Of a DNA stretch of 64,000 bases, positions 1-64,000 are shown one piece after another. The notes beneath the pieces were generated by a model. It saw nothing but the letters and a program-made list of their open reading frames with translations, made no database searches and had not been told where the DNA came from. The stretch's first letter is position 1; each line of letters opens with the position of its first letter. Source of the DNA: an uncultured delta proteobacterium (GTDB lineage Bacteria; Desulfobacterota; Desulfobulbia; Desulfobulbales; Desulfocapsaceae); contig CAIQWD010000066.1 of NCBI GenBank assembly GCA_903875445.1, forward strand, positions 62,001-126,000. The letters run 5' to 3'. Position numbers and translations under genes: made by a program.

Positions 1-734
1 GCAAAGACGGTCATGGTCAAGCGGCCGCCCGCGGCGGTGAGTTCCGCCTTATGTTTTTGCCGAAAGGCCTCAAGTCTTGTGATATCGACGCTGTCCTGGC
101 AATTGACATGGGGGATTCGGGTCCAGGAGGCGGTCATCTGGGTGGCGGTCGCACGGCGGATGGAGCGGAAAGGCCGTCGCTCGACCGGGCCCCATTTGCT
201 GAAGTCGGGCAGGCCGGTCGGCGCCGGTTCAGCGGCCTGGCGGGCAGGGACAAGGGGTGCCGCCGTGGCCGGTGGTGGCGGAGCCATGTGCTTTTGCCGG
301 GCATGGGCCTCGACATCCTCCTTGGTGACGATGCCGCCCGAACCGGAAGGGGTCACCGCCCGGAGATCGACATCCAGCTCTCGTGCCAGCCGCCTGGTGG
401 ATGGCGAGGCGGGAACCGGTTGTTGCGCGTCTCCTGGCGACTGTGACTTTGCCGCCGACGGCGGAGTTGCATCTTGCGCTGCGGTTCCTTGTCCGGCACT
501 GGTCTGAAAGGTCATCAACACCTCGCCGACAACGGCCATGGCACCGACCGTAACCAGGATGTCGCCGACGATGCCGGTTACGGGCGAGGGGATTTCCACC
601 GCCGCCTTGTCGGTCTCGATTTCGAGGATAATCTGTCCTTCTACAACCTTCTGGCCGGAGGTAACCGGGATGGCCAGTATCTCCGCCTCGTGCACGCCTT
701 CGCCGAGATCCGGCAATCGAAATGATGTGGTCAT
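1..734 (-). CDS. pdhC: Dihydrolipoamide acyltransferase (E2), partial
   Basis: Swinging-arm acyltransferase core of a 2-oxoacid dehydrogenase complex; it carries acyl groups from E1 to CoA. The N-terminal 244 residues are in the window and the catalytic C-terminus lies beyond the left edge. Visible in order: a lipoyl domain (about 1-80) with the lipoylated lysine K43 in ETDKAAVEIP, a Pro/Ala linker, a peripheral-subunit-binding domain (RRLARELDVDL then GSGGIVTKEDV), a second linker, and the start of the catalytic domain (ERRPFRSIRRATATQMT). It starts 13 bp after the E1-beta stop, so it is the third gene of an E1a-E1b-E2 operon. Substrate (pyruvate or branched-chain 2-oxoacid) cannot be fixed from sequence alone. 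Lipoylation would need the LipB/LipA pathway encoded near 26.4-28 kb. Confidence 0.93.
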   Translation of the reverse strand, partial: MTTSFRLPDLGEGVHEAEILAIPVTSGQKVVEGQIILEIETDKAAVEIPSPVTGIVGDILVTVGAMAVVGEVLMTFQTSAGQGTAAQDATPPSAAKSQSPGDAQQPVPASPSTRRLARELDVDLRAVTPSGSGGIVTKEDVEAHARQKHMAPPPPATAAPLVPARQAAEPAPTGLPDFSKWGPVERRPFRSIRRATATQMTASWTRIPHVNCQDSVDITRLEAFRQKHKAELTAAGGRLTMTVF

Positions 735-747
735 TGGTGCTCCATTG

Positions 748-1725
748 TTAACCGACAAGGGTGCGCCGCGCCGCTGCCAGTATGCGTTGCACCCCGGGAA
801 GATAGCTTTTTTCCCGGCTGAAATAGGGGATGATAAGATCAAAGCCGGTGACCCGCTCGATCGGCGCCTCAAGGAAGTAAAAAGCGCCTTCCATCAGCCG
901 CGTAGCGATTTCCGCCCCGGCACCGAAGCTCTGCGGCGCCTCGTGGACGATCACCGCCCGGCCGGTTTTCGTAACCGAGGCCACCAGCAGGTCGCTGTCC
1001 AGCGGCGAAAGGGTGAGGAGGTCGATCACCTCGGCCTCCACTCCGTCCTTGTGCAACTCCTCCGCCGCCTCCAGGGTCGGTCGCAGCATGGCGCCGTAGC
1101 TGATCATAGTTAGGGCCTTGCCCGGGCGGACAATGTTTGCGCGACCGATGGGCAGAGTTTCTTCTGCCTCCGGCACCTCTTCGCGGAAGGCACGGTACAG
1201 GGCCTTGGCCTCGTAGAAGATCACCGGGTCGGGGTCGCGGATGGCGCTGACCAAAAGCGCCCTGGCGTTGCGCGGCCCGGAGGGGATGACCACCTTCAGG
1301 CCGGGGGTGTGGGCCCAGTAGGCCTCTCGACTTTCCGAGTGGTGTTCGAGCGCCCGCACCCCGCCGCCGTAGGGGGCGCGCATGACCATCGGCACCGTCA
1401 GGCGACCCTGGCTGCGCCAGCGCATGCGGGCGGCGTGGTTTTCCAGTTGATGAAAGCCCTGGTAGGCAAAGCCTGAGAACTGGATCTCGCAGACCGGTCG
1501 CAAGCCGTACATGGCCATACCGATGGACATGCCGATGATCGACGATTCGGCGAGCGGCGTATCGACCACCCGCTCCCCGCCGAATTCGGCAAAGAGGCCG
1601 TCGGTAACCCGAAACACGCCACCGTCCGGGCCTATATCCTGACCGAGGAGGATCACAGAATCGTCTTTTTGCATTTCCTGGCGGAGCGCCAGATTGAGGG
1701 CCTCGACCATGGTCATCTTAGCCAT
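748..1725 (-). CDS. pdhB: 2-oxoacid dehydrogenase E1 subunit beta
   Basis: Beta subunit of the thiamine-diphosphate-dependent E1 component, 325 residues, the family's usual size. It begins MAKMTMVEALNLALRQEM and contains the family stretches LLGQDIGPDGGVF, RVVDTPLAESSIIGMSIGMA and the RAPYGGG loop. The ATG at 1725 is preferred over upstream in-frame codons because AAGGAGG sits just before it and because translation upstream does not look like the family. It overlaps the E1-alpha stop by 8 bp, implying translational coupling and 1:1 production of the two subunits. It could serve pyruvate, acetoin or branched-chain substrates; pyruvate is my preference from similarity to Bacillus-type PdhB, but this is not proven. 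Confidence 0.93.
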   Translation of the reverse strand: MAKMTMVEALNLALRQEMQKDDSVILLGQDIGPDGGVFRVTDGLFAEFGGERVVDTPLAESSIIGMSIGMAMYGLRPVCEIQFSGFAYQGFHQLENHAARMRWRSQGRLTVPMVMRAPYGGGVRALEHHSESREAYWAHTPGLKVVIPSGPRNARALLVSAIRDPDPVIFYEAKALYRAFREEVPEAEETLPIGRANIVRPGKALTMISYGAMLRPTLEAAEELHKDGVEAEVIDLLTLSPLDSDLLVASVTKTGRAVIVHEAPQSFGAGAEIATRLMEGAFYFLEAPIERVTGFDLIIPYFSREKSYLPGVQRILAAARRTLVG

Positions 1726-2824
1726 GTTGCGCCTCCTTGTTGCCTTCCGCCAGTTCCTTTGCCAAGGCTTCCTTTTGCCTCTGCAAATGGGGCGGCAGTT
1801 CGGCAAAGAGATGATCGAACATCTCAAGGCGGGCGCCGAGATTTTTCATCAGGGCTTCCGCCCGGTCGACGGCGGCCTGGATTTGTTCCTTTACCTCCGC
1901 CTCAAGCTTGATAATGCTCTCTTCAGAGAGGATTTCTTTTTTTAGGAGATAGTTGCGATAGCGGATCAACGGCTCGCGTCTGCGCCACAGCTCGACCTCC
2001 TCCTCGCTCCGGTATTTTTTCGGGTCGTCGGAGGTGGTGTGCATCATGATCCGGTAGGTCACGCATTCGATGAGGGTCGGGCCGCCGCCGCTTCGCGCCC
2101 TAGTGATTGCCTCGGCGGTTGCCGCATATACCGCCAGAATATCATTGCCGTCCACCTGGATGCCCGGCATGCCGTAGGCGAGGGCCTTCTGGGCCAGGGT
2201 CTTGGAGTGGGTTTGTTTGGCCAGCGGGACGGAGATGGCCCATTGGTTGTTCTGGCAGACAAAAATCACCGGTGTTTGGTACACAGCGGCACAGTTGAGG
2301 CCCTCGTGGAAATCACCCTGGGAGGTTGCGCCGTCGCCGAAAAAGGTCATGACCACCTGGTCGGTGCGTCGGTATTTCGCCGCTAAGCCGAGCCCGACCG
2401 CATGGAGAATCTGCGAGGCGACCGGCACCGCTAGCGGCAGATCCTTCTGGCTTACGGGGATAACAGTCCCTTCATTGAAGCCGTTGAAATAGAGGAGGAT
2501 GCTTTCCAGCGACCGGCCGCGCATGATTTCCGCTGCAGTCTCCCTAAAGGACGGGGCAAACCAGTCGCTATCGCGCAAGAGGGCAACGCTGCCGATCTGC
2601 GCCGCCTCCTGGCCCTTGATCGGGGGAAAGGTGCCGATCCGGCCCTGACGCTGCAGGTCGAGCATCCGTTCGTCAAAGCGGCGGCCGAGGAGCATCGCTC
2701 GGAACATCTTCAGGTGCGTGTCACCGGTGATACTGGGCTCCAGCGCGGTATCGAGGTTGCCGTGTTCATCGAGAATGGAGAGGTAGTCGATAGGGGCCGG
2801 TTGTTCGATGGGTTTACGTCCCAT
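1718..2824 (-). CDS. pdhA: 2-oxoacid dehydrogenase E1 subunit alpha
   Basis: Alpha subunit of E1, which decarboxylates the 2-oxoacid on thiamine diphosphate. The 368-residue protein has the TPP/Mg motif beginning GDG (163-165) and ending near NN (192-193). It also has the FPPIKGQEAAQIG segment and a phosphorylation-loop-like MHTTSDDPKKYRSEEE. The start is supported by GAGGAG a few bases upstream. It is the first gene of the E1a-E1b-E2 operon; no dihydrolipoamide dehydrogenase (E3) gene is in view, so E3 must lie past the left edge or elsewhere. The 261-bp region upstream, shared with a divergent iron-sulfur membrane protein, carries an FNR/CRP-type palindrome. Confidence 0.93.
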   Translation of the reverse strand: MGRKPIEQPAPIDYLSILDEHGNLDTALEPSITGDTHLKMFRAMLLGRRFDERMLDLQRQGRIGTFPPIKGQEAAQIGSVALLRDSDWFAPSFRETAAEIMRGRSLESILLYFNGFNEGTVIPVSQKDLPLAVPVASQILHAVGLGLAAKYRRTDQVVMTFFGDGATSQGDFHEGLNCAAVYQTPVIFVCQNNQWAISVPLAKQTHSKTLAQKALAYGMPGIQVDGNDILAVYAATAEAITRARSGGGPTLIECVTYRIMMHTTSDDPKKYRSEEEVELWRRREPLIRYRNYLLKKEILSEESIIKLEAEVKEQIQAAVDRAEALMKNLGARLEMFDHLFAELPPHLQRQKEALAKELAEGNKEAQHG

Positions 2825-2993
2825 GGAGTTACTCCTCTGACGGTTCGAAAGTGATCAATACGTCTGCAAGCTGTCTCTTTTTCCCAGTATAACCATAGGA
2901 GAGGAAATATCAAAGATTATAGGGGAATTATCCATAACCGGCCAGTGTTGTGCGCAGTTTTTTAGCACCGAGTGCGGCAAAAAATTGTTCAAT

Positions 2994-3007
2994 TTGACTC
3001 AGGTCAA
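2994..3007. promoter_or_regulatory. FNR/CRP-family type operator
   Basis: TTGACTCAGGTCAA is a perfect TTGAC-N4-GTCAA palindrome, close to the FNR consensus TTGAT-N4-ATCAA. It lies between the divergent E1-alpha gene (170 bp away) and the iron-sulfur membrane protein gene (79 bp away). Binding of an FNR/HcpR-like regulator is inferred from this match alone. Confidence 0.45.
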
Positions 3008-3085
3008 TGGCGGCATGGCCATTTTGACGATAGGATGAGATACAGCCTTTTCGTCCCATGAACCCTCACAGAGCGCAACAGACCT

Positions 3086-4375
3086 ATGAGCACGATGATC
3101 CTTACACTTCCCAGTTTAGTTTTTCTCGCCGCCCATGCCTTTCGGCTGGGTAGCCCCGGCGGTGCCGGCTTTTGGCTTGCGGTAGGTGTTTTGGCGATCG
3201 CGCCGGTGCCCTGGAAGAGCTGGGCCTTGGCCGGTCTTCTCGGGTTTGGTGCCTGGCTTTGGGGTGATATCGCTCTTGCCCTGGTGCAGCAGCGCCTGGC
3301 CCTCGGGCTCCCCTGGATGCGTCTTACGGCCATCCTTGCCGCAGTGACACTTCTTTGTCTGGTTGCAGCTCTGATGAATTTTCGTGAGGCGTACCGCTAT
3401 GGTCGGCCGGGCAGCCTGGTTCAGGGTCTGGCCTTTCTTCTAACGGTTGTAGGCCTTGCCATCGCCCGGCAAAAGACATCGTTTGACATTCTTCTGCTTG
3501 ACCGCTTTTTTCCGACCGGCGGCTGGGTAGTTGTCATCCTCCTGGGGTGGTATGCCGCCTGGGTTGCCGGCAAGATGCTCAAGCCCGAGGATTCGGCAAA
3601 ATGGCGGCGTAGGGTCTGGGCGATCTTTTCCGCGGTGTTTTTTCTCCAACTTTTTCTCGGACTTCTCGGCTATGAGCGATTTTTAATGAGCGGCAAACTG
3701 CATCTGCCCATCCCGGCCCTGATAGCTGCCGGCCCCTTGTACCGTGGCGAGGGGTTTTTCATGATCATTCTTTTTACCGTCACTTTGATTCTCGTCGGTC
3801 CGGCCTGGTGCAGTCACCTCTGTTATATCGGCGCCTGGGACAACTGGGCGGCGATGGGTAAGAAACGGGCCGGGACCCTGCCCGGATGGACAAAAGTCGC
3901 GAGATGGCTGCTGTGTCTTACGGTCCTTGCCGCCGCGACACTTCTCGGCAGAAGCGGACAGCCCCTATCTCTAGCCATTGCTCTGGCCGCAACCTTTGGT
4001 GTTACCGGCGTTGTTATCATGCTCACCTGGTCGAGGAGAAGCGGGGTCATGACCCACTGCACCACCTACTGCCCCATGGGGCTCCTTGCCAATATCTTCG
4101 GCAAAATAAATCCCTGGCGCGTCCGTATCGCTTCGGGATGCTGCAAATGCGGCCTCTGCACTCGGGTCTGCCGCTATGGAGCGCTTGCCGTCCCGGATAT
4201 TGAGGCCGGTCGAGCGGGACTGAGTTGTTCCTTATGCGGTGACTGCATCGCCGGCTGTCCGCACGGCCATCTGCACTACCGGTTTCCCGGCCTTGGCCAG
4301 GCAACCGCCCGCTCCGCCTTTATCGTTGTCATTGTCGCCTTGCACGCCATTTTTCTCGGCGTTGCCCGGCTCTGA
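3086..4375 (+). CDS. NapH-like membrane 4Fe-4S protein
   Basis: Polytopic membrane protein of 429 residues with a C-terminal double ferredoxin domain, of the NapH/CcoG/NosR-C-terminal kind; such proteins pass electrons across or along the membrane. About eight hydrophobic segments fill residues 5-320. Cysteine pairs occur at C242/C246 (WCSHLC) and C325/C329 (CTTYCP). Two [4Fe-4S] sites follow: C355-x2-C358-x3-C362 preceded by C352, and C381-x2-C384-x2-C387-x3-CP. The first site lacks the usual proline. The partner oxidoreductase is not in this window, so the electron acceptor is unknown. The FNR-type palindrome upstream would fit redox control. An alternative start is the ATG three codons downstream. 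It converges with the next gene with one base between the stops. Confidence 0.85.
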   Translation: MSTMILTLPSLVFLAAHAFRLGSPGGAGFWLAVGVLAIAPVPWKSWALAGLLGFGAWLWGDIALALVQQRLALGLPWMRLTAILAAVTLLCLVAALMNFREAYRYGRPGSLVQGLAFLLTVVGLAIARQKTSFDILLLDRFFPTGGWVVVILLGWYAAWVAGKMLKPEDSAKWRRRVWAIFSAVFFLQLFLGLLGYERFLMSGKLHLPIPALIAAGPLYRGEGFFMIILFTVTLILVGPAWCSHLCYIGAWDNWAAMGKKRAGTLPGWTKVARWLLCLTVLAAATLLGRSGQPLSLAIALAATFGVTGVVIMLTWSRRSGVMTHCTTYCPMGLLANIFGKINPWRVRIASGCCKCGLCTRVCRYGALAVPDIEAGRAGLSCSLCGDCIAGCPHGHLHYRFPGLGQATARSAFIVVIVALHAIFLGVARL

Positions 4376-4376
4376 T

Positions 4377-5357
4377 TTATGGATTTACCACCTTGGTAAG
4401 CGGTGCAAACTCTATCGGCACCCAGCTGTAACTCCCCTTGCCATCCGCCCGGACATGGCCAATGCCGGGAAAGGGCAGGTGCATCCCGGCCACCAGGAAT
4501 TTTTCGGCCGCCGCCGTTTTCATGATGCTGCGACGGGTGGCGATGGCCTGTTTCTGATCGACGTCGAACTCGATGGAAACACCCGGGCGGGCAAACTGCA
4601 CGGCGTGGGCATGCACCAGATCACCCCAGATCAAGAGTTTCTGGCCATCGGATTCAACCGCATAGGCAGTATGGCCAGGCGTATGGCCGCTCGCTTTGAC
4701 GGCCTGAATACCGGGCACCAGGACGCTTCCTTCCGTGAAGGTTGCCCACTGGCCGCTGGCCAGATAGGGGGCGGCACTGTCACGAGCCATTTTGAAAAAA
4801 GGCTTCATTGCCTCCGGCGCTTCATCCGCAACCTTCTGCGACAACCAGAAGTCATTATCGGCCTGCGATACAAGAATTTTGGCTTTTGAGAAAAGCGGCT
4901 GGCCACCGGCATCGTTCAGTCCGCCCATGTGATCGCCGTGCAGATGGGTGATGATGACCGTATCCACCTGGGTCGGTTCATAGCCGGAAGCCTTCATGTT
5001 CTGCAGCACGAAACCGAGCGAGGGGCCGAACAGCTTTGCCGCACCGGTATCGACCAGCACCAGATTCTTGCCGGTGTTGATCAGATAGGCGTTTACCGCC
5101 GTCTGCATCTTGGGATTTCCCACAAACATGCGAGACAACAGACGTTGCAGATCGGTGGCCGTGGTATTCTTCAATAGCTTGGTGTCGAGTTCGATTGCTC
5201 CATCGTAGAGGGCGGTAATTTCAAACTGACCAAGCTGGATGCGGTAATAGCCGGGAACCTGGGTCAGCACCTTGGGAGCCTCGGCGTAAGTGAGGGTGGC
5301 GAGGCCCATGAGGGCGGCAGTGCCGACAGCCAATACATAGAGGAAGAATTTATACAT
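4377..5357 (-). CDS. Secreted metallo-beta-lactamase-fold hydrolase
   Basis: A 326-residue MBL-fold enzyme with an N-terminal signal peptide (hydrophobic residues 3-24, probable cleavage after TYA at 23-25), so it should act in the periplasm. Metal ligands are clear: HLHGDH at 138-143, the H in SGHTPGHT near 226-229, D246 in IWGDLVH and a late histidine in GMHLPFPG. This arrangement is that of the broad MBL group that includes quorum-quenching lactonases and arylsulfatase-like or unknown hydrolases, so the substrate cannot be named. It is a single-gene unit with GGAGA before the ATG, followed by its own upstream gap of about 150 bp. Confidence 0.88.
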   Translation of the reverse strand: MYKFFLYVLAVGTAALMGLATLTYAEAPKVLTQVPGYYRIQLGQFEITALYDGAIELDTKLLKNTTATDLQRLLSRMFVGNPKMQTAVNAYLINTGKNLVLVDTGAAKLFGPSLGFVLQNMKASGYEPTQVDTVIITHLHGDHMGGLNDAGGQPLFSKAKILVSQADNDFWLSQKVADEAPEAMKPFFKMARDSAAPYLASGQWATFTEGSVLVPGIQAVKASGHTPGHTAYAVESDGQKLLIWGDLVHAHAVQFARPGVSIEFDVDQKQAIATRRSIMKTAAAEKFLVAGMHLPFPGIGHVRADGKGSYSWVPIEFAPLTKVVNP

Positions 5358-5513
5358 GGGTGAATCTCCTTTTAAGAAATTGATCGGGAAAAAAGGCTGT
5401 GCGAACTGTTAACCGAGTATCTATCAAACCCGGATAAATTACGCAAGTCGCTACATCCGGTTAAGGGGTGGTGCCCCTCTGAGCCCAGTTTCTATGAGTG
5501 TTCGCGTGAACCT

Positions 5514-5891
5514 TCATTCTACGATCTGATAGCCGGCAGACGCCAAGGAAGGCTTGGTGTATATAAAAATCATTTCAACCGGTTCTTCGAATGGATTGTA
5601 GAACCAGTGAACGGCTCCTCTCGGCACAAACATCGTGTCGCCTTTCACCATCTCCACTTCCACTTTTTCTAACCCGCTCATCCCTTTCCCGGAAAGGATA
5701 TAAATAACCTCCTCCGCATCCTTGTGAATGTGCTTCTTATGTGCTGAGGTCTTTGCCTCGAACCTGCAATATGCGAAGGTTATGTCCTCCGCGCCAACTG
5801 TATCTTTGTCGACGAGAACAATCCGTTTTGCATTTTCCAGGTCTTTTATCGGCTCGTTTCTTCCATCTGCGAGTCCAAGCAGGTATTTCAT
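5514..5891 (-). CDS. Single-domain cupin protein
   Basis: Small cupin of 125 residues. The first cupin motif reads HKKHIHKDAEEVIYILSGKG and the second GDTMFVPRGAVHWFYNP, supplying the His/Glu/His metal ligands of the fold. The start is set at 5891, where a strong AAGGAGGAG stands 5-7 bases before ATG, rather than at an in-frame codon 20 residues upstream. Such proteins may be metal-dependent isomerases, dioxygenases or sugar/ligand binders; no function can be assigned. It lies in a run of leftward accessory genes next to an EamA transporter. Confidence 0.82.
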   Translation of the reverse strand: MKYLLGLADGRNEPIKDLENAKRIVLVDKDTVGAEDITFAYCRFEAKTSAHKKHIHKDAEEVIYILSGKGMSGLEKVEVEMVKGDTMFVPRGAVHWFYNPFEEPVEMIFIYTKPSLASAGYQIVE

Positions 5892-6026
5892 ATGTATCTC
5901 CTCCTTCCCCGATAGACATTCACGCGAAACGCATCGATTTATCGGGTTCATTGTTTTTGATTGGTTACGGAATTACACTCCAACTTCCATTTGCACCATT
6001 TTCTGTTGCCACCGATTCCGGCCACC

Positions 6027-6872
6027 TCAGCGATGTATACGCAGCAAACCGACACCCAATAGAGTACACAGAGTGGCGAGGACTTTCATGGGATCGAGCC
6101 GTTCCTTCAGCACAATAACCCCAAGCAGCAGTGCAAAGACGATGCTGGTTTCCCGCAATGCGGTCACCAGAGGTATGGGTGCCACGGTAAAGGCCCAGGT
6201 CACCATCGCGTAGGCTAAAAATGAGGCACCACCGCCTCCCAGAGCCAGCCGCCAGTCCCGGCAAACCACCTTTTTGACGATGCCCGGTCGGACAACTCGC
6301 ATGATTGCCGCAAAAAGCACCGCATTCATTGCCGACAGCCAGCCGTAGAAACCGAGGGCAGTACCTGCCTCGCGCGCGCCTAAGCCATCCACCAGCGAAT
6401 AGGAGGCGATGAACACCCCGGTGATTATGGCGAGGAATGCCGCACGGCCATTGCGAAGTCCGTCGCTACGGCGCACTAAAGCGAGACTCATAATGCCGGT
6501 ACCAATGATAATGACGGCGGTGAGTTCCAGCCAGGCGAGATGCACACCGAGCAGGGTTACCGAAACACCTGCCACGATGAGGGGAGCAACCCCACGTGCC
6601 AAAGGATATACGTGACTGAGATCGCCAATACGATAGGAAGCCAGGAGAAACAGTTGATACCCCACATGCAGCACGGCCCCGGCCACTATGTACGGTATCG
6701 ATGCGTGATTGGGCAAAGGTGCGAAGATCAAGGCTGCCACTGCAAAAGGCGTGTGTCCCAGGACAACAGCGCACATGCTGCGATGTTTGTCGTCCGTGCT
6801 TTTAACAAGAAAATTCCAGGTGGCATGTAACAGGGCGGCTGTCAGGACAATAATCATAACCGTGAAAGACAT
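6027..6872 (-). CDS. EamA-family (DMT) transporter
   Basis: Inner-membrane drug/metabolite transporter of 281 residues with ten hydrophobic segments arranged as two five-helix EamA repeats; the C-terminal repeat contains the typical PLVTALRETSIVFALLLG and KERLDP stretch. The start at 6872 (MSFTVMIIV) follows GAAGGAG and removes a 68-residue upstream extension that has no membrane character. Substrate unknown; family members export amino acids, nucleosides or other metabolites. It lies between the cupin gene and a DJ-1/PfpI gene, all leftward, but spacing of 135 and 185 bp does not prove an operon. Confidence 0.85.
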   Translation of the reverse strand: MSFTVMIIVLTAALLHATWNFLVKSTDDKHRSMCAVVLGHTPFAVAALIFAPLPNHASIPYIVAGAVLHVGYQLFLLASYRIGDLSHVYPLARGVAPLIVAGVSVTLLGVHLAWLELTAVIIIGTGIMSLALVRRSDGLRNGRAAFLAIITGVFIASYSLVDGLGAREAGTALGFYGWLSAMNAVLFAAIMRVVRPGIVKKVVCRDWRLALGGGGASFLAYAMVTWAFTVAPIPLVTALRETSIVFALLLGVIVLKERLDPMKVLATLCTLLGVGLLRIHR

Positions 6873-7037
6873 ACGAGAACTCCTTCCTTTTTGCCTCGGA
6901 AATTTGGTCTGGAAAGCTATTTTTACTCCGTCTTCGCCATATTGATAAGAGTGAATCTGCGGCCACGCCCTTTTTCCATGGCCGAAGACTGCCAACCGGA
7001 AGATCTGTTCGTATGAACCTTGCGGTTCGACCGAAGG

Positions 7038-7063
7038 GAGCGAAGTTGAGCGCCATGTTAGGT
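7038..7063 (-). other. attC-like half site (integron remnant)
   Basis: Read on the minus strand, the DJ-1/PfpI gene ends in ACACCTAAC and is followed by ATGGCGCTCAAC. ACCTAAC fits the integron R'' box RYYYAAC and the following bases resemble an attC L'' region; the TAA stop of the gene lies inside the R'' box, as is common for cassette genes. No matching right half (GTTRRRY) is evident in the next 180 bp, so this is at best a decayed attC. Confidence 0.4.
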
Positions 7064-7663
7064 GTTTTCCTGCCATTCAACTTCCATTTGTCGCGCGGTA
7101 GCAAGGGAAAGCGCCCGCCCGGCTAGACGCTCAACGAGATGGAGGCTCATGTCAATACCAGCGGAAATTCCCGCGGAGGTGATGACACTCCCCTCGTCAA
7201 TCCACCGCCTATTTTCTTGTACTGAAAGTTCAGGGAACATGAGCTGAAGATCAGCTATGTCTTCCCAGTGAGTTGTAGCCGATTTCCCGTGTAATAATCC
7301 GGCCTTTGCCAGCAGAAAGACCCCCGTGCACACTGAAGCCGTAAGGGTGTTTTTGGGATGCTGGTCGGCAATCCAGTGGATGACTTCCGTTCGCTTAAGT
7401 TCTGCGGTTATTACGCCACCCGGCACAACAAGTACATCAACGATAGGATGAGACTGGATTGTGAAATCCGGCCTTACCTCCAAGCCGGCGCGTGCTCGTA
7501 CGAGATTGGGATCGCGAGCGACGGTAAAGACTCGGAAAAGATCTTCAGCCTCGGGGTTTTGCCGTTTGAAGACACGATTGGCAGTAGTGAATACCTCGTA
7601 AGGTCCGGCAAAATCTAGAACCTCCACGTCTGGAAAGAGGTAAATGGCAATTGCGATAGTCAT
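7058..7663 (-). CDS. DJ-1/PfpI family protein
   Basis: Cytoplasmic class-I glutamine-amidotransferase-like protein of 201 residues. The nucleophile-elbow cysteine is in TASVCTGVFLLAKAGLL, and the early glutamate that partners it in the family is in FAGPYEVF. The pattern (MTIAIAIYLFPDVEVLDFAG) resembles isonitrile-hydratase and transcription-regulator-type DJ-1 proteins without the AraC domain. Possible roles are glyoxalase III, isonitrile hydratase or chaperone; none is certain. Its stop codon lies within an integron R''-like heptamer, so it may once have been a gene cassette. RBS GAGGTG precedes the ATG. Confidence 0.85.
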   Translation of the reverse strand: MTIAIAIYLFPDVEVLDFAGPYEVFTTANRVFKRQNPEAEDLFRVFTVARDPNLVRARAGLEVRPDFTIQSHPIVDVLVVPGGVITAELKRTEVIHWIADQHPKNTLTASVCTGVFLLAKAGLLHGKSATTHWEDIADLQLMFPELSVQENRRWIDEGSVITSAGISAGIDMSLHLVERLAGRALSLATARQMEVEWQENT

Positions 7664-7784
7664 AGAGACACCTCACGTAAGGCTCACCGGCTTGCCGGGT
7701 TGAGTGATGGGGGTTGGGTGCCGGGGATGGCACACGTTCTTAATGAAACTATGGAGTCATCCTGGGCCAAATCTCTTTACCGAG

Positions 7785-7958
7785 GTTGGTCATCAGACAG
7801 AAAGCCTGTATCCGATGGCCGAAACGGTGGGTTCCTTCCTGCAGCAGGAGGTAGAAACGGTACCGATCCTCGTCGACAAGAAAGACCGGCTGGCCTCCGT
7901 TACTGCGGAGAATGACGTGGTAGAGTCCGCCGGGGAGATGAATGCGTGGTTTCCATGC
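7785..7958 (-). pseudogene. REP-associated transposase fragment (RAYT)
   Basis: About 58 codons of a Y1/REP-associated tyrosine transposase N-terminus: KPRIHLPGGLYHVILRSNGG, then DRYRFYLLLQEG and FGHRIQAFCLMTN. In intact relatives the last motif continues into the HUH metal site (MPNHxH/MTNHxH), but here the frame runs into unrelated sequence right after LMTN. The normal initiation codon appears changed to ATA. The fragment directly abuts a truncated phosphoesterase gene on the same strand, so it may mark an old insertion. Confidence 0.7.
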
Positions 7959-8257
7959 TATGGTGAAAATACACCTGATTTTTTTAAGTTGCCAACTTCG
8001 AGGCCTGACCCCATAAATATATCTGATGGGGCCTCTTTGGCCGGAAACTTGCGTGAGCAGCTGGCACTCATGGTTTCCTGCAAGGTGCAGCATCCGTGCG
8101 CTATCAAAAATTGCGCCGTCTCAAGGGGCAACAGTGGGCCAGACAGGCTGTTTCCCAGGTTCACGACTGCATTGGCGCCGCGACGGCCAATGTCCTTGAC
8201 GACAGACTCAAGTGCTGGCAGGTTCCCATGACTATCTGAAATGATGGCAATTCGCAT
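7958..8257 (-). pseudogene. Metallophosphoesterase, truncated
   Basis: The first 55-60 codons match YfcE-like calcineurin phosphoesterases (MRIAIISDSHGNLPALESV, then GANAVVNLG). Homology stops near residue 60 and the reading frame enters transposase-associated sequence, leaving none of the later metal-binding motifs. The second motif, normally GDxxxxG, reads GNSLSGP, so a metal ligand Asp is already replaced by Asn. The ATG lies only 17 bp beyond the end of a complete attC site and on the same strand as the cassette gene, so this could be the remnant of a second cassette. Not expected to be functional. Confidence 0.75.
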
Positions 8258-8273
8258 ATGGCGGTGTACACAC

Positions 8274-8340
8274 GGCTAACGTGGAGCTGAGGCGACCTGC
8301 GCGGCTTTTTGCGCAGGTCGCCTCGAACGCAGGGTTAGGT
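8274..8340 (-). repeat. Integron attC recombination site
   Basis: On the minus strand the site reads R'' ACCTAAC (8340-8334), a spacer CCTGCGTTC, then a perfect 14-bp stem (8311-8324 with 8289-8302) around an 8-base loop. A second spacer and R' GTTAGCC (8280-8274) follow. Outer CTAAC/GTTAG boxes, unpaired spacers and an inner stem with a near-palindromic core are the hallmarks of an attC folded on one strand. R' departs from GTTRRRY at one base. The stop codon of the neighbouring gene is inside R''. Confidence 0.8.
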
Positions 8341-9204
8341 TCCTTTGGCGTCAAAGTAATTCTCCAAAGAGCCTGAATATGGCAATCCACAGAGTGACCG
8401 AAGAACCTCAATACAGATCAACTCCAGGCGCCCAAACACTAAACCAAGGTCGCTCAGGGGAATATCCAAACGCCCATCGTGAACAAAGGTGCACCTTGAT
8501 CCGTAGAGTCGCCCAATCCCAAGCTTTTCTTTTACCTCAGCGGGCGGTCTATTCACTAGCGTGCCCACATAGTCGCTGATTGGTGCAATGTTGCTCGTGT
8601 CCTTCATGGGAAATATCTCTAGCATTGTCCAGAGATAAAGAAACTTCTCCTCGCCTGGGGAGACGAGCAGCGACTTTGCCAAGAATCGTGACATCAAGAG
8701 GAAGCGTACGTGTAACTCAGGCACTTGGCTGACTGACTTACGCATTTCGCTCAACGCGTCGGCTAAATCAGAAGATACTGCAATGGGATTCTTGCGCTGA
8801 ACCCATGCCTCCATGATCCATTTCTTTTCTTCCAGTAACCATCCTCTGTAAATTTGTTCAGAGAACAACGCTGGGTCGTAGATTACTGCCAGTTGAGCGA
8901 GGGCTGAGTCCAATTGATCTTCACAGAATCTCTTGGCCTTAAAGGGATCACTTTCATCGGTACGGACGGTTATCGAAATAAATGGACCATCGTTTAGCGC
9001 CAGCTTGCCGCTCCCGGCAATTGGTGCTTCTCGCCCGAAGGGGGTGATTCGACTCACCTGAAGTGGCACATCAAGAACACGCGGTCCTTTGAAGAACTCG
9101 ATTTTGACGGGGTCGCAAACTACTTTACGCGGTGCACGCTCAAGCAACGATGTCTGGTAGATGGCAGCAAACTTGAAATGGCTTCCCATGTTGAAGGCAC
9201 CTAA
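8280..9204 (-). mobile_element. Complete integron-type gene cassette
   Basis: A 925-bp unit bounded on the minus strand by G/TTAGGT (9205-9199) at its 5' end and by the attC at its 3' end, carrying one promoterless leftward gene that fills nearly all of it. These are the features of an integron mobile gene cassette. No integrase gene or attI site is recognisable in the window, so it is either a lone cassette inserted at a secondary site or the remains of a chromosomal array with the adjacent DJ-1 and phosphoesterase sequences. Confidence 0.7.
8335..9189 (-). CDS. HEPN-like cassette protein, function unknown
   Basis: Protein of 284 residues with no family I recognise over its full length. The C-terminal half (about 165-275) is helical and contains RCTFVH at 232-237, an R-x4-H motif of the kind that forms the active site of HEPN ribonucleases, in an Apea-like context (FLYLWTMLEIF ... 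YVGTLV ... GSRCTFVHDGRL). The N-terminal part is rich in beta-type sequence. The gene is the only cargo of a cassette: its ATG lies about 15 bp inside the boundary and its TAA lies in the attC R'' box. HEPN proteins in mobile DNA are often toxins or abortive-infection effectors; that role is inference here. No antitoxin-like gene is in the cassette. Confidence 0.7.
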   Translation of the reverse strand: MGSHFKFAAIYQTSLLERAPRKVVCDPVKIEFFKGPRVLDVPLQVSRITPFGREAPIAGSGKLALNDGPFISITVRTDESDPFKAKRFCEDQLDSALAQLAVIYDPALFSEQIYRGWLLEEKKWIMEAWVQRKNPIAVSSDLADALSEMRKSVSQVPELHVRFLLMSRFLAKSLLVSPGEEKFLYLWTMLEIFPMKDTSNIAPISDYVGTLVNRPPAEVKEKLGIGRLYGSRCTFVHDGRLDIPLSDLGLVFGRLELICIEVLRSLCGLPYSGSLENYFDAKGT

Positions 9205-9205
9205 C

Positions 9206-9712
9206 TAAGTAATTGTGAAGTTCTGTACAACAAGCACCTCCCCAAGGGGCTGTAATGGTTTATCAATTCTAATTGAAATGCGGAGCAAGGGAGGTTTTGC
9301 TCCATCAAAAAAGTCTTAACGCACTAAAACTGCATATAAATCAGTTGACTGGGATTTTGCAAGTTGTTAGTTCAATCCTTCTGCATAGCATGCAAAATTA
9401 TGATGAATAGCAAAAAATAGGATAACTCCATACGCGAATTGATCCAGGTCTCTTGCAGATCTGTAGCAGATTACGGTGACAGGAGGTTGGGTAAAGAGAG
9501 CTGAGTAAAAGGAAATATTAGAAGGTTCCATAACCCGGAGTTTGGAAGAATACGCAATCTTTCAAGGTAGCCTTGACCGTTCGCCGCACCACCTTTTTCG
9601 ATATATATTGAGTCTGTAGCCAGGCCTGGTATAGTCCGGGACAACATAAAATTTGCCTGTCTCGATATGTTCAATTTGGAAAAATTTCAATCCCTTTCCG
9701 GTAAGATTCGCT
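9206..9712. other. Non-coding gap upstream of rhlE-like gene
   Basis: No credible gene. It contains one hairpin (9282-9288 GGAGCAA paired with 9297-9303 TTGCTCC) without a T-run, and otherwise AT-rich sequence that probably includes the leader of the downstream RNA-helicase gene. No second attC was found next to the cassette boundary. Confidence 0.5.
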
Positions 9713-11092
9713 ATGTCCTTCTCTTCCCTCGGTCTTTCTGAACCTCTTCTTCGTGCCCTTGATGAACAAGGATATACCGGTCCTACTCCGGTTCAGCTCC
9801 ATGCGATCCCCGCCGTTCTCTCGGGGAGAGATGTTATGGCCGCAGCTCAGACCGGAACAGGGAAAACTGCTGCTTTTGCACTGCCGCTTTTGCAAAGGCT
9901 TGCCGGTGGTCCGAGGACAAAGGCGAATCACATCCGCGCCCTGGTGCTGGTACCGACCCGCGAGTTGGCGATGCAGGTTGCCGAGGCTATTGCCGTTTAT
10001 GGCAAGTATCTGGTGCTCAGGACGGGTGTTGTCTACGGTGGGGTGAAGATCAACCCGCAGATGATGAAACTGCGCAGCGGCATCGATATTCTGGTTGCGA
10101 CGCCGGGCCGCTTGCTCGATCTTCACCGGCAGAATGCCGTCAAGTTTTCGCAGGTGGAGACGCTGGTGCTCGATGAAGCGGACCGGATGCTCGACCTGGG
10201 ATTTATGGACGAGATAGACAAGATCCTCGGCCTGTTGCCGAAAAGGCGACAGAGTTTGCTTTTTTCAGCGACTTTTCCGAGTGCCATCCGTACACTCGCC
10301 GACAAGCTACTGCAAAGACCGGTACAGATAGAAGTTGACCCGCAAAACTCGGCGGCCAAGAGCGTGGAGCAGGTAATCTACGAGGTCGATAAGAGCAAAA
10401 AGGCGGATCTCCTCTGTCACCTGCTTCAGAACAATGACTGGCAACAGGTACTGGTCTTCACCGGCACCAGGATCGGTGTCGATCGGTTGGTGCAGAAACT
10501 GGCCGACAAAGGTATCTCCGCCTTGGCGATTCACGGTGATAAAAGTCAGGGCTTACGTACCCGCGCCCTGGCCGATTTTAAGGCAAACTCCATCCGTGTC
10601 CTGGTTGCCACCGATATCGCCTCGCGGGGTATCGATATCAGCGAGCTTTCTCATGTTATCAATATCGATCTGCCGAAAGTTGCCGAAGACTACATTCATC
10701 GTATCGGTCGCACCGGCCGTGCCGGTTTGCAAGGTGTAGCAATTTCTCTGGTCAGTGCCGATGAGGTCAACCTGCTGTCGGCAATCGAGACGCTCATCCG
10801 TAAGCTTCTGGTGCGCGAGGTTGTTGCTGGTTTTATTGCAAAACATAGTGTGCCACTCACCTGCCTTATGAAGGCGCGTCCGAAGAAACCCAAGAAGCCG
10901 AAGCAGGAACAACCGCCGCCTCAAGTTGACCATGAAAAACCCGCTGGTGATGGCACGAGTGTCCATCGCAAACCGCGGAAAGGCGGCGAGGGACAGGACG
11001 ATGAAAAATTGCATGGGGCTACGGATGGCAGGAGACATCAAAGAAGCTCAAATAACCCTGCATCGACACGGGCAAAGAAAAAAGGCCATTGA
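9713..11092 (+). CDS. rhlE: DEAD-box RNA helicase, RhlE-like
   Basis: ATP-dependent RNA helicase of 459 residues acting in RNA remodelling, RNA decay or ribosome assembly. Motifs in order: Q motif GYTGPTPVQ, Walker [26 protein letters not shown], and [12 protein letters not shown]. The C-terminal 90 residues are a basic, low-complexity tail ([11 protein letters not shown] onward) typical for RhlE-type RNA binding. The ATG at 9713 ([13 protein letters not shown]) matches the family N-terminus, so upstream in-frame codons are excluded. It is followed after 112 bp by a SNF2 helicase gene on the same strand. Cold- or stress-induction is common in the family but no cold-shock element was identified. 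Confidence 0.93.
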
Positions 11093-11204
11093 AAAAAGGT
11101 CCGGAGTGTGCTCAAGTTTTCATCCGTTGCCTCGTCCTTTTGTCACTTTGCCTTTGCTGCATGCAAGGTTGTAACCCGCCAAAATAATTTCCAAAGGACC
11201 TCCC

Positions 11205-13865
11205 ATGACTCCGCTGAAAATCGAAACCATTCGGCAGCTTGCCGACTCGCCGTTAATTTTTAAGCGCGGTGAATTTTTACAACGAAACGGTGCCTTTCGT
11301 CGCATCCCGGAACAATGCGGCAACGGCCGGCAGGTGTACGAGGTCGATGGCAACTACGGCAACTATCGCACGGAAATTGTCATGAATGGGGCGATCACCA
11401 CTCATTGCGATTGTCCCTATCCCGGACGCGGCTGCAAGCATGTCGTGGCCATCCTTCTTGAAATTTTTGAAAAACAGGGTACAGCAGGGGAGGTGCGAGG
11501 GGAAGTCGAGGTGGGGCAGGCCGATTTCCTGTCTGCCGCGGAGATCCGCGCCCAGGCCTTGGAGGATCGGCAGAAACGGGGACGGCAGGAGATCTTTCAA
11601 GTGATTCAGGGTGAGATGCTGAAAGGCGACCACCTAGTAACCACCACCAAGGGGCGCCAATACCAGGTAACTCTCCATGATCCACGGGCCGGAATCGGCC
11701 ATTGCTCCTGCCCGGATTTTCATTTCAACCAGCTGGGGACTTGCAAGCATCTGCATTTTCTCAGCGAATTCTTAGTGGAAAAAAAGGATTTCGCTAAGCG
11801 TCTCGATGGGGAAATCTTTCCCTATATCGATATCTTTTGGGATAGCGAAGCTGGTCGTCCTCGACTCTATCATGAACAGGAGAATGGCCGCATGGATGGC
11901 CGGCTCGCCGGGCTGCTGGCCGATCTCTTTGATGAACGGCAGCTTTTCCGGCAGGACGATGTCGCCGCCTTTATCCCGCATTTGGAAAAACTTGAGGAGT
12001 ATAAGCAGATTCGCGTGCAGGAACCGGTGCTGCGCAAACTGAACAATATCGCCATGGACATCGAGCTGCATCAAGCCGCTGCCGAGGCGCCGCCCGATTT
12101 TTCCCGCTTTCTTAAGATGGCACCCTATCCCTATCAGCAGGAGGGTATGCTGTTTGGCCTCCATAAAAAGGCGGTGCTGATCGGCGACGAGATGGGCCTT
12201 GGCAAGACCCTGCAGGCCATCGGTCTGTGTGTCGCCAAGAAGGAGATTTTCGGCTTCAAAAAGGTGCTGGTGGTCACCCTCAGCTCTCTGAAGCGTCAGT
12301 GGCAGCGGGAGATCGAGAACTTCACCGAAGAAAAGGCCTGCATCGTTGCCGGGTCCTCCAAGACGCGCAAAGAGCAGTACCAGCGCGACCCCGGTCTGTT
12401 CAAGATCACCAATTATGAGGCGGTTCTCCGGGATGTCACCATTATCTCAAGGTTCAAGCCGGATGTCATTGTTCTCGACGAGGCGCAACGGATCAAAAAC
12501 TTCGAGACCAAAACGGCGGAGGCGGTCAACAGCCTGCCACGCCAGCATGCCGTCATCCTCACCGGCACGCCGCTTGAGAACAAGCTCGAAGATGTCTACT
12601 CGTTGATGCAGTTTCTCGATCCCGATCTGCTCAGCCCCTTGTGGCGGTTTGCCGCCGACCACTTTCTCCTTAATCGCCGGAAAAAAGGAGATATCCTCGG
12701 CTATGTGGGCCTTGATGAATTGCACAAAAAGTTGCAGCCTCTTGTCATCCGCCGCCGCAAGGAAGAGGTACTCGACCAGTTGCCTGAGCTGATCGTCAAT
12801 AACTACTACATCGATCTGTTCCAGGAGCAGGCGGAAATCCACGCCGGCTTTTCGCAGCTTCTGCTTCCCCTCCTCAACAAGAAATTCCTCACTCCGATGG
12901 ATATCCGCCGTATCCAGACCCTGCTGCTGAAGATGCGGCAGGTCTGCGATTCCACCTATCTGATCGACCGGGAAACCAATATCTCGCCGAAGCTTAGCGA
13001 ACTCGCGACCATTATGGAGGAAGTGGTCATCGCCAATGGTCGCAAGGTGGTGATCTTCAGCGAATGGACGACCATGAACATGCTGATCGGCAAGCAGCTT
13101 TCCCGCGCCGGCATAGCCTTTGTCGAGTTGTCAGGCAAGGTGCCGGTGGAAAAGCGGCAGCTGTTGATCGACGAATTCACCAATAATCCCAACTGCAAGG
13201 TGTTCCTGTCGTCCGATGCCGGCGGCACCGGCTTGAATCTCCAGGCAGCCGATTGCGTCGTCAATTTCGAGTTGCCCTGGAATCCGGCAAAGCTCAATCA
13301 GCGAATTGGCCGGATCAACCGGATCGGCCAGAAGAGCCAGTGCATCAATGTCATCAACCTGATAGCCAAACAGAGCATCGAAGAGCGGATTATGGCCGGG
13401 ATCAAGCTGAAGGAAGATCTCTTTCGCGGGGTTTTTGACGGCGGCATGGACGAGGTGCTCTTCTCCCGGGAAAAACGCCAGGAAATGGTCAACCGTCTGC
13501 GGGAGATGATCGGCGAACAGGAGGCCGCGCCGATTGTCCAGTCGCTGCCCGCCGAAGAGCTGGCGGAGGACACACCGCATTTCCTCAACCCGGAGGTTCT
13601 CAACAAAGAAGTTGATTATCTCGGCGAGGAGACCTTGGAAAATCTTACCGAGTCATCGGAATCCGAAGACCGCGAAGAAGCGATGGAACAACACTCGACC
13701 GAGAAAATGGAAGAGGTCCTGAATCAGGGCATGGGCTTTATCAGCGGTCTTTTGGAGATGGCTATCGGCAAAAAACTGGGGCTTGGCGGAGCGGGGGAGA
13801 AGATGGTGACCCTTGATAAAAAAACCGGGGAAGTGACGCTGAAATTTACTCTGCCGTGGTTTTAG
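11205..13865 (+). CDS. SNF2-family helicase with two SWIM zinc fingers
   Basis: DNA-dependent ATPase/translocase of 886 residues. The N-terminus carries two SWIM-type fingers: C68-x-C70 with C77-x-H79 (GCKH), and C167-x-C169 with C180-x-H182 (TCKH). The SNF2 core follows with Walker A DEMGLGKT (328-335), DEAQRIKNFETK, LTGTPLENKLEDVYSLM, and the C-terminal helicase domain with SSDAGGTGLNLQAAD and LNQRIGRINRIGQ. An acidic stretch near 800-845 and a short C-terminal tail close the protein. Bacterial SWIM-SNF2 proteins are common but their task is poorly known; DNA repair or chromosome remodelling is inferred. A perfect hairpin lies between this gene and the convergent malic enzyme gene. Confidence 0.93.
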   Translation: MTPLKIETIRQLADSPLIFKRGEFLQRNGAFRRIPEQCGNGRQVYEVDGNYGNYRTEIVMNGAITTHCDCPYPGRGCKHVVAILLEIFEKQGTAGEVRGEVEVGQADFLSAAEIRAQALEDRQKRGRQEIFQVIQGEMLKGDHLVTTTKGRQYQVTLHDPRAGIGHCSCPDFHFNQLGTCKHLHFLSEFLVEKKDFAKRLDGEIFPYIDIFWDSEAGRPRLYHEQENGRMDGRLAGLLADLFDERQLFRQDDVAAFIPHLEKLEEYKQIRVQEPVLRKLNNIAMDIELHQAAAEAPPDFSRFLKMAPYPYQQEGMLFGLHKKAVLIGDEMGLGKTLQAIGLCVAKKEIFGFKKVLVVTLSSLKRQWQREIENFTEEKACIVAGSSKTRKEQYQRDPGLFKITNYEAVLRDVTIISRFKPDVIVLDEAQRIKNFETKTAEAVNSLPRQHAVILTGTPLENKLEDVYSLMQFLDPDLLSPLWRFAADHFLLNRRKKGDILGYVGLDELHKKLQPLVIRRRKEEVLDQLPELIVNNYYIDLFQEQAEIHAGFSQLLLPLLNKKFLTPMDIRRIQTLLLKMRQVCDSTYLIDRETNISPKLSELATIMEEVVIANGRKVVIFSEWTTMNMLIGKQLSRAGIAFVELSGKVPVEKRQLLIDEFTNNPNCKVFLSSDAGGTGLNLQAADCVVNFELPWNPAKLNQRIGRINRIGQKSQCINVINLIAKQSIEERIMAGIKLKEDLFRGVFDGGMDEVLFSREKRQEMVNRLREMIGEQEAAPIVQSLPAEELAEDTPHFLNPEVLNKEVDYLGEETLENLTESSESEDREEAMEQHSTEKMEEVLNQGMGFISGLLEMAIGKKLGLGGAGEKMVTLDKKTGEVTLKFTLPWF

Positions 13866-13902
13866 GTCTACTTTTTCTGGTACTGGAAGGTACAGAACGC
13901 CC

Positions 13903-13936
13903 TCCGGGAAAAGCACAGGTTGCTGCTTTTCCCGGA
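13903..13936. terminator. Bidirectional hairpin between convergent genes
   Basis: TCCGGGAAAAGCA (13903-13915) pairs perfectly with TGCTTTTCCCGGA (13924-13936) around an 8-base loop. It lies just after the SNF2 stop and just before the malic enzyme stop. No long T-run follows on either strand, so termination efficiency is uncertain. Confidence 0.6.
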
Positions 13937-13949
13937 AAGGATAGAGCGA

Positions 13950-16271
<2,322 letters not shown>

Positions 16272-16841
16272 GTGGCCGGCATTCAGGTCATTCGGCGGCT
16301 ATCAACGCTGATAATTGCTGTTGTATTCCTTTTTTTACCGGGATGTGCGCCAAAGGTTCAGGTTGTGTACATGCCCCAGCAAAGACAAATCCCCGTTGCT
16401 GAAAAATCGGTCGCAGACAAAGAAAACATGCTGCTTCTGAAACGTCATTATCAACAATGGCGGGGTACACCCTACGTCGATGGCGGGATGTCGACTTCGG
16501 GGATCGATTGTTCGGGTTATACCGTTCTTGCCTATCGGAATTTGTTTGGGCTTTCATTGCCGAGAACCGCCGGAGAACAGGCTGAAAGCGGACGGGAAGT
16601 CGCAAGGGCTTCGTTAAAAAGCGGTGACCTGGTTTTTTTCAATACGGGGCGATCGAAGAAACATGTGGGAATTTATCTTGCCGATGACCAGTTTATCCAC
16701 GCATCCCTTTCTAAAGGGGTGACACTTTCCAGTCTCGACGACTCCTACTGGCAGGAAAAATATTGGCAGGCCAGACGCTTGCAGGCACCGCCGGCCCAAG
16801 AAAAGGCAAACGGCAGCACCGTTGCAACGTACCGTCGGTAG
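16272..16841 (+). CDS. NlpC/P60 lipoprotein endopeptidase
   Basis: Cell-wall D,L-endopeptidase-type cysteine peptidase of 189 residues. A lipobox LPGC ends the signal peptide (lipidated C25). The catalytic triad is C80 in SGIDCSGYT, H131 in KKHVGIYL and H143 in FIHAS, as in Spr/MepS-like enzymes that cut peptidoglycan cross-links. The reading frame has only a GTG start at 16272; nearby ATGs are in other frames and end quickly. The RBS is weak. The next gene (OmpV-like) follows after 77 bp, suggesting a shared envelope-related unit. Confidence 0.85.
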   Translation: MAGIQVIRRLSTLIIAVVFLFLPGCAPKVQVVYMPQQRQIPVAEKSVADKENMLLLKRHYQQWRGTPYVDGGMSTSGIDCSGYTVLAYRNLFGLSLPRTAGEQAESGREVARASLKSGDLVFFNTGRSKKHVGIYLADDQFIHASLSKGVTLSSLDDSYWQEKYWQARRLQAPPAQEKANGSTVATYRR

Positions 16842-16918
16842 AAAAGAGAGTGTTCCGGGCCAAGGGCGAAGCGCCTGGCCAGCTGCTGCAGTCCCCACCA
16901 TTATCCGAGAGGTTGCGA

Positions 16919-17779
16919 ATGAACATCAAAGCAGGAGGTTTTCTCGCCGGACTGTTGACGGCATCTCTCTTGTGGTCGGCGGTGTGCGCCGGTGAGTCAA
17001 CTGCGCCGCAGGGAGAAAAACTGCCCCTCTACGAATACGGAATTGTCGGCCTGGCGGCCCGCGTTCCCCACTATTCCGGGTCGGATGAATATCAAACCTA
17101 TGCCTTTCCCATCCCCTATTTCGTCTACCGGGGAGAAATCCTCAAAGCCGACAAGGAAGGGGTTCGCGGCATATTCTGGCGATATAAGCAATTTGAGACC
17201 GACATCTCCCTGGCCGGCAACCCCCCGGCAGGCGATGATACTGTCAGAAAGGGTATGGCCGACCTCAACGCCATCTTCGAGGTTGGTCCGGCTTTAAACT
17301 ACTATTTTTTCGAATACGGCGAGCGGGATTCCTTCTTTTTCCAGGCCACCTTGCGGGCGGCTTTTTCCGTTGATTTCAGCAGTGGTCTGGAAATCGAACA
17401 TCAAGGATATGTATCCGATCTGTCATTTATTTTCAGGGATTCAAGGATCTTCAGGGAGCAAAAGATCCGCTTTCATGTAAGTACCGGGGTAAGATTTGCC
17501 GATGCCGCAATGAACAGCTATTTCTATGAGGTTTCCCAGGCAGATGTTACGCCGAATCGTGGCTACTATCAGGCGGAAGGAGGATATGGTGGTTTACAGG
17601 TGTCGGGCAGTATCACCAAGGAGTTGACCCCTAATTTCTCGGTGAGCTGTTACGGGCGGTGGATAAATATCGACGGGGCGGTGTATGCAGACAGTCCCCT
17701 CGTCAGTATCCATAACAATTATATCGCCGGCGCTATGCTGGTCTGGAAATTTGGGGAGTCGGAAAGCCGGGAACCATAA
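16919..17779 (+). CDS. MipA/OmpV family outer-membrane protein
   Basis: Outer-membrane beta-barrel of 286 residues with a signal peptide (about 1-24, AVCAG). It has the family's opening pattern (YGIVGLAARVPHYSGSDEY, then FPIPYFVYRGE) and ends in alternating strands with a late aromatic (VWKF). MipA/OmpV proteins scaffold peptidoglycan enzymes or act as porins, which agrees with the NlpC/P60 hydrolase gene just upstream. The ATG at 16919 is chosen because it begins the signal peptide and follows GAGAGG; the longer frame upstream overlaps the NlpC gene. Confidence 0.85.
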   Translation: MNIKAGGFLAGLLTASLLWSAVCAGESTAPQGEKLPLYEYGIVGLAARVPHYSGSDEYQTYAFPIPYFVYRGEILKADKEGVRGIFWRYKQFETDISLAGNPPAGDDTVRKGMADLNAIFEVGPALNYYFFEYGERDSFFFQATLRAAFSVDFSSGLEIEHQGYVSDLSFIFRDSRIFREQKIRFHVSTGVRFADAAMNSYFYEVSQADVTPNRGYYQAEGGYGGLQVSGSITKELTPNFSVSCYGRWINIDGAVYADSPLVSIHNNYIAGAMLVWKFGESESREP

Positions 17780-17820
17780 TCAATGGGCGACCAGCCGGCG
17801 GTCGGCTGCTCGCCTGCCGG

Positions 17821-18291
17821 TCAGCCGGCAAAAATAAAGAATTTCCGCATGACGAAGTTAATCATCACCGCCGTAAAAATATTGGCGACAAAGGCGTAGG
17901 TGGTAAGAAGTCCGAAACGTCTGATAAGAAGGCCCATCAACATCGTACCAAGGAAGGCGGCAACGCCCGAGACCGCATAAAAGAGAAGGATCTCAATAAT
18001 GACAGGATATTTCCCGCCCTGAAAGACGAAGAGAATGTTGAGGATATAGGCCACCATATTGGCAAAGAGAAAGGCAATGAAGTTACCGATCATTGAGTTG
18101 CGAGCCCTGGTGGTATCATTGATTTTGTGGATGGTCAGGTTGAAGAACCGCACCGCATGATCTCTCTCCTGCAGGGATGGGAAGATTTTCCAGGCGATGA
18201 AATGAAATATGACGATATGGGTAACGGTGGAGAGGCCACCCGCCAAGGCGTATTTAATGAATTGAAGGACCGCAGGGTTATTTATGGTCAT
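17821..18291 (-). CDS. GtrA-like membrane protein
   Basis: Small integral membrane protein of 156 residues with four hydrophobic helices and the family signature FIKYALAGGLSTVTH at the N-terminus and NFVMRKFFIF at the C-terminus. GtrA proteins are thought to help flip polyprenyl-linked sugars for glycosylation of lipids or surface polymers. A 25-residue polar loop separates helices one and two. It lies 120 bp downstream of an epimerase-like gene on the same strand, which would fit a glycan-related unit, though the pair is not tightly linked. Confidence 0.85.
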   Translation of the reverse strand: MTINNPAVLQFIKYALAGGLSTVTHIVIFHFIAWKIFPSLQERDHAVRFFNLTIHKINDTTRARNSMIGNFIAFLFANMVAYILNILFVFQGGKYPVIIEILLFYAVSGVAAFLGTMLMGLLIRRFGLLTTYAFVANIFTAVMINFVMRKFFIFAG

Positions 18292-18411
18292 GGTTTTGGC
18301 TTCCGGTGTGAATTATCGGAGAAGAATATCCTGATGCTTGACAAAGTGGTTGTCTATACCAGATACGGCAGGGAAAAACCAGTCGGGATTCTGGGTTCAC
18401 AGCAGTAAAAC

Positions 18412-19545
18412 CTATTTCCTTTGCATGTCGGGAAAGGGACCAATACCCCGGGTGTGGACTGAGTCAAGTAAAAATTCGGGGTTGGTAGCAAAGGTCTTGG
18501 CCACGGATTTTTCTTTGCCGATGGTTTCATTATAGGTTGTTATCAGATTTTCATGGCTCCAGCGGGTGAGGTAGTAGATCACCAGTTCCGGCAGCCGGGT
18601 GAAAATCGTCTCCTCCGGCATGGGGTCGAGGAACGAGGAGTCCTGGAGTTTTTTGGTGGAAAGCGTTTGCGGTTTGTAAAAACTGTCGAGAAACATCAAT
18701 TCCGGAGGCAGGGTCGCCTTCAGGCCGATCTTGCGCAGCAATTGGAGGAGGGCTTTTATCACTGTTCTGCCGCTGTTTGCCAACCAATAGGGGATGTAAA
18801 TTTCTTTTGGCAGGGTGAGTTGCAGATAGGATTTGATGGTGAGAATGAGGGTCGCCAGATCGACCGGTTCCCTATCCACGAAATTGTAGGTGGCACCGCT
18901 GAATTCAGCCCTGTTTTCCAGCATATGATGGATGAGAAACGGCAGTTTTCTGGCATTACTATAGGAGTGGAAGGTGTTTTTTTTGGTGAAGAGGACAGGC
19001 ATTGATTCGTCGGCAATGGAGAAAAACAGGCGGTGAAAGCCCTGGATTTTATGATCGTGGGCACCGTAGACGATAGCCAGGCGAATGCAGGAGTAGTCCA
19101 GGCCCTCTTTTTCGGACATGCACTTTAGAGTCATTTCCGCCATGAGTTTCGATTTGGCGTAGTTGCTTAAGCGGGGAGAGAGGGCCAGGGTGTCTTCTTC
19201 CCGGAGGTTTTCGCCGGCCGGCAAGGCGGCGGCGGAACTGATGTGGATATAAGGAATGGCAAGGGCGTTGGCGGCTCTGGCAAGACTTATCGGTCCGAGA
19301 TAATTGACCTCGTAAGCCAGCAGGTTGTCCGAGCCGAGACTCGCCATCGCCGCATTGATAACGAAGTCCGGCTTGACATTGGCCAGGTAGCTGCGGATAT
19401 CAGACTCCTCCCGGAGGGTAACTTTTTTGCTGCTTGGCGCCCGAATATCGACGCTGTCGGGAAAATACGTCTTATAAAAATTGACGATTGTACCGCCGAT
19501 CAAACCGGAGCCGCCGATCAATACGCCTATTTTCTTTTCACCCAT
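18412..19545 (-). CDS. NAD-dependent epimerase/dehydratase-like (extended SDR)
   Basis: Extended short-chain dehydrogenase of 377 residues. The N-terminal Rossmann loop reads GVLIGGSGLIGG, the catalytic Ser region is IHISSAAALP and the YxxxK motif is YAKSK. A C-terminal substrate domain of about 200 residues follows (FVDREPVDLATLI ... PYWLANSGRTVIKAL), similar to nucleotide-sugar epimerases or 3-beta-HSD-like members. The exact substrate is not clear. A GtrA-like gene follows, consistent with surface-sugar metabolism. A small gene precedes it. Confidence 0.82.
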   Translation of the reverse strand: MGEKKIGVLIGGSGLIGGTIVNFYKTYFPDSVDIRAPSSKKVTLREESDIRSYLANVKPDFVINAAMASLGSDNLLAYEVNYLGPISLARAANALAIPYIHISSAAALPAGENLREEDTLALSPRLSNYAKSKLMAEMTLKCMSEKEGLDYSCIRLAIVYGAHDHKIQGFHRLFFSIADESMPVLFTKKNTFHSYSNARKLPFLIHHMLENRAEFSGATYNFVDREPVDLATLILTIKSYLQLTLPKEIYIPYWLANSGRTVIKALLQLLRKIGLKATLPPELMFLDSFYKPQTLSTKKLQDSSFLDPMPEETIFTRLPELVIYYLTRWSHENLITTYNETIGKEKSVAKTFATNPEFLLDSVHTRGIGPFPDMQRK

Positions 19546-19593
19546 CTCTTGCCTCAGGTTCCTTGCATTACGGGAATTGAAATCGATATGGGG

Positions 19594-19761
19594 TTATTCT
19601 TCTTTTTTAATCTCCCGAATGGTTACATTCGAGCCGTGGGACGCCTGAACACACCTTGATTTATAAAGAATTTGCATCTGCTGCAAAGCCTGCTCGATGG
19701 TTTCGCCATCTTCAAGGTCGTAGTGTTCGGTTGTGTCGATTTTGTCTTGCGGGATATCCAT
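19594..19761 (-). CDS. Small hypothetical protein
   Basis: A 55-residue acidic, soluble protein starting MDIPQDKIDTTEHYDLEDG, with no recognised family. The start at 19761 has AAGGAG seven bases upstream, which is the main evidence that it is expressed; an upstream in-frame ATG lacks such a site. One cysteine (KSRCVQAS) and no membrane segment. It is on the same strand as, and 48 bp upstream of, the SDR gene, so it may be co-transcribed. Confidence 0.55.
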   Translation of the reverse strand: MDIPQDKIDTTEHYDLEDGETIEQALQQMQILYKSRCVQASHGSNVTIREIKKEE

Positions 19762-20000
19762 AAGTACTCCTTGGTTGGGGAAAAGGCTCATTCGAATGTT
19801 TCAGCAAAGAGTACGAATTTGCAATTCAGTTATCAACCCTTATTTTTGCTCGACGTGGCATAATGTCGTGACTTGGGTGGAGAGGATTGTTAATTAATGC
19901 ATGTTTTCCTTGCAGCCGGCGCTCAACATGCTACCTTGGGATGAAGAGTTGGAAATGGTGATTATAAGGGTGGCCCGACGCGGGTTCTTGCGAGTTGCTC

Positions 20001-21164
20001 ATGGTTGATGAAAATGAAAGCATTATAACTCGGTCGATGGTGATCTCCGGGGCTGTGGAGTGTCGTGGACGGGTCATTCTGGAAGGGACTCTTGAAGGCT
20101 CGTTCTCCGGTCAGGTTCTTGATATTCGTGAGGGTGGAAAGATTTCCGGCGATATCAAGGCGACAACCATTGACTGCTCCGGCCATATGGAAGGCTGTGT
20201 GGTCACTGAGTCTCTGGCTCTGCGCCGAAGCGGCCGCCATGTGGGGACGGTGGAGACCCGAAAGCTTGCGGTTGAGCCCGGCGCTATTCTCGATTGCGCC
20301 CTGCAAAGCGGGGATAGGCAGGGCTCTGCCCCCCTTCCGGGCAGGAGCGAAAGCGTGGTCACGCCGGCTGTCGATTTGGGGGCGTTGCTGGCAGCCTTCC
20401 GTGAAGGTGTCAGACCCTGTTGCATGGATGTTCCCTGGTCGGAACGTTTGGAACTCTACAGCCAACTCCTCGGACTTCTCGAAAAAGACAAGCCTCTTAT
20501 CAAGGTGACGGGAGAGTCGGGCAGTGGCAAGTCGCTCCTGGTTGAGAAAATGGTGCGAACTTTGCCGGCATCTTATAAGGTTCTGCAGATAATTGACCAA
20601 ACCGGGTCGGTTGCCGCAGTGTTGCAGGAGGTGGCGGCGTTTCTGGGCATCGAAGGGGCTGTGGAGACGGCCCAGAGTGAGTTGGAAGCCCGGATCAAGT
20701 TTGCTCTTGACGCAAGAAGGCAGAGCGGGCAACGGGTGGTACTTTTGGTCGATGATGCCGAGAAGATGTATCCGGCTACCATGGAAGGGATCATCCGTAC
20801 CTTGACCAATGCCTATGGCGAAGGGGATGGGGCGGCAATGTTGCAGCTCATTCTCTTTGGCAGCAAAGAGATGGAAACGAAGATGGTTGCCACCACCATC
20901 GAGTATTTCGAGGACGAAACAAACTGCCAACTTTATCTTGAACCCCTGAATATTAAAGATACCGCCGATTATCTCCGTTTCTGCCTGCAGCTTGCCTCAG
21001 CCGGCGGCGGCAGCTACTCGACAGCCCTTTTTCCCTACGACACTATCCGTAAGATTCATTCCTTGAGCCACGGCAATATTGCCGCCATCAATCGTCTGGC
21101 TGACAAGGCGCTGCGCGGCGCCCATGCCGCCGGCGCCTCGGAAGTTCACGCCAAATATCTCTAG
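20001..21164 (+). CDS. Bactofilin-AAA ATPase fusion
   Basis: Protein of 387 residues joining two domains not usually found together. Residues about 10-105 are a bactofilin-type polymerising beta-helix (ITRSMVISGAVECRGRVILE, EGTLEGSF, VEPGAIL). Residues about 125-385 are an ExeA/GspA-type AAA ATPase with Walker A GESGSGKS (171-178), Walker B VVLLVDDAEKM and a sensor-like SHGNIAAINRLADKAL near the end. Bactofilins build cytoskeletal scaffolds at the envelope and ExeA-like ATPases help assemble secretion machinery, so an ATP-dependent envelope scaffold is a reasonable inference. No ExeB or peptidoglycan-binding partner gene is adjacent. The upstream TTG two codons earlier is less likely; the RBS is weak. 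Confidence 0.82.
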   Translation: MVDENESIITRSMVISGAVECRGRVILEGTLEGSFSGQVLDIREGGKISGDIKATTIDCSGHMEGCVVTESLALRRSGRHVGTVETRKLAVEPGAILDCALQSGDRQGSAPLPGRSESVVTPAVDLGALLAAFREGVRPCCMDVPWSERLELYSQLLGLLEKDKPLIKVTGESGSGKSLLVEKMVRTLPASYKVLQIIDQTGSVAAVLQEVAAFLGIEGAVETAQSELEARIKFALDARRQSGQRVVLLVDDAEKMYPATMEGIIRTLTNAYGEGDGAAMLQLILFGSKEMETKMVATTIEYFEDETNCQLYLEPLNIKDTADYLRFCLQLASAGGGSYSTALFPYDTIRKIHSLSHGNIAAINRLADKALRGAHAAGASEVHAKYL

Positions 21165-21474
21165 TTTTCCGTATCGCCTGTTTGATCTTGCAATCGGCTG
21201 TATCTGTTGCGACCGGTGGAGCATTTTGCCTTGGTCCCCGGTCGTCCAAAATTGTTTGGGTGGAAGATTGCAAACCAACATTGGAATGATATATAATTTA
21301 ACACCAGCTGATGATTGAATACGAAATGCGTAGATGTTTGGCCAACAAAACACTTTATTCGTAAAAATTAACTGCCAATATTGACAGTATCATTTTTCCA
21401 TCGTATGATTCGGCAAATTATTGAGGAGAACATTCCAAGGAACGGGAGGCCTATTTGCCTGGCGGTGTGTGGTT
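21165..21474. other. Intergenic region upstream of Lrp-glycine-cleavage operon
   Basis: 310 bp without a gene. It holds a GC-rich imperfect hairpin around 21208-21243 (GCGACCGG / CCGGTCGT arms), which could end the upstream transcript, and the sigma-70 promoter described separately. The conserved cores of a glycine riboswitch were looked for and not seen. Confidence 0.5.
21381..21409 (+). promoter_or_regulatory. Sigma-70 promoter of Lrp-gcv operon
   Basis: TTGACA (21381-21386), a 17-bp spacer, and TATGAT (21404-21409): a perfect -35 box and a 5/6 -10 box at ideal spacing, 66 bp before the Lrp-type regulator ATG. It would drive the whole downstream glycine-cleavage/lipoate run. Confidence 0.75.
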
Positions 21475-21924
21475 ATGGATTTCGATGAAATAAATCTGGC
21501 TATTATCAATCATCTCCGAGACGGCAGGATGCCCTTCAAGCAGATCGCCGAGTCGCTCGCCCTTTCCGAGGGGACGGTGCGGGCCCGGGTGAAAAAATTG
21601 AAGGACGAAGGGGTGTTGGATATTACCGCCCTGGTCGATCCCGAGGCGGTGCCGGACCAGTCGGTTGTCATGGTCGGAGTACGGTTGAAAGATATGGATC
21701 TCGTTAAAAAAGGCGAGGAATTCAGCAAACTGCGCGGTGTTATTTCGGTTTGCGTGGTGACCGGCCGTTTTGACCTTATCCTGACGGTTCTCCTCACCAA
21801 GGAGTTCACCATGCTGAAGTTTTATACCGAAGAGGTGGCCAAGCTGGAAAACGTCAGGGCGGTGGAGACCTTCGTTGTCTACAAGAGTTTCAATCTGAAG
21901 GTGCCGTTGACCCTGCCGGTGTGA
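21475..21924 (+). CDS. Lrp/AsnC family transcriptional regulator
   Basis: DNA-binding regulator of 149 residues: an N-terminal winged HTH (DEINLAIINHLRDG, then AESLALSEGTVRARVKKLKDEGVL) and a C-terminal RAM ligand-binding domain (VVTGRFDLILTVLLTKEF ... VRAVETFVVYKSF). In this family small amino acids tune oligomerisation and DNA binding. Its position 45 bp upstream of gcvT suggests it senses glycine or a related amino acid and controls the glycine-cleavage operon, including itself; that is inference. ATG at 21475 is preferred, with an in-frame GTG two codons upstream as the alternative. Confidence 0.88.
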   Translation: MDFDEINLAIINHLRDGRMPFKQIAESLALSEGTVRARVKKLKDEGVLDITALVDPEAVPDQSVVMVGVRLKDMDLVKKGEEFSKLRGVISVCVVTGRFDLILTVLLTKEFTMLKFYTEEVAKLENVRAVETFVVYKSFNLKVPLTLPV

Positions 21925-21969
21925 AGTCGGGGCAAGGCATCAATCTCTTATCCAGAAGCAGGTGCGGAA

Positions 21970-23232
21970 ATGGAAGATGCGAAAAAAACGGTGTTACATG
22001 ACTGGCATGTTGAACAAGGGGCCAATATGGCTCTTTTCGGTAACTACGATATGCCGCTGTGGTACAAGACCGGGGCAAAGGCCGAGCATCTGGCGGTCAT
22101 TTGTGCAGCCGGTATTTTCGATACCAGCCATATGGCGGCGGTGGCGGTGCAGGGTGCGGGGGCAAGGGCGCTGCTGCAGCTGTGCCTGAGCAAGGATCTT
22201 CAGACCTGCATCGGTAAAGAAAAGACTGCTCTAGTTGACGGCAGGTGCGTATACGGTATCTTTCTCGCCGAAGACGGCACGGTCATTGACGATGCCATCC
22301 TTTATCAGTTGCGGCCCGAGAGCTTTATGGTGGTCGTCAACGCCGGCATGGGCGGGATCATTGCCGCCCACCTGAAAAAGCACACGGCCAGCCGGGATGT
22401 GGATATTCACGACCTGACCGACAAGGTCGGCAAGATGGATATTCAGGGTCCGCTGGCGGCGCTAATCCTGGGGAAAATCCTGACTCATGCATCAAGCGTT
22501 TTCCAGGGCCTGCCATACTTTTCCTTCAAGGGGAGCTTCGACCGATTCGGGACCGATAGTGCGGTGACCCTCGTCGATGGCACGCCGGTCCTCGTGTCAC
22601 GCACCGGCTATACCGGTGAATTCGGCTTTGAACTCTTCGTCGCCATCGATCACTTGCTGCCCCTCTGGTCGCGGCTTTTAGATGCCGGGAGGGATCAAGG
22701 CCTGCTGGCCTGCGGCCTTGCGGCCAGGGATTCGCTCCGGGCCGGGGCGGTATTGCCGCTGTCGCATCAAGATATCGGGGCCTGGCCGTTTTTACACAAC
22801 CCTTGGCAGTTCGCTCTTTCCTGGAACGAGGGGATGACCTCCTTTATCAAGAATTTCATCGGCGGACCGGCCTTGCTGCAGAGCCGGTGGAACAAATACA
22901 CCCTGCCCTTTGCCGGCTTTGATCCTCGCAAGATCAATGCCGGAGAGGGTAGTTTTGTCACCAGGGAGTCGGGCGAACGTCTCGGCACCATCCTCACCTG
23001 CACCACGGATATGGCCATTGGCCGGGTTGACGGTGCGATTGTCAGCGTCACCGGCAACAAGGACTTTCAAGCTAAGGGGCTGTGCTGCGGTTTTGTCCTG
23101 CTCGATAAGCATTGCGCTCCCGGTGAAAAGGTCGTGCTGACCGACGGAAAAAGAAAAATAATTGTGGAAATACGGGCCGATGTCCGTCCGAACAGGACCG
23201 CCAGAAGGCCGATGGATAAGATGCTGGGTTGA
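21970..23232 (+). CDS. gcvT: Glycine cleavage T protein (aminomethyltransferase)
   Basis: Transfers the methylene group from aminomethyl-lipoyl GcvH to tetrahydrofolate, releasing ammonia. The 420-residue protein has the GcvT fold signatures GIFDTSHMAAVAVQG, GTVIDDAILYQL, VSRTGYTGEFGFELF and ARDSLRAGAVLPL, with the folate-site Asp in the DDA stretch. It is somewhat longer than the usual 360-370 residues, with an N-terminal extension-like start and a long C-terminal barrel. First enzyme gene of the gcvT-H-PA-PB-lipB-lipA run. A start at 21970 gives the family N-terminus; GTGCGGAAATGG upstream is a weak RBS. Confidence 0.92.
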   Translation: MEDAKKTVLHDWHVEQGANMALFGNYDMPLWYKTGAKAEHLAVICAAGIFDTSHMAAVAVQGAGARALLQLCLSKDLQTCIGKEKTALVDGRCVYGIFLAEDGTVIDDAILYQLRPESFMVVVNAGMGGIIAAHLKKHTASRDVDIHDLTDKVGKMDIQGPLAALILGKILTHASSVFQGLPYFSFKGSFDRFGTDSAVTLVDGTPVLVSRTGYTGEFGFELFVAIDHLLPLWSRLLDAGRDQGLLACGLAARDSLRAGAVLPLSHQDIGAWPFLHNPWQFALSWNEGMTSFIKNFIGGPALLQSRWNKYTLPFAGFDPRKINAGEGSFVTRESGERLGTILTCTTDMAIGRVDGAIVSVTGNKDFQAKGLCCGFVLLDKHCAPGEKVVLTDGKRKIIVEIRADVRPNRTARRPMDKMLG

Positions 23233-23256
23233 AATACTATAAAGGGAGACGAGGCC

Positions 23257-23652
23257 ATGAAAGAACTGAGTGAGCTGATTTTTAACGAGAACCTGCGCTA
23301 TACCGAAGAGCATGAGTGGGTAACCGGGAATGGTGCCACCCTCAAGGTCGGGATAAGCGATTATGCCCAGGATCAGCTGGGGGATATCGTCTTTGTCGAG
23401 TTGCCCGAGGTGGGTGCGACCTTTGGCAAAGGCGACCAATTTGGCACCCTGGAGTCGGTCAAGGCGGTGTCGGAGATCTATCTGCCGGTCGGCGGCGAGA
23501 TCGTTGCGGTCAATGAGGCCCTGGGCGACGCCCCGGAACTGATCAATCAGGATCCGTACGGCAACTGGATTGTCGAGATCAAACCCGCCGATGCGAGTGA
23601 ACTTACGCAACTTTTGACCGTCGACGCCTATCGCCAACTCCTGCGAGGATAA
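23257..23652 (+). CDS. gcvH: Glycine cleavage H protein
   Basis: Lipoyl carrier protein of 131 residues that shuttles the aminomethyl group between GcvP, GcvT and the dihydrolipoyl dehydrogenase. The attachment lysine is K69 in TLESVKAVSEIY; the domain opens with RYTEEHEWV and GISDYAQDQLGD, all typical. AAGGGAG precedes the ATG. It lies 24 bp after gcvT and 4 bp before gcvPA, showing strong co-transcription. Its lipoylation would depend on the LipB/LipA pair at the end of the same operon. Confidence 0.95.
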   Translation: MKELSELIFNENLRYTEEHEWVTGNGATLKVGISDYAQDQLGDIVFVELPEVGATFGKGDQFGTLESVKAVSEIYLPVGGEIVAVNEALGDAPELINQDPYGNWIVEIKPADASELTQLLTVDAYRQLLRG

Positions 23653-23656
23653 TGCC

Positions 23657-24991
23657 ATGCGCTATTTACCCCATACCGACGACGAAATACGGGAGATGCT
23701 CGCGGTGGTTGGGCGGCAGAGCCTGGACGAACTGTTCTGCTCGGTTCCCGATGCCTGCCGCTACGAGGGAAGCATGCCTTTGCCCGCACCGATGGACGAG
23801 TGGCAATTGACGGAGCATGTGCAGCACCTGGCCGAGGCGATGCAGGTGGACCATACCTCGCATGTGCTGATCGGCGCCGGCAGTTATCATCATCATATTC
23901 CGGAGACGATCCGCACCGTGATGAGCCGCTCCGAGTTCCTCACCGCCTACACCCCCTACCAGCCGGAGATGGCCCAGGGCACCCTGCAGGGCATTTACGA
24001 ATATCAGACCCTGGTGACCAGATTGCTCGGTATGGATGTCGCCAATGCCTCCATCTACGACGGTGCCTCGGCCCTTGCCGAAGGCCTGCTCATGGGTCTG
24101 CGGATAGCAAAGAAGAAGGCAAAAGTGGCGGTTTCCGCCGCCGTGCACCCGCACTACCGGGAGGTTGCCAGGACCTACCTGGAACCGACCTGCTACGAAA
24201 TGGTCGAGTTGCCGGTCGGGCCGGATGGGCGGACCGATCTGAGCGGCCTTGCCGAAATCGGCGATGTGGCGGCCGTGGCGATCCAGTCGCCGAATTTTTT
24301 CGGAGTGGTCGAGGATCTTGAAGCTCTTGGCGCGACGATTCACGCCGCCGGCATGCTCTTTATCACCTCCTTTACCGAGCCGCTGGCCTACGGTCTTACG
24401 AAAAATCCGGGCTCCTGCGGCGCCGACATCGTCTGCGGCGAGGGCCAGAGCTTTGGTTTGCCGCGATCCTTTGGCGGGGCGGCTCTGGGGATGTTTGCCT
24501 GCCGCGACGAATTTGTCCGCAATATGCCTGGCCGACTGGTTGGGCAAACCAAGGATCTGGACGGCAAACGCGGCTTCGTCCTCACCCTTTCCACCCGGGA
24601 GCAACACATTCGCCGCGAGAAGGCCACCTCCAACATCTGCTCGAACCAGGGGATCTGCACGCTCATTGCCGCCATGTATATGGCCTCCCTCGGCGGCTCG
24701 GGTCTTGGCGAACTGGCCCGGCTCAATTACAGTAAGGCCGAGTATCTGAAGGCGCAGCTCAGGGCAAAGGGCGCGAAAATCGTTTTCGATTCGCCGACCT
24801 TCAACGAATTTATCGTTGAGTTTCAAGACGATTTCCAGCCGGTTTACGATCGTCTGCTGGCAAAAAACATTGTCGCCGGCCTCGAACTCGGGAAATATTA
24901 CCCGGAACATAAGGGGCGCTATCTTTTCTGTGTGACCGAGACGGCCGGCAAAGAAGTTATGGATGCGGTAGCAGGGGAGGTGAGGCCATGA
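23657..24991 (+). CDS. gcvPA: Glycine dehydrogenase (decarboxylating) subunit 1
   Basis: N-terminal half of the two-subunit P protein, 444 residues, which with GcvPB decarboxylates glycine on pyridoxal phosphate. It starts MRYLPHTDDEIREMLAVVG and has the family stretches GAGSYHHHIPETIR, TPYQPEMAQGTLQGIYEYQ and ASALAEGLLMG. The split form (rather than a fused GcvP of about 950 residues) is usual for many anaerobes and Firmicutes. The stop overlaps the gcvPB start by 4 bp (ATGA), so the two subunits are translationally coupled. Confidence 0.95.
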   Translation: MRYLPHTDDEIREMLAVVGRQSLDELFCSVPDACRYEGSMPLPAPMDEWQLTEHVQHLAEAMQVDHTSHVLIGAGSYHHHIPETIRTVMSRSEFLTAYTPYQPEMAQGTLQGIYEYQTLVTRLLGMDVANASIYDGASALAEGLLMGLRIAKKKAKVAVSAAVHPHYREVARTYLEPTCYEMVELPVGPDGRTDLSGLAEIGDVAAVAIQSPNFFGVVEDLEALGATIHAAGMLFITSFTEPLAYGLTKNPGSCGADIVCGEGQSFGLPRSFGGAALGMFACRDEFVRNMPGRLVGQTKDLDGKRGFVLTLSTREQHIRREKATSNICSNQGICTLIAAMYMASLGGSGLGELARLNYSKAEYLKAQLRAKGAKIVFDSPTFNEFIVEFQDDFQPVYDRLLAKNIVAGLELGKYYPEHKGRYLFCVTETAGKEVMDAVAGEVRP

Positions 24992-26451
24992 GCACGGCAA
25001 ATGTACCGGGTACCAGCGGCATAATTCAAAACGAACCCCTGCTCTGGGAGAAGGGCAAAAAAGGGCGACGGGGGATGTGCGTTTCGGCAAGCGATGTGCC
25101 GGTGGCGGTCTTTCCTGCAGAATTGCAGGGGCCGGGGGTCGATTTTCCCGATCTTAGCGAGGTTGATGTGGTGCGCCACTACACCCGTCTGTCGCAATGG
25201 AATTACGGCGTCGATACCGGGATGTATCCGCTCGGTTCCTGCACCATGAAATATAATCCGAAGATCAACGAAAAAGTCGCATCGACGCCGCAACTGGCCG
25301 CCGCCCACCCGATGCTCGCCGACCATCTGGTGCAGGGCAATCTCCAGGTCATGTACGAGTTGCAGGAATCCCTGGCGGCGATCACCGGTCTGCCCGGAGT
25401 CACCGTGCAGCCGGCGGCGGGGGCGCACGGCGAACTTACCGGCATGCTGATCTTTGCCGCCTATCATAAAAGCCGCAATTCAAAACGCAACAAGATCCTT
25501 ATCCCCGATACCGCCCACGGCACCAATCCGGCCTCCGCTGCGCTCTGCGGCTACAAGCCGGTGCCTATCAAGTCGGGGCCGAACGGCATCCTCGATATCC
25601 AGTCGATCGCCGCGGTCATGGACGAGGAAACGGCCGGGATCATGGTCACCAACCCCAATACCCTCGGCCTGTTTGAGACCAATATCCGCGAGATCGCCGA
25701 GATCGTCCATGCCAAGGGCGGCCTCGTCTACGGTGACGGCGCCAACCTGAATGCGGTCATGGGCATTATCAACCCTCGGAAATGCGGAGTCGATGTCATG
25801 CATCTCAACCTGCATAAGACCTTTTCCACGCCGCACGGTGGCGGTGGTCCGGGGGCGGGCCCGGTGTGCGTGACCGAGGAGCTGACCAAGTACCTGCCGG
25901 CCCCACGGGCGATCAAGGAGGGTGACAAGTATCGATTGGACTATGGTCGGGCGGAATCCATCGGCCGGGTTCACGCCTTCCATGGCAATTTCTCCGTTCT
26001 GCTCCGGGCCTATAGCTATATTCGCACGATGGGTGCGGAAAATCTGAAAAAAGCCAGTCAACTCGCGGTCCTTAACGCCGCCTACATTAAGGAAAAACTG
26101 AAAGGTACCCTGCCGCTTGCCTATAACCGACCGTGCATGCACGAGTGTGTCTTTTCCGACGCCCTGCTGCAGGAAAATAAGATCAGCACCCTTGATCTCG
26201 CCAAGCGCCTGATCGATTGCGGCTATCATCCGCCGACCATCTATTTCCCGCTGGTGGTGCACGGGGCGATCATGATCGAACCGACCGAGACCGAGTGCAA
26301 GGATGACATCGACCAGTTCATCGAGGTGGTGCAGATGATCGTTCAGGAGGCCAAGGAAAATCCCGACCTGCTCCGCCAGGCGCCGCTTAGGGCGAAGACA
26401 CGTCGCCTCGACGAGACCCTGGCAGCGCGGCATCCCTGTCTTTGTGGTTAG
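24988..26451 (+). CDS. gcvPB: Glycine dehydrogenase (decarboxylating) subunit 2
   Basis: PLP-bearing half of glycine decarboxylase, 487 residues. The Schiff-base lysine is K277 in NLHKTFSTPHGGGGPG. Other signatures: GMYPLGSCTMKYNPKINE, AAGAHGELTGMLI and IPDTAHGTNPASA. The C-terminus ends in RRLDETLAARHP. The gene overlaps gcvPA by 4 bp upstream and the lipB GTG by 8 bp downstream, so subunit production and lipoate synthesis are tightly linked in this operon. Confidence 0.95.
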   Translation: MSTANVPGTSGIIQNEPLLWEKGKKGRRGMCVSASDVPVAVFPAELQGPGVDFPDLSEVDVVRHYTRLSQWNYGVDTGMYPLGSCTMKYNPKINEKVASTPQLAAAHPMLADHLVQGNLQVMYELQESLAAITGLPGVTVQPAAGAHGELTGMLIFAAYHKSRNSKRNKILIPDTAHGTNPASAALCGYKPVPIKSGPNGILDIQSIAAVMDEETAGIMVTNPNTLGLFETNIREIAEIVHAKGGLVYGDGANLNAVMGIINPRKCGVDVMHLNLHKTFSTPHGGGGPGAGPVCVTEELTKYLPAPRAIKEGDKYRLDYGRAESIGRVHAFHGNFSVLLRAYSYIRTMGAENLKKASQLAVLNAAYIKEKLKGTLPLAYNRPCMHECVFSDALLQENKISTLDLAKRLIDCGYHPPTIYFPLVVHGAIMIEPTETECKDDIDQFIEVVQMIVQEAKENPDLLRQAPLRAKTRRLDETLAARHPCLCG

Positions 26452-27178
26452 GAAAAAAGAGGCCGCAGGCCTGGTCGATTTGGGCCCGACCGACTACGCG
26501 GCGGCCTATTGCCTGCAGCTGGCGCTCGTTGAAAAGAGACGGAGCGGCCAGCCGGGAGATGACCTCTTTCTGCTGACCGAGCACCCGAGTACCTTCACCC
26601 TCGGCAGGCGCGGCGGCCGGCAGAACCTCATGGTCGCGGAGGAATTTCTTAAGGAGAGGCACATCCCTCTGATACATATCGAACGCGGCGGTGATATCAC
26701 CTTTCATGGCCCCGGACAGCTGGTACTGTATCCGATATTCCATCTGCACCAGGCTGGGCTTCGTGTCGCTGAATATGTGCACTGCCTGGAAGAGGTGATG
26801 ATCGGTCTCGCCGCCGCATGCGGGGTCGTCGCCGGGCGGGATCCCCGCAATCACGGGGTCTGGGTGGGGGACCAAAAACTCGGCAGCGTCGGTATTGCCA
26901 TCCGCCACGGCATCGCCTTCCACGGCCTGGCCTTGAATGTCAGCCTCGACCTCATCCCCTTTTCCTGGGTCAATCCCTGCGGCCTTGCCGGGGTGCGGAT
27001 GACCACCCTCAGTCGCGAGTGCGGCCGCGAAGTTACACTCGATGCAGCAAAGAAAGATCTCCTCGGCCGGTTAACGCACATCTTCGGCCGCCCCTTTATT
27101 CCCCTTAGCAAGGACCATGTCGATGCCATCCTGCACCAACCGGACCCCTTCAGGCAAACCCAAGTGGCTGCGGCGTAG
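26444..27178 (+). CDS. lipB: Lipoyl(octanoyl) transferase
   Basis: Moves octanoyl groups from ACP to lipoyl-domain lysines (GcvH, E2), the first step of lipoate synthesis. 244 residues with the active-site cysteine C179 in WVNPCGL, the catalytic lysine K145 in GDQKLGSVGIA and the RGGD/FHGPGQLVLYP block at 81-97. The start is a GTG overlapping the gcvPB stop; no better ATG exists before the conserved LVDLGPTDY region. It overlaps lipA by 62 bp in another frame, a long overlap for real genes but both products are intact. Confidence 0.93.
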   Translation: MVRKKEAAGLVDLGPTDYAAAYCLQLALVEKRRSGQPGDDLFLLTEHPSTFTLGRRGGRQNLMVAEEFLKERHIPLIHIERGGDITFHGPGQLVLYPIFHLHQAGLRVAEYVHCLEEVMIGLAAACGVVAGRDPRNHGVWVGDQKLGSVGIAIRHGIAFHGLALNVSLDLIPFSWVNPCGLAGVRMTTLSRECGREVTLDAAKKDLLGRLTHIFGRPFIPLSKDHVDAILHQPDPFRQTQVAAA

Positions 27179-28055
27179 CCTGCCGACCGGACCGGAGTAT
27201 GAGAAAATCCGCCGGTTGCTGAAAGGCCATGCCCTGACCACCGTCTGTCAGGAGGCCAAGTGCCCGAACCAGTTTGAGTGTTACGGCCAGGGGACGGCCA
27301 CCTTTATGATCTTAGGCGAAAAATGCACCAGAAATTGCCGCTTTTGCGCGGTTGGGCACCGGCCGGAGACGCTGCCGGATCCCGAGGAACCGGAGCGGGT
27401 GGCCGAGGCGGTGGCCCTTCTTCAGCTGCGCTATGCGGTGGTCACCTCGGTGACCCGTGACGATCTGCCGGACGGCGGCGCGGCGCTTTTTGCACAGACC
27501 ATCACAGCCATCCGCAAGCACCAGCCAAACACCCTGGTTGAGGTCCTCATCCCCGATCTGCAGGGCGATCATAGTGCCCTGCTCACCATCGTCAATGCCG
27601 ACCCGGATGTTCTCAACCACAATATCGAGACGGTGGCACGGCTTTATCCGGAGGTTCGTCCCCAGGCCGAATATACCCGCTCCCTTGACTTGTTGCGTCG
27701 GGTTAAGGAGACCTTCCCGCATCTTCCGACCAAGTCGGGGATTATGCTCGGACTTGGTGAAACGACGGGGGAAATCGAAGAGACCTGGCATGACCTGCGG
27801 GCCGTCGGTTGTGATATCCTGACCATGGGCCAGTATCTCCAGCCGAGCGCCGAGCATCTGCCGGTGCAATGCTTCCTGCCGCCGGAAGAGTTTGCAGAAC
27901 TAGCGGACAAGGCCTTGGCCCTGGGCTTTGCCGGGGTTGCCGCCGGGCCGTTTGTTCGCAGTTCCTATCAGGCGGAAAGCCTCTACCACAAGGCCATGCG
28001 GAGGATCGAGGTGCTCAGGACAACAGCCTGTAGGGAGGATGTTCGTAAGTATTAG
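27117..28055 (+). CDS. lipA: Lipoyl synthase (radical SAM)
   Basis: Inserts two sulfurs into octanoyl-lysine to make lipoyl groups. 312 residues. It has both cluster motifs: auxiliary C44-x4-C49-x5-C55 and radical-SAM C70-x3-C74-x2-C77 (CTRNCRFC), plus the late RSSYQAE serine ligand motif. The start at 27117 follows AAGGA; a second ATG two codons on is possible. It ends the operon and overlaps the convergent methyltransferase-like gene by 3-4 bp. Together with LipB it supplies GcvH and probably the E2 at the left edge. Confidence 0.95.
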   Translation: MSMPSCTNRTPSGKPKWLRRSLPTGPEYEKIRRLLKGHALTTVCQEAKCPNQFECYGQGTATFMILGEKCTRNCRFCAVGHRPETLPDPEEPERVAEAVALLQLRYAVVTSVTRDDLPDGGAALFAQTITAIRKHQPNTLVEVLIPDLQGDHSALLTIVNADPDVLNHNIETVARLYPEVRPQAEYTRSLDLLRRVKETFPHLPTKSGIMLGLGETTGEIEETWHDLRAVGCDILTMGQYLQPSAEHLPVQCFLPPEEFAELADKALALGFAGVAAGPFVRSSYQAESLYHKAMRRIEVLRTTACREDVRKY

Positions 28056-28621
28056 AGAATAAAGGGCAGAAACATCTTGGTGCTCTTCATATACTCGCGA
28101 TAGGTGGGACCGAAAAAAGCCAGGTTTTCTTTTTCTTCCATGAGGCCGGTTATATACAGAAAAAGGGACGTTAACAGAACTAGGCCTAATCCGAAAATGG
28201 TAAAGTGTTTGAAAAATGCCCCCCAAGCCAGCAACAGTAGCGAACTGTACATGGGATGGCGGATATAGCCATATATCCCTCCGGTAACCAGGGTAACGGT
28301 GTTTTCAAAGGTAAAATTTTCCGGCATCTCGGCTCTTGCCTGCGAACCTCCAGCCTTTCTCAGTATCCAAATCCCCTGAAGGACGAAGAGGACAGAGACC
28401 GACAGCAGCAGCCAGGAGACTATCTGCCATGGTGCAAACACGTCGATAAACCAAAACGGATAGTTATACAATACCAGAAAAAGAATACCCAGAAAGGCAA
28501 AGAATCGATAAAACCCGTGACATCGCGGATTCCTGACAGCCTTTCTGGAGATGAAAAGCAAGAGGAGAGTCCCAACAATAAAGAGCAAGCCTCTGACGAA
28601 TGAAAAAGGCAGTATTTCCAT
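28052..28621 (-). CDS. Isoprenylcysteine/phospholipid methyltransferase-like membrane protein
   Basis: Membrane protein of 189 residues with five or so hydrophobic helices and the ICMT/PEMT signature GIYGYIRHPMYSSLLLLAWG followed by EEKENLAFFGPTYREYMK. Such proteins bind SAM through the RHPxY region and methylate lipids or isoprenyl-type substrates, but bacterial members are mostly uncharacterised. Start at 28621 removes a charged 26-residue extension; AGGGAAA is a possible RBS. It converges with lipA, overlapping by 4 bp. Confidence 0.8.
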   Translation of the reverse strand: MEILPFSFVRGLLFIVGTLLLLFISRKAVRNPRCHGFYRFFAFLGILFLVLYNYPFWFIDVFAPWQIVSWLLLSVSVLFVLQGIWILRKAGGSQARAEMPENFTFENTVTLVTGGIYGYIRHPMYSSLLLLAWGAFFKHFTIFGLGLVLLTSLFLYITGLMEEKENLAFFGPTYREYMKSTKMFLPFIL

Positions 28622-28931
28622 TTTAGATTTCCCTGACCGGCACTCGATTTTCCTGGTCTCGATAAACGGTACTTCTTTTCGGTCTCTTTTGAGGCGCATA
28701 AACCTCTTGACTATAAGCCGTTATCCATTGTCCGCCAGGCTACATTTTCAGATGGAGATATGCAACTCTTTTGTCTCACACCTTGTCGGCTACAATCATT
28801 CCAGAGCCATTACCTCGCCTCTTCGCGCTTGATCCACCAAGATGTGTAGCGCCCGCCATAAAGATAATCCAGAAGGAAGAGCTGCGGATCGGTACCCTCG
28901 CGGATTTGCAGGCCCTGCAGCTGAAAAAAAG
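28622..28931. other. Gap with possible gene remnant
   Basis: 310 bp without an intact gene. On the minus strand a frame ending at the stop 28810-28812 reads LQGLQIREGTDPQLFLLDYL and then GGRYTSWWIKREEAR, which looks like the C-terminus of a real protein of unknown type. It begins at the edge of the RAYT element, so it may be the tail of a gene split or displaced by that element. No matching N-terminal part was recognised to the right of the element. Confidence 0.3.
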
Positions 28932-28960
28932 CAAAAGGGTCAAGTCTGCTCTTGACTCAT
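28932..28960 (+). repeat. Left terminal inverted repeat of RAYT element
   Basis: 29-base sequence that is an exact reverse complement of 29944-29972. It contains its own hairpin, GTCAAG-TCTGCT-CTTGAC, like REP/REPIN sequences recognised by Y1-type transposases. It encodes the last residues (MSQEQT) and stop of the transposase. Confidence 0.85.
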
Positions 28961-29917
28961 GATAACCTGTTTAATCTGATCAAGTTTACGGTTCAGTGTA
29001 CGGTCCGATTTGAGCCGGACCTTGAATCTTCCTATTATAGTGCTGACGGTGCTGTAATTTTCTATTCCAAATTGTTCGCCAATGCTGTTTAACGTTTCCC
29101 CTCTGAGATGCCGTGCCAGATATAGAGCAATGGCTCTTGCTTCGTTACACGCACCTCGTTTCATTGAAAAAAGCCGGTCTTTATCGATACGGTAATAGTC
29201 ACAGATCACCCGCATGATTCGATCAATATCCGGGGCAAGGCGCTTGGATTCAGGGACTTCGTTATGACGTTTTGTTTCAAAGAATCTGGCTTTTATTTCG
29301 TCGATGAATGGATTGTCCCCAAGAACGGAGGGAAGTTTTTTCAGATTAAAAATATGGAGGAATGACGCAGCCTCCTCTTCCCCCATAAATTCCCGGTATT
29401 TCTTTTCCTTCAAGCTTGGATCTTGGGTGAGCATGGACAGTATGAACGCCTTGTGTAACCAGTCCCACTTTTTAGCCCTGGAAACATAGCCTTTGTGGCT
29501 TGACCATTCATAATGCCCGACTTCCACAACCATCCCGGCCCGCACCGGATTTAGATGAATATAACGGATCAGTTGCAGCAGGTAACTGTCGCCGGCAACC
29601 ACGATCGCTTTGTACCTGCCACGAAACAGTTGTCCGTCCAGAGAATGGCTTCCGTTGTAACGCTGAGTGTAAACACCATTTATGTGCCGCATGCATCTTG
29701 ACAGATTGGCATCGGGTGTTTGAACAAGCAGGTGATAATGATTGGGCATCAGGCAAAAGGAGCTGATCTTTAAAGAAAACAATTCAACCGCTTCACGAAG
29801 GATACTGATGAATTCTTCGTAATCATCTTTACCTCCAAACACCTGCTCACCACGTCGACCGCGGTTCATCACATGGTACCAGGCGTTTGGGTATTCTATG
29901 CGTAAGGGTCTTGACAT
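28940..29917 (-). CDS. REP-associated tyrosine transposase with DnaA-like C-terminus
   Basis: Y1-type HUH transposase of 325 residues. The N-terminal domain starts MSRPLRIEYPNAWYHVMNRG and has the HUH site MPNHYHLLVQ (H60, H62) and the likely catalytic tyrosine Y83 in GVYTQRY. Residues about 225-320 form a DnaA-C-like helix-turn-helix (DRIMRVICDYYRIDKDRL, EARAIALYLARHLRGETL, STVSTIIGRF), an arrangement common in larger RAYTs. These enzymes cut single-stranded REP hairpins. The gene appears intact. Its last codons are formed by the flanking inverted repeat, so element boundary and gene end coincide. Confidence 0.92.
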   Translation of the reverse strand: MSRPLRIEYPNAWYHVMNRGRRGEQVFGGKDDYEEFISILREAVELFSLKISSFCLMPNHYHLLVQTPDANLSRCMRHINGVYTQRYNGSHSLDGQLFRGRYKAIVVAGDSYLLQLIRYIHLNPVRAGMVVEVGHYEWSSHKGYVSRAKKWDWLHKAFILSMLTQDPSLKEKKYREFMGEEEAASFLHIFNLKKLPSVLGDNPFIDEIKARFFETKRHNEVPESKRLAPDIDRIMRVICDYYRIDKDRLFSMKRGACNEARAIALYLARHLRGETLNSIGEQFGIENYSTVSTIIGRFKVRLKSDRTLNRKLDQIKQVIMSQEQT

Positions 29918-29943
29918 CCTTCTTCTTTACAAAAAACTTTTTT

Positions 29944-29972
29944 ATGAGTCAAGAGCAGACTTGACCCTTTTG
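29944..29972 (-). repeat. Right terminal inverted repeat of RAYT element
   Basis: Exact reverse complement of 28932-28960, 27 bp upstream of the transposase start; contains the same internal GTCAAG/CTTGAC hairpin. Confidence 0.85.
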
Positions 29973-30186
29973 TTGTTCTTCTTTTGTTCTTTTGTCTTTT
30001 GTCTGGCAACCGTGGCAATGATGGTCCGGTGTTGCGTCAGGTAGGGGTCCTGCCCAGAAGGTTTTGATTACCATGTCTTTTGCAAACCGAAATAAGGGTG
30101 ATCTCTTAAAACTTCCTCGCTGCCCGCTGCCGGAGGGCATAGGCAGCGGGTGAACGACTGGCACTCCTCATGACAGAAAATTTGGT

Positions 30187-31266
30187 TTAACGGGAGAACA
30201 ATTTGCTAAACTCCCCAAACCCTTCCTTCTCCAGATCGGCCGCCGGGATAAATCGTAACGCTGCTGAATTGAGGCAATATCTCAGTTTCGTCGGCGCGGG
30301 TCCGTCGTCAAAGACATGGCCGAGATGGGAATTGCCCTTTTTACTGCGCACCTCAGTCCGCACCGAGAACAATTTCCGGTCTTCTTTGGTAACGACATTG
30401 TCCTTGACCAGAGGCTGGGTAAAACTCGGCCAACCGGTGCCCGAATCATATTTGTCAAGCGAGCTGAAAAGGGCTTCGCCGGAAACAATATCCACGTAGA
30501 TTCCAGCCTCTTTATTATCCCAGTATTGGTTTTTGAAGGGCGGCTCGGTGCCGCTTTCCTGGGTTACCTCATATTGCAGCGCGGTGAGTCGTTTCTTTAA
30601 GTCTTCTTTGCTGCTATGTTTTCCCATGGCATTTTTACTCCAGTCAACACTTTCAAGAAATGTATCCCTGCCGGAGCGACTTCGATAGAAGGTGTAACGA
30701 ACCGGATTTTTTTTATAGTAATCCTGATGATATTCCTCGGCCGGGTAAAAGGTGCTGTACGGCAGGATCGGGGTGACGAGCGGGCCTTTGAAAATGCCGC
30801 TGGCAGCAAGTTCTGTCTTGGAGACCTCGGCTAGGTGGCGCTGTTCGTCGCTGTTGTAGAAAATTGCCGTGCTGTAGGCATGGCCGCGGTCGACGAACTG
30901 GCCGCCGGCATCGGTCGGGTCAACCTGGTGCCAATATACGTCGAGGAGTTGCTGATAGCTGATTTTCTTTGGATCGTAGGTAAGTTCCACCACCTCAATA
31001 TGCCCGCCGCCCACATAGTTTTCATAGGTCGGATCCTTGGATGTCCCTCCGGTATAACCGGAAACCACATCCAGTACCCCGTCCAGCTGCTTGAAGGGTT
31101 TTTCCATACACCAAAAACAACCGCCGGCAAACATGGCTTTGGCCACCTCATCACCGGTCTGCCGCTGCGACTCGGTGGCCGCAGCCGGTTTAGTCAGTTG
31201 ATCTACTATCGTCCCCGTTATAGTTACCAGTGTCAGGCACCAGGTAATGATAAATATAGTTTTCAT
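30187..31266 (-). CDS. msrAB: Exported MsrA-MsrB methionine sulfoxide reductase fusion
   Basis: Repairs both S- and R-methionine sulfoxide in one 359-residue chain. A signal peptide (about 1-22) points to the periplasm. MsrA: catalytic C50 in [11 protein letters not shown], then SGYTGG, YHQDYY. MsrB: SGTGWPSF and [11 protein letters not shown], whose cysteine is the nucleophile; the zinc-binding CxxC pairs of some MsrB proteins are absent. Start at 31266 follows AAAGAGG. It lies 47 bp downstream of a candidate selenoprotein gene and below a two-component system, all leftward, which suggests an envelope oxidative-stress operon. Electron donor (usually a DsbD/thioredoxin-like or MsrQ-type system) is not present. 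Confidence 0.93.
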
Positions 31267-31313
31267 TGTCGGCCTCTTTGATAGAATTGTCGTTATCTGA
31301 CTTTTTCTGCACA

Positions 31314-31640
31314 TTACTGACCTCTGCCCTGACTTTTACCATCGTTCTTAGGAGAAACGGTGCGAATATAGGTTTGGGCTTTTTTCAGGACTTCTTCCAT
31401 CTCGTTAATCTGTATCTTCCCCGGGTCAAAGACCACGGTATTGATTTCACCATAGTTCCGCATACCCTTGTCTACCCGTACGACGCCATCTCGCCCATCC
31501 AGGGCGTCTTTGCCGACATCGTATCAGCCGACGACAAACGTCGCTTCCTGTAACGCCGCAAGCGCGTAATCGGTGGATAAACTCGGACCAATTCCCCAGC
31601 CAAGCAGCAGGACCGCCAGAATCATTGTCAACCGTTTCAT
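31314..31640 (-). CDS. Candidate selenoprotein, exported HMA-like domain (in-frame TGA)
   Basis: A 108-codon frame begins at ATG 31640 (GGAGG eight bases upstream) with a signal peptide [18 protein letters not shown]. It is interrupted at codon 39 by TGA (31526-31524) and continues in the same frame to TAA. The continuation reads [17 protein letters not shown], then [14 protein letters not shown] and [11 protein letters not shown], the beta-alpha-beta pattern of an HMA/MerP-like domain. The TGA follows EATFVVG, where the metal-binding cysteine of such domains would stand, and there is no other cysteine in the protein. A hairpin CGCCC-TGGAT-GGGCG starts 17 bases after TGA, the place and loop type of a bacterial SECIS. 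I read it as Sec39; a Cys-to-stop pseudogene is the alternative. Confidence 0.62.
31492..31506 (-). promoter_or_regulatory. SECIS-like hairpin after in-frame TGA
   Basis: On the minus strand CGCCC (31506-31502), loop TGGAT, GGGCG (31496-31492) form a perfect 5-bp stem with GG in a 5-base apical loop, 17 bases past the TGA. Bacterial SECIS elements have a short apical stem and a G-containing loop at about this distance. Confidence 0.5.
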
Positions 31641-31752
31641 TGCCGTACCTCCTTGTTGCCGATTTTGCCAAGAGCATCCTCTTGCTGGAAACAATAGGTA
31701 TTTGCTGTAAAGGGACAATAAAGGGAATGTAAAGATTGGATAAAGAGATTGA

Positions 31753-32820
31753 TTAAAGAGGAAGAACAAACCAGATATGGGTGTCGTCCGGGCGGCTTTC
31801 GGCACCGATCGAACCGCCGTGGGCTTCGATCAGTTCCTTGGTGATTGCCAGACCTATGCCGGCACCGCCAGCGTCGCGCGACCGGGACCGGTCGGCGCGA
31901 AAAAAACGTTCGAAGATAAAGGGCAGGTCGCCTGGGACAATGCCTGGTCCGCTGTTGTGGAAATCGACCTTGATCCCTTCCGCCACCCGGCTTATGCCAA
32001 CCTGCACCCAGCCGTTCTCCGGCGTGTATTTGCAGCAGTTGTCGAGGAGATTCTGCAGGGCCTGGAGGAGCTTGTCGCGATCGGCGGAGACCTGTATCTG
32101 GTCGTCTACCCATCTGGTTTCGACCCTGATCCCCTTTTTCTGGAAATTGAGGCGATGCAGTTCGAGCATCTCTCTGACAAGTCTAGCCAGCACAAACTCT
32201 TCCCGTTTGAGGTAGGCCTTGGCAGCATCGGCCCGGGCCAGCTGCTGCAGGTTGTCGACCAGATGCACCAGCCGGAGGTTCTCTTGTTGCAGCATCTGCA
32301 GGGTCTCAGGCGTTGGTGGAATCACCCCGTCGTTTAAGGCCTCAAGATAACCGCGCAGATTGGTCAGCGGCGTGCGCAGTTCATGGGCGACATCCGCCAC
32401 CATCGTTTTGCGCAGCTGTTCGATTTTGCCAAGTCGATCGGCCATATTATTGAAGGCGATGCCGAGCTGACCGACCTCGTCGCTGGTGCTGATCTCGGCC
32501 CGCAGGGAGAAATTGCCGGCGGCGACTTCCTTGGTGATGGCGGTCATCTGCGAAAGAGGGCGCAGCACCCGGCGCGTGAGAATAAAACTGAGGATAAAAG
32601 CAAGGCCGAGGGCGGCGAGACTTGCCCACACCAGGTACTCATGAATGGAGGTCAAAAACATCTGGTGGATATCTTTGGGGGAGACGTCGTAGATTTTCAT
32701 CAACTCCATGAAATACTCGGCGGCAAGCTTATCGACCGCCAGCCAGACGACCAGAAAAATGACCCCGATCACCGGCAGGATGTTGGTGAGGAGGAGTTTC
32801 CAGAGCAGACGATTGCGCAT
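31753..32820 (-). CDS. Sensor histidine kinase
   Basis: Membrane sensor of 355 residues: two transmembrane helices (about 9-30 and 62-82) bounding a very short 30-residue periplasmic segment, a HAMP domain (RRVLRPLSQMTAITKEVAAG), an H-box with phospho-accepting H146 (ADVAHELRTPLTNLRG), and an HATPase with DNCCKYTPENG, NSGPGI and AGGAGIGLAI. The tiny sensory loop suggests it senses in or near the membrane, in the manner of BaeS/CpxA relatives. Start at 32820 is 4 bp after the response-regulator stop. The pair sits upstream of the candidate selenoprotein and MsrAB. Confidence 0.92.
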   Translation of the reverse strand: MRNRLLWKLLLTNILPVIGVIFLVVWLAVDKLAAEYFMELMKIYDVSPKDIHQMFLTSIHEYLVWASLAALGLAFILSFILTRRVLRPLSQMTAITKEVAAGNFSLRAEISTSDEVGQLGIAFNNMADRLGKIEQLRKTMVADVAHELRTPLTNLRGYLEALNDGVIPPTPETLQMLQQENLRLVHLVDNLQQLARADAAKAYLKREEFVLARLVREMLELHRLNFQKKGIRVETRWVDDQIQVSADRDKLLQALQNLLDNCCKYTPENGWVQVGISRVAEGIKVDFHNSGPGIVPGDLPFIFERFFRADRSRSRDAGGAGIGLAITKELIEAHGGSIGAESRPDDTHIWFVLPL

Positions 32821-32824
32821 CCCC

Positions 32825-33529
32825 TCACCCCTCGTCCGGTTCGGCAAACCGGTAGCCGAAACCGCGGACGGTAAGGATGCGTTGCGGATTGGCGGGGTCG
32901 TCCTCGATCTTTTGCCGGAGTTTGCCGATATGCACGTCGATGACCCGGTCGACGACCGTCTCGCCATGTTCGTAGAAACGCTCCAGCAGCTCATTTCTTG
33001 AGAACATCCGTCCCGGCGAAGACATGAGAGTCTGGAGCAACTTGTATTCCGAAGAGGTCAGGTTGACCGCGACGCCGCCCATGCTCACCTTGTGTTTTTC
33101 CGGATCGAGTACAAGCCCGCCGTGCTGCATGAGTTGTTTTCCCCGCGGTGGTCCGGGCTGCACTCGGCGAAGTATCGCCTTGACCCTTTCCACCAGTTCG
33201 CGCGGGCTGAAGGGTTTTACCACATAATCGTCTGCTCCGAGAGAAAGCCCCATCACCCGATCCATCTCCTCCTCACGGGCGGTCAGCATGAGAATCGGCA
33301 CGTCGGAAAACTTGCGCAATTGCCGGCAGACCTCCCAGCCGTCGATCTTGGGCAGCATCACATCGAGGATGACGAAACCCGGTTCATGGAGGCGCGCCTG
33401 ACGCAACGCTTCCTCGCCGTCGTAGGCGGCAATGGTGCTGAAGCCTTCGCGTTCAAGATAGGTTGTCACCAGTTTTGAGGTGTTTTGATCGTCTTCAACT
33501 ATGAGAATGGGATTAGTGAGAATCGACAT
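32825..33529 (-). CDS. OmpR-family response regulator
   Basis: DNA-binding response regulator of 234 residues: receiver domain with acid pocket EDD (12-14), phosphorylation site D56 in VILDVMLPKIDG, and VVKPFSPREL; then a winged-helix domain (NLTSSEYKLLQTLMSSPGRMFSR, VDVHIGKLRQKI, TVRGFGYRF). Partner of the kinase 4 bp downstream. Its likely targets include the genes below it (candidate selenoprotein and MsrAB), but no operator has been identified. Confidence 0.94.
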   Translation of the reverse strand: MSILTNPILIVEDDQNTSKLVTTYLEREGFSTIAAYDGEEALRQARLHEPGFVILDVMLPKIDGWEVCRQLRKFSDVPILMLTAREEEMDRVMGLSLGADDYVVKPFSPRELVERVKAILRRVQPGPPRGKQLMQHGGLVLDPEKHKVSMGGVAVNLTSSEYKLLQTLMSSPGRMFSRNELLERFYEHGETVVDRVIDVHIGKLRQKIEDDPANPQRILTVRGFGYRFAEPDEG

Positions 33530-33633
33530 GGGGAATTTTCCTTGTTGACTGCAGGCATGCGCCTTAACCGCGGAAACGAACGGCTGAGCTTACAAGTTGC
33601 CGGCAGGGCTGGCAACCCTTGTGTACAGATTTA

Positions 33634-36600
33634 TCAGCTCCTCTTCTCATCTCCATCTTTTGTCCAAAAATCAGCCAGCAACTCCGCCTGATCAAGCACC
33701 TTGTTGACCGAAACCGTATATTCTCCGGTAGTTGGATCATCCGGCGGGTATTTATATTTTCTGAGGATTCGTTTCACCAAAACCCGCAGTTTTGCCTGGA
33801 CACTCTCTTTCAACTGCCAATCGATTGATGTGTTTCTTCTTACGCTGTCAACCAATTCGTGAGCGATCTGTTTGAGTGTTTGATCACCAAGCACTGCTTC
33901 TGCCGTTGGGTTATCCGCCAGGGCATCGAAGAATGCCAGTTCATCAACCCGAAGGTTCATCTTTTCACCGCGTTTATCGGCTTCTCTGATATGCTTGGCA
34001 AGCTGAATCAGCTCTTCGATAATTTTCGCCGAATCGATCAGGCCGCTTTGGTAGCGTTTGACCGCATTGGCCAGCAACTCTGAAAACTTCTTGCCTTGGA
34101 CGAGATTTAATTTCGCTCGATTCCTGATTTCATCGTTCAGGAGGCGTTTCAACAGTTCAAGGGCAAGATTTTTTCTTTCCATTCCGTGGATTTCAGACAA
34201 AAACTCATCCGATAGAATAGAAATATCCGGTTTCCTGATTCCCGCGGCATCAAAGACATCGATTACTTCCCGGGAAATGATGGCGTCATTGACAATCTGG
34301 CGGATGGCGGTCTCAATCTCTTCACCTGTGCGAGTTTTGCCCTGTTCATCAAACTTAGTAAAGCGGGCCTTGATCGCCTGGAAGAGAGCCAGGTCATCGC
34401 GGATTGCATAGGCCTTAGGGTGAGGGACGGACAGACTAAATACCTTTTGTAGCTTGATGACGTTTTCCTTAAACCGTTCCTTGCCGTTGCGGACACCCTT
34501 TCCATCCCTTTCATCCGTCAACTGAGAGATGGAGTTAGCGGCATCGAGAATGAAATTCAGCTTCGCCTTCGGCTCCAAGGCGAAATATTTGCGGTAATCA
34601 AAAGTGCCGAACATATCTCCAACAATTTCATGAAGCTCAAGCATTTTGGCCACAGCATCTTCCTGATCATAGGTCAGTTGCCCTTTCCCTCTTTCGGTGT
34701 AAACGGCCATGGCGTTTTTCAGATCCTGGGCGATGCCGATGTAATCGACGATCAACCCGCCCTCCTTGTCGCCGAAAACCCGGTTGACCCGGGCAATCGC
34801 CTGCATAAGGTTGTGGCCGTTCATCGGCTTGTCGATGTAGAGCGTATGCAGACAGGGGGCATCAAAACCGGTCAGCCACATATCCCGGACAATCACCAGC
34901 CGGAGCGGATCTTTCGGGTCCTTCAGACGGTCGCCGATGGTTTTGCGGCGTGGTTTGTTGCGGATATGTTCCTGCCACGTAAGCGGGTCACTGGCGGAGC
35001 CGGTCATGATGACTTTGATCGTGCCCTTGTCGTCATCAGCGTCGTACCAGTGCGGCCTGAGTCTGATGATCCGGGCATGCAATTCGACACAGATGCGCCG
35101 ACTCATGCAGACGATCATCCCTTTACCATCCGCCGCTGCCAACCGCTGTTCAAAATGGTGGATCAGATCGGCGGCAACCTGCTGCAAGCGCATGTGGCTG
35201 CCGACCACCGCCTCCTTGCCGGTCCATTTGACAAAGCGCTTCTGCCGTTCGCTCAGTTCGTCGCCTTCGGTGACCTCCTCGACGCGTTCATCCAGCACCT
35301 GTTGGTCGGCTGGTGAAAGCTCAATCTTGACGAGACGGCTTTCGTAGTAGATGCGCACGGTCGCGCCGTCTTCAACTGCCTGCTGAATGTCGTACACGTC
35401 AATATAGTCGCCGAATACCGCCTGGGTATTTTTATCTTCCTTCTCGATGGGTGTGCCGGTAAAACCGATGAAGGTGGCGTTGGGTAGGGCATCGCGCATA
35501 TGGCGGGCAAAGCCGTCAATAAAATCATATTGGCTGCGATGCGCCTCATCGGCAATGACGACGATGTTGCGTCGCAGAGAAAGAAGGGGATATTTCCCAC
35601 CCACTTCCTCGGGCAGAAATTTCTGGATGGTGGTGAAGACTACGCCGCCGGAAGCGACCACGAGCAGTTTCTTCAAATCATCACGATTAGCAGCCTGACA
35701 AGGTGTCTGGCGCAGCAGTTGCTGACAGTTGCTGAAGGTTTCGAATAGTTGCTGATCGAGGTCGTTGCGATCAGTGAGCACCATCAACGTCGGGTTGTTC
35801 ATGGCGTTTGCCAGCACCAGTTTGCCGGCAAAGAAAACCATGGTCAAACTCTTGCCGCTCCCCTGCGTGTGCCACACGACACCGGCCCGTTTGTCCCCGC
35901 CCGTTTGGTCCTTGGCATTGGCTAAACCGTATTTCGCCGGGTCTTCGCGGGTTTCTTGTTGCCCCGCCTCCGCCGGTGGTAACGCCGCCCGAATCGTCGA
36001 CTCGATGGCCCTGTTCACCGCATAGAATTGATGATAGGCAGCCACCTTTTTGATGGTTTCTTCCTTGGTCCTCTCAAAAACGATAAAATGGCGAATAACC
36101 TCAAGCAGGGTTCTTTTGTTCAGCAGTCCTTTGATCATCGGCTCCAGAGCAGACTCCTGCCTGGTGTCGACGATAGTTGCACCGTCCCCAGTTTTCCATT
36201 CCATGAAACGGGAATAATCGCTGGAGAGCGTGCCGACCTTGGCAAACCAGCCATCGCTGATGATCAGAATAGCGTTGCAGATAAAGAGCGAGGGGATCAA
36301 CTGCTTATAGGTCTGTAATTGATTGAAAGCCGCCTTGACATCGGCGTTCTCGTCAGCTGCGTTTTTCAATTCCATGACCACCAGTGGCAGGCCATTGACC
36401 AGCAGCACCACGTCGGGTCGTTTGTTATTATGGTTTTCCAGCACCGTGTACTGGTTAACGGCCAGAAATTCGTTGTTATCGGGATTGGCAAAATCGACCA
36501 GCCAGACTTTGTCAGTCTTGGTCTTGCCGTCACCGATGGAGCATTTGACATCAATGCCATCGGTGAGCATTCGGTGAAAGGCTTCGTTGTTTTCCAGCAG

Positions 36601-36843
36601 ATTGATTGACACCGTGCGCAGCGCCTTTTTGACAGCCTCTTCCCGGGCTTCGGCAGGGATGGTCTGGTTCAGACGGTCAATGGCATCACGCAGGCGGCCT
36701 TGCAACACGACTTCGGTATAATCCCGCTCCTTCCGATTGCCTTCGGAAAGGTCCGGGCCAAAGGCCACAGCATAACCGTTATCATCATGAAGGATGTCGA
36801 GTGCGATCTGCTCGATCTCGGATTCGTAGAGTCGGTTGGTCAT
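33634..36843 (-). CDS. hsdR: Type I restriction enzyme R subunit
   Basis: Motor and nuclease subunit of a type I restriction-modification complex, 1069 residues. The N-terminal PD-(D/E)xK nuclease shows D144 and E158-L-K160 ([17 protein letters not shown]). The SF2 translocase has Walker A TQGSGKS (326-332), [20 protein letters not shown], and [20 protein letters not shown]. The C-terminal helical region should bind the methylase core. It cuts DNA lacking the host methyl mark after translocation. It is the last gene of the six-gene operon and overlaps the upstream rhuM gene by 4 bp (ATGA). The frame is intact, so restriction is probably active. Confidence 0.94.
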
Positions 36844-37883
36844 TCCTCGCCCCCTTTGCTCTTGTGAGAGTTGCCCGGGGTGAGGAGACGTTTGAGGGTC
36901 TTGTCAAAATCGCTCTCAAACAGCCGATCTTGCACAATTCGGTATTTTTTAAACTCGCTCTCGGCAAAGGCTCTGGCGATCTCTTGTGAAACCTTGCCGG
37001 GATTATCCAAAATCTCTCTTTCGTTGAACTGGAGAAAGGCGTTGAGCTTGTTGGCCCAATCCTCCATAGTCATGGGGATGTTGCGCTCTGCCTGGTCTTC
37101 GGCAAAATCAAGGTACATGGTTACAAAGCGGTCTAGCGACTTAAGCTCTTTCTCGACCAGATAATTCTTGGCAATGGAAACGTCGGTCTTGACAATCTTA
37201 CCGTCAGGTGCGTTCTTCCAGGTGGTCAGACCCATGCGCTCCTTTCCGCTGTCAGCCCGTTCCATAATCAGTTCAGCGGCAGTGTGACCATGGATGGCAA
37301 AATGCAGTTTATTCTGGACAGTGGCAAAAAATGCCTTGGTGGTCTCCGCGTCACGGTTGTAATCCATGGCCATGGTATAGATATCGGTGATTTTTTGATA
37401 AAACTTACGCTCGCTGGCGCGGATCTCCCGGATTTCGGCCAGCAGATTGTCAAAATAATCTTTACTAAAGAAGGAACCGTTCTTCAGCCGTTCCTTATCC
37501 AGCACATAGCCGCGGATGGCAAAATCCCGCAGAATGCCTGTTGCCCATTGCCGAAACTGGGTTGCCCGCCTGGAGTTGACCCGGTAGCCGACGGCAATCA
37601 CTGCATCCAAATTGTAGTGTCTGGTTTTATAGTTTTTCCCATCGGTGGCAGTTGCCGAGAAATCCTCGGTAACTGAATTTTCCTGCAACTCCCCCTCATT
37701 GAAAATGTTTTTCAGATGGAGAGAGATATTGTCGGTGGAACAATCGAATAGTGTGGCCATGAGTTTCTGGGTGAGCCAGATGGTTTCTTGTTCAAACCGC
37801 ACTTCGATAGAGTTTGCGCCGGACTGAGCGGTAAAAATCAGAAATTCGGCGGTACTGTTGCGGATTTGCAGTGTATTGCTCAT
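36840..37883 (-). CDS. RhuM family protein
   Basis: 347 residues of the RhuM (Salmonella pathogenicity-island) family, opening with a Bro/KilA-N-like DNA-binding section ([26 protein letters not shown], then [29 protein letters not shown]). It continues with a helical C-terminal half ([36 protein letters not shown] in outline). RhuM genes are often found inside type I restriction loci, but the molecular role is unknown. ATGA overlaps on both sides show it is translated with the HEPN gene and hsdR. A function in regulating or augmenting restriction is inference from position only. Confidence 0.85.
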
Positions 37884-38932
37884 GGCACCACCAGACTTAT
37901 GATTGCATTTTTCTCCGCCTCGAAACGTGCTTGAAGTTCAGCAAACGTCATTTCGGTGCGAATCTTGACAGGTTCATACCAGTACTTCCCGTGTTTTTTG
38001 CCTTTAAAGAAACACAGGTACGATTCATGACCCGTTGCATCTCTGTCAAAATGAAGAAAAGGTGAGAGGCTAAAACACTCGGAATCCCAGACCACAAAGA
38101 GCTGTTCCTGGCCAAGCCCAAGAACGTACGCTTTTTGCGGATCGGTGAAGGTCGGATTTTCATACTCCCTATTAAGAAAATGTCCGTTGAAAGCCTCACA
38201 CTTGCAGGTTGATGAAAAAGACTCGAACCGCAGAATTTTGCAGTTTTCCAGAAAGCGAGTCTTGATCAGCATTTCCCTGAAGATCGGTAAAACCAGCTGA
38301 AGTTCGCTTTCAGCCTGTTCTCGGGTCGGCGCGGTGTGGTGGGAAATGTCGTTTCGGATATCCTGCAAACTCAGAAGGTCGTCACATAGACTTTCATCGA
38401 TTTCTGAGAACTTGAATCCAATGTTGTTCGTCTTGCCGTGGAGGATGATTCCCTTGATGTTCTGGATTTTCTGCTTGAGGGCATCCGATAAAATCTTTTC
38501 GGTGTTGAAAGGGGCATAACGCGGATTGCCACGCGGATCAAGGGAGACAAAATGTTGCGCGGTTTTCAAGGCAATTACCTTGTGGCGGATCTCACCCATT
38601 ACCAGAGCATAGAGCACAAAAACGATGGATTCCCAGGTGTCTTTCAGGTGCAGCAATTTTCGGACAGGGTCGTCGGCGCCTTCGCCGCGTTCTGATAGTC
38701 GATAATTGTAGGCAACACAGGCCGGGTAATAGTCGAAGACGGTCTGTTTCAGACCATCAAATTCCTGCTCCAGATACTCGTCGTAGGCATCTTTGTAGGT
38801 CGTATAGGCAAGTTCGAAAAGAATACGGCTGCGCTGGAAAGGAATGTTGGCAATGGTCACCTCACCCTCATCATCCAGGGATTCATTGAACCGCTGGCAA
38901 CGTTGATCGTCGTATTGCAGCTCGTCGCTCAT
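37880..38932 (-). CDS. Hypothetical protein with HEPN-like RNxxxH motif
   Basis: 350 residues, no family recognised by name. A largely helical N-terminal 200 residues ends with DIRNDISHHTAPT, where R193 and H198 form an R-x4-H motif (RNxxxH), the signature of HEPN ribonucleases. The C-terminal 140 residues look like a beta-rich domain (CKCEAFNGHFLNREYENP, YVLGLGQEQLFVVWDSECFS). It is coupled by ATGA overlaps to hsdS upstream and rhuM downstream, so it is an integral part of the restriction operon. A back-up RNase that acts when restriction fails is a reasonable hypothesis; a purely structural role is also possible. Confidence 0.68.
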   Translation of the reverse strand: MSDELQYDDQRCQRFNESLDDEGEVTIANIPFQRSRILFELAYTTYKDAYDEYLEQEFDGLKQTVFDYYPACVAYNYRLSERGEGADDPVRKLLHLKDTWESIVFVLYALVMGEIRHKVIALKTAQHFVSLDPRGNPRYAPFNTEKILSDALKQKIQNIKGIILHGKTNNIGFKFSEIDESLCDDLLSLQDIRNDISHHTAPTREQAESELQLVLPIFREMLIKTRFLENCKILRFESFSSTCKCEAFNGHFLNREYENPTFTDPQKAYVLGLGQEQLFVVWDSECFSLSPFLHFDRDATGHESYLCFFKGKKHGKYWYEPVKIRTEMTFAELQARFEAEKNAIISLVVP

Positions 38933-40149
38933 ACTTCTATCCCACCGGACATGAGTTTTGGAAGGAGGATGTCGCGGATTTGGGCAAGTGTGGTAGATGA
39001 AACTTGGTGTTCAGCTTTAAGTTGTTCAACCTGTTCAATAATTACAAAATATTCTTTTAGGATATCAATAGTTGGTAAAAGAATATCAAAATCGGTTAAT
39101 TGCTGGGCATTGGCATTAGGCTGTGCCGATCCGCTTTTTATGGAATCAATAAATTCAAAATATTGTTTCCTTCTTAATAACTTCCCAACATAAAGCGCCA
39201 ATTCAGGTTGCTCAAACTGTATTCTAATCAAATAAGAAGCAAACACAGATTCTGGAGAATTTACCACCAAAGCATTTTCACCCGTTGAAGCCCCTGTTCG
39301 TGCAATAACTATGTCATAATTTTCAATTTTGTATTTTTCTATGTCTTTTTTATCCACCAAACAATAAGGGACACTCTTCCAATTGATTCGGCCCTTTTGT
39401 ATATCAGTAATCCGCAAAAAGTGAGGTCCTATTTCTTCAATCGACGCACTTTGTGTAAGTCCGTATTGAATTCTTTTCGTGAAATCTTTTATTTTTCCAT
39501 GCTGCCATCCCTTCGGAATCGGTCCAAGTTCGCAGTCCTGCATTTCGCCGGTGGCACCGGGAAAACGGAAATCCACAAACCATTCCTTGAAAATCGCCTG
39601 AGCAATGGCCTCCAGTGTGGCGTTGGTCTGGCGGTTCATTTCGATTTTGTCGTCCAGCGCAGAGAGGATGGCGGCAATGCGGGTTTGGGTAGGAAGATCT
39701 GGGACATCTATTTCAAAATCTGAAAATGCAGATTTGTTTAGTATCGGTACTGCTGTACTATGGTGTGCTGCATTACGAAGCTCATCTGAAATTTTGATGA
39801 TAGAATAATATACAAAGTCTGGATTGAATGAGTCGCTGCAAACAACGGAGTTGAGTTGTTGGTTGGTTATGCTATCTTGCGAAGTCATCACAACCTTACC
39901 CATATCCGAACCAATACAGGAAACGCAGATGGCGTTTGCAGGCAGCAGACAATTTTTTACAGAAATTTTTCCTTTCTCAGAAAGATACCGCTCAGTATCA
40001 CTAATTCTTTTTTTGCCAGTCATATCTCGAGGTGTGATAAAAGGATATTTATCACCAAAGTTCTCTAAAATATGAGTTGAGGGCGTTTTCCCAGTAACAA
40101 CACGCCCTATCTCCCCTATTTTCAAAGGTTTCCACCCACCAGCAATCAT
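38929..40149 (-). CDS. hsdS: Type I restriction enzyme specificity subunit
   Basis: Sets the DNA target of the type I enzyme, 406 residues, with two target-recognition domains separated and followed by conserved helices (LPTQTRIAAILSALDDKIEMN; VEQLKAEHQVSSTTLAQIRD). The first TRD covers about 5-155 and the second about 215-365. The DNA of both TRDs is clearly richer in A+T than the rest of the operon, as expected for domains exchanged by recombination. It overlaps the DUF1016 gene upstream and the HEPN gene downstream by 4 bp each. Confidence 0.93.
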   Translation of the reverse strand: MIAGGWKPLKIGEIGRVVTGKTPSTHILENFGDKYPFITPRDMTGKKRISDTERYLSEKGKISVKNCLLPANAICVSCIGSDMGKVVMTSQDSITNQQLNSVVCSDSFNPDFVYYSIIKISDELRNAAHHSTAVPILNKSAFSDFEIDVPDLPTQTRIAAILSALDDKIEMNRQTNATLEAIAQAIFKEWFVDFRFPGATGEMQDCELGPIPKGWQHGKIKDFTKRIQYGLTQSASIEEIGPHFLRITDIQKGRINWKSVPYCLVDKKDIEKYKIENYDIVIARTGASTGENALVVNSPESVFASYLIRIQFEQPELALYVGKLLRRKQYFEFIDSIKSGSAQPNANAQQLTDFDILLPTIDILKEYFVIIEQVEQLKAEHQVSSTTLAQIRDILLPKLMSGGIEV

Positions 40150-41267
40150 TCCAAATCCCCTCCCAACTCCGCTTCAATCTCCTCTATCGTCGGCAAGCTG
40201 GATTTCAAATTCTCCGGCAAGGACTGGGTAATTTGCCGTTCCCACTGGGCAACGCCGATGGGCTTGCTGTATCCGGCCAGAGAATATTCCACCACCATCT
40301 GATTTTTGTCCTTGACCAGCAGGAGGCCAATCGATGGCTTATCGTCCGGATGTCGCAACAGATCATCGACAACATTGAGGTAAAAGTTGAGTTGACTGAC
40401 ATGTCCGGGTTCGAATCTACCCGCTTTCAGTTCAATCACCACATAACAGCGAAGCTGGAGGTGGTAAAAGAGCAGGTCGAGATGAAAATCACTGCCGCCG
40501 ACTTCCAGCGGAACCTGCCGCCCGACAAAGGCGAAACCCTGGCCAAGCTCCAGCAGAAACTTTTGGATATGGTCGATCAGTTTTTGCTCCAGTTCGGCCT
40601 CACGGCGTGGGTCAGCCGTGCCCAGAAAGTCAAAGACGTAGGGGTCCTTGAAAATCTGGGCCGCCATGTCCGAATCGGGCGGGGGTAAGGCGGCTTGAAA
40701 GTTATTGATCGCCTTGCCTTGACGTTCGTGTAAACGGGTTTCTATCTGGATCGCCAGGATGTTGCGACTCCAGCCGTGTTCCATCGTTTTCTTGGCGTAC
40801 CACAACCGGGTGCTTGCATCATCGGCCTTTTCAAGCAGGGCCAGGTTGTGATACCAGGTGATTAGTGCAAGCACCTCTTGCACGATTGCTCGTTCCGGCC
40901 AGGACTCAGCGAACTTACGCATGTATTTTAGATTCCGCGGTGAAAATCCGGTCATTTCCGGGAATGCTGTTTTCAGGTCATGGGAGAGTCGATCGATGAC
41001 CTTGGCGCCCCAACCTTCCTTTTGCTGCCGTTCAAGGATGGCTTGGCCGATATCCCAATACATGAGCACCATGGCCGAGTTGGCAGACAACACCGCCTTG
41101 ATGCGTTCGCCGGTGATGCGTTCTTTCAATCCCGAGAAGAAGGCCGTATATCCTTCGGGCATTTCCAGGAGGTTGACAGGCACAGGCATAACCACCTCAG
41201 GTTTTGCTATGCCTCTGGTTTTACGGCCAGTTGCGGTGGTTTCTATGATCTTCTTGCCCTTTTTCAT
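40146..41267 (-). CDS. DUF1016 (YhcG-type) PD-(D/E)xK protein
   Basis: 373 residues with the DUF1016 N-terminal helical part (MVLMYWDIGQAILERQQKEG, KVIDRLSHDLKTAFPEMTGF, SPRNLKYMRKFAESWP) and a C-terminal nuclease fold whose likely active site is FHLDLLFYHLQLRCYVVIEL followed by K (D, E-L-K). Such proteins often sit inside type I restriction operons or phage-defence islands. Whether it cuts DNA is unknown. It begins 21 bp after the hsdM stop and overlaps hsdS by 4 bp. Confidence 0.88.
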   Translation of the reverse strand: MKKGKKIIETTATGRKTRGIAKPEVVMPVPVNLLEMPEGYTAFFSGLKERITGERIKAVLSANSAMVLMYWDIGQAILERQQKEGWGAKVIDRLSHDLKTAFPEMTGFSPRNLKYMRKFAESWPERAIVQEVLALITWYHNLALLEKADDASTRLWYAKKTMEHGWSRNILAIQIETRLHERQGKAINNFQAALPPPDSDMAAQIFKDPYVFDFLGTADPRREAELEQKLIDHIQKFLLELGQGFAFVGRQVPLEVGGSDFHLDLLFYHLQLRCYVVIELKAGRFEPGHVSQLNFYLNVVDDLLRHPDDKPSIGLLLVKDKNQMVVEYSLAGYSKPIGVAQWERQITQSLPENLKSSLPTIEEIEAELGGDLE

Positions 41268-41288
41268 CAGCTTCTCACCCCGTTCGCA

Positions 41289-42812
41289 TCAAAACTCATA
41301 GCCAATCCCCTTTAAATTCTCGCGGATGCTCTTCTCCAGTTCGCTGCCTCTCGCGAACTGCTCCGCCAGCTTGGTGGTGAGAACATTCATCTTTTCTTCA
41401 AAGGGGATGCCGTCATCCTCCACCGCCTCGGTGCCGACATAACGGCCCGGCATGAGCACATGGCTGTTTTTCCGCACCTCCTCCAGGGTAGCGGCTTTGC
41501 AGAAGCCGTCCTGGTCTTGGTATTGTCCACCGATATTGCGCCAGGCGTGGTAGGTGTCGGTGATCCGGGCGATGTCTTGATCTGAAAACTCTTTGTTGCG
41601 GCGATTGATCATTGAGCCGATCTTGCGGGCATCGATAAAGAGGATTTCGTTCGCCCGGTTTCGGAATTTGCCGTTGGTCTTATTGCGGGCCAGAAACCAC
41701 AGGCAGGCGGGGATCATGGTGTTATAGAAGAGCTGGGCCGGCAAGGCCACCATGCAGTCGATCAAGCCCGCCTCGATCATGTTCTTGCGGATCTCACCCT
41801 CGCCTCCGGAGTTGGAGTTCATACTACCGTTGGCCAGGACAATTCCCGCAGTGCCGTTAGGACTGAGCTTGTGGGCGAAGTGCTGCAACCAGGCATAGTT
41901 GGCATTGCCGGTTGGCGGCACCCCGTATTTCCAACGGCCGTCGTCGCGCAAGTGTTCGCCGCTCCAGTCGCTTATATTAAAGGGTGGATTGGCAAGGATG
42001 TAATCGGCCTTCAAGTCCTGATGTTTATCGCTGAGGAAGGTATCACCCAGTTCAATACGGGCATCGATACCGCGAATGGCCAGATTCATCCTGGCCAGCC
42101 GCAGGGTGGTAGGGTTTGATTCCTGTCCATAAATAGACAGGTCTTTGATGTTACCCTGATGTTCCTCCACGAAGCGTTCACTCTGTACGAACATGCCGCC
42201 GCTGCCGCAGCAGCCGTCATAGACTCGGCCATTGTAGGGTTCGAGCATGGCGACCAACACTTGCACGATACTGGCGGGGGTGTAGAACTGGCCGCCCTTC
42301 TTGCCTTCGGCATCGGCAAACTGACCGAGGAAATATTCGTAGACCCGGCCCAGCAGGTCCTTGGCCTTGTGGCCATCCTGGCTGAAGCCGATGGTGCCGA
42401 TCAGGTCGATGAGTTCGCCCAGGCGCTGTTTGTTGAGTTCCGGGTCGGCATAGATTTTGGGCAACACTCCCTTGAGTGACGAGTTAATTTTTTCGATGGC
42501 GTCCATCGCCTCGTCGAGCCACTTGCCGATCTCCGGCTGCTTGGCGCGGTCCTGCAAATACTGCCAACGGGCTTTTTCTGGCACGAAAAAGATATTGTGA
42601 GCCAGGTATTCGTCGGCATCTTCCGGGTCGGCCCCTTCAAGCTCCCCTGCACCCGCCTTGAGTTGCGCATGCAAATCGTTAAAGGCATCTGAAATGTATT
42701 TCAAAAAGATCAGGCCAAGAACAATATGCTTGTACTCGGCGGCATCCATATTCGAGCGGAGTTTATCCGCCGCTGCCCACAGGGTTTTTTCCAGTTCATT
42801 GTTTTCAGCCAT
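41289..42812 (-). CDS. hsdM: Type I restriction enzyme methylase subunit
   Basis: N6-adenine DNA methyltransferase subunit, 507 residues. SAM-binding motif [12 protein letters not shown] (199-209) and catalytic motif IV NPPF (275-278) are intact; the N-terminal HsdM helical bundle ([32 protein letters not shown]) and GGQFYTP are typical. With HsdS it methylates host sites; with HsdR it restricts foreign DNA. First gene of the six-gene leftward operon. Confidence 0.95.
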
Positions 42813-43273
42813 CTAGAGTATATTCCCGCCCTTATAGTTAAAATCTATTATTTCGTCCGACACTGCCTTTGCCTATCTTGGAGAGTAACTCTGTATGTCT
42901 CTATCTCAACACGGTTAACAAGGAGAATACAAGTTTCTGTCAAACCCGCAATCTTAATGCCCTGAAGCGGTGCGTTGGCATTCCTCGAGTCCAGGGATAA
43001 TGGATATTATTCCATGGCGAGATGTCTAACTCATCAAAAAATCATATAAATCTCTTGAGGAAGTTTTTTCAAGCGGTAAGTTCAAGCATGCTGTAAGCCA
43101 TTTCAGAAAGAATCGTTACAATAAGAGGAGAAACCCGTGGTTGCCGTACATGAAACTTGCAAAATCCATCGCAGTGGGCAAATGGTCAACCGATCAAATC
43201 AGAAGAACCAGAAAGGAAATTCCACTGAAATTTCCTGTTGATTCAAAAAATTGAGTTACCCGAGAGAAAAGTG
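42813..43273. other. Intergenic region upstream of restriction operon
   Basis: 460 bp between divergent hsdM and the calcium-binding gene. A candidate hsdM promoter is noted separately. On the plus strand GTG 43137 with AGAGGAG upstream opens a 34-codon frame ending at 43241; it matches nothing I know and may be a leader peptide or chance. Confidence 0.4.
42915..42943 (-). promoter_or_regulatory. Possible hsdM operon promoter
   Basis: On the minus strand TTGACA (42943-42938), 17-bp spacer, TGTTAA (42920-42915). The -35 is perfect and the -10 only 3/6; it lies about 100 bp upstream of the hsdM ATG. Confidence 0.35.
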
Positions 43274-43657
43274 ATGGCTAAAACAAAACCTCCGCAGAAA
43301 AATAACGAACGGGAAGAGCGCATAGTGATGGAGATCATCGTTGATGCATACGGCCCTGAAGAACAGGCAATGGGATGGTATTACTATCTTGACGGGATGC
43401 TGCAGTTCCCGTTCACTGCTCGTTGCAATGCAAGGCGTGCTATCTCGCCATTGCTTATCAACGATGAGGTTGATGTTATTAGGATGGCTCCAGAAGAAGA
43501 GTGCGAAAAAGAGATGTTCGTTGTTATTCGATGGAAAAATGATAGCTTGGCGGTGCCACTCTCCCAACTCACCCCCATCGATTCTACCGAGTTCGATACC
43601 CAGCAGGCGGTGGAGGATTGGCACTATTGGGTAGGTATGGGCTATCTGCTTTGCTGA
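43274..43657 (+). CDS. CcbP-like calcium-binding protein
   Basis: 127-residue acidic protein matching the calcium-binding CcbP family: EIIVDAYGPEEQAMGWYYYL, FPFTARCNA, ISPLLINDEVDVIRMAPEEE, and VEDWHYWVGMGY. In cyanobacteria CcbP buffers free calcium; in other bacteria the role is unknown, and many genomes carry it as an accessory gene. Start ATG 43274 follows GAGAGAAAAG. It is a single gene between the restriction operon and a convergent helicase gene. Confidence 0.78.
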   Translation: MAKTKPPQKNNEREERIVMEIIVDAYGPEEQAMGWYYYLDGMLQFPFTARCNARRAISPLLINDEVDVIRMAPEEECEKEMFVVIRWKNDSLAVPLSQLTPIDSTEFDTQQAVEDWHYWVGMGYLLC

Positions 43658-43698
43658 TTTCTTCCCATCCTTCGCTCTCCCATAAGGGGAACAGCGGT

Positions 43699-46182
43699 TC
43701 AGGCTTGGGCTGCTTTATGTCGCAGGTGTGCAAGGGCATATTTGATTTCCCCGTAGCTATAGGCCTCACCTACCATCTCTTTGACCTTACCAAGTTGTTT
43801 GTCTTCCAGGGGCAGGATAATCTGTTCAAGAGATTGCCGTTTTTCCGGCGTGAGCAGCCGGTCGATGGCAATTTCGCCCTGTTCCAGGCATTGAGCCAGA
43901 TGGCTTTCGATGGTGGTGAAGACAAAACCGCGTTTTTCGGCAATCTGCGGAATGGTTAAACCCTGGTTGAAAAGTTCGAGGGTGAGGAGTCTGGTTGGGA
44001 CTTTGGGGCCTTTTGGTTCTTTGGGTTGGCCCGGCTCTTTTTGGTCCGCAGACTCTGCCGCCGCCTTGGTGGGGAGGAAGACCGCCTGGATATTATTCTT
44101 GGCGCGGTACTCCACAACCAGGGCCACCAGTTCCTCGCCGTATCTTTCCGCCAGTTTTTCACCTATCCCTTTCAGTTTTGTAAGCGCCGGCAGAGAGTCG
44201 GGCAGGTTGACGGCGACCTGGATCAGGGTCTTCTGATGCATGACCTGGTAATGGGGTACGTTTTCTTCTTTTGCCGTCCGACTCCGCCAGTCTTTCAAGG
44301 CCTGAAAAAGTTCGGGATGGCCGACATCGGCCTCCGAGTAAATGGGCGTAAGGGCTTTTTCCTTTTGCGGTTTCGCGTCGATTGCCGCCGAGGCAACGGC
44401 TCGCAGGTACTCCGCCGAAGAAAACCCCGCCGCGCAGCACCCCACCGCCGCCCGCTTGACCGCGGTTTCTTCCAACAGCCATTTGCACAGATCCTTAGCC
44501 TTCTTGCGGATCTCCTTGTTGTCGGTTTCCACCGTAAAAAAGGCAACCATCTCGCCGATTCCCGTCGCAAATTTTTCCGCAAAATAGGCCGATGCCTTCC
44601 GTAATCGCTCGTCTATCGCGGCATCTTTGGCCGGAAGGCTGTGTTCATTGAACATCCCCTGTAACTGCCGGCGGAAATTGGCGCCGACATTGCATATCTC
44701 ATTGACGGTCTTAGTCTGCAGGTCGCGGAGATTGCCGGCACCCTCTATCCGTACCAATTCGCCGCTGCGTTCGACCGTCGAGATCAGTCGGCCGAGGAGC
44801 CCCTGCAGTCGCTGAAAATCGAAACATTCGAGGAGGAGTCGCTGTTGGTAGCGGATTTTTGCGGCGCTCAGTTGTGCCACGGTCGGAACATTTTCCCCGG
44901 CCTGTTCGACAAAGCGCCGCACGGCCGCGTCGGTCTTTACCGCCCGCGCCGCAAGCGGCGAACTGAGTACCATGCCTTCGAGGGTCCGGCAACGGCTGAG
45001 GGCCACATACACCTGCCCATGGGCGAAGGCGGCCTGGGCATCGATGATCGCCCGGTCGAAGGTCAGTCCCTGACTTTTATGGATGGTGATCGCCCAGGCG
45101 AGTTTCAAAGGGTACTGGATAAAGGCGCCGATCTTGCTTTCGCTGATCTCAAGAGTCTCCTCGTTGAGGGCATATTCGATATTTTCCCAGGTTACCGGTT
45201 CGACGTCGATCTCCTCGTCGTCATCCGGGCATTTTATCGAGATTTTTTTGCCGGCGATGGCGGTGATCTTGCCGATTTTACCGTTGAAAAACCTTTTCTC
45301 GGGTGAGGGATCGTTGCGCATGAACATCACCTGGGCCGCCGTTTTCAGTTCGAGAATCTCGGCCGTCGGGTAGGAATGTTGCGGGAACTCGCCTTCAATC
45401 TCGGCCGCAAAACGATGGGTTTTTTGCGGCAGGCCGGTAAGCCGTGCCTCGTTGATGGCATCGGCACGGCTGTTGTGGGTACAGAGGGTGATATACCCCT
45501 TATTTTCGTGGTCGATGAAGCCTTCGACATGGCGGCGGTTGAGTTGCTGCAGCGTCTCCGCATCAAGGCTATTGTCGCGGACCCGGTTCAGGAGGTCGAT
45601 GAATTTTTGGTCCGCCTGGCGGTAAATATGTTGCAGCTCGATGGCGATCAGTTCGGTCTGCCGCAGGACATTGCTGCTGAAAAAATAGGGGGAATCGTAG
45701 TAGGGCTGCAACAGGCGCCATTCGGCATCTTTTACCACCGGCGACAGCTGCTGCAGGTCGCCGATGAGCAGCAGCTGCACCCCGCCGAACGGCAGGGTGT
45801 TGCGGCGGTAGCGGCGGAGAACGCTGTCCACCCCGTCCAGCAGGTCGGCCCGAACCATGCTGATTTCGTCGATCACCAGGAGATCGAGGCTTTTGATGAG
45901 ATTGATCTTATCCCGGCTGAATTTGTGGCGGTTTTCGCCCTCGCTGCCGGGAATGAACGGGCCGAAAGGCATCTGAAAAAAGGAATGGAGGGTGACGCCG
46001 CCGGCATTGATCGCCGCCACCCCGGTGGGGGCGGTGACGATCATCCGCTTGGGACTCTGCTCCTTGATGCCGTGCAGAAAAGTAGTCTTGCCGGTCCCGG
46101 CTTTGCCTGTGAGAAAAATATTGCAGCCGGTGTCCCGGACAAATTCCTCGGCAAGCTGCAACAGCGGGTTATCTGTAGTCAT
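43699..46182 (-). CDS. PIF1-like DNA helicase with HRDC and RecQ-type HTH tail
   Basis: 827 residues. The N-terminal helicase (superfamily 1B, PIF1/RecD-like) has Walker A LTGKAGTGKTTFL, DEISMVRADLLDGV, GDLQQLSPV and the late AWAITIHKSQGLTFD and YVALSRCRTLEG. After about 440 residues of helicase and a helical section, an HRDC domain appears (NLPDSLPALTKLKGIGEKLAERYGEEL in outline), then an HTH_40 domain as in RecQ C-termini (LELFNQGLTIPQIAEKRGF). It probably unwinds DNA or G-quadruplex structures. ATG 46182 is used; the longer frame overlaps the upstream gene. Confidence 0.88.
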   Translation of the reverse strand: MTTDNPLLQLAEEFVRDTGCNIFLTGKAGTGKTTFLHGIKEQSPKRMIVTAPTGVAAINAGGVTLHSFFQMPFGPFIPGSEGENRHKFSRDKINLIKSLDLLVIDEISMVRADLLDGVDSVLRRYRRNTLPFGGVQLLLIGDLQQLSPVVKDAEWRLLQPYYDSPYFFSSNVLRQTELIAIELQHIYRQADQKFIDLLNRVRDNSLDAETLQQLNRRHVEGFIDHENKGYITLCTHNSRADAINEARLTGLPQKTHRFAAEIEGEFPQHSYPTAEILELKTAAQVMFMRNDPSPEKRFFNGKIGKITAIAGKKISIKCPDDDEEIDVEPVTWENIEYALNEETLEISESKIGAFIQYPLKLAWAITIHKSQGLTFDRAIIDAQAAFAHGQVYVALSRCRTLEGMVLSSPLAARAVKTDAAVRRFVEQAGENVPTVAQLSAAKIRYQQRLLLECFDFQRLQGLLGRLISTVERSGELVRIEGAGNLRDLQTKTVNEICNVGANFRRQLQGMFNEHSLPAKDAAIDERLRKASAYFAEKFATGIGEMVAFFTVETDNKEIRKKAKDLCKWLLEETAVKRAAVGCCAAGFSSAEYLRAVASAAIDAKPQKEKALTPIYSEADVGHPELFQALKDWRSRTAKEENVPHYQVMHQKTLIQVAVNLPDSLPALTKLKGIGEKLAERYGEELVALVVEYRAKNNIQAVFLPTKAAAESADQKEPGQPKEPKGPKVPTRLLTLELFNQGLTIPQIAEKRGFVFTTIESHLAQCLEQGEIAIDRLLTPEKRQSLEQIILPLEDKQLGKVKEMVGEAYSYGEIKYALAHLRHKAAQA

Positions 46183-46192
46183 CGGTCCGGCT

Positions 46193-47581
46193 TTATGAGT
46201 ACATTTCCTCCAGGACCGCATTGATCAAGGCAATCTCTTCCTTGCCAAAACGGGCCGGGTCGTATTCCTCATCGAGCCAATCCCGGTATTCGTCGTAGTT
46301 TTCAGCTTCCGGGTTGGCAAGAACCTCGAGAAGATACAAAAAGCCTGGTATGCCGCCGATATCTTCCGGCGGACAGGCGCGTTTACCGGCAAGGAGGAGC
46401 GGATAAGCCTTACCCTCCTCCGCTCTCAGGACTTTTTCGACGGCTATCCGGTGCAACCAGTCATCACCGTAATCGTAGATATACTGAAATCCGGGAAGAA
46501 TCTTTTTCTCTAAGGTCTTCAGGGTATATTTCGTCTCGTTTTTAGTGTCTTCGGCGTCCCACATATCGTCGTCGATGTCGGGCGAACTATAAAAGGTGCG
46601 GTCGATGAGGAATTGATGCATGTGGCTGTCCGTCCAGCCCATACACAACTGAATGACCTTGTGTAGGCGCGCAAGGGTGGTGTCGCCCGGTACCTGAATG
46701 CGTCGCCAGATCGGCGGTTTTGCGCCCTGCAGATTGATCTTCAGCTGGAACACCGGAGCGGTGGGCGCCCCGCGCTTTTTTCCGTGCTGGGAGAAATCGA
46801 CCTTGATGATCTTCGCCTCTTTTTTCGGAGGAGGTGGGGGTGCCCCACAGCACGAGCTGCCACCGGGGCAGGAGCAGCCATCGTCCTGAGGCTTTACAGC
46901 CGGACGAATCGGCAGCGGAATGGTCTGCCCACCGGTTTTTTTTCGCCGTTTTTTGTCCACCCACCGGGCATGCTTCTGCAAGGTTTCAATGGACAGAGGC
47001 AATGTCGCCAGGAGAAAGACCTGAATCTGCACTTCCCGGTCAGGAACTTCTCCGGCAACACCCGGGAAGGTCTCCAGGAAGACCTCGTCCGGCAGCTGTT
47101 CAAACATCTCCAACATGTCGATCGGATCGACCAGACCGTTGATGGTCATGATGCTGTGCATGAGATCTTCTTTTTTTCGTTCCGCCAGTTTGGGGTATTC
47201 CTCCGGATCCCACAGCTCCTCGCGCAGGACGAGAGCCTCTTCGAAACCCGAGACCCAGCCGTATACTGCTTCCAGCTGGTCGTCATGGAGGGTATCCAGT
47301 TCGAAGGGGAAAGGGAGGTTGTCGTTTTGGAAATCGGTGACCAATTGGTTGTAAACCCTGGTCAGGCAATCGGTCATTTTCGCCATTTCCTTTTCGTTCT
47401 TCAATTCCGGCAGATCGCCACCGAAAATGATCGGAACCCATTCCTCCGGGGAGATAAACTCGGGGGTCATGGCGAGACCGAAGAGAAAGCCGTACAGTTC
47501 GTCATAGTTAAAGGCCTGCTCCGGTTCCGGGGCGAGGCGAAGGAGCTTTTCGAGGGTCTTTTTATCTTTGGTGGGTAGCAT
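46193..47581 (-). CDS. UPF0149 / pRiA4b ORF3-like fusion protein
   Basis: 462 residues. Residues about 5-205 resemble YecA/YgfB (UPF0149) proteins (YDELYGFLFGLAMTPEFISPEEW, then VYGWVSGFEEALVL). Residues about 280-460 are the plasmid pRiA4b ORF-3-like domain (FQLKINLQGAKPPIWRRIQV, LARLHKVIQLCMGW, HMHQFLID, YIYDYGDDWLHRI). Between them is a cysteine- and proline-rich linker (DDGCSCPGGSSCCGAPPPPP) that could bind metal, as SEC-C/YecA tails do. Function of both families is unknown. Start at 47581 removes a hydrophobic-looking extension of 31 codons. It precedes the PIF1-like helicase gene by 10 bp, so they are probably co-transcribed. Confidence 0.75.
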   Translation of the reverse strand: MLPTKDKKTLEKLLRLAPEPEQAFNYDELYGFLFGLAMTPEFISPEEWVPIIFGGDLPELKNEKEMAKMTDCLTRVYNQLVTDFQNDNLPFPFELDTLHDDQLEAVYGWVSGFEEALVLREELWDPEEYPKLAERKKEDLMHSIMTINGLVDPIDMLEMFEQLPDEVFLETFPGVAGEVPDREVQIQVFLLATLPLSIETLQKHARWVDKKRRKKTGGQTIPLPIRPAVKPQDDGCSCPGGSSCCGAPPPPPKKEAKIIKVDFSQHGKKRGAPTAPVFQLKINLQGAKPPIWRRIQVPGDTTLARLHKVIQLCMGWTDSHMHQFLIDRTFYSSPDIDDDMWDAEDTKNETKYTLKTLEKKILPGFQYIYDYGDDWLHRIAVEKVLRAEEGKAYPLLLAGKRACPPEDIGGIPGFLYLLEVLANPEAENYDEYRDWLDEEYDPARFGKEEIALINAVLEEMYS

Positions 47582-47798
47582 TGTCGATAGGATCCGGTTA
47601 AGGTTCTGGATGAATGGGGAGATGGCTAAAGCAATAGCGGAAAAGAGGTGCAAAAGAAAGGAAAAAATGGCCATTATTTCGAAACGGCATAAGGAGCCAT
47701 AACGAAACAGAAGAAAATGATCCTCTATTTCGAAACGGCTCCTAAATTTACCGAGAGGAAGTTTGCTATTCCCGAAAAACTCATTTATATCGTAGGGA

Positions 47799-47816
47799 GC
47801 GCTTTTTGAAAAGCGC
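47799..47816. terminator. Hairpin in divergent intergenic region
   Basis: GCGCTTTTTGAAAAGCGC is a perfect palindromic hairpin. It lies 46 bp before the phosphoesterase ATG. No T-run follows; it could be part of that gene's leader. A 14-bp direct repeat (TATTTCGAAACGGC at 47676 and 47726) is close by. Confidence 0.35.
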
Positions 47817-47861
47817 GAAAGAAAATAGGCTCAACGCAGATCGCTCTTTTTCGGGAAATTC

Positions 47862-48596
47862 ATGAGAGTCGCAGTTTTTTCGGACATTCACGCCAACCTG
47901 GAAGCGCTTGAGGCGGTGCTCGCCGACGCCGCGCGGCAGCAGGCTGACCGCTATGTGTGTCTTGGCGATGTAGTCGGTTATGGCGCCAATCCCAATGAAT
48001 GCATTGAACTGCTGCGCACCCTCCCTGATTGCCCCTGCCTGCTCGGCAACCATGATGCCGCCGTTCTCGGTATTCCCATCAATATGCGGCAGGAAGCGCG
48101 GCGGGCGATTAACTGGACGCGGGACGTCCTTTCAAAAACCGGGCTATGGTTTTTGAAAGAGATGGAGGATCTTATTAAGTGGCAGGATATTTTTTTCTGT
48201 CACTCCAACCCTTATCGCCCACGCAACTGGTACTACGTGACGGAGAAGACCTATATAGCCAGCTCCTTTGCCCGCTCGAAGGCGAAGATTCTTTTTGTCG
48301 GCCATACCCATGTGCCTGTAGCCATTACCCGAAAAAACTTCTTCTGTGTGTATATCCGCTCGCCGCAACATACCATGACCGTGCCGGCGGCGGAACTCAA
48401 CCGCCAGATCTTCAACTGCGGCAGTGTCGGCCAGCCCCGGGACGGCGACCCTCGCGCCTCATACCTGATCTATGACGATCAGCGGCGGACCATCGAATTC
48501 TACCGGGTCGCCTACGATCATCAGCGCACCGCCGAAAAAATTCTTGCGGCCGGACTGCCGGAGGCCTTCGCCTTGCGGCTGGCCGACGGTCGGTAA
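47862..48596 (+). CDS. Metallophosphoesterase (YfcE/calcineurin-like)
   Basis: 244-residue binuclear-metal phosphoesterase: FSDIHANLEAL (D8, H10), LGDVVGYGANP, LGNHDAAV, and GHTHVPVA, with an N-terminal start MRVAVFSDIHANLEALEAVL. It is of the type that cleaves phosphodiesters or protein phosphates (PrpE/ApaH-distant). Its stop is 1 bp from the stop of the convergent Ser/Thr kinase gene; an opposing kinase-phosphatase pair is possible but unproven. No strong RBS was seen before ATG 47862 beyond a weak GGGAAA. Unlike the broken phosphoesterase near 8 kb, all metal motifs are present. Confidence 0.85.
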   Translation: MRVAVFSDIHANLEALEAVLADAARQQADRYVCLGDVVGYGANPNECIELLRTLPDCPCLLGNHDAAVLGIPINMRQEARRAINWTRDVLSKTGLWFLKEMEDLIKWQDIFFCHSNPYRPRNWYYVTEKTYIASSFARSKAKILFVGHTHVPVAITRKNFFCVYIRSPQHTMTVPAAELNRQIFNCGSVGQPRDGDPRASYLIYDDQRRTIEFYRVAYDHQRTAEKILAAGLPEAFALRLADGR

Positions 48597-48597
48597 A

Positions 48598-49950
48598 TCA
48601 GTTCGGCAGCAGTTCCCCGCGACCGAACTGGGGAAAGCTGTCGCGGAGATCATTTTCCAACTCGGTGGCGTTCTCATAGCGCTTGTCCAGATCCTTTTGC
48701 AGGCAGCGCATGATGATTCTTTCCAGGCCCACGTCAAGGGCCGGATTGATCAGGCGTGGTGCCCGGCTTTCAACGGTTGTATCGATATCCATTGGATAAT
48801 GATCGTTCAGCTGGAAATAGGGAACGGCATTGGTGGCGAAGATGTAGAGAATGACGCCGATGGCCCAGACATCGCTGGCTATGCAGCTTTTGCCCTCAAA
48901 CTGCTCCGGCGGCATAAAATTGACGGTGCCGGCGGAACTGCCTTCGGCGGTCTGCCAGGAAAGGTCACGGGCGATACCGAAATCGAGCAGCTTCACCAGC
49001 CCGGTCTTGGTAATGATGATGTTTTCCGGCTTGATGTCGCGGTGCAGGATTTTATGCTTATGCGCATATGACACCACCGAGACGATTTGCAGAAAATAGC
49101 GTTCCTTAGCGAGCGCCGAAATCCCGCGCTCCAGCATCTCCTGCAGGGTAGGACCTTCGACATACTCCTGAATGAGGATAAACCGGCCGCTGTCTTTGAC
49201 GACCTCGATGAGTTGTACGATATTCGGATGGTGCACCAGCCTTTTCAAGATGGCGGCCGAGCGTAATACCCCGATGTTCATGGCCGGTGAATGCGGCGTC
49301 TTGGCCACGGCGACGCGATTGGTGCCGTACTCTTTCACCAGCCAAACAATGCCGAAACCGCCGACCCCAAGACGGCGAATCTGCTGCCAGCGCTCGGAAA
49401 TGTGTTCGGTTTTCGCCAGTTTGATGAGGGATTTCGGTGAAAAAAAGCTCAAGCCTCCCTGGAAATAATCGACTATCCGCTCCCAGCCTTCCCTGGTCGT
49501 CTGGTTGTCATTGGTAGGTGATATCGGCATTACCGAATCCTGACGGGGGACGGCCTGACCCAGGGCTTGACCCATTTCCAATAAGATCAGAAAACTTATG
49601 GAGAACCTGCTTTCGTTGATCGGCAATTCGATAAAGTCATCGGCTCCGGCACTCAGATACTTCTTGATTTCTCCGAGATTTTGCCTGGGTACCAGGACCA
49701 GAAAAGGGACTAAGGTGCCGACGAAATCGCGGATCAGCTGGATGACCCGGGTTTGTCGCGGGTGTTCGGAATCGATATGGTAGATGACCAGACAAATCTT
49801 TTTGGTCGGGTTATTTTTGACAAAGTTGCGTACCGTTCCGATGGTCAGGGCCACGGTGTCGATCTCAAAGGAGGAGACCAGGTTGTCGACCAGGGTGGCC
49901 ATCGCGCTTGACAGGCCGAAGGTCAATATGGTTTCAGTTGGAGCCTTCAA
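48598..49950 (-). CDS. Receiver-like domain fused to Ser/Thr protein kinase
   Basis: 450 residues. Residues 1-130 have a receiver-like alpha/beta fold (TILTFGLSSAMATLVDNLV, KKICLVIYHID ending at D60, SAGADDFIELPI), resembling CheY domains although the phosphorylation-site context is unusual. Residues about 190-440 are a Hanks-type kinase with the glycine loop GVGGFG (195-200), VAVAK (K217), HRD (303-305), DFG (323-325) and GTVNFMPPEQF. The usual alpha-C glutamate appears replaced (S231). No transmembrane segment, so it is cytoplasmic. It could link two-component phosphorelay input to Ser/Thr phosphorylation; this is inferred from domain order. Confidence 0.85.
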   Translation of the reverse strand: MKAPTETILTFGLSSAMATLVDNLVSSFEIDTVALTIGTVRNFVKNNPTKKICLVIYHIDSEHPRQTRVIQLIRDFVGTLVPFLVLVPRQNLGEIKKYLSAGADDFIELPINESRFSISFLILLEMGQALGQAVPRQDSVMPISPTNDNQTTREGWERIVDYFQGGLSFFSPKSLIKLAKTEHISERWQQIRRLGVGGFGIVWLVKEYGTNRVAVAKTPHSPAMNIGVLRSAAILKRLVHHPNIVQLIEVVKDSGRFILIQEYVEGPTLQEMLERGISALAKERYFLQIVSVVSYAHKHKILHRDIKPENIIITKTGLVKLLDFGIARDLSWQTAEGSSAGTVNFMPPEQFEGKSCIASDVWAIGVILYIFATNAVPYFQLNDHYPMDIDTTVESRAPRLINPALDVGLERIIMRCLQKDLDKRYENATELENDLRDSFPQFGRGELLPN

Positions 49951-50043
49951 ATCGTTCCTTTTATCACCATAAAGTGACTCATGGATTCAGCCTATCAAAT
50001 GAACCGCTAGTCCGGCAATTGTTTTTTGCCCTGCTTTTCGAAA

Positions 50044-50065
50044 TGTCTGCGGAATTCCGCAGACA
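50044..50065. promoter_or_regulatory. Perfect 22-bp palindrome, possible operator
   Basis: Half-site TGTCTGCGGAA followed directly by its exact reverse complement. It lies in the 210-bp region between divergent kinase and CoA-transferase genes, 96 bp before the latter's ATG. A regulator site is inferred from symmetry alone. Confidence 0.4.
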
Positions 50066-50160
50066 AAGCCGGGTGGCGCTTGCGAAAAGAAGGAAGAACC
50101 AATAGTATTGAAAGAAAACATTCTCCTCTTCTAAGGCAAAACCATCAGCTGGAGGGCGCT

Positions 50161-52047
50161 ATGATAAGCAAGTCGGGATATTGGGCGGACAATTACCAAA
50201 ACAGTCGATTGTCGGTCGACGATGCTATCGCCAAAATCAAATCAGGGCAGCGAATTTTTATCGGCTCCTCCTGTGGCGAGCCGCAGCGATTGGTCAAAGG
50301 ACTGGCCGATGCCGGGACCACTTTTACCGACTTGGAAATTGTCAGGATGTTCAGCGGCGAAAGTACTTCTTTATCCCGCATTGCCGAAAAATCGAAATCC
50401 CAGAATCTCAATATCCGCTCCTTTTATCTCGGCTCGGCGAACTCCAAGAGTTTTAAGGGCGATCTGCGCTTTATTACCCCGATCAATCTTTCCGATGTCC
50501 ACAAGTTGATCAAGTCGCGGCTGCTGCCCCTGCAGGTCGCCCTCATTCAAGTGAGCCCGCCCGATGATTTCGGCTGGATGAGCCTCGGTATCTCCGTCGA
50601 TGTCACCGCCTCGGCCGCCGCCGCCGCCGATCTGGTCATCGCCCAGGTGAACCGGCATATGCCCCGCGTCCTCGGCCGCAGTTCCATCCATGTCAACGAT
50701 ATCGACTATTTCGTCGAACATGATGAAAAACTGATTGAGATAGGTACCTATCCGGATGTAGCCATGGCCGGGATGATCGCCCGCTATATTGCCCGTTTGA
50801 TTGAGGACGGTTCTACCATGCAGATGTCGTTGGGCGGCACCTCCCAGGCCAACATAGAGGCACTGATGGAGAAAAATGACCTGGGGATTCATTCCCAGTA
50901 TATGACCAACACCATCATGAAACTGATAGCCATGGGGGTAGTGAACAATAAAAGAAAGGGTTTCAATACCGGCAAAGTCATCTGTAGCAATGCCATCGGT
51001 GACCAGGAACTCTACGATATGCTCGAAAACAATACGGCGATTGAATTTCACCCTTCGAAATATGTCAATGATCCGAGGAAAATTGCCAAAAACAACCGCA
51101 TGGTGGCGATGAATATGTGCCGGCAAATCGATCTCACTGGACAGGTGGTAGCCGATGCCCTGCCTTTCAATAATTTTTCCGGGGTGACCGGAATTCTCGA
51201 TTTTTTCCGCGGTGCAGCCCTGTCCAAAGGCGGCAAATCGATCCTCATGCTGACCTCAACTACCAACAATAACAAGAACAGCCGGATCGTGCCGATGCTG
51301 CAGAACGCCGCCGTGGTTGTGCCCCGCAGCGAGGTGCAGTATGTGGTGACCGAGTTCGGTTCGGTGAACCTCTTCGGCAAATCCATCCAGGAGCGGGCTA
51401 CCGCTTTGATAAGTATCGCCCATCCCGATTTCCGCGACTGGTTGTTCGATGAGGCGAAAGAACTCGGGCTCCTCGGGCCGGAACGTACTCTCAGAGAAGA
51501 GATGCATTCGATCTATCCTTTGGGGCTTGAGGAAACCAGAGTCGTCGACAATCACCGCATCACCTTCAGGCCGGTTAAACTGACCGATGAGAGAATCCTC
51601 CAGGAGCATTATTACGGTCTGGATAAAATCGATGTGGTGTCGCGCTTTTTTCATGAGAAAACGAGTTTTGTCCACAAGCAGATCGAACGCACCTTTGTCA
51701 TCGATTACATTAAGGATCTGACCATACTTGCGGTTGAAGGACCGCCCGGCTTCGAGAAAATTCTGGCGGTAGGTGAATACTATCTCGATCCGGAGACCCA
51801 ACTGGCCGAGATAGCCTTCTCGGTGGTCAAGGACTGGCAGGGCCGGGGTCTCTCGTCCATCGTTATCATAAAGCTCGCGGAAGCCGCTAAAAGAAACGGT
51901 ATCAAGGGCCTCACCGCCTTTACCTCAAGAGAAAATAAAAGGATGGTGAAACTCTTCAACACCTTGGATTATGAGGTGAAAACCACCACCCAAGGGGAAA
52001 TGATTCATCTTCAGGCATTTTTCACCAAAATTAAGAATCCAGCTTAA
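50161..52047 (+). CDS. CoA-transferase/acetyl-CoA hydrolase fused to GNAT
   Basis: 628 residues. About 10-440 form an acetyl-CoA hydrolase/4-hydroxybutyrate CoA-transferase fold (GQRIFIGSSCGEPQRLVKGL, VALIQVSPPDDFGWMSLGIS, QMSLGGTSQAN, VTEFGSVNLFGKSIQERA). About 460-620 form a GNAT acyltransferase domain (ITFRPVKLTDERILQEHYY, AEIAFSVVKDWQGRGLSSI, GIKGLTAFTSRENKRMVKLF). Such fusions suggest an enzyme that moves an acyl-CoA between acids and may acylate a protein or small molecule. Start ATG 50161 has GGAGGG upstream; a longer frame is rejected. The end overlaps the convergent SulP gene by 17 bp. Confidence 0.88.
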   Translation: MISKSGYWADNYQNSRLSVDDAIAKIKSGQRIFIGSSCGEPQRLVKGLADAGTTFTDLEIVRMFSGESTSLSRIAEKSKSQNLNIRSFYLGSANSKSFKGDLRFITPINLSDVHKLIKSRLLPLQVALIQVSPPDDFGWMSLGISVDVTASAAAAADLVIAQVNRHMPRVLGRSSIHVNDIDYFVEHDEKLIEIGTYPDVAMAGMIARYIARLIEDGSTMQMSLGGTSQANIEALMEKNDLGIHSQYMTNTIMKLIAMGVVNNKRKGFNTGKVICSNAIGDQELYDMLENNTAIEFHPSKYVNDPRKIAKNNRMVAMNMCRQIDLTGQVVADALPFNNFSGVTGILDFFRGAALSKGGKSILMLTSTTNNNKNSRIVPMLQNAAVVVPRSEVQYVVTEFGSVNLFGKSIQERATALISIAHPDFRDWLFDEAKELGLLGPERTLREEMHSIYPLGLEETRVVDNHRITFRPVKLTDERILQEHYYGLDKIDVVSRFFHEKTSFVHKQIERTFVIDYIKDLTILAVEGPPGFEKILAVGEYYLDPETQLAEIAFSVVKDWQGRGLSSIVIIKLAEAAKRNGIKGLTAFTSRENKRMVKLFNTLDYEVKTTTQGEMIHLQAFFTKIKNPA

Positions 52048-54202
52048 AAGAGTGAGGATTGCCTTCCCGGCGATGCCCGCCCGGCGCGACAATTCCATCA
52101 AAAAAAACATCGTCTTCCGCTGTTTCGCCGAGACGACGGGAAATAGCGGCAAGGGCCTGTCCCTCCGTAGCAAAGATATTGTCTTCGCCGATCAGCTGAT
52201 AGAGACCGGTAGCACGCATGACATCAAGAATCTGCTTCTTCAGTCCGGAAAAAACCGCTTCCACTCCCGACTCATGCAACCGTGACAGGAGATTGTGCAA
52301 CATTTCCTCCCCGGAGGAATCGAGATAGTTGATGCCGTCTCCCACCACCAGGAGGTATCCGGCCTCTCGCCGGTCGGCAACCGAGCTCAGAACCGCGTCC
52401 TCGAAGTGGGCAACATTGGCAAAGTAGAGCGAGCCATCAAAGCGAATAGCGATGACATGGGGCGAGGTGGCCAGCTGGGGATTGACCTTGATATCGCGCA
52501 GGGTACCGTCTGCGTAGCGACCGAGGATGGCGACCCGTGGTGCCATGGTCCGGTACAGGTAGAGGCCGATGGACAGCGCGGCACCGACTATGATGCCCTT
52601 GTCGAGATGGGGCGCAGCCAGGAGAGTGATGACGAAGGTGACGATTGCGACAACGCCGTCGGCTCGGCTGGCCTTCCAAGTTTGTTTGAGGGCCTGGATG
52701 GTCACCAGGCCGGCAACCGCCAGGAGGTTGTTGGCGGCGAGTACGGCTTGCGGCAGATGGTAGATCAGGGAAGTGAGAAACAGCAGGGTGATGGCGATGA
52801 AGATCCCGTTGAAAACCATGGCAAAGCCGGTTTTCGCACCGGCTTGCAGATTGACGGCGGAAGCGGTGAAGGAGCCGCAGGCCGGGTAGCATTGAAAAAA
52901 GGAGCCGCCGATATTGGCCAGTCCCTGACCGATCAGTTCCTGGTTAGGGTCGATGTGCTGTTTGGCCTTGCCGGCTATGGCCTTGGCCATGGAGATCGAT
53001 TCCATGAAGGCAACCAGGGCGATGACCAGGGCGGAGGACAGCAGCTGGAGGACACCGTCGAGACTGAAGGCGGGCAGGCGAAACGAGGGGAGGCCCAAAG
53101 GAATTACACCGACTACATCACCGCCGCCGACTAATTTCACCTCCCCTTTTTCTATTCTTTTGACATGCCAGCGACGACTATCGGTTTTTATGCCGGCCGG
53201 CACCTTGCCCTCCTGATGCAGGAGCACCGCTTGATCCTTTCCGCCGACAGTCCGGACAAAGGAGAGCAGGTTGATATCGTGCAACAGCTTGTCCTTTTCC
53301 TCCTCAAGTGCCTTGCTGTCGAGTTCGAGCAGATCGAGTCGATAGCGGAGATCCGCAGCAGCTCTGGTATCATGAATTTTCGTCGCCTGGCGCAACTGCC
53401 CGGAAAGGCTGGCTGCATTGGCGTTAAGTTCACTGATTTGTTGGGAAAAACTACTGTACATGCTGATCATCTCCCCGGTTTCCGGGGTAGCAATTTCGCT
53501 GATTTTGCAGGTTGCATTCTGTTCGTAACCAACCAGGGCGCTTAAAAGAGTAGTGATAGCCATAACTACCAGGATACCCGGTTTTGCCAGGATCGATATC
53601 TTTTTTATGGCGAGCATCAGCCCGAGGCTGAAAAGCGACATGGCCAGGGTAGGCAGATGGGTTTGCGGGAGAAATCTGAGCATCTCCCAGATGTCTTTCA
53701 AAAAGAAATCGCTACGCCCTTTTGGAAGTCCAAGCATCATGTCCAACTGAGAGAGACCGATGATGATCGCTGCGGCGTTCATGAACCCGAGAATAACCGG
53801 GTGGGAGACGAAGTTGACGATACTGCCGAGCTTGACCACTCCGAGAAGGAACTGGATGATACCCACCAGCAAGGTGAGCAGTAAGGCCAGGCCGACGTAC
53901 TCCTCGGTATTGGGCATGGCCAGAGGCATGACGGCGGCGGCGGTCATGAGCGAAATGATAGCGACCGGGCCGGTGGCCAGCTGCCGTGACGAACCCCATA
54001 AGGCCCCGAGGATTGCCGGTACAAAGGCGGTATAGAGACCGAATTGCAGGGGCAGACCGGATAGTTGGGCATAGGCCATCGCCTTCGGTGCCAGCACCAG
54101 GGCGCCGGTAAGGCCGGCTATCAGGTCGCCCCGCAGGATGCTGATCTGCACCGGAAACCAGAGAAGAAAGGGAAAAAAACGAACGAACAACTTGTTTGTC
54201 AT
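52031..54202 (-). CDS. SulP-family anion transporter with coiled-coil insertion
   Basis: SLC26/SulP transporter (sulfate, bicarbonate or other anions), about 723 residues against the usual 550-600. The membrane domain starts normally (LRGDLIAGLTGALVLAPKAM, YTAFVPAILGALWGSS) but is split after SALVGYEQNA by about 135 extra residues, roughly 230-365, predicted coiled coil (QISELNANAASLSGQLRQA, LDLLELDSKALEEEKDKLLH). It then resumes at VVGVIPLGLPSF. A C-terminal STAS domain contains NYLDSSGEEML. The insertion is predicted to lie in a loop outside the core. Start ATG 54202 has GGTGA nearby; the GTG four codons earlier is an alternative. Confidence 0.88.
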   Translation of the reverse strand: MTNKLFVRFFPFLLWFPVQISILRGDLIAGLTGALVLAPKAMAYAQLSGLPLQFGLYTAFVPAILGALWGSSRQLATGPVAIISLMTAAAVMPLAMPNTEEYVGLALLLTLLVGIIQFLLGVVKLGSIVNFVSHPVILGFMNAAAIIIGLSQLDMMLGLPKGRSDFFLKDIWEMLRFLPQTHLPTLAMSLFSLGLMLAIKKISILAKPGILVVMAITTLLSALVGYEQNATCKISEIATPETGEMISMYSSFSQQISELNANAASLSGQLRQATKIHDTRAAADLRYRLDLLELDSKALEEEKDKLLHDINLLSFVRTVGGKDQAVLLHQEGKVPAGIKTDSRRWHVKRIEKGEVKLVGGGDVVGVIPLGLPSFRLPAFSLDGVLQLLSSALVIALVAFMESISMAKAIAGKAKQHIDPNQELIGQGLANIGGSFFQCYPACGSFTASAVNLQAGAKTGFAMVFNGIFIAITLLFLTSLIYHLPQAVLAANNLLAVAGLVTIQALKQTWKASRADGVVAIVTFVITLLAAPHLDKGIIVGAALSIGLYLYRTMAPRVAILGRYADGTLRDIKVNPQLATSPHVIAIRFDGSLYFANVAHFEDAVLSSVADRREAGYLLVVGDGINYLDSSGEEMLHNLLSRLHESGVEAVFSGLKKQILDVMRATGLYQLIGEDNIFATEGQALAAISRRLGETAEDDVFFDGIVAPGGHRREGNPHSFKLDS

Positions 54203-54290
54203 GGGGATCACCAAAAAGAGCCGAAAAGGGTTCCGTAATCCTCTGGTACATGCCGCCCTTTTTAAAGGGGTGGCGAGGGTATGTGTTGTC

Positions 54291-55142
54291 TTAGGTGTTG
54301 ACCACCAAAACCGCGCAATGCGCTCCGCCGGTGACGTTTTTCGTCACTTGGCCGAGGAGCTTTCTGGCAATGCCGCGCTTGCCTTGACCACCGATTAAAA
54401 TCATATCCATTTGCCGTTCCCGCGCCGCCCGGACGATGAGCTCACAAGGAACGCCTACCTGCACCAGGGGTTTGCAGACCACCTGCGGTCCTGTTTGCTG
54501 GAGCCGAAGGCACAGGGCATCAACTATCCGTTGCATCTTGGGTGCATCGGCCTCAAGCTTGGTCACCGACATAACAGTCAGTTCCTGCAGGGTGGCGCAT
54601 CGTTGTCCGAGGCTCAGAGCCTCATCAACTGCCTTCAAGGCACCCGGCGAGTTATCTATGGCAAGCAGCACACGGGCGCCTGAACTGATGAAGTCCTTCG
54701 GCACCACCAGTACCCGGGGGAAGCCAAGGTCGAGGACCCTGGATGTCATCCGGCCGATCAAAAGCGATAACCGACCGGCCTTGCCATGCCGGCCCATGAG
54801 AATGACATCCGCCTTGCGTAGACGAGCCTGTTCGATGATGGCCTTTTCCGGGTTGCTTGCTCCGATGATGATGATTTCGACTTCCACGCCGCTATCCTTG
54901 GCCATTTTGCGGAGATGATCGAAGTAGGGCTCCAGTTCCCGGCGGCACGTCCGTAACGCAGAGTCGGCCGATTTCAGGGATTCGGCATTAATTTTTACGA
55001 CGTGCAGGGCAAAGACCTTGGCACTGCAGGCCTGACCGAAGAAAATTGCCTCCTGGACCGCGCCATCGCTGTAATTGGAGCCGTCGGTTGCCAGCAGCAG
55101 GGTTTTTGCCTCACCGAGAAGGCTTGTTGAAAAGCGTTCCAT
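54291..55142 (-). CDS. Tandem universal stress protein
   Basis: 283 residues with two Usp domains. The first begins TLLLATDGSNYSDGAVQEAI and ends with ADVILMGRHGKAGRLSLLIG; the second begins RVLLAIDNSPGALKAVDEAL and ends with DMILIGGQGKRGIARKLLGQ. Both have the ATP-binding G-x2-G-x9-G type loop. Start 55142 follows AAAGGAG. Together with the SulP gene 88 bp downstream on the same strand it may form a stress/anion-transport pair, but coupling is not proven. Confidence 0.92.
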   Translation of the reverse strand: MERFSTSLLGEAKTLLLATDGSNYSDGAVQEAIFFGQACSAKVFALHVVKINAESLKSADSALRTCRRELEPYFDHLRKMAKDSGVEVEIIIIGASNPEKAIIEQARLRKADVILMGRHGKAGRLSLLIGRMTSRVLDLGFPRVLVVPKDFISSGARVLLAIDNSPGALKAVDEALSLGQRCATLQELTVMSVTKLEADAPKMQRIVDALCLRLQQTGPQVVCKPLVQVGVPCELIVRAARERQMDMILIGGQGKRGIARKLLGQVTKNVTGGAHCAVLVVNT

Positions 55143-55359
55143 GGGATCTCCTTTACAAAGGGTATTCAATTATCTTGGAAAATACCACCAGTGCGATGCC
55201 AATACAAGTTCCTCATGGTTTCATCTGGTTTTCAAAAAACGTACGAAAGGCGGGTTAAACGCCTTTTGTGACGAGAGCCATCCCGACCGCCGCAAGCCTC
55301 TCATTTTATCCCATAATTACTTGCAATTGATGCAGCAAGCGATTATATAACAGTGGCCT

Positions 55360-56463
55360 ATGTTTACCCCTAACTGTCTCCCTCTCCTCATCGGCAGCCT
55401 GCCGCTTACCGACCACGTCGAGGCACTCCAGCTCATTTTAGGCCACACCCCGGACATCCCCCTGTGGCCGCAACTCCCGAAAAATCCACGCGAAGGGATG
55501 ATCCGCCAGTTTCTCACCGGTTTTCCCGGCCTGGTCGATGACGGGAAGAATTACCGGATCGATACCGGCAGTCCCGATTTTACCGAGGCAATGACCGCCT
55601 TTTACGACGAGTATCTGCAGGCGGTTGAGGATCCGGTGTATCTCAAAACCTCTCGTTTTGCCCTGGGAACGGACTCCGCTGCCGGTTTTTTCACCTTGAT
55701 GGAGTATCTTAGCACTACGAAGACGCCACCGCTGACCGTCAAGGGACAAGTTACCGGCCCGATCACCACAGGAATCGGGGTCAAAGACGGCAACGGCAAC
55801 TCGATCCTTTATGAGGATAATCTGCGAGACATACTTGTCAAGCTCCTTGCCCAGAAAGCCAGCTGGCAAGTCGGGGAATTGCGGCGATTTACCGACCTGA
55901 CACCCCCGATCATCTTTATCGACGAACCGGGCCTGGTGAGTTTTGGCTCAAGCGGCTTTTCCGGGGTATCTCTTGCGATGGTCAGTCTCGCCGTTGCCGA
56001 AGTTATCACCGCCATCAAAGGTGCCGGAGGCCTTGCCGGGGTGCATATCTGCGCCAATGGCGACTGGGGACCGGTCCTCACCTCGGAAACCGACATCATC
56101 AGCTTTGACGCCTATTCCTATTTCGATAATTTCATCCTTTACAAGGAACAGCTTTGCGCTTTCCTCGCCCGCGGCGGCATCCTCGCCTGGGGCATTGTCC
56201 CGACCGGCGACCCGCTGGCGGTGGCTGAGGAATCGACCAATGCACTTTTTAATAAATGGCTGGTACAGTTAGAACGCTTAGCCGCTTTTGGTTTCAGCGA
56301 ACAACAACTGATGACTCAGACTCTCATCGCCCCATCCTGCGGCACGGGATCGCTCTCTATCGAACTTGCCCGCAAGGTACTGGCAATGACCGGTGAACTG
56401 TCACAGATGGCGAGAACGCTCCTGATGGACAAGCATGTTAACGATATAATTTTGCAGAGATAA
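55360..56463 (+). CDS. MetE-like (cobalamin-independent methionine synthase fold) protein
   Basis: 367-residue protein with the UROD/MetE TIM-barrel fold. Zinc-type ligands are visible at H229-x-C231 (VHICANGDW) and a late cysteine in APSCGTGSL near 327; the acid in IDEPGLVSFG is also conserved. Full MetE has two barrels (about 750 residues); this is the short form, which in many anaerobes works with methylcobamide or an unknown methyl donor. Specific substrate unknown. A 46-codon duplicate of its residues 62-106 occurs near 58.2 kb. Start is taken at the first ATG, with no strong RBS. Confidence 0.82.
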   Translation: MFTPNCLPLLIGSLPLTDHVEALQLILGHTPDIPLWPQLPKNPREGMIRQFLTGFPGLVDDGKNYRIDTGSPDFTEAMTAFYDEYLQAVEDPVYLKTSRFALGTDSAAGFFTLMEYLSTTKTPPLTVKGQVTGPITTGIGVKDGNGNSILYEDNLRDILVKLLAQKASWQVGELRRFTDLTPPIIFIDEPGLVSFGSSGFSGVSLAMVSLAVAEVITAIKGAGGLAGVHICANGDWGPVLTSETDIISFDAYSYFDNFILYKEQLCAFLARGGILAWGIVPTGDPLAVAEESTNALFNKWLVQLERLAAFGFSEQQLMTQTLIAPSCGTGSLSIELARKVLAMTGELSQMARTLLMDKHVNDIILQR

Positions 56464-56853
56464 AGAGTTTTTCTTGGAAGCAATAACACAAAATTGTGCT
56501 TTCAGGATTTAAACCACCATTGCAGCAATGGCCCGAATAATTCCTCCTGATTTCTGGAAATACATCAGTTTTCCGGAATTTTGATATGCAAAAGCCCGAT
56601 GGAGAGTTATGACAGTGATCCGCTCAGTAACCAGAGTGTCACCAAGCCAAGGCGATTTTTCGGACAATTTCAAAGTTGGTGTTTTATGGGGATCGAAAAT
56701 ATCAACGATGGGTTCCTCTAAAACTCTCTGTAATTCAAGCATTATTTTAAAAGATTACTTGAATGATGAGCTATCCGGCACGATAGTTTTCCTCAACGAA
56801 AGCTGCCGGCGCTGGAACGAAGCCTCTCGGTTTGCTGGTCTTAACCAGTATAC
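56464..56853. other. Non-coding gap upstream of PEP-CTERM gene
   Basis: About 390 bp. Two moderate reading frames overlap here on opposite strands, but neither has an RBS, coding-like composition or known family. The right end merges into the sigma-54 promoter of the PEP-CTERM gene. Confidence 0.45.
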
Positions 56854-56869
56854 TGGTCTAGTTTTTGCA
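56835..56869 (+). promoter_or_regulatory. Sigma-54 promoter with nearby palindrome
   Basis: TGGTCTAGTTTTTGCA (56854-56869) has GG and GC separated by exactly 10 bases, the -24/-12 spacing of RpoN promoters. Just upstream, CTGGT-CTTA-ACCAG (56835-56848) is a perfect inverted repeat. It is 75 bp before the PEP-CTERM ATG. PEP-CTERM genes are known targets of RpoN with PrsR-type activators. Confidence 0.65.
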
Positions 56870-56943
56870 ACGACCGAGATAATAACATTGATGATTTTTT
56901 CACAGAGCATGTTTCAAGCAAAGAAAGGGGGGAAAGAACTTTT

Positions 56944-57816
56944 ATGAAAATACAAAAAGAATCGAAACAATCGGTTAAACGAATTGTATATGCATCTGCT
57001 GCATTACTTATGCTGGCAATCGGAGTGCAAGGTCAGGCTCAGGCTTATACGATGTCAACTGTCTCCGCCAACTTATCAACATCAGAACTGACCACTAACT
57101 TGAATAACGTCTCCGACCCGGCTGGTGACGTTGCCGCCCATGACGGCTATGCTGGTGCTCAACACGACTCCTCCGAGTGGAATCAACTCGGACGCTCCAA
57201 CACCGCAGATGACGGCGTACGCTGGTCCGTCAATGGGGGCGCATTTGGAAATGCTGCCATCGTAGCAACTGGCGCATTCACCATCAAATTCCAAATAGAC
57301 CTGTGGAGTGCAGGCTATGGGCGACACGATTACGACCAGGTCAAGGCGTGGGTAGATTGGAACAATGATAAATATTTTCAAAATGACAATCAGGTCAACC
57401 CACTCACAAACCCCAACACCTATGTTGCCAATGAAACAATCCTAGCGGGTCAATACTTTAAACACCAGGATCAAATTCTTGCGGATCCATCGGGCTTCAA
57501 TGACAGGATAACTCAAAATTATAATCATGATACGATGACCACCTTCACCACCGACAGTTATACGGTTACCACCGCGATGCTTGACAGCTTGACCAAAAAT
57601 GGCTTCGCTGGATACGAGCTTCGGGCACGATCCCAGTGCAATCATGTAATTTACAACCAAATGGACCCCTACACCACGCTTGCTCAAGGGGAGGCCGAGG
57701 ATTATCTTATCAAGATTACCGATGCAAGGAACCCTGTCCCGGAACCGGCCACCATGCTCCTTTTCGGAACGGGTATAGCAGGCTTGGCTTCTCTAAGACG
57801 TCGTAAGAAAGCATAA
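56944..57816 (+). CDS. PEP-CTERM surface protein with GEVED-like domain
   Basis: 290 residues: signal peptide (about 15-34), a body with a GEVED-like beta-sandwich (VKAWVDWNNDKYFQNDN ... GEAEDYLIKI) and a C-terminal PEP-CTERM sorting tail, VPEPATMLLFGTGIAGL then RRRKK. An exosortase cuts the tail and passes the protein to the cell surface or exopolysaccharide matrix. No exosortase gene is in the window. A G-rich RBS (GGGGGGAAAG) and a sigma-54-type promoter precede it. A terminator follows. A surface-polysaccharide operon lies 600 bp downstream, which fits the usual co-occurrence of PEP-CTERM proteins and EPS synthesis. Confidence 0.9.
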   Translation: MKIQKESKQSVKRIVYASAALLMLAIGVQGQAQAYTMSTVSANLSTSELTTNLNNVSDPAGDVAAHDGYAGAQHDSSEWNQLGRSNTADDGVRWSVNGGAFGNAAIVATGAFTIKFQIDLWSAGYGRHDYDQVKAWVDWNNDKYFQNDNQVNPLTNPNTYVANETILAGQYFKHQDQILADPSGFNDRITQNYNHDTMTTFTTDSYTVTTAMLDSLTKNGFAGYELRARSQCNHVIYNQMDPYTTLAQGEAEDYLIKITDARNPVPEPATMLLFGTGIAGLASLRRRKKA

Positions 57817-57844
57817 GATCCATCTCAGAATAACACCAAAAATT

Positions 57845-57876
57845 AGGCAGGCCATTCATTTGGTTCTGCCTTTTTT
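57845..57876 (+). terminator. Rho-independent terminator
   Basis: AGGCAG pairs with CTGCCT (inner CCA/TGG pairing adds to the stem), followed by TTTTTT. It is 29 bp beyond the PEP-CTERM stop. Confidence 0.8.
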
Positions 57877-57964
57877 ATTGCAACGTCATTTGTGTTTTCC
57901 GAACAAACATTTTCCGACAGGATCGGTTAACGGGTGAACTTGCCGGAAATTCGCGGGGAAAAAT

Positions 57965-58060
57965 TAACTCACCTGCACGAAAACCTTCTTCAAAGCCCCA
58001 CAAACCGGGCATTTCCATTGCTGGAGTGCCCAGTCCAACTCCACTGGTGCAATTCGAATC
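57965..58060 (-). pseudogene. Rubredoxin-like C-terminal fragment
   Basis: The minus strand frame ending in TAA at 57967-57965 reads ALQQWKCPVCGALKKVF, the C-terminal CPxCG knuckle of a rubredoxin-like domain. No N-terminal CxxC half or start codon is present in frame before unrelated sequence, so only a remnant (about 30 codons) remains, if it is not a chance match. Confidence 0.35.
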
Positions 58061-58396
58061 AATACGTTTCGTATGGTGCTCCTGTCACATCTTGTTGCGG
58101 AAGCGGGAAACCGGATAACAACAGACGACTATTGTGCTCCAAGAGTTGCACGAAGACTAGCTTCGATGTTTGCCGCGTGTTACTGTAGCCATTTCGAATT
58201 CGCTGATATCCTTTGGTGTTGCCGATTGTAAGGACTACCGGATCGATACCGACAGTCCCGGTTTTACCGAGGCAATGACCGCCTTTTACGGCGAGTATTT
58301 GCATCCGATTGAGGGTCCGGCGTATCTCAGGAGCTCTTGCTTTGCTCTGGGAATGGGTTCTTGAAGCTATGCAAAAAACAGATACAAGGAATTCGC
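58061..58396. other. Gap before polysaccharide operon
   Basis: Non-coding except for the MetE-like fragment. No clear promoter for the radical SAM gene was found; the ATG at 58397 has only AAGGAATTC nearby as RBS. Confidence 0.4.
58224..58364 (+). pseudogene. Duplicated fragment of MetE-like gene
   Basis: 47 codons (KDYRIDTDSPGFTEAMTAFY and on) match residues 62-106 of the MetE-like protein at 55.4 kb (KNYRIDTGSPDFTEAMTAFY), with nucleotide similarity as well. Neither the start nor the rest of the gene is present. It ends just upstream of the radical SAM gene. Confidence 0.75.
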
Positions 58397-59548
58397 ATGA
58401 AGGTGCATGAACGTATCAAGGCAATCTGCAGGGCACCAAGACTTACCTGGGATATCCTTGTCCGAGGTCTGTACTGCTTTGTATACGACCAAATGCCGAT
58501 GACTATCCGGGACATGAGTTTGCACAAACGCATAAACCTCTTCCGCTCCGGAGTCAACCTCCTCCACCGGCGCCTGCAAGCCTGGAGCATGCCTCTGCAC
58601 ATGCAGTTTGAATTGACCAATTATTGCAATTTGCAGTGTCCCGTTTGCCCCACCGGGATCAAGGCTATCGAGCGAAAACCGCAAGCAATGTCTCCGGAGA
58701 TTTTTCAACAGGTAATTGATGAGGTTGGACCTTATCTTCTGACTGCCTCTTTATGGGGCTGGGGAGAGCCGAATCTGCATCCGCAATTGCAGCAGATTTT
58801 AAAAGCCGCCAGAAGACACCGGTTTGCCGTACTTCTCTCGACAAACGGACAAAATCTTCATGATGAAAAAGTCATCAATGCCATCATCGAAGAGCCTCCC
58901 ACCTATCTTATTGTGGCCATAGATGGCTTGACCGATGAGACAAACAGCACGTTTCGCAAAGGTGCAAAACTTGAAAATGCCTTAGAGGGCGTCCGCAAAC
59001 TTGCTGAATTAAAACGACAGCGGGATACTTTTCTCCCGGTTCTCCACATGCGCTTTATCGTCATGAAACACAATCAACATCAAGTTCATCTTTTGCAAGA
59101 ATTCGCCGAAAAACACCATTTCGACCTTTTGACGGTTCGAACTTTATCAATCATCGATACGGCTTGCCCGGATAAAGGGCATCGGGATTTGCTTCCCGAC
59201 GATGCCACCTTCCGTGCATATACCTACAACTGCCAATCCCGCGTTCCGAAGAAAGATTTTTATTGCTTGGAACCCTTTTGGTTTCCCACCCTCTTTGCGG
59301 ACGGTACAGTAGTATCTTGCGACCAAGACTATAATGCCCGACTGCCCATGGGACGGATGAGTGAATCAAAGGATTTCCGGACAATCTGGTTCGGTGAAAA
59401 TGCCCGGAAAGTTCGCAAAACGGTGAGGGATAAATCAGAAACCTTAAGCTTTTGTCGTAACTGCCCTTACCGGGACAGGGAAACCACCGACTGCAGCATT
59501 AAAGCCCATATCATCAACCATAACATCCTCTATGACAACCTGATATGA
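58397..59548 (+). CDS. Radical SAM protein with SPASM-type C-terminus
   Basis: 383 residues. SAM cluster C77-x3-C81-x2-C84 (CNLQCPVC), GWGEPNLHP, LLSTNGQNLHDEK, and a C-terminal cysteine region (CLEPFWFPTLFADG, VVSCDQDYN, CRNCPYRDRETTDC) for auxiliary clusters. Members of this group modify peptides, sugars or nucleosides; in surface-polysaccharide operons they often handle sugar or lipid carriers. First gene of the rightward operon, with ATGA overlap to the next gene. Start at 58397 agrees with the RBS and removes a leader that belongs to the duplicated fragment. Confidence 0.88.
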   Translation: MKVHERIKAICRAPRLTWDILVRGLYCFVYDQMPMTIRDMSLHKRINLFRSGVNLLHRRLQAWSMPLHMQFELTNYCNLQCPVCPTGIKAIERKPQAMSPEIFQQVIDEVGPYLLTASLWGWGEPNLHPQLQQILKAARRHRFAVLLSTNGQNLHDEKVINAIIEEPPTYLIVAIDGLTDETNSTFRKGAKLENALEGVRKLAELKRQRDTFLPVLHMRFIVMKHNQHQVHLLQEFAEKHHFDLLTVRTLSIIDTACPDKGHRDLLPDDATFRAYTYNCQSRVPKKDFYCLEPFWFPTLFADGTVVSCDQDYNARLPMGRMSESKDFRTIWFGENARKVRKTVRDKSETLSFCRNCPYRDRETTDCSIKAHIINHNILYDNLI

Positions 59549-60648
59549 ACAGCAAGGGGCCAAAACTGAAAATCGGCCTGATCGGCTGTGGTAAGGTGGC
59601 AAGGGAACATCACCTGCCGACCCTTGCCCGCATCTCTTCGGCAGAGGTGGTTGCGGTTGCCGATCTCTGTGCAGCCAGGATGAATCTTCCTGAACTGAGA
59701 ACCCCTCGCATAAAAAAATACCGGACTGCCGGTGAATTGTTAGCGGACCCTTTGGTCGAGGCCGTCGGAGTGTTGACCGATACTCCCAGTCACTATGCCA
59801 TCGGTTTGGCGGCCCTCCAGGCCGGCAAACATGTATTCATGGAAAAACCCCTTGCCCTTTCACGGCAGGAGTGTGATGAGTTTGTCGACGCAGGCCGGAC
59901 ATCGGGTAAAAAAACTATGGTCTGTTTTAATCTGAGGTGGCATAGGTTGATACTGCAAGCAAGAAAAATAATTTCCTCAGGACGTCTTGGTTCAATCAAG
60001 GCAATCCGGAGCACTTACACCCATTTCCGGGATGGGGGCGATGCCCCCGACTGGCACCGGAAGTTATGTTTTGGCGGTGGGGTAACCTTTAATGAAAGCA
60101 TCCATCATATCGATCTTTGGCGGTATTTATTGAAACAAGAAATCAAGGAGGTGTTTGCCTTTCATACTTCCTCGGCGGCTTATGAAGATGAGACAAGTAT
60201 TGTCGGTGCCCGATTATCCGCAGGAACTTTGGCGACCGTAACCAATACCTTTCAGACTAGTCCAACCAGTGAAATCGAAATCCTTGGTGCAAAAGGGCGA
60301 TTGCTTGTCCGTCTTTATCAATTCGACGGGCTGAGGTTTTATTCTCACGATGAGTATCCGGGATCATTGCCGGTAAGAATCAGAGGGATTTTGCAAGCCT
60401 TCAGGCAAGGTGCCGACTCTTTGCCTGCCTTGACCAGGGGTGGGGGCTTCGGAGAAACATTTTATCACGCCTGGAACCATTTTATTGATTGTGTTTTATC
60501 GGATAAACAACCAGAATGCAGCCTTGATGACGGTCGACAGGGTGTGCTGGTGACGCTCGCCGCAATACAATCATTTCGAACCAAGCAGCTGGTTGCCGTC
60601 AACGGAGACAACCGATTACCATGCCGACAAACGAGCCAACTCCCTTAA
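59545..60648 (+). CDS. Gfo/Idh/MocA family oxidoreductase
   Basis: 367-residue NAD(P)-dependent sugar oxidoreductase: Rossmann loop GLIGCGKVAREHHLPTL, and the EKP motif at 100-102 in VFMEKPLALS; a C-terminal Gfo/Idh domain follows (GGGVTFNESIHHIDLWRYLL). In polysaccharide operons such enzymes make oxidised or epimerised nucleotide sugars. It overlaps the radical SAM gene by 4 bp and the next glycosyltransferase gene by 28 bp. Confidence 0.9.
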   Translation: MNSKGPKLKIGLIGCGKVAREHHLPTLARISSAEVVAVADLCAARMNLPELRTPRIKKYRTAGELLADPLVEAVGVLTDTPSHYAIGLAALQAGKHVFMEKPLALSRQECDEFVDAGRTSGKKTMVCFNLRWHRLILQARKIISSGRLGSIKAIRSTYTHFRDGGDAPDWHRKLCFGGGVTFNESIHHIDLWRYLLKQEIKEVFAFHTSSAAYEDETSIVGARLSAGTLATVTNTFQTSPTSEIEILGAKGRLLVRLYQFDGLRFYSHDEYPGSLPVRIRGILQAFRQGADSLPALTRGGGFGETFYHAWNHFIDCVLSDKQPECSLDDGRQGVLVTLAAIQSFRTKQLVAVNGDNRLPCRQTSQLP

Positions 60649-61559
60649 ATCGACGGTGTCCACTTGTTTCAATTATTATCCCCACCCATAATCGGCCGGA
60701 ACCACTGAAGCAGTGCCTCTTGTCACTGGTGCGACTGGATGCCGACAGATCCTTATTCGAAGTCATTGTCATTGATGATGGCAGCGAGAGCAATTGTCAG
60801 GATATCGTTGCAGAAAATGCATCGGGTACGCACTGGAGCTTTCTACGACAAACAAATCAAGGCCCTGCCGCAGCAAGGAATCTTGGTGCAAATCAAGCCG
60901 GCGGACGTTTTCTTGCCTTCCTCGATGACGATTGTACCTTGCCGAGGGACTGGTTTCAGACTCTCTCACCATTTCTGGATGAACAAACAATGCTCGGTGG
61001 CTGTACCGTAAACATGTTGACAAAAAATATTTTTTCGACTGCCAGCCAAGAGCTGATCGAATATCTCTACACCTATTACCGAACAGATTCTTGCCAAACC
61101 CAGTTTGTTACCTCCAACAACATGGTCGTTCCCTGTTTATTGTTTAAAGATATCGGAGGATTCTCTACACAGTTCAAGGGTGCTGCCGCCGAGGACCGCG
61201 AATTCTGCGACAGATGGTTATGGAGTGGGTATCACATCCGCTCTATTCAACAGCTCAGAGTTGAGCATTGGCACTCTATGAATTTTTACCAATTTCTAAA
61301 GCAGCACTTTGGCTATGGTTGCGGGGCAAGGCTCTATCATGAAATGAAAAGGCAGCGGAGAGGAATTGGACTAACAATAGAACCCCCGAATTTCTATAAG
61401 AACCTTATGATGTTCCCCTTCTCGCAACACAGAGGTTTGCGGGCATTTTTCTTGAGCTTATGCTTGTGTCTGAGTCAATTTTGCAATGCGGCAGGGTATT
61501 TTCGGGCAAAAACCGCAGGTCTCCTTCCATCCGACCAGATCGGTTCCGATGGGAAATGA
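60621..61559 (+). CDS. Family 2 glycosyltransferase
   Basis: 312 residues with the GT-A fold: VSIIIPTHNRPEPLKQCL, VIDDGSESN, the metal-binding LDDDC at 101-105, and a late WLWSGYHIRSIQQLRVEH. Inverting transferase for a surface glycan; donor and acceptor unknown. It overlaps the upstream oxidoreductase gene and is followed by the flippase gene after 32 bp. Confidence 0.9.
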   Translation: MPTNEPTPLNRRCPLVSIIIPTHNRPEPLKQCLLSLVRLDADRSLFEVIVIDDGSESNCQDIVAENASGTHWSFLRQTNQGPAAARNLGANQAGGRFLAFLDDDCTLPRDWFQTLSPFLDEQTMLGGCTVNMLTKNIFSTASQELIEYLYTYYRTDSCQTQFVTSNNMVVPCLLFKDIGGFSTQFKGAAAEDREFCDRWLWSGYHIRSIQQLRVEHWHSMNFYQFLKQHFGYGCGARLYHEMKRQRRGIGLTIEPPNFYKNLMMFPFSQHRGLRAFFLSLCLCLSQFCNAAGYFRAKTAGLLPSDQIGSDGK

Positions 61560-61591
61560 GGTATCTTGGCTTACCGCTAACATAGAACCCT

Positions 61592-62902
61592 ATGACCGTA
61601 TCAAAATTATCGCATGCCGCACTGGGGAGCGTCGCCATGCAGATGGCGGCTCCGCTCTTCCATCTATCGATCAGTATTGTGTTGGTTCGCTTAGCCGGTG
61701 CCCATGAGTATGGAGTCTACAGTTATTGCTTGTCCATTTTCGGCATTATCCTTTATCCGATCACCACCAGCTTTTCTACCTTGATCATTCGCAATTTAGC
61801 CATCCATCATGCTCGTTGCGAGTGGGCATTGCTGCGTGGCTTACTCAAGCGGGCCAGTCAGTGGGCCGTTGCCGTCTCAGCGACCTTAATCGGCATTGGT
61901 GTATTAATCGGTAGTTTTTTCAATGAAATCACTCCTGGTTCCAACGAGGTCTTCTTTGCCCTCCTCCTTTTGACTCCTTTGGTCATTTTTAATGAATTTC
62001 GCAGCGCCGCTCTCAGAGGATTGCGTCACATTATTTGGGGACAATTTCCTGAACTCATAGTTATTCCGGCAACAACTCTGCTTCTCGCCACCCTTCTTTA
62101 TGTCAATGTAAATGACACTACCGCTCTGACCCTGGTTGGTCTGCAAATCCTTGCCACTCTTTGTGCATTCTTGATAGGATCCGCACTCTTACGCAAGCAT
62201 TTCCCTCCCGAGATTCATTCCGTCAGCCCGATTTATCAAAATCGACTCTGGTTACGCGGCATCTTGCCGTTGATGCTGTTAAATGGATCGCTACAAATTG
62301 AAAGCGAGTTGGTAATCATGTTGCTTGGCCAATTTGCCAGTGTTGAAAGCTCGGGCATCTACCGTATTTGCGCCAGAGGCGCCGGGTTGATTCCTTTTGT
62401 TTTTTTCGCATTGAACATGGCAACCGCTCCGACCTTTTCCCGACTTTACGCTTTAGGCCACTTGACGGAACTGTCCAGGCTCGTAGCAAAAACAACCCAT
62501 TATGCCTTGATTGCCGCATTGCCCATAACATTTGCTTTTATCTTTTTCGGTGATCGTATCTTGCATATATTTTATGGTCCGGATTTCGTTATCGGTGCGA
62601 ATGCCATGGCAATCCTCTGTGTTGCCAAAGTATTCAGCGTCGGTACGGGGCCGACAGCTTGTCTTTTAAACTCGACGGGGCATGAAAGAGATACCCTCAA
62701 ATCTTCATTGATAGCTTTGATGCTCACCCTAAGCCTCTCGCTACTCCTCATACCTTGTTGCGGATTAATCGGTGCGGCAGTGGCTTCGGCAGTTTCTCTG
62801 GTGTTTCGTAGTGGCTTAAATTCGTGGTTTGTCTTTCGTCGTTTTAATATCAGCCCCTTGGCGGCATTCACTCGCGGCCAATTCTTCCATAAATCGAAAT
62901 GA
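61592..62902 (+). CDS. Polysaccharide flippase (Wzx/MATE-like)
   Basis: 436-residue membrane protein with about twelve hydrophobic segments and no obvious soluble domain, of the oligosaccharide-lipid flippase type (MQMAAPLFHLSISIVLVRLAGAHEYG at the start in outline). It would move the assembled lipid-linked repeat unit across the inner membrane. The stop overlaps the GNAT gene by 4 bp (ATGA). Confidence 0.88.
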   Translation: MTVSKLSHAALGSVAMQMAAPLFHLSISIVLVRLAGAHEYGVYSYCLSIFGIILYPITTSFSTLIIRNLAIHHARCEWALLRGLLKRASQWAVAVSATLIGIGVLIGSFFNEITPGSNEVFFALLLLTPLVIFNEFRSAALRGLRHIIWGQFPELIVIPATTLLLATLLYVNVNDTTALTLVGLQILATLCAFLIGSALLRKHFPPEIHSVSPIYQNRLWLRGILPLMLLNGSLQIESELVIMLLGQFASVESSGIYRICARGAGLIPFVFFALNMATAPTFSRLYALGHLTELSRLVAKTTHYALIAALPITFAFIFFGDRILHIFYGPDFVIGANAMAILCVAKVFSVGTGPTACLLNSTGHERDTLKSSLIALMLTLSLSLLLIPCCGLIGAAVASAVSLVFRSGLNSWFVFRRFNISPLAAFTRGQFFHKSK

Positions 62903-63603
62903 GTACCCTGAAGCTGCTTCTAATATTAAAACGCGCTTGCAAAGTATTTTGGGAGGAGGGCGGCAAAAGCGTTTGGTTCAAGATGCTAGGTGAAACTGTT
63001 TACCGAAGGCTATTAATAATGGCGCGACATCTTGACGGCGATATTACCGAAATACCTGCCCGTGTTCCTCTTACTATGGAACTGCTCAAGACAACAGAAA
63101 TAGATGAATATCTAGCTTTTCGCAACGAAACGGACACTGCCGAACTCTATCGCCGCCTGAATGAGGGTAACTGCTGTTTTGTGGCACGCTCTGAAGGCCC
63201 CATCGTTCATGCAGTCTGGGCGGCCCGCAGAAGGGCTTGGATCGATTACCTGTCGTGCGAAATTCAACTCGGCCCAGATGCAATATATATCTATGATTCC
63301 TTTACCTCCCCTGGTTTTCGAGGTAAAAATATCGCTCCTTTCCACGCAAATAAAATTCTCCAATATTTTCGCGATGCTGGTTACCGACATATTTTTGTAG
63401 CCGTCTTGCCGGAGAACAAAGCCGGTTTAAACGCTCTTGAAAAAGCAGGACCTCGTCCTTTTAAAATAATAGGATATGTGAGAATATTTTTTTGGCGTCG
63501 TTACTTCCTCAGAGTTGTTGGTGGATGCTCCAATAGCCCAATGGATACTGTTTTGCAGCTTGCCTCAAAAAAAGGTGATTGGACAACATGCCGAGCAAAA
63601 TGA
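62899..63603 (+). CDS. GNAT/FemAB-like acyltransferase
   Basis: 234 residues with a GNAT-type fold (GNCCFVARSEGPIVHAVWAA, YIYDSFTSPGFRGKNIAPF, YRHIFVAVLPENKAGLNAL). In polysaccharide operons such enzymes acylate amino sugars. It overlaps the next gene by 16 bp. The N-terminal 60 residues are less typical and could bind a partner or membrane. Confidence 0.8.
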   Translation: MSTLKLLLILKRACKVFWEEGGKSVWFKMLGETVYRRLLIMARHLDGDITEIPARVPLTMELLKTTEIDEYLAFRNETDTAELYRRLNEGNCCFVARSEGPIVHAVWAARRRAWIDYLSCEIQLGPDAIYIYDSFTSPGFRGKNIAPFHANKILQYFRDAGYRHIFVAVLPENKAGLNALEKAGPRPFKIIGYVRIFFWRRYFLRVVGGCSNSPMDTVLQLASKKGDWTTCRAK

Positions 63604-64000
63604 CCAATTACTGGGATGGCATTGCTGTGATATGGGGGAAGACACCTCTGCAAACGCTCTGGCGAATGCATAGCGATGCGGTCAACATGAGGTTGTTTGC
63701 CCGTTGGCTACCAACCATGACACCTGTACGTCTGCTCAAAACCGATCTCTTCGATGAAGCATATAGTGATGGTTTGTATCCGTTGCTGGCATCGCGGGCG
63801 AAAACAGTCATTGGCATCGATGTGGCTGTTTTAACCCTTGGCGCCGCTACCGCCCGTCACCCTGGATTGCAGGCAGTTGGCGCAGATGTGCGTCTTCTCC
63901 CTTTCGTAACTGGTAATTTTGACGTCATTGTCTCCAACTCAACGCTGGATCATTTTGCAACACAAGATGATATTACCAGGAGTATCCACGAACTTCATCG
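63588..64000 (+). CDS. SAM-dependent methyltransferase, partial
   Basis: First 137 residues of a class I methyltransferase, cut by the right edge. Seen: VIGIDVAVLTLGAATARHPG (acidic loop after strand 2), VGADVRLLPFVTGNFDVIVS and STLDHF. The glycine-rich motif I is not obvious, so the fold assignment rests on the later strands. Last visible gene of the polysaccharide operon. Confidence 0.7.
   Translation, partial: MPSKMTNYWDGIAVIWGKTPLQTLWRMHSDAVNMRLFARWLPTMTPVRLLKTDLFDEAYSDGLYPLLASRAKTVIGIDVAVLTLGAATARHPGLQAVGADVRLLPFVTGNFDVIVSNSTLDHFATQDDITRSIHELH

Follow-up and report, generated by a model that had tools for sequence, protein, structure and literature searches.

A predicted exported selenoprotein, often encoded beside methionine sulfoxide reductases, with a putative domain between the MsrA and HMA families

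The described systems closest to the gene analysed here are the reductase MsrA (PF01625) and the HMA domains MerP and CopZ (PF00403, TIGR02052), together with two selenoprotein groups, the UxxU metal-binding (seleno)proteins (NF041115) and the VPGUxxT thioredoxin-like proteins of type 2 (NF041383). The catalytic pair of E. coli MsrA is Cys51 and Glu94, and in the family as a whole the Cys/Sec and Glu columns have a catalytic role. A second reductase, MsrP, belongs to the PF00174 superfamily. Going by the title of one study, a selenoprotein glutaredoxin is reportedly adapted for reducing a selenoprotein MsrA. The bacterial SECIS is defined as a hairpin directly 3' of the UGA with a G in its apical loop. 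Proteins of the UxxU group carry two Sec, as listed in the table of PMC13188914. For MsrB, a passage of PMC6316033 describes selenocystamine as a working reductant for human MsrB2 and MsrB3, and a passage of PMC7475093 has both enzymes without a Cys at the usual resolving position, the resolving Cys of MsrB3 lying elsewhere. Metal and sulfoxide stress can also be linked, since part of PMC9302797 describes how copper stress in E. coli induces MsrPQ through CusSR and how MsrP repairs the chaperone CusF.

The window, a stretch of 64,000 nucleotides from an uncultured member of the Desulfocapsaceae, contains a gene that a first-pass annotation had proposed to be that of a new exported selenoprotein. 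Shown in Table 1 are the features of this locus. The proposed frame, which lies on the minus strand, was borne out with its single in-frame TGA, as were the good ribosome-binding site, the 38-residue stub ahead of the TGA and the claim that there is no other cysteine, none being present among the 108 residues of the product. The N-terminus is signal-peptide-like, as had been claimed, and a hydrophobic stretch is found there in 65 of 67 family members; judged from this N-terminus, the protein is exported. The neighbours are also those that had been named, an MsrA-MsrB fusion downstream and a two-component system upstream. The longest ORF of the fusion overlaps the selenoprotein stop (TAATG), although the ATG at 31266, which has an AGAGG of its own, is the likelier start. 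Further out on the same strand, an ORF at 28940-29917 is presumably a REP-associated IS200-type transposase, and a large ORF at 33634-36843 resembles what we take to be the HsdR subunit of a type I restriction system.

Table 1. Coordinates of the selenoprotein gene, its recoding signals, its neighbours and the selD genes of the host genome
Feature	Position	Strand	Remarks
Putative selenoprotein gene, 108 codons and TAA	31314..31640	(-)	Signal-like N-terminus and predicted ferredoxin-like domain, Sec39, Glu65
TGA read as selenocysteine, codon 39	31524..31526	(-)	TGA in 67/69 relatives
TAA stop of selenoprotein gene	31316-31314	(-)	ATG start at 31640
Shine-Dalgarno AAGGAGG	31648..31654	(-)	Read directly; 7 nt 5' of ATG
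SECIS-like hairpin	31490..31508	(-)	nt 19-37 counted from TGA
Hairpin loop UGGAU	31497-31501	(-)	nt 21-35 pair
MsrA-MsrB fusion	30187..31314	(-)	PF01625, PF01641; hydrophobic N-terminus; longest ORF
Sensor histidine kinase	31753..32994	(-)	HAMP, HisKA, HATPase_c; longest ORF, conserved protein starts near 32820
OmpR-type response regulator	32825..33529	(-)	Domain scan
SelD genes	G000:C113:107288-108211 and G000:C28:125645-126574		One in-frame TGA each

A first search with the single window protein against genome contigs found no relatives. A profile of the part 3' of the TGA, which is blind to the codon at the Sec site, matched 69 loci in a collection of 84,980 species. The homologues bear out the proposed recoding: the codon at the same position is TGA in 67 of the 69 loci and TGC or TGT in none, and the sequence after the TGA is conserved rather than unrelated. 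Both non-TGA loci are broken remnants, L058 having GCA at the Sec site with the preceding part in a different frame and L106 being truncated and containing an in-frame stop, and they were excluded from the Sec counts and alignments. The sequences of L010-L013 and L015 duplicate five of those 67, and these loci add nothing to the count; L014, also with TGA, lies outside the 67. By record title the relatives are mostly Deltaproteobacteria or Desulfobacter-type bacteria, the range as a whole taking in Desulfobacterota, Nitrospirota, SAR324 and Myxococcales; five of the 67 TGA loci are titled Nitrospirota or Thermodesulfovibrionia, two SAR324 and two Myxococcales. Among named species, Desulfosediminicola flagellatus IMCC35005 (L100) and Desulforhopalus sp. 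IMCC35007 carry the gene as well.

Within the phylum, the profile found a match in 18 of 297 genomes. Eight matches are strong (E 1e-18 or better), seven of them with TGA and one with Ser (L016). Nine are weak; the three that were read are one HMA and two MsrA domains, and four further ones overlap places hit by an HMA-type model (G142 and one of two G244 places were left out of this classification). The remaining match, in genome G088 (L147/L172), is a divergent TGA copy beside MsrAB that has lost the Glu of the REINTV motif and is followed by a second TGA, and it may be in decay. A whole-genome search of 18 genomes gave TGA in 19 of 19 copies. These searches, all built from Sec forms, found no Cys form of the family; a distant one is possible.

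The machinery for Sec insertion, which had been named as a point to check, is complete in the host genome (4.89 Mb in 117 contigs), where SelA (627.5 bits), SelB (349.9 bits) and two SelD genes all score above their cut-offs and a tRNA-Sec with anticodon tca is present. SelB was found in 25 of 25 genome handles with the family (two of them, G226 and G306, are apparently the same genome, and the copy in G013 is the Ser form), but across the phylum it is present in 85 of 99 genomes anyway. Because SelB is that common in the phylum, its co-occurrence lends the selenoprotein reading weak support.

The SECIS-like hairpin had been placed at a proper distance from the TGA, and folding agrees: the 48 nt from the TGA reach -20.5 kcal/mol (z = -3.45; 2 of 200 shuffles equally good), with the apical stem CGCCC-UGGAU-GGGCG at nt 21-35. 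In an RNA alignment that combines the window with the 67 loci in 66 distinct rows and is gap-free over the 42 nt from the TGA, the stem of nt 19-26 with nt 30-37 is paired in 86.9% of cells versus 37.9-57.8% for versions shifted by one to three positions, and the loop GGA (nt 27-29) is invariant across all 68 sequences. The covariation score of the stem is 0.263 versus 0.152 for shuffled alignments, with none of 500 shuffles reaching it, and 35 cells are changed on both sides versus 16.4 for shuffles. The pair 21-35, for instance, occurs as AU, GU, CG, UA and UG. Counted by stem pairs, double changes are seen in 3 of 8, no more than in shuffles (2.6; 286 of 500). Codons within the hairpin are frozen, with CTG in 68/68 and GGG in 64/68, and GGG is used at two other nearby Gly codons in 6/68 and 7/68. 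Since coding and structure overlap and the sequences are related, the conservation of the hairpin comes partly from protein and descent. The one Rfam match, to 2dG-II, is below threshold (20.1 bits versus 60).

Could the gene be something other than that of a selenoprotein, whether a pseudogene, an artefact of sequencing, or a stub of 38 residues followed by an open frame that arose by chance? Gene finders would call the stub, and the two remnants, the Ser of L016 and the decayed-looking L147/L172 copy fit such an account. However, this alternative is set against TGA in 67/69 loci, conserved protein beyond it, a covarying hairpin and the Sec machinery, and we consider it extremely unlikely; TGA in 67 separate records makes a sequencing error in particular very unlikely. 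Because the UGA is conserved, the hairpin covaries and the Sec machinery is present, the window gene almost certainly encodes a genuine selenoprotein, as far as sequence can tell.

An AlphaFold2 model built from 68 sequences (pLDDT block means of 95-98 over residues 31-90) predicts the element order beta-alpha-beta-beta-alpha-beta, with Sec39 just past strand 1 and ahead of helix 1. F35, V37, Sec39, G43, A46, L47, G49, G52, E65 and L85 are invariant in the 68 aligned sequences. The first-pass annotation had called this domain HMA-like, with the TGA at the metal- or redox-active cysteine. The first part stands as regards the predicted fold: HMA domains are the majority of the 50 structure matches listed and the closest among them, MerP (1osd) aligning across 66 residues with Z 10.8 and rmsd 1.8. 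Foldseek gave a best HMA match at E 0.0045 and bovine MsrA at E 0.019, every PDB match being weaker than E 0.001, and a sequence search of the PDB returned MerP (0.0028), a CzcP ATPase (0.049) and MsrA (0.053). MerP is likewise small and exported. But the CxxC metal loop, GMxCxxC in HMA domains, is missing, and the family has a single selenol. The second part of the claim needs correction: the profile alignment places Sec39 in the column of the MsrA catalytic Cys and Glu65 in that of the invariant MsrA Glu. The alignment to the HMA profile excludes the Sec column; the comparison set A5 had been chosen by the GMxCxxC motif. With hhalign the family is about as close to MsrA (96.6%, E 6.9e-10, 59 columns) as to HMA (96.9%, E 1.4e-10, 44 columns), and MsrA and HMA are related to each other at 76.5% (E 2.2e-5).

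The 68 members were also scanned as single sequences, at E up to 0.1. In Pfam, PF01625 is matched by 20/68 (best 4.3e-4) and PF00403 by 7/68 (best 8.1e-3); in NCBIfam, VPGUxxT type 2 is matched by 68/68 (best 4.2e-12), UxxU by 64/68 (best 6.8e-10), two CopZ models by 35/68 and 31/68, MerP by 20/68 and msrA by 9/68. The window protein reaches the cut-off of no Pfam or NCBIfam model. Its UxxU score is 14.4 bits (cut-off 95), and it has the motif UYDV with one Sec, unlike the double-Sec UxxU proteins. Against VPGUxxT type 2 it scores 26.8 bits (cut-off 275), and the family has no thioredoxin part. The window Sec protein matches positions 143-206 of NF041383 and the window MsrA positions 139-199; all 68 members match this second part of the model as well, and positions of about 139-206 thus seem to represent a domain related to that of the family and joined there to a selenoprotein of thioredoxin-like type. 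No full-length VPGUxxT type 2 protein scored above cut-off in any of 297 or of 17 genomes. Separately, in another genome of the phylum, the stretch G026:C122:1567-1764 matches the UxxU model and contains two TGA codons in frame; it is perhaps a true double-Sec UxxU member. We read the domain of the window protein as a ferredoxin-like one that lies between the MsrA and HMA families and is a member of neither.

The likeness to MsrA takes in the ferredoxin-like core, the Sec and Glu columns and frequent co-encoding, and it raises the question of whether the protein is a stand-alone mini-reductase, either a descendant of the MsrA core or convergent with it, that would itself reduce a small sulfoxide, hypohalous acid or peroxide through Sec and Glu. 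Sec39 and Glu65 are probably adjacent in the structure, given the usual strand order and the comparison with MsrA, and PF01625 is matched by more members than PF00403. However, the domain of about 70 residues is about half of MsrA, which has about 150; it lacks a loop of some 17 residues as well as everything beyond alignment column 83 of 181, and only 59 of 181 columns align, with a 17-column gap, short of a full-length domain. Complete MsrA and MsrB are, moreover, often encoded next to the gene. We regard a mini-reductase as quite improbable. Nor can the domain act as a dithiol reductant, since a second Cys or Sec is absent from it in 66 of 67 members.

The redox-repair setting described in the first-pass annotation recurs beyond the window. 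Of the 67 TGA loci, 37 have a same-strand MsrA and/or MsrB at a distance of up to about 1.9 kb (MsrA in 33, MsrB in 36, both in 32), where chance would give about 1%, an expectation from the few copies per genome rather than a computed rate. There are two gene orders, Msr preceding the Sec gene in 23 loci and following it in 14. A same-strand two-component gene is nearby in 30 of the 67 loci, 26 of which also have Msr. Flanks are complete in 57 loci. Msr is present in 33 of these, a same-strand Msr is missing from the flanks of the other 24, and 15 of the 57 have none of Msr, a two-component system or a molybdoprotein. In one contig (L041:4065-4922) MsrB (PF01641, 2.3e-51) and the Sec domain share a single frame, in which Sec is residue 229. 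By eye this fusion has a Tat signal ahead of MsrB, and between the two domains there is too little space for a second signal peptide. The fusion is one of the two family members without the N-terminal stretch; it comes from a single low-coverage contig (1.24 by record title).

Neighbouring ORFs of at least 80 codons were clustered after removal of smaller overlapping ORFs, a procedure in which antisense frames can hide real genes. Clusters found in at least five loci comprise two-component systems, Msr, a molybdoprotein, antisense frames and loosely associated flavin disulfide reductases, and no metal pump was seen among them. The flavin disulfide reductases lie 1.6-6 kb away in five loci; of two scanned, one is a dihydrolipoyl dehydrogenase over cut-off and the other an FAD oxidoreductase below the MerA cut-off, and the association is too loose for us to keep them as a functional link. 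The molybdoprotein, short, of the sulfite-oxidase fold and forming one sequence cluster, lies directly upstream in six non-Msr loci (L044, L047, L052, L059, L079 and L081), where it stands in for Msr as the partner. Five molybdoproteins were scanned, four of these six and that of L070, which is 2 kb off; all are PF00174 proteins that fit SorA better than MsrP and fall below the cut-offs of both models. A methionine-sulfoxide role for them would be a guess.

A further observation concerns the kinases, 20 of 25 of which, where they adjoin the Sec gene, align with that of the window at 47-94% over 128-155 residues (L042, L053, L056, L061, L062, L070, L071, L074, L076, L080, L083, L084, L088, L093, L094, L096, L098, L100, L101 and L104). 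In these 20 the outer loop is very short and its Met and His residues are conserved; the pattern read by eye is YFxxLMxxY...HxMFxxxVHxYL. To judge from this loop, the neighbouring kinase (31753-32820 in the window) may sense metal or methionine oxidation. Since the loop fits metal and oxidant sensing equally, it does not choose between the readings.

The chief rival to a redox role is a metal-binding selenoprotein, a periplasmic chaperone or scavenger similar to MerP or CopZ whose selenolate would hold a soft metal such as Cu(I) or Hg(II); metal stress, which oxidises methionines, would then account for co-encoding with Msr. The closeness of the predicted fold to HMA, the match of 64/68 members to the UxxU model (though the window protein falls well below its cut-off), the Met and His of the 20 kinases and the shared control of metal response and Msr by CusSR in E. 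coli can all be cited in its favour. However, the metal loop is absent, the domain has one Sec and no Cys in 66/67 members, the HMA alignment misses the Sec site and no metal pump appears among the recurrent neighbours. On balance we think a metal-binding role unlikely.

Care must be taken with two traits of the neighbouring reductases that could be mistaken for further support. None of the 38 MsrBs from the loci of relatives has the usual resolving Cys (T in 36, S in 2; the count includes one at a distance of 5.7 kb and another on the opposite strand). However, this is general in the phylum, as 38 of 39 MsrBs in 40 phylum control loci lack it as well (T 36, S 2, C 1; control locus L172 has the divergent Sec gene copy alongside), and so do 11 of 11 MsrBs in 12 further regions of genomes that carry the gene (one of them, L213, had entered the first count as the distant MsrB of L085). 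We therefore do not count the one-Cys state of MsrB in favour of a selenol reductant. Similarly, a hydrophobic N-terminus is found on 32/33 neighbouring MsrAs versus 35/40 controls and 10/12 other copies, and export of the neighbouring MsrA is thus not specific to the loci of the family.

The adjacency to Msr, the MsrB-Sec fusion and the MsrA profile match that spans both Sec and Glu incline us, by a small measure, to the view that the Sec protein is a redox part of periplasmic (exported) methionine-sulfoxide repair; the use of selenocystamine by human MsrB2 and MsrB3 speaks for it as well. Set against this view are the fully flanked loci that have no same-strand Msr, the HMA domains as closest structural matches, the dependence of the fusion on one low-coverage contig, and Glu65, which may be structural, since the L147/L172 copy has lost it and the Ser form retains it. 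Beyond an exported selenoprotein that often accompanies Msr, we infer the following steps. Once the protein is exported, Sec39, which is placed at the start of helix 1 and probably beside the invariant Glu65, would offer its selenol as a redox nucleophile. Most likely it would reduce or resolve the oxidised catalytic cysteine of the co-encoded exported MsrA/MsrB in trans. Because the domain has no second thiol, it would have to act as a mono-selenol, resolving a sulfenic acid or a mixed disulfide and then being re-reduced by another partner, so that some periplasmic reductant would recycle the oxidised Sec protein. The adjoining two-component system probably controls the gene set.

The novelty claimed in the first-pass annotation holds in part. 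Section 7 of a 2026 inventory of 119 selenoprotein families (PMC13188914) has no entry that can be equated with this one, and the NCBIfam accessions given in that paper for TsoY (UxxV), DG and DF are absent among the matches of the Sec family. In the open-licence literature, no paper was found with the motif UYDVG. An older listing of a 'MerP' selenoprotein from 2008, which we suspect stems from a 2007 paper on an Olavius symbiont, leaves novelty not fully proven. In its table, that ocean survey (PMC2398784) has two selenoproteins named 'Mercuric transport protein MerP', with no Sec motif given and 0 Cys homologues; compared by this table description only, they may be the same family.

The finding also bears on how selenoproteins are found. 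Ordinary gene calling shortens the Sec gene to its stub, and discovery methods that demand Cys homologues would tend to overlook such families. For instance, the deep-Sep survey, in the part of PMC12013277 that sets out its selection, retains a candidate if a Sec homologue is already known or if there are two or more Cys homologues, and by these criteria a family without a Cys form would tend to escape. Desulfosediminicola flagellatus IMCC35005, a carrier of the gene, is listed there as a test species. A conserved family that counts 67 TGA forms and has yielded no Cys form would be a rare case of an apparent requirement for selenium, and a place to ask why. We tentatively suggest, as a possibility that is open to considerable doubt, an undescribed and apparently Sec-only family that lends its selenol in trans to exported Msr, with the resolving residue on a separate small protein that is occasionally fused to MsrB. 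If true, this would offer a candidate answer to how exported MsrA and MsrB are re-reduced in these bacteria.
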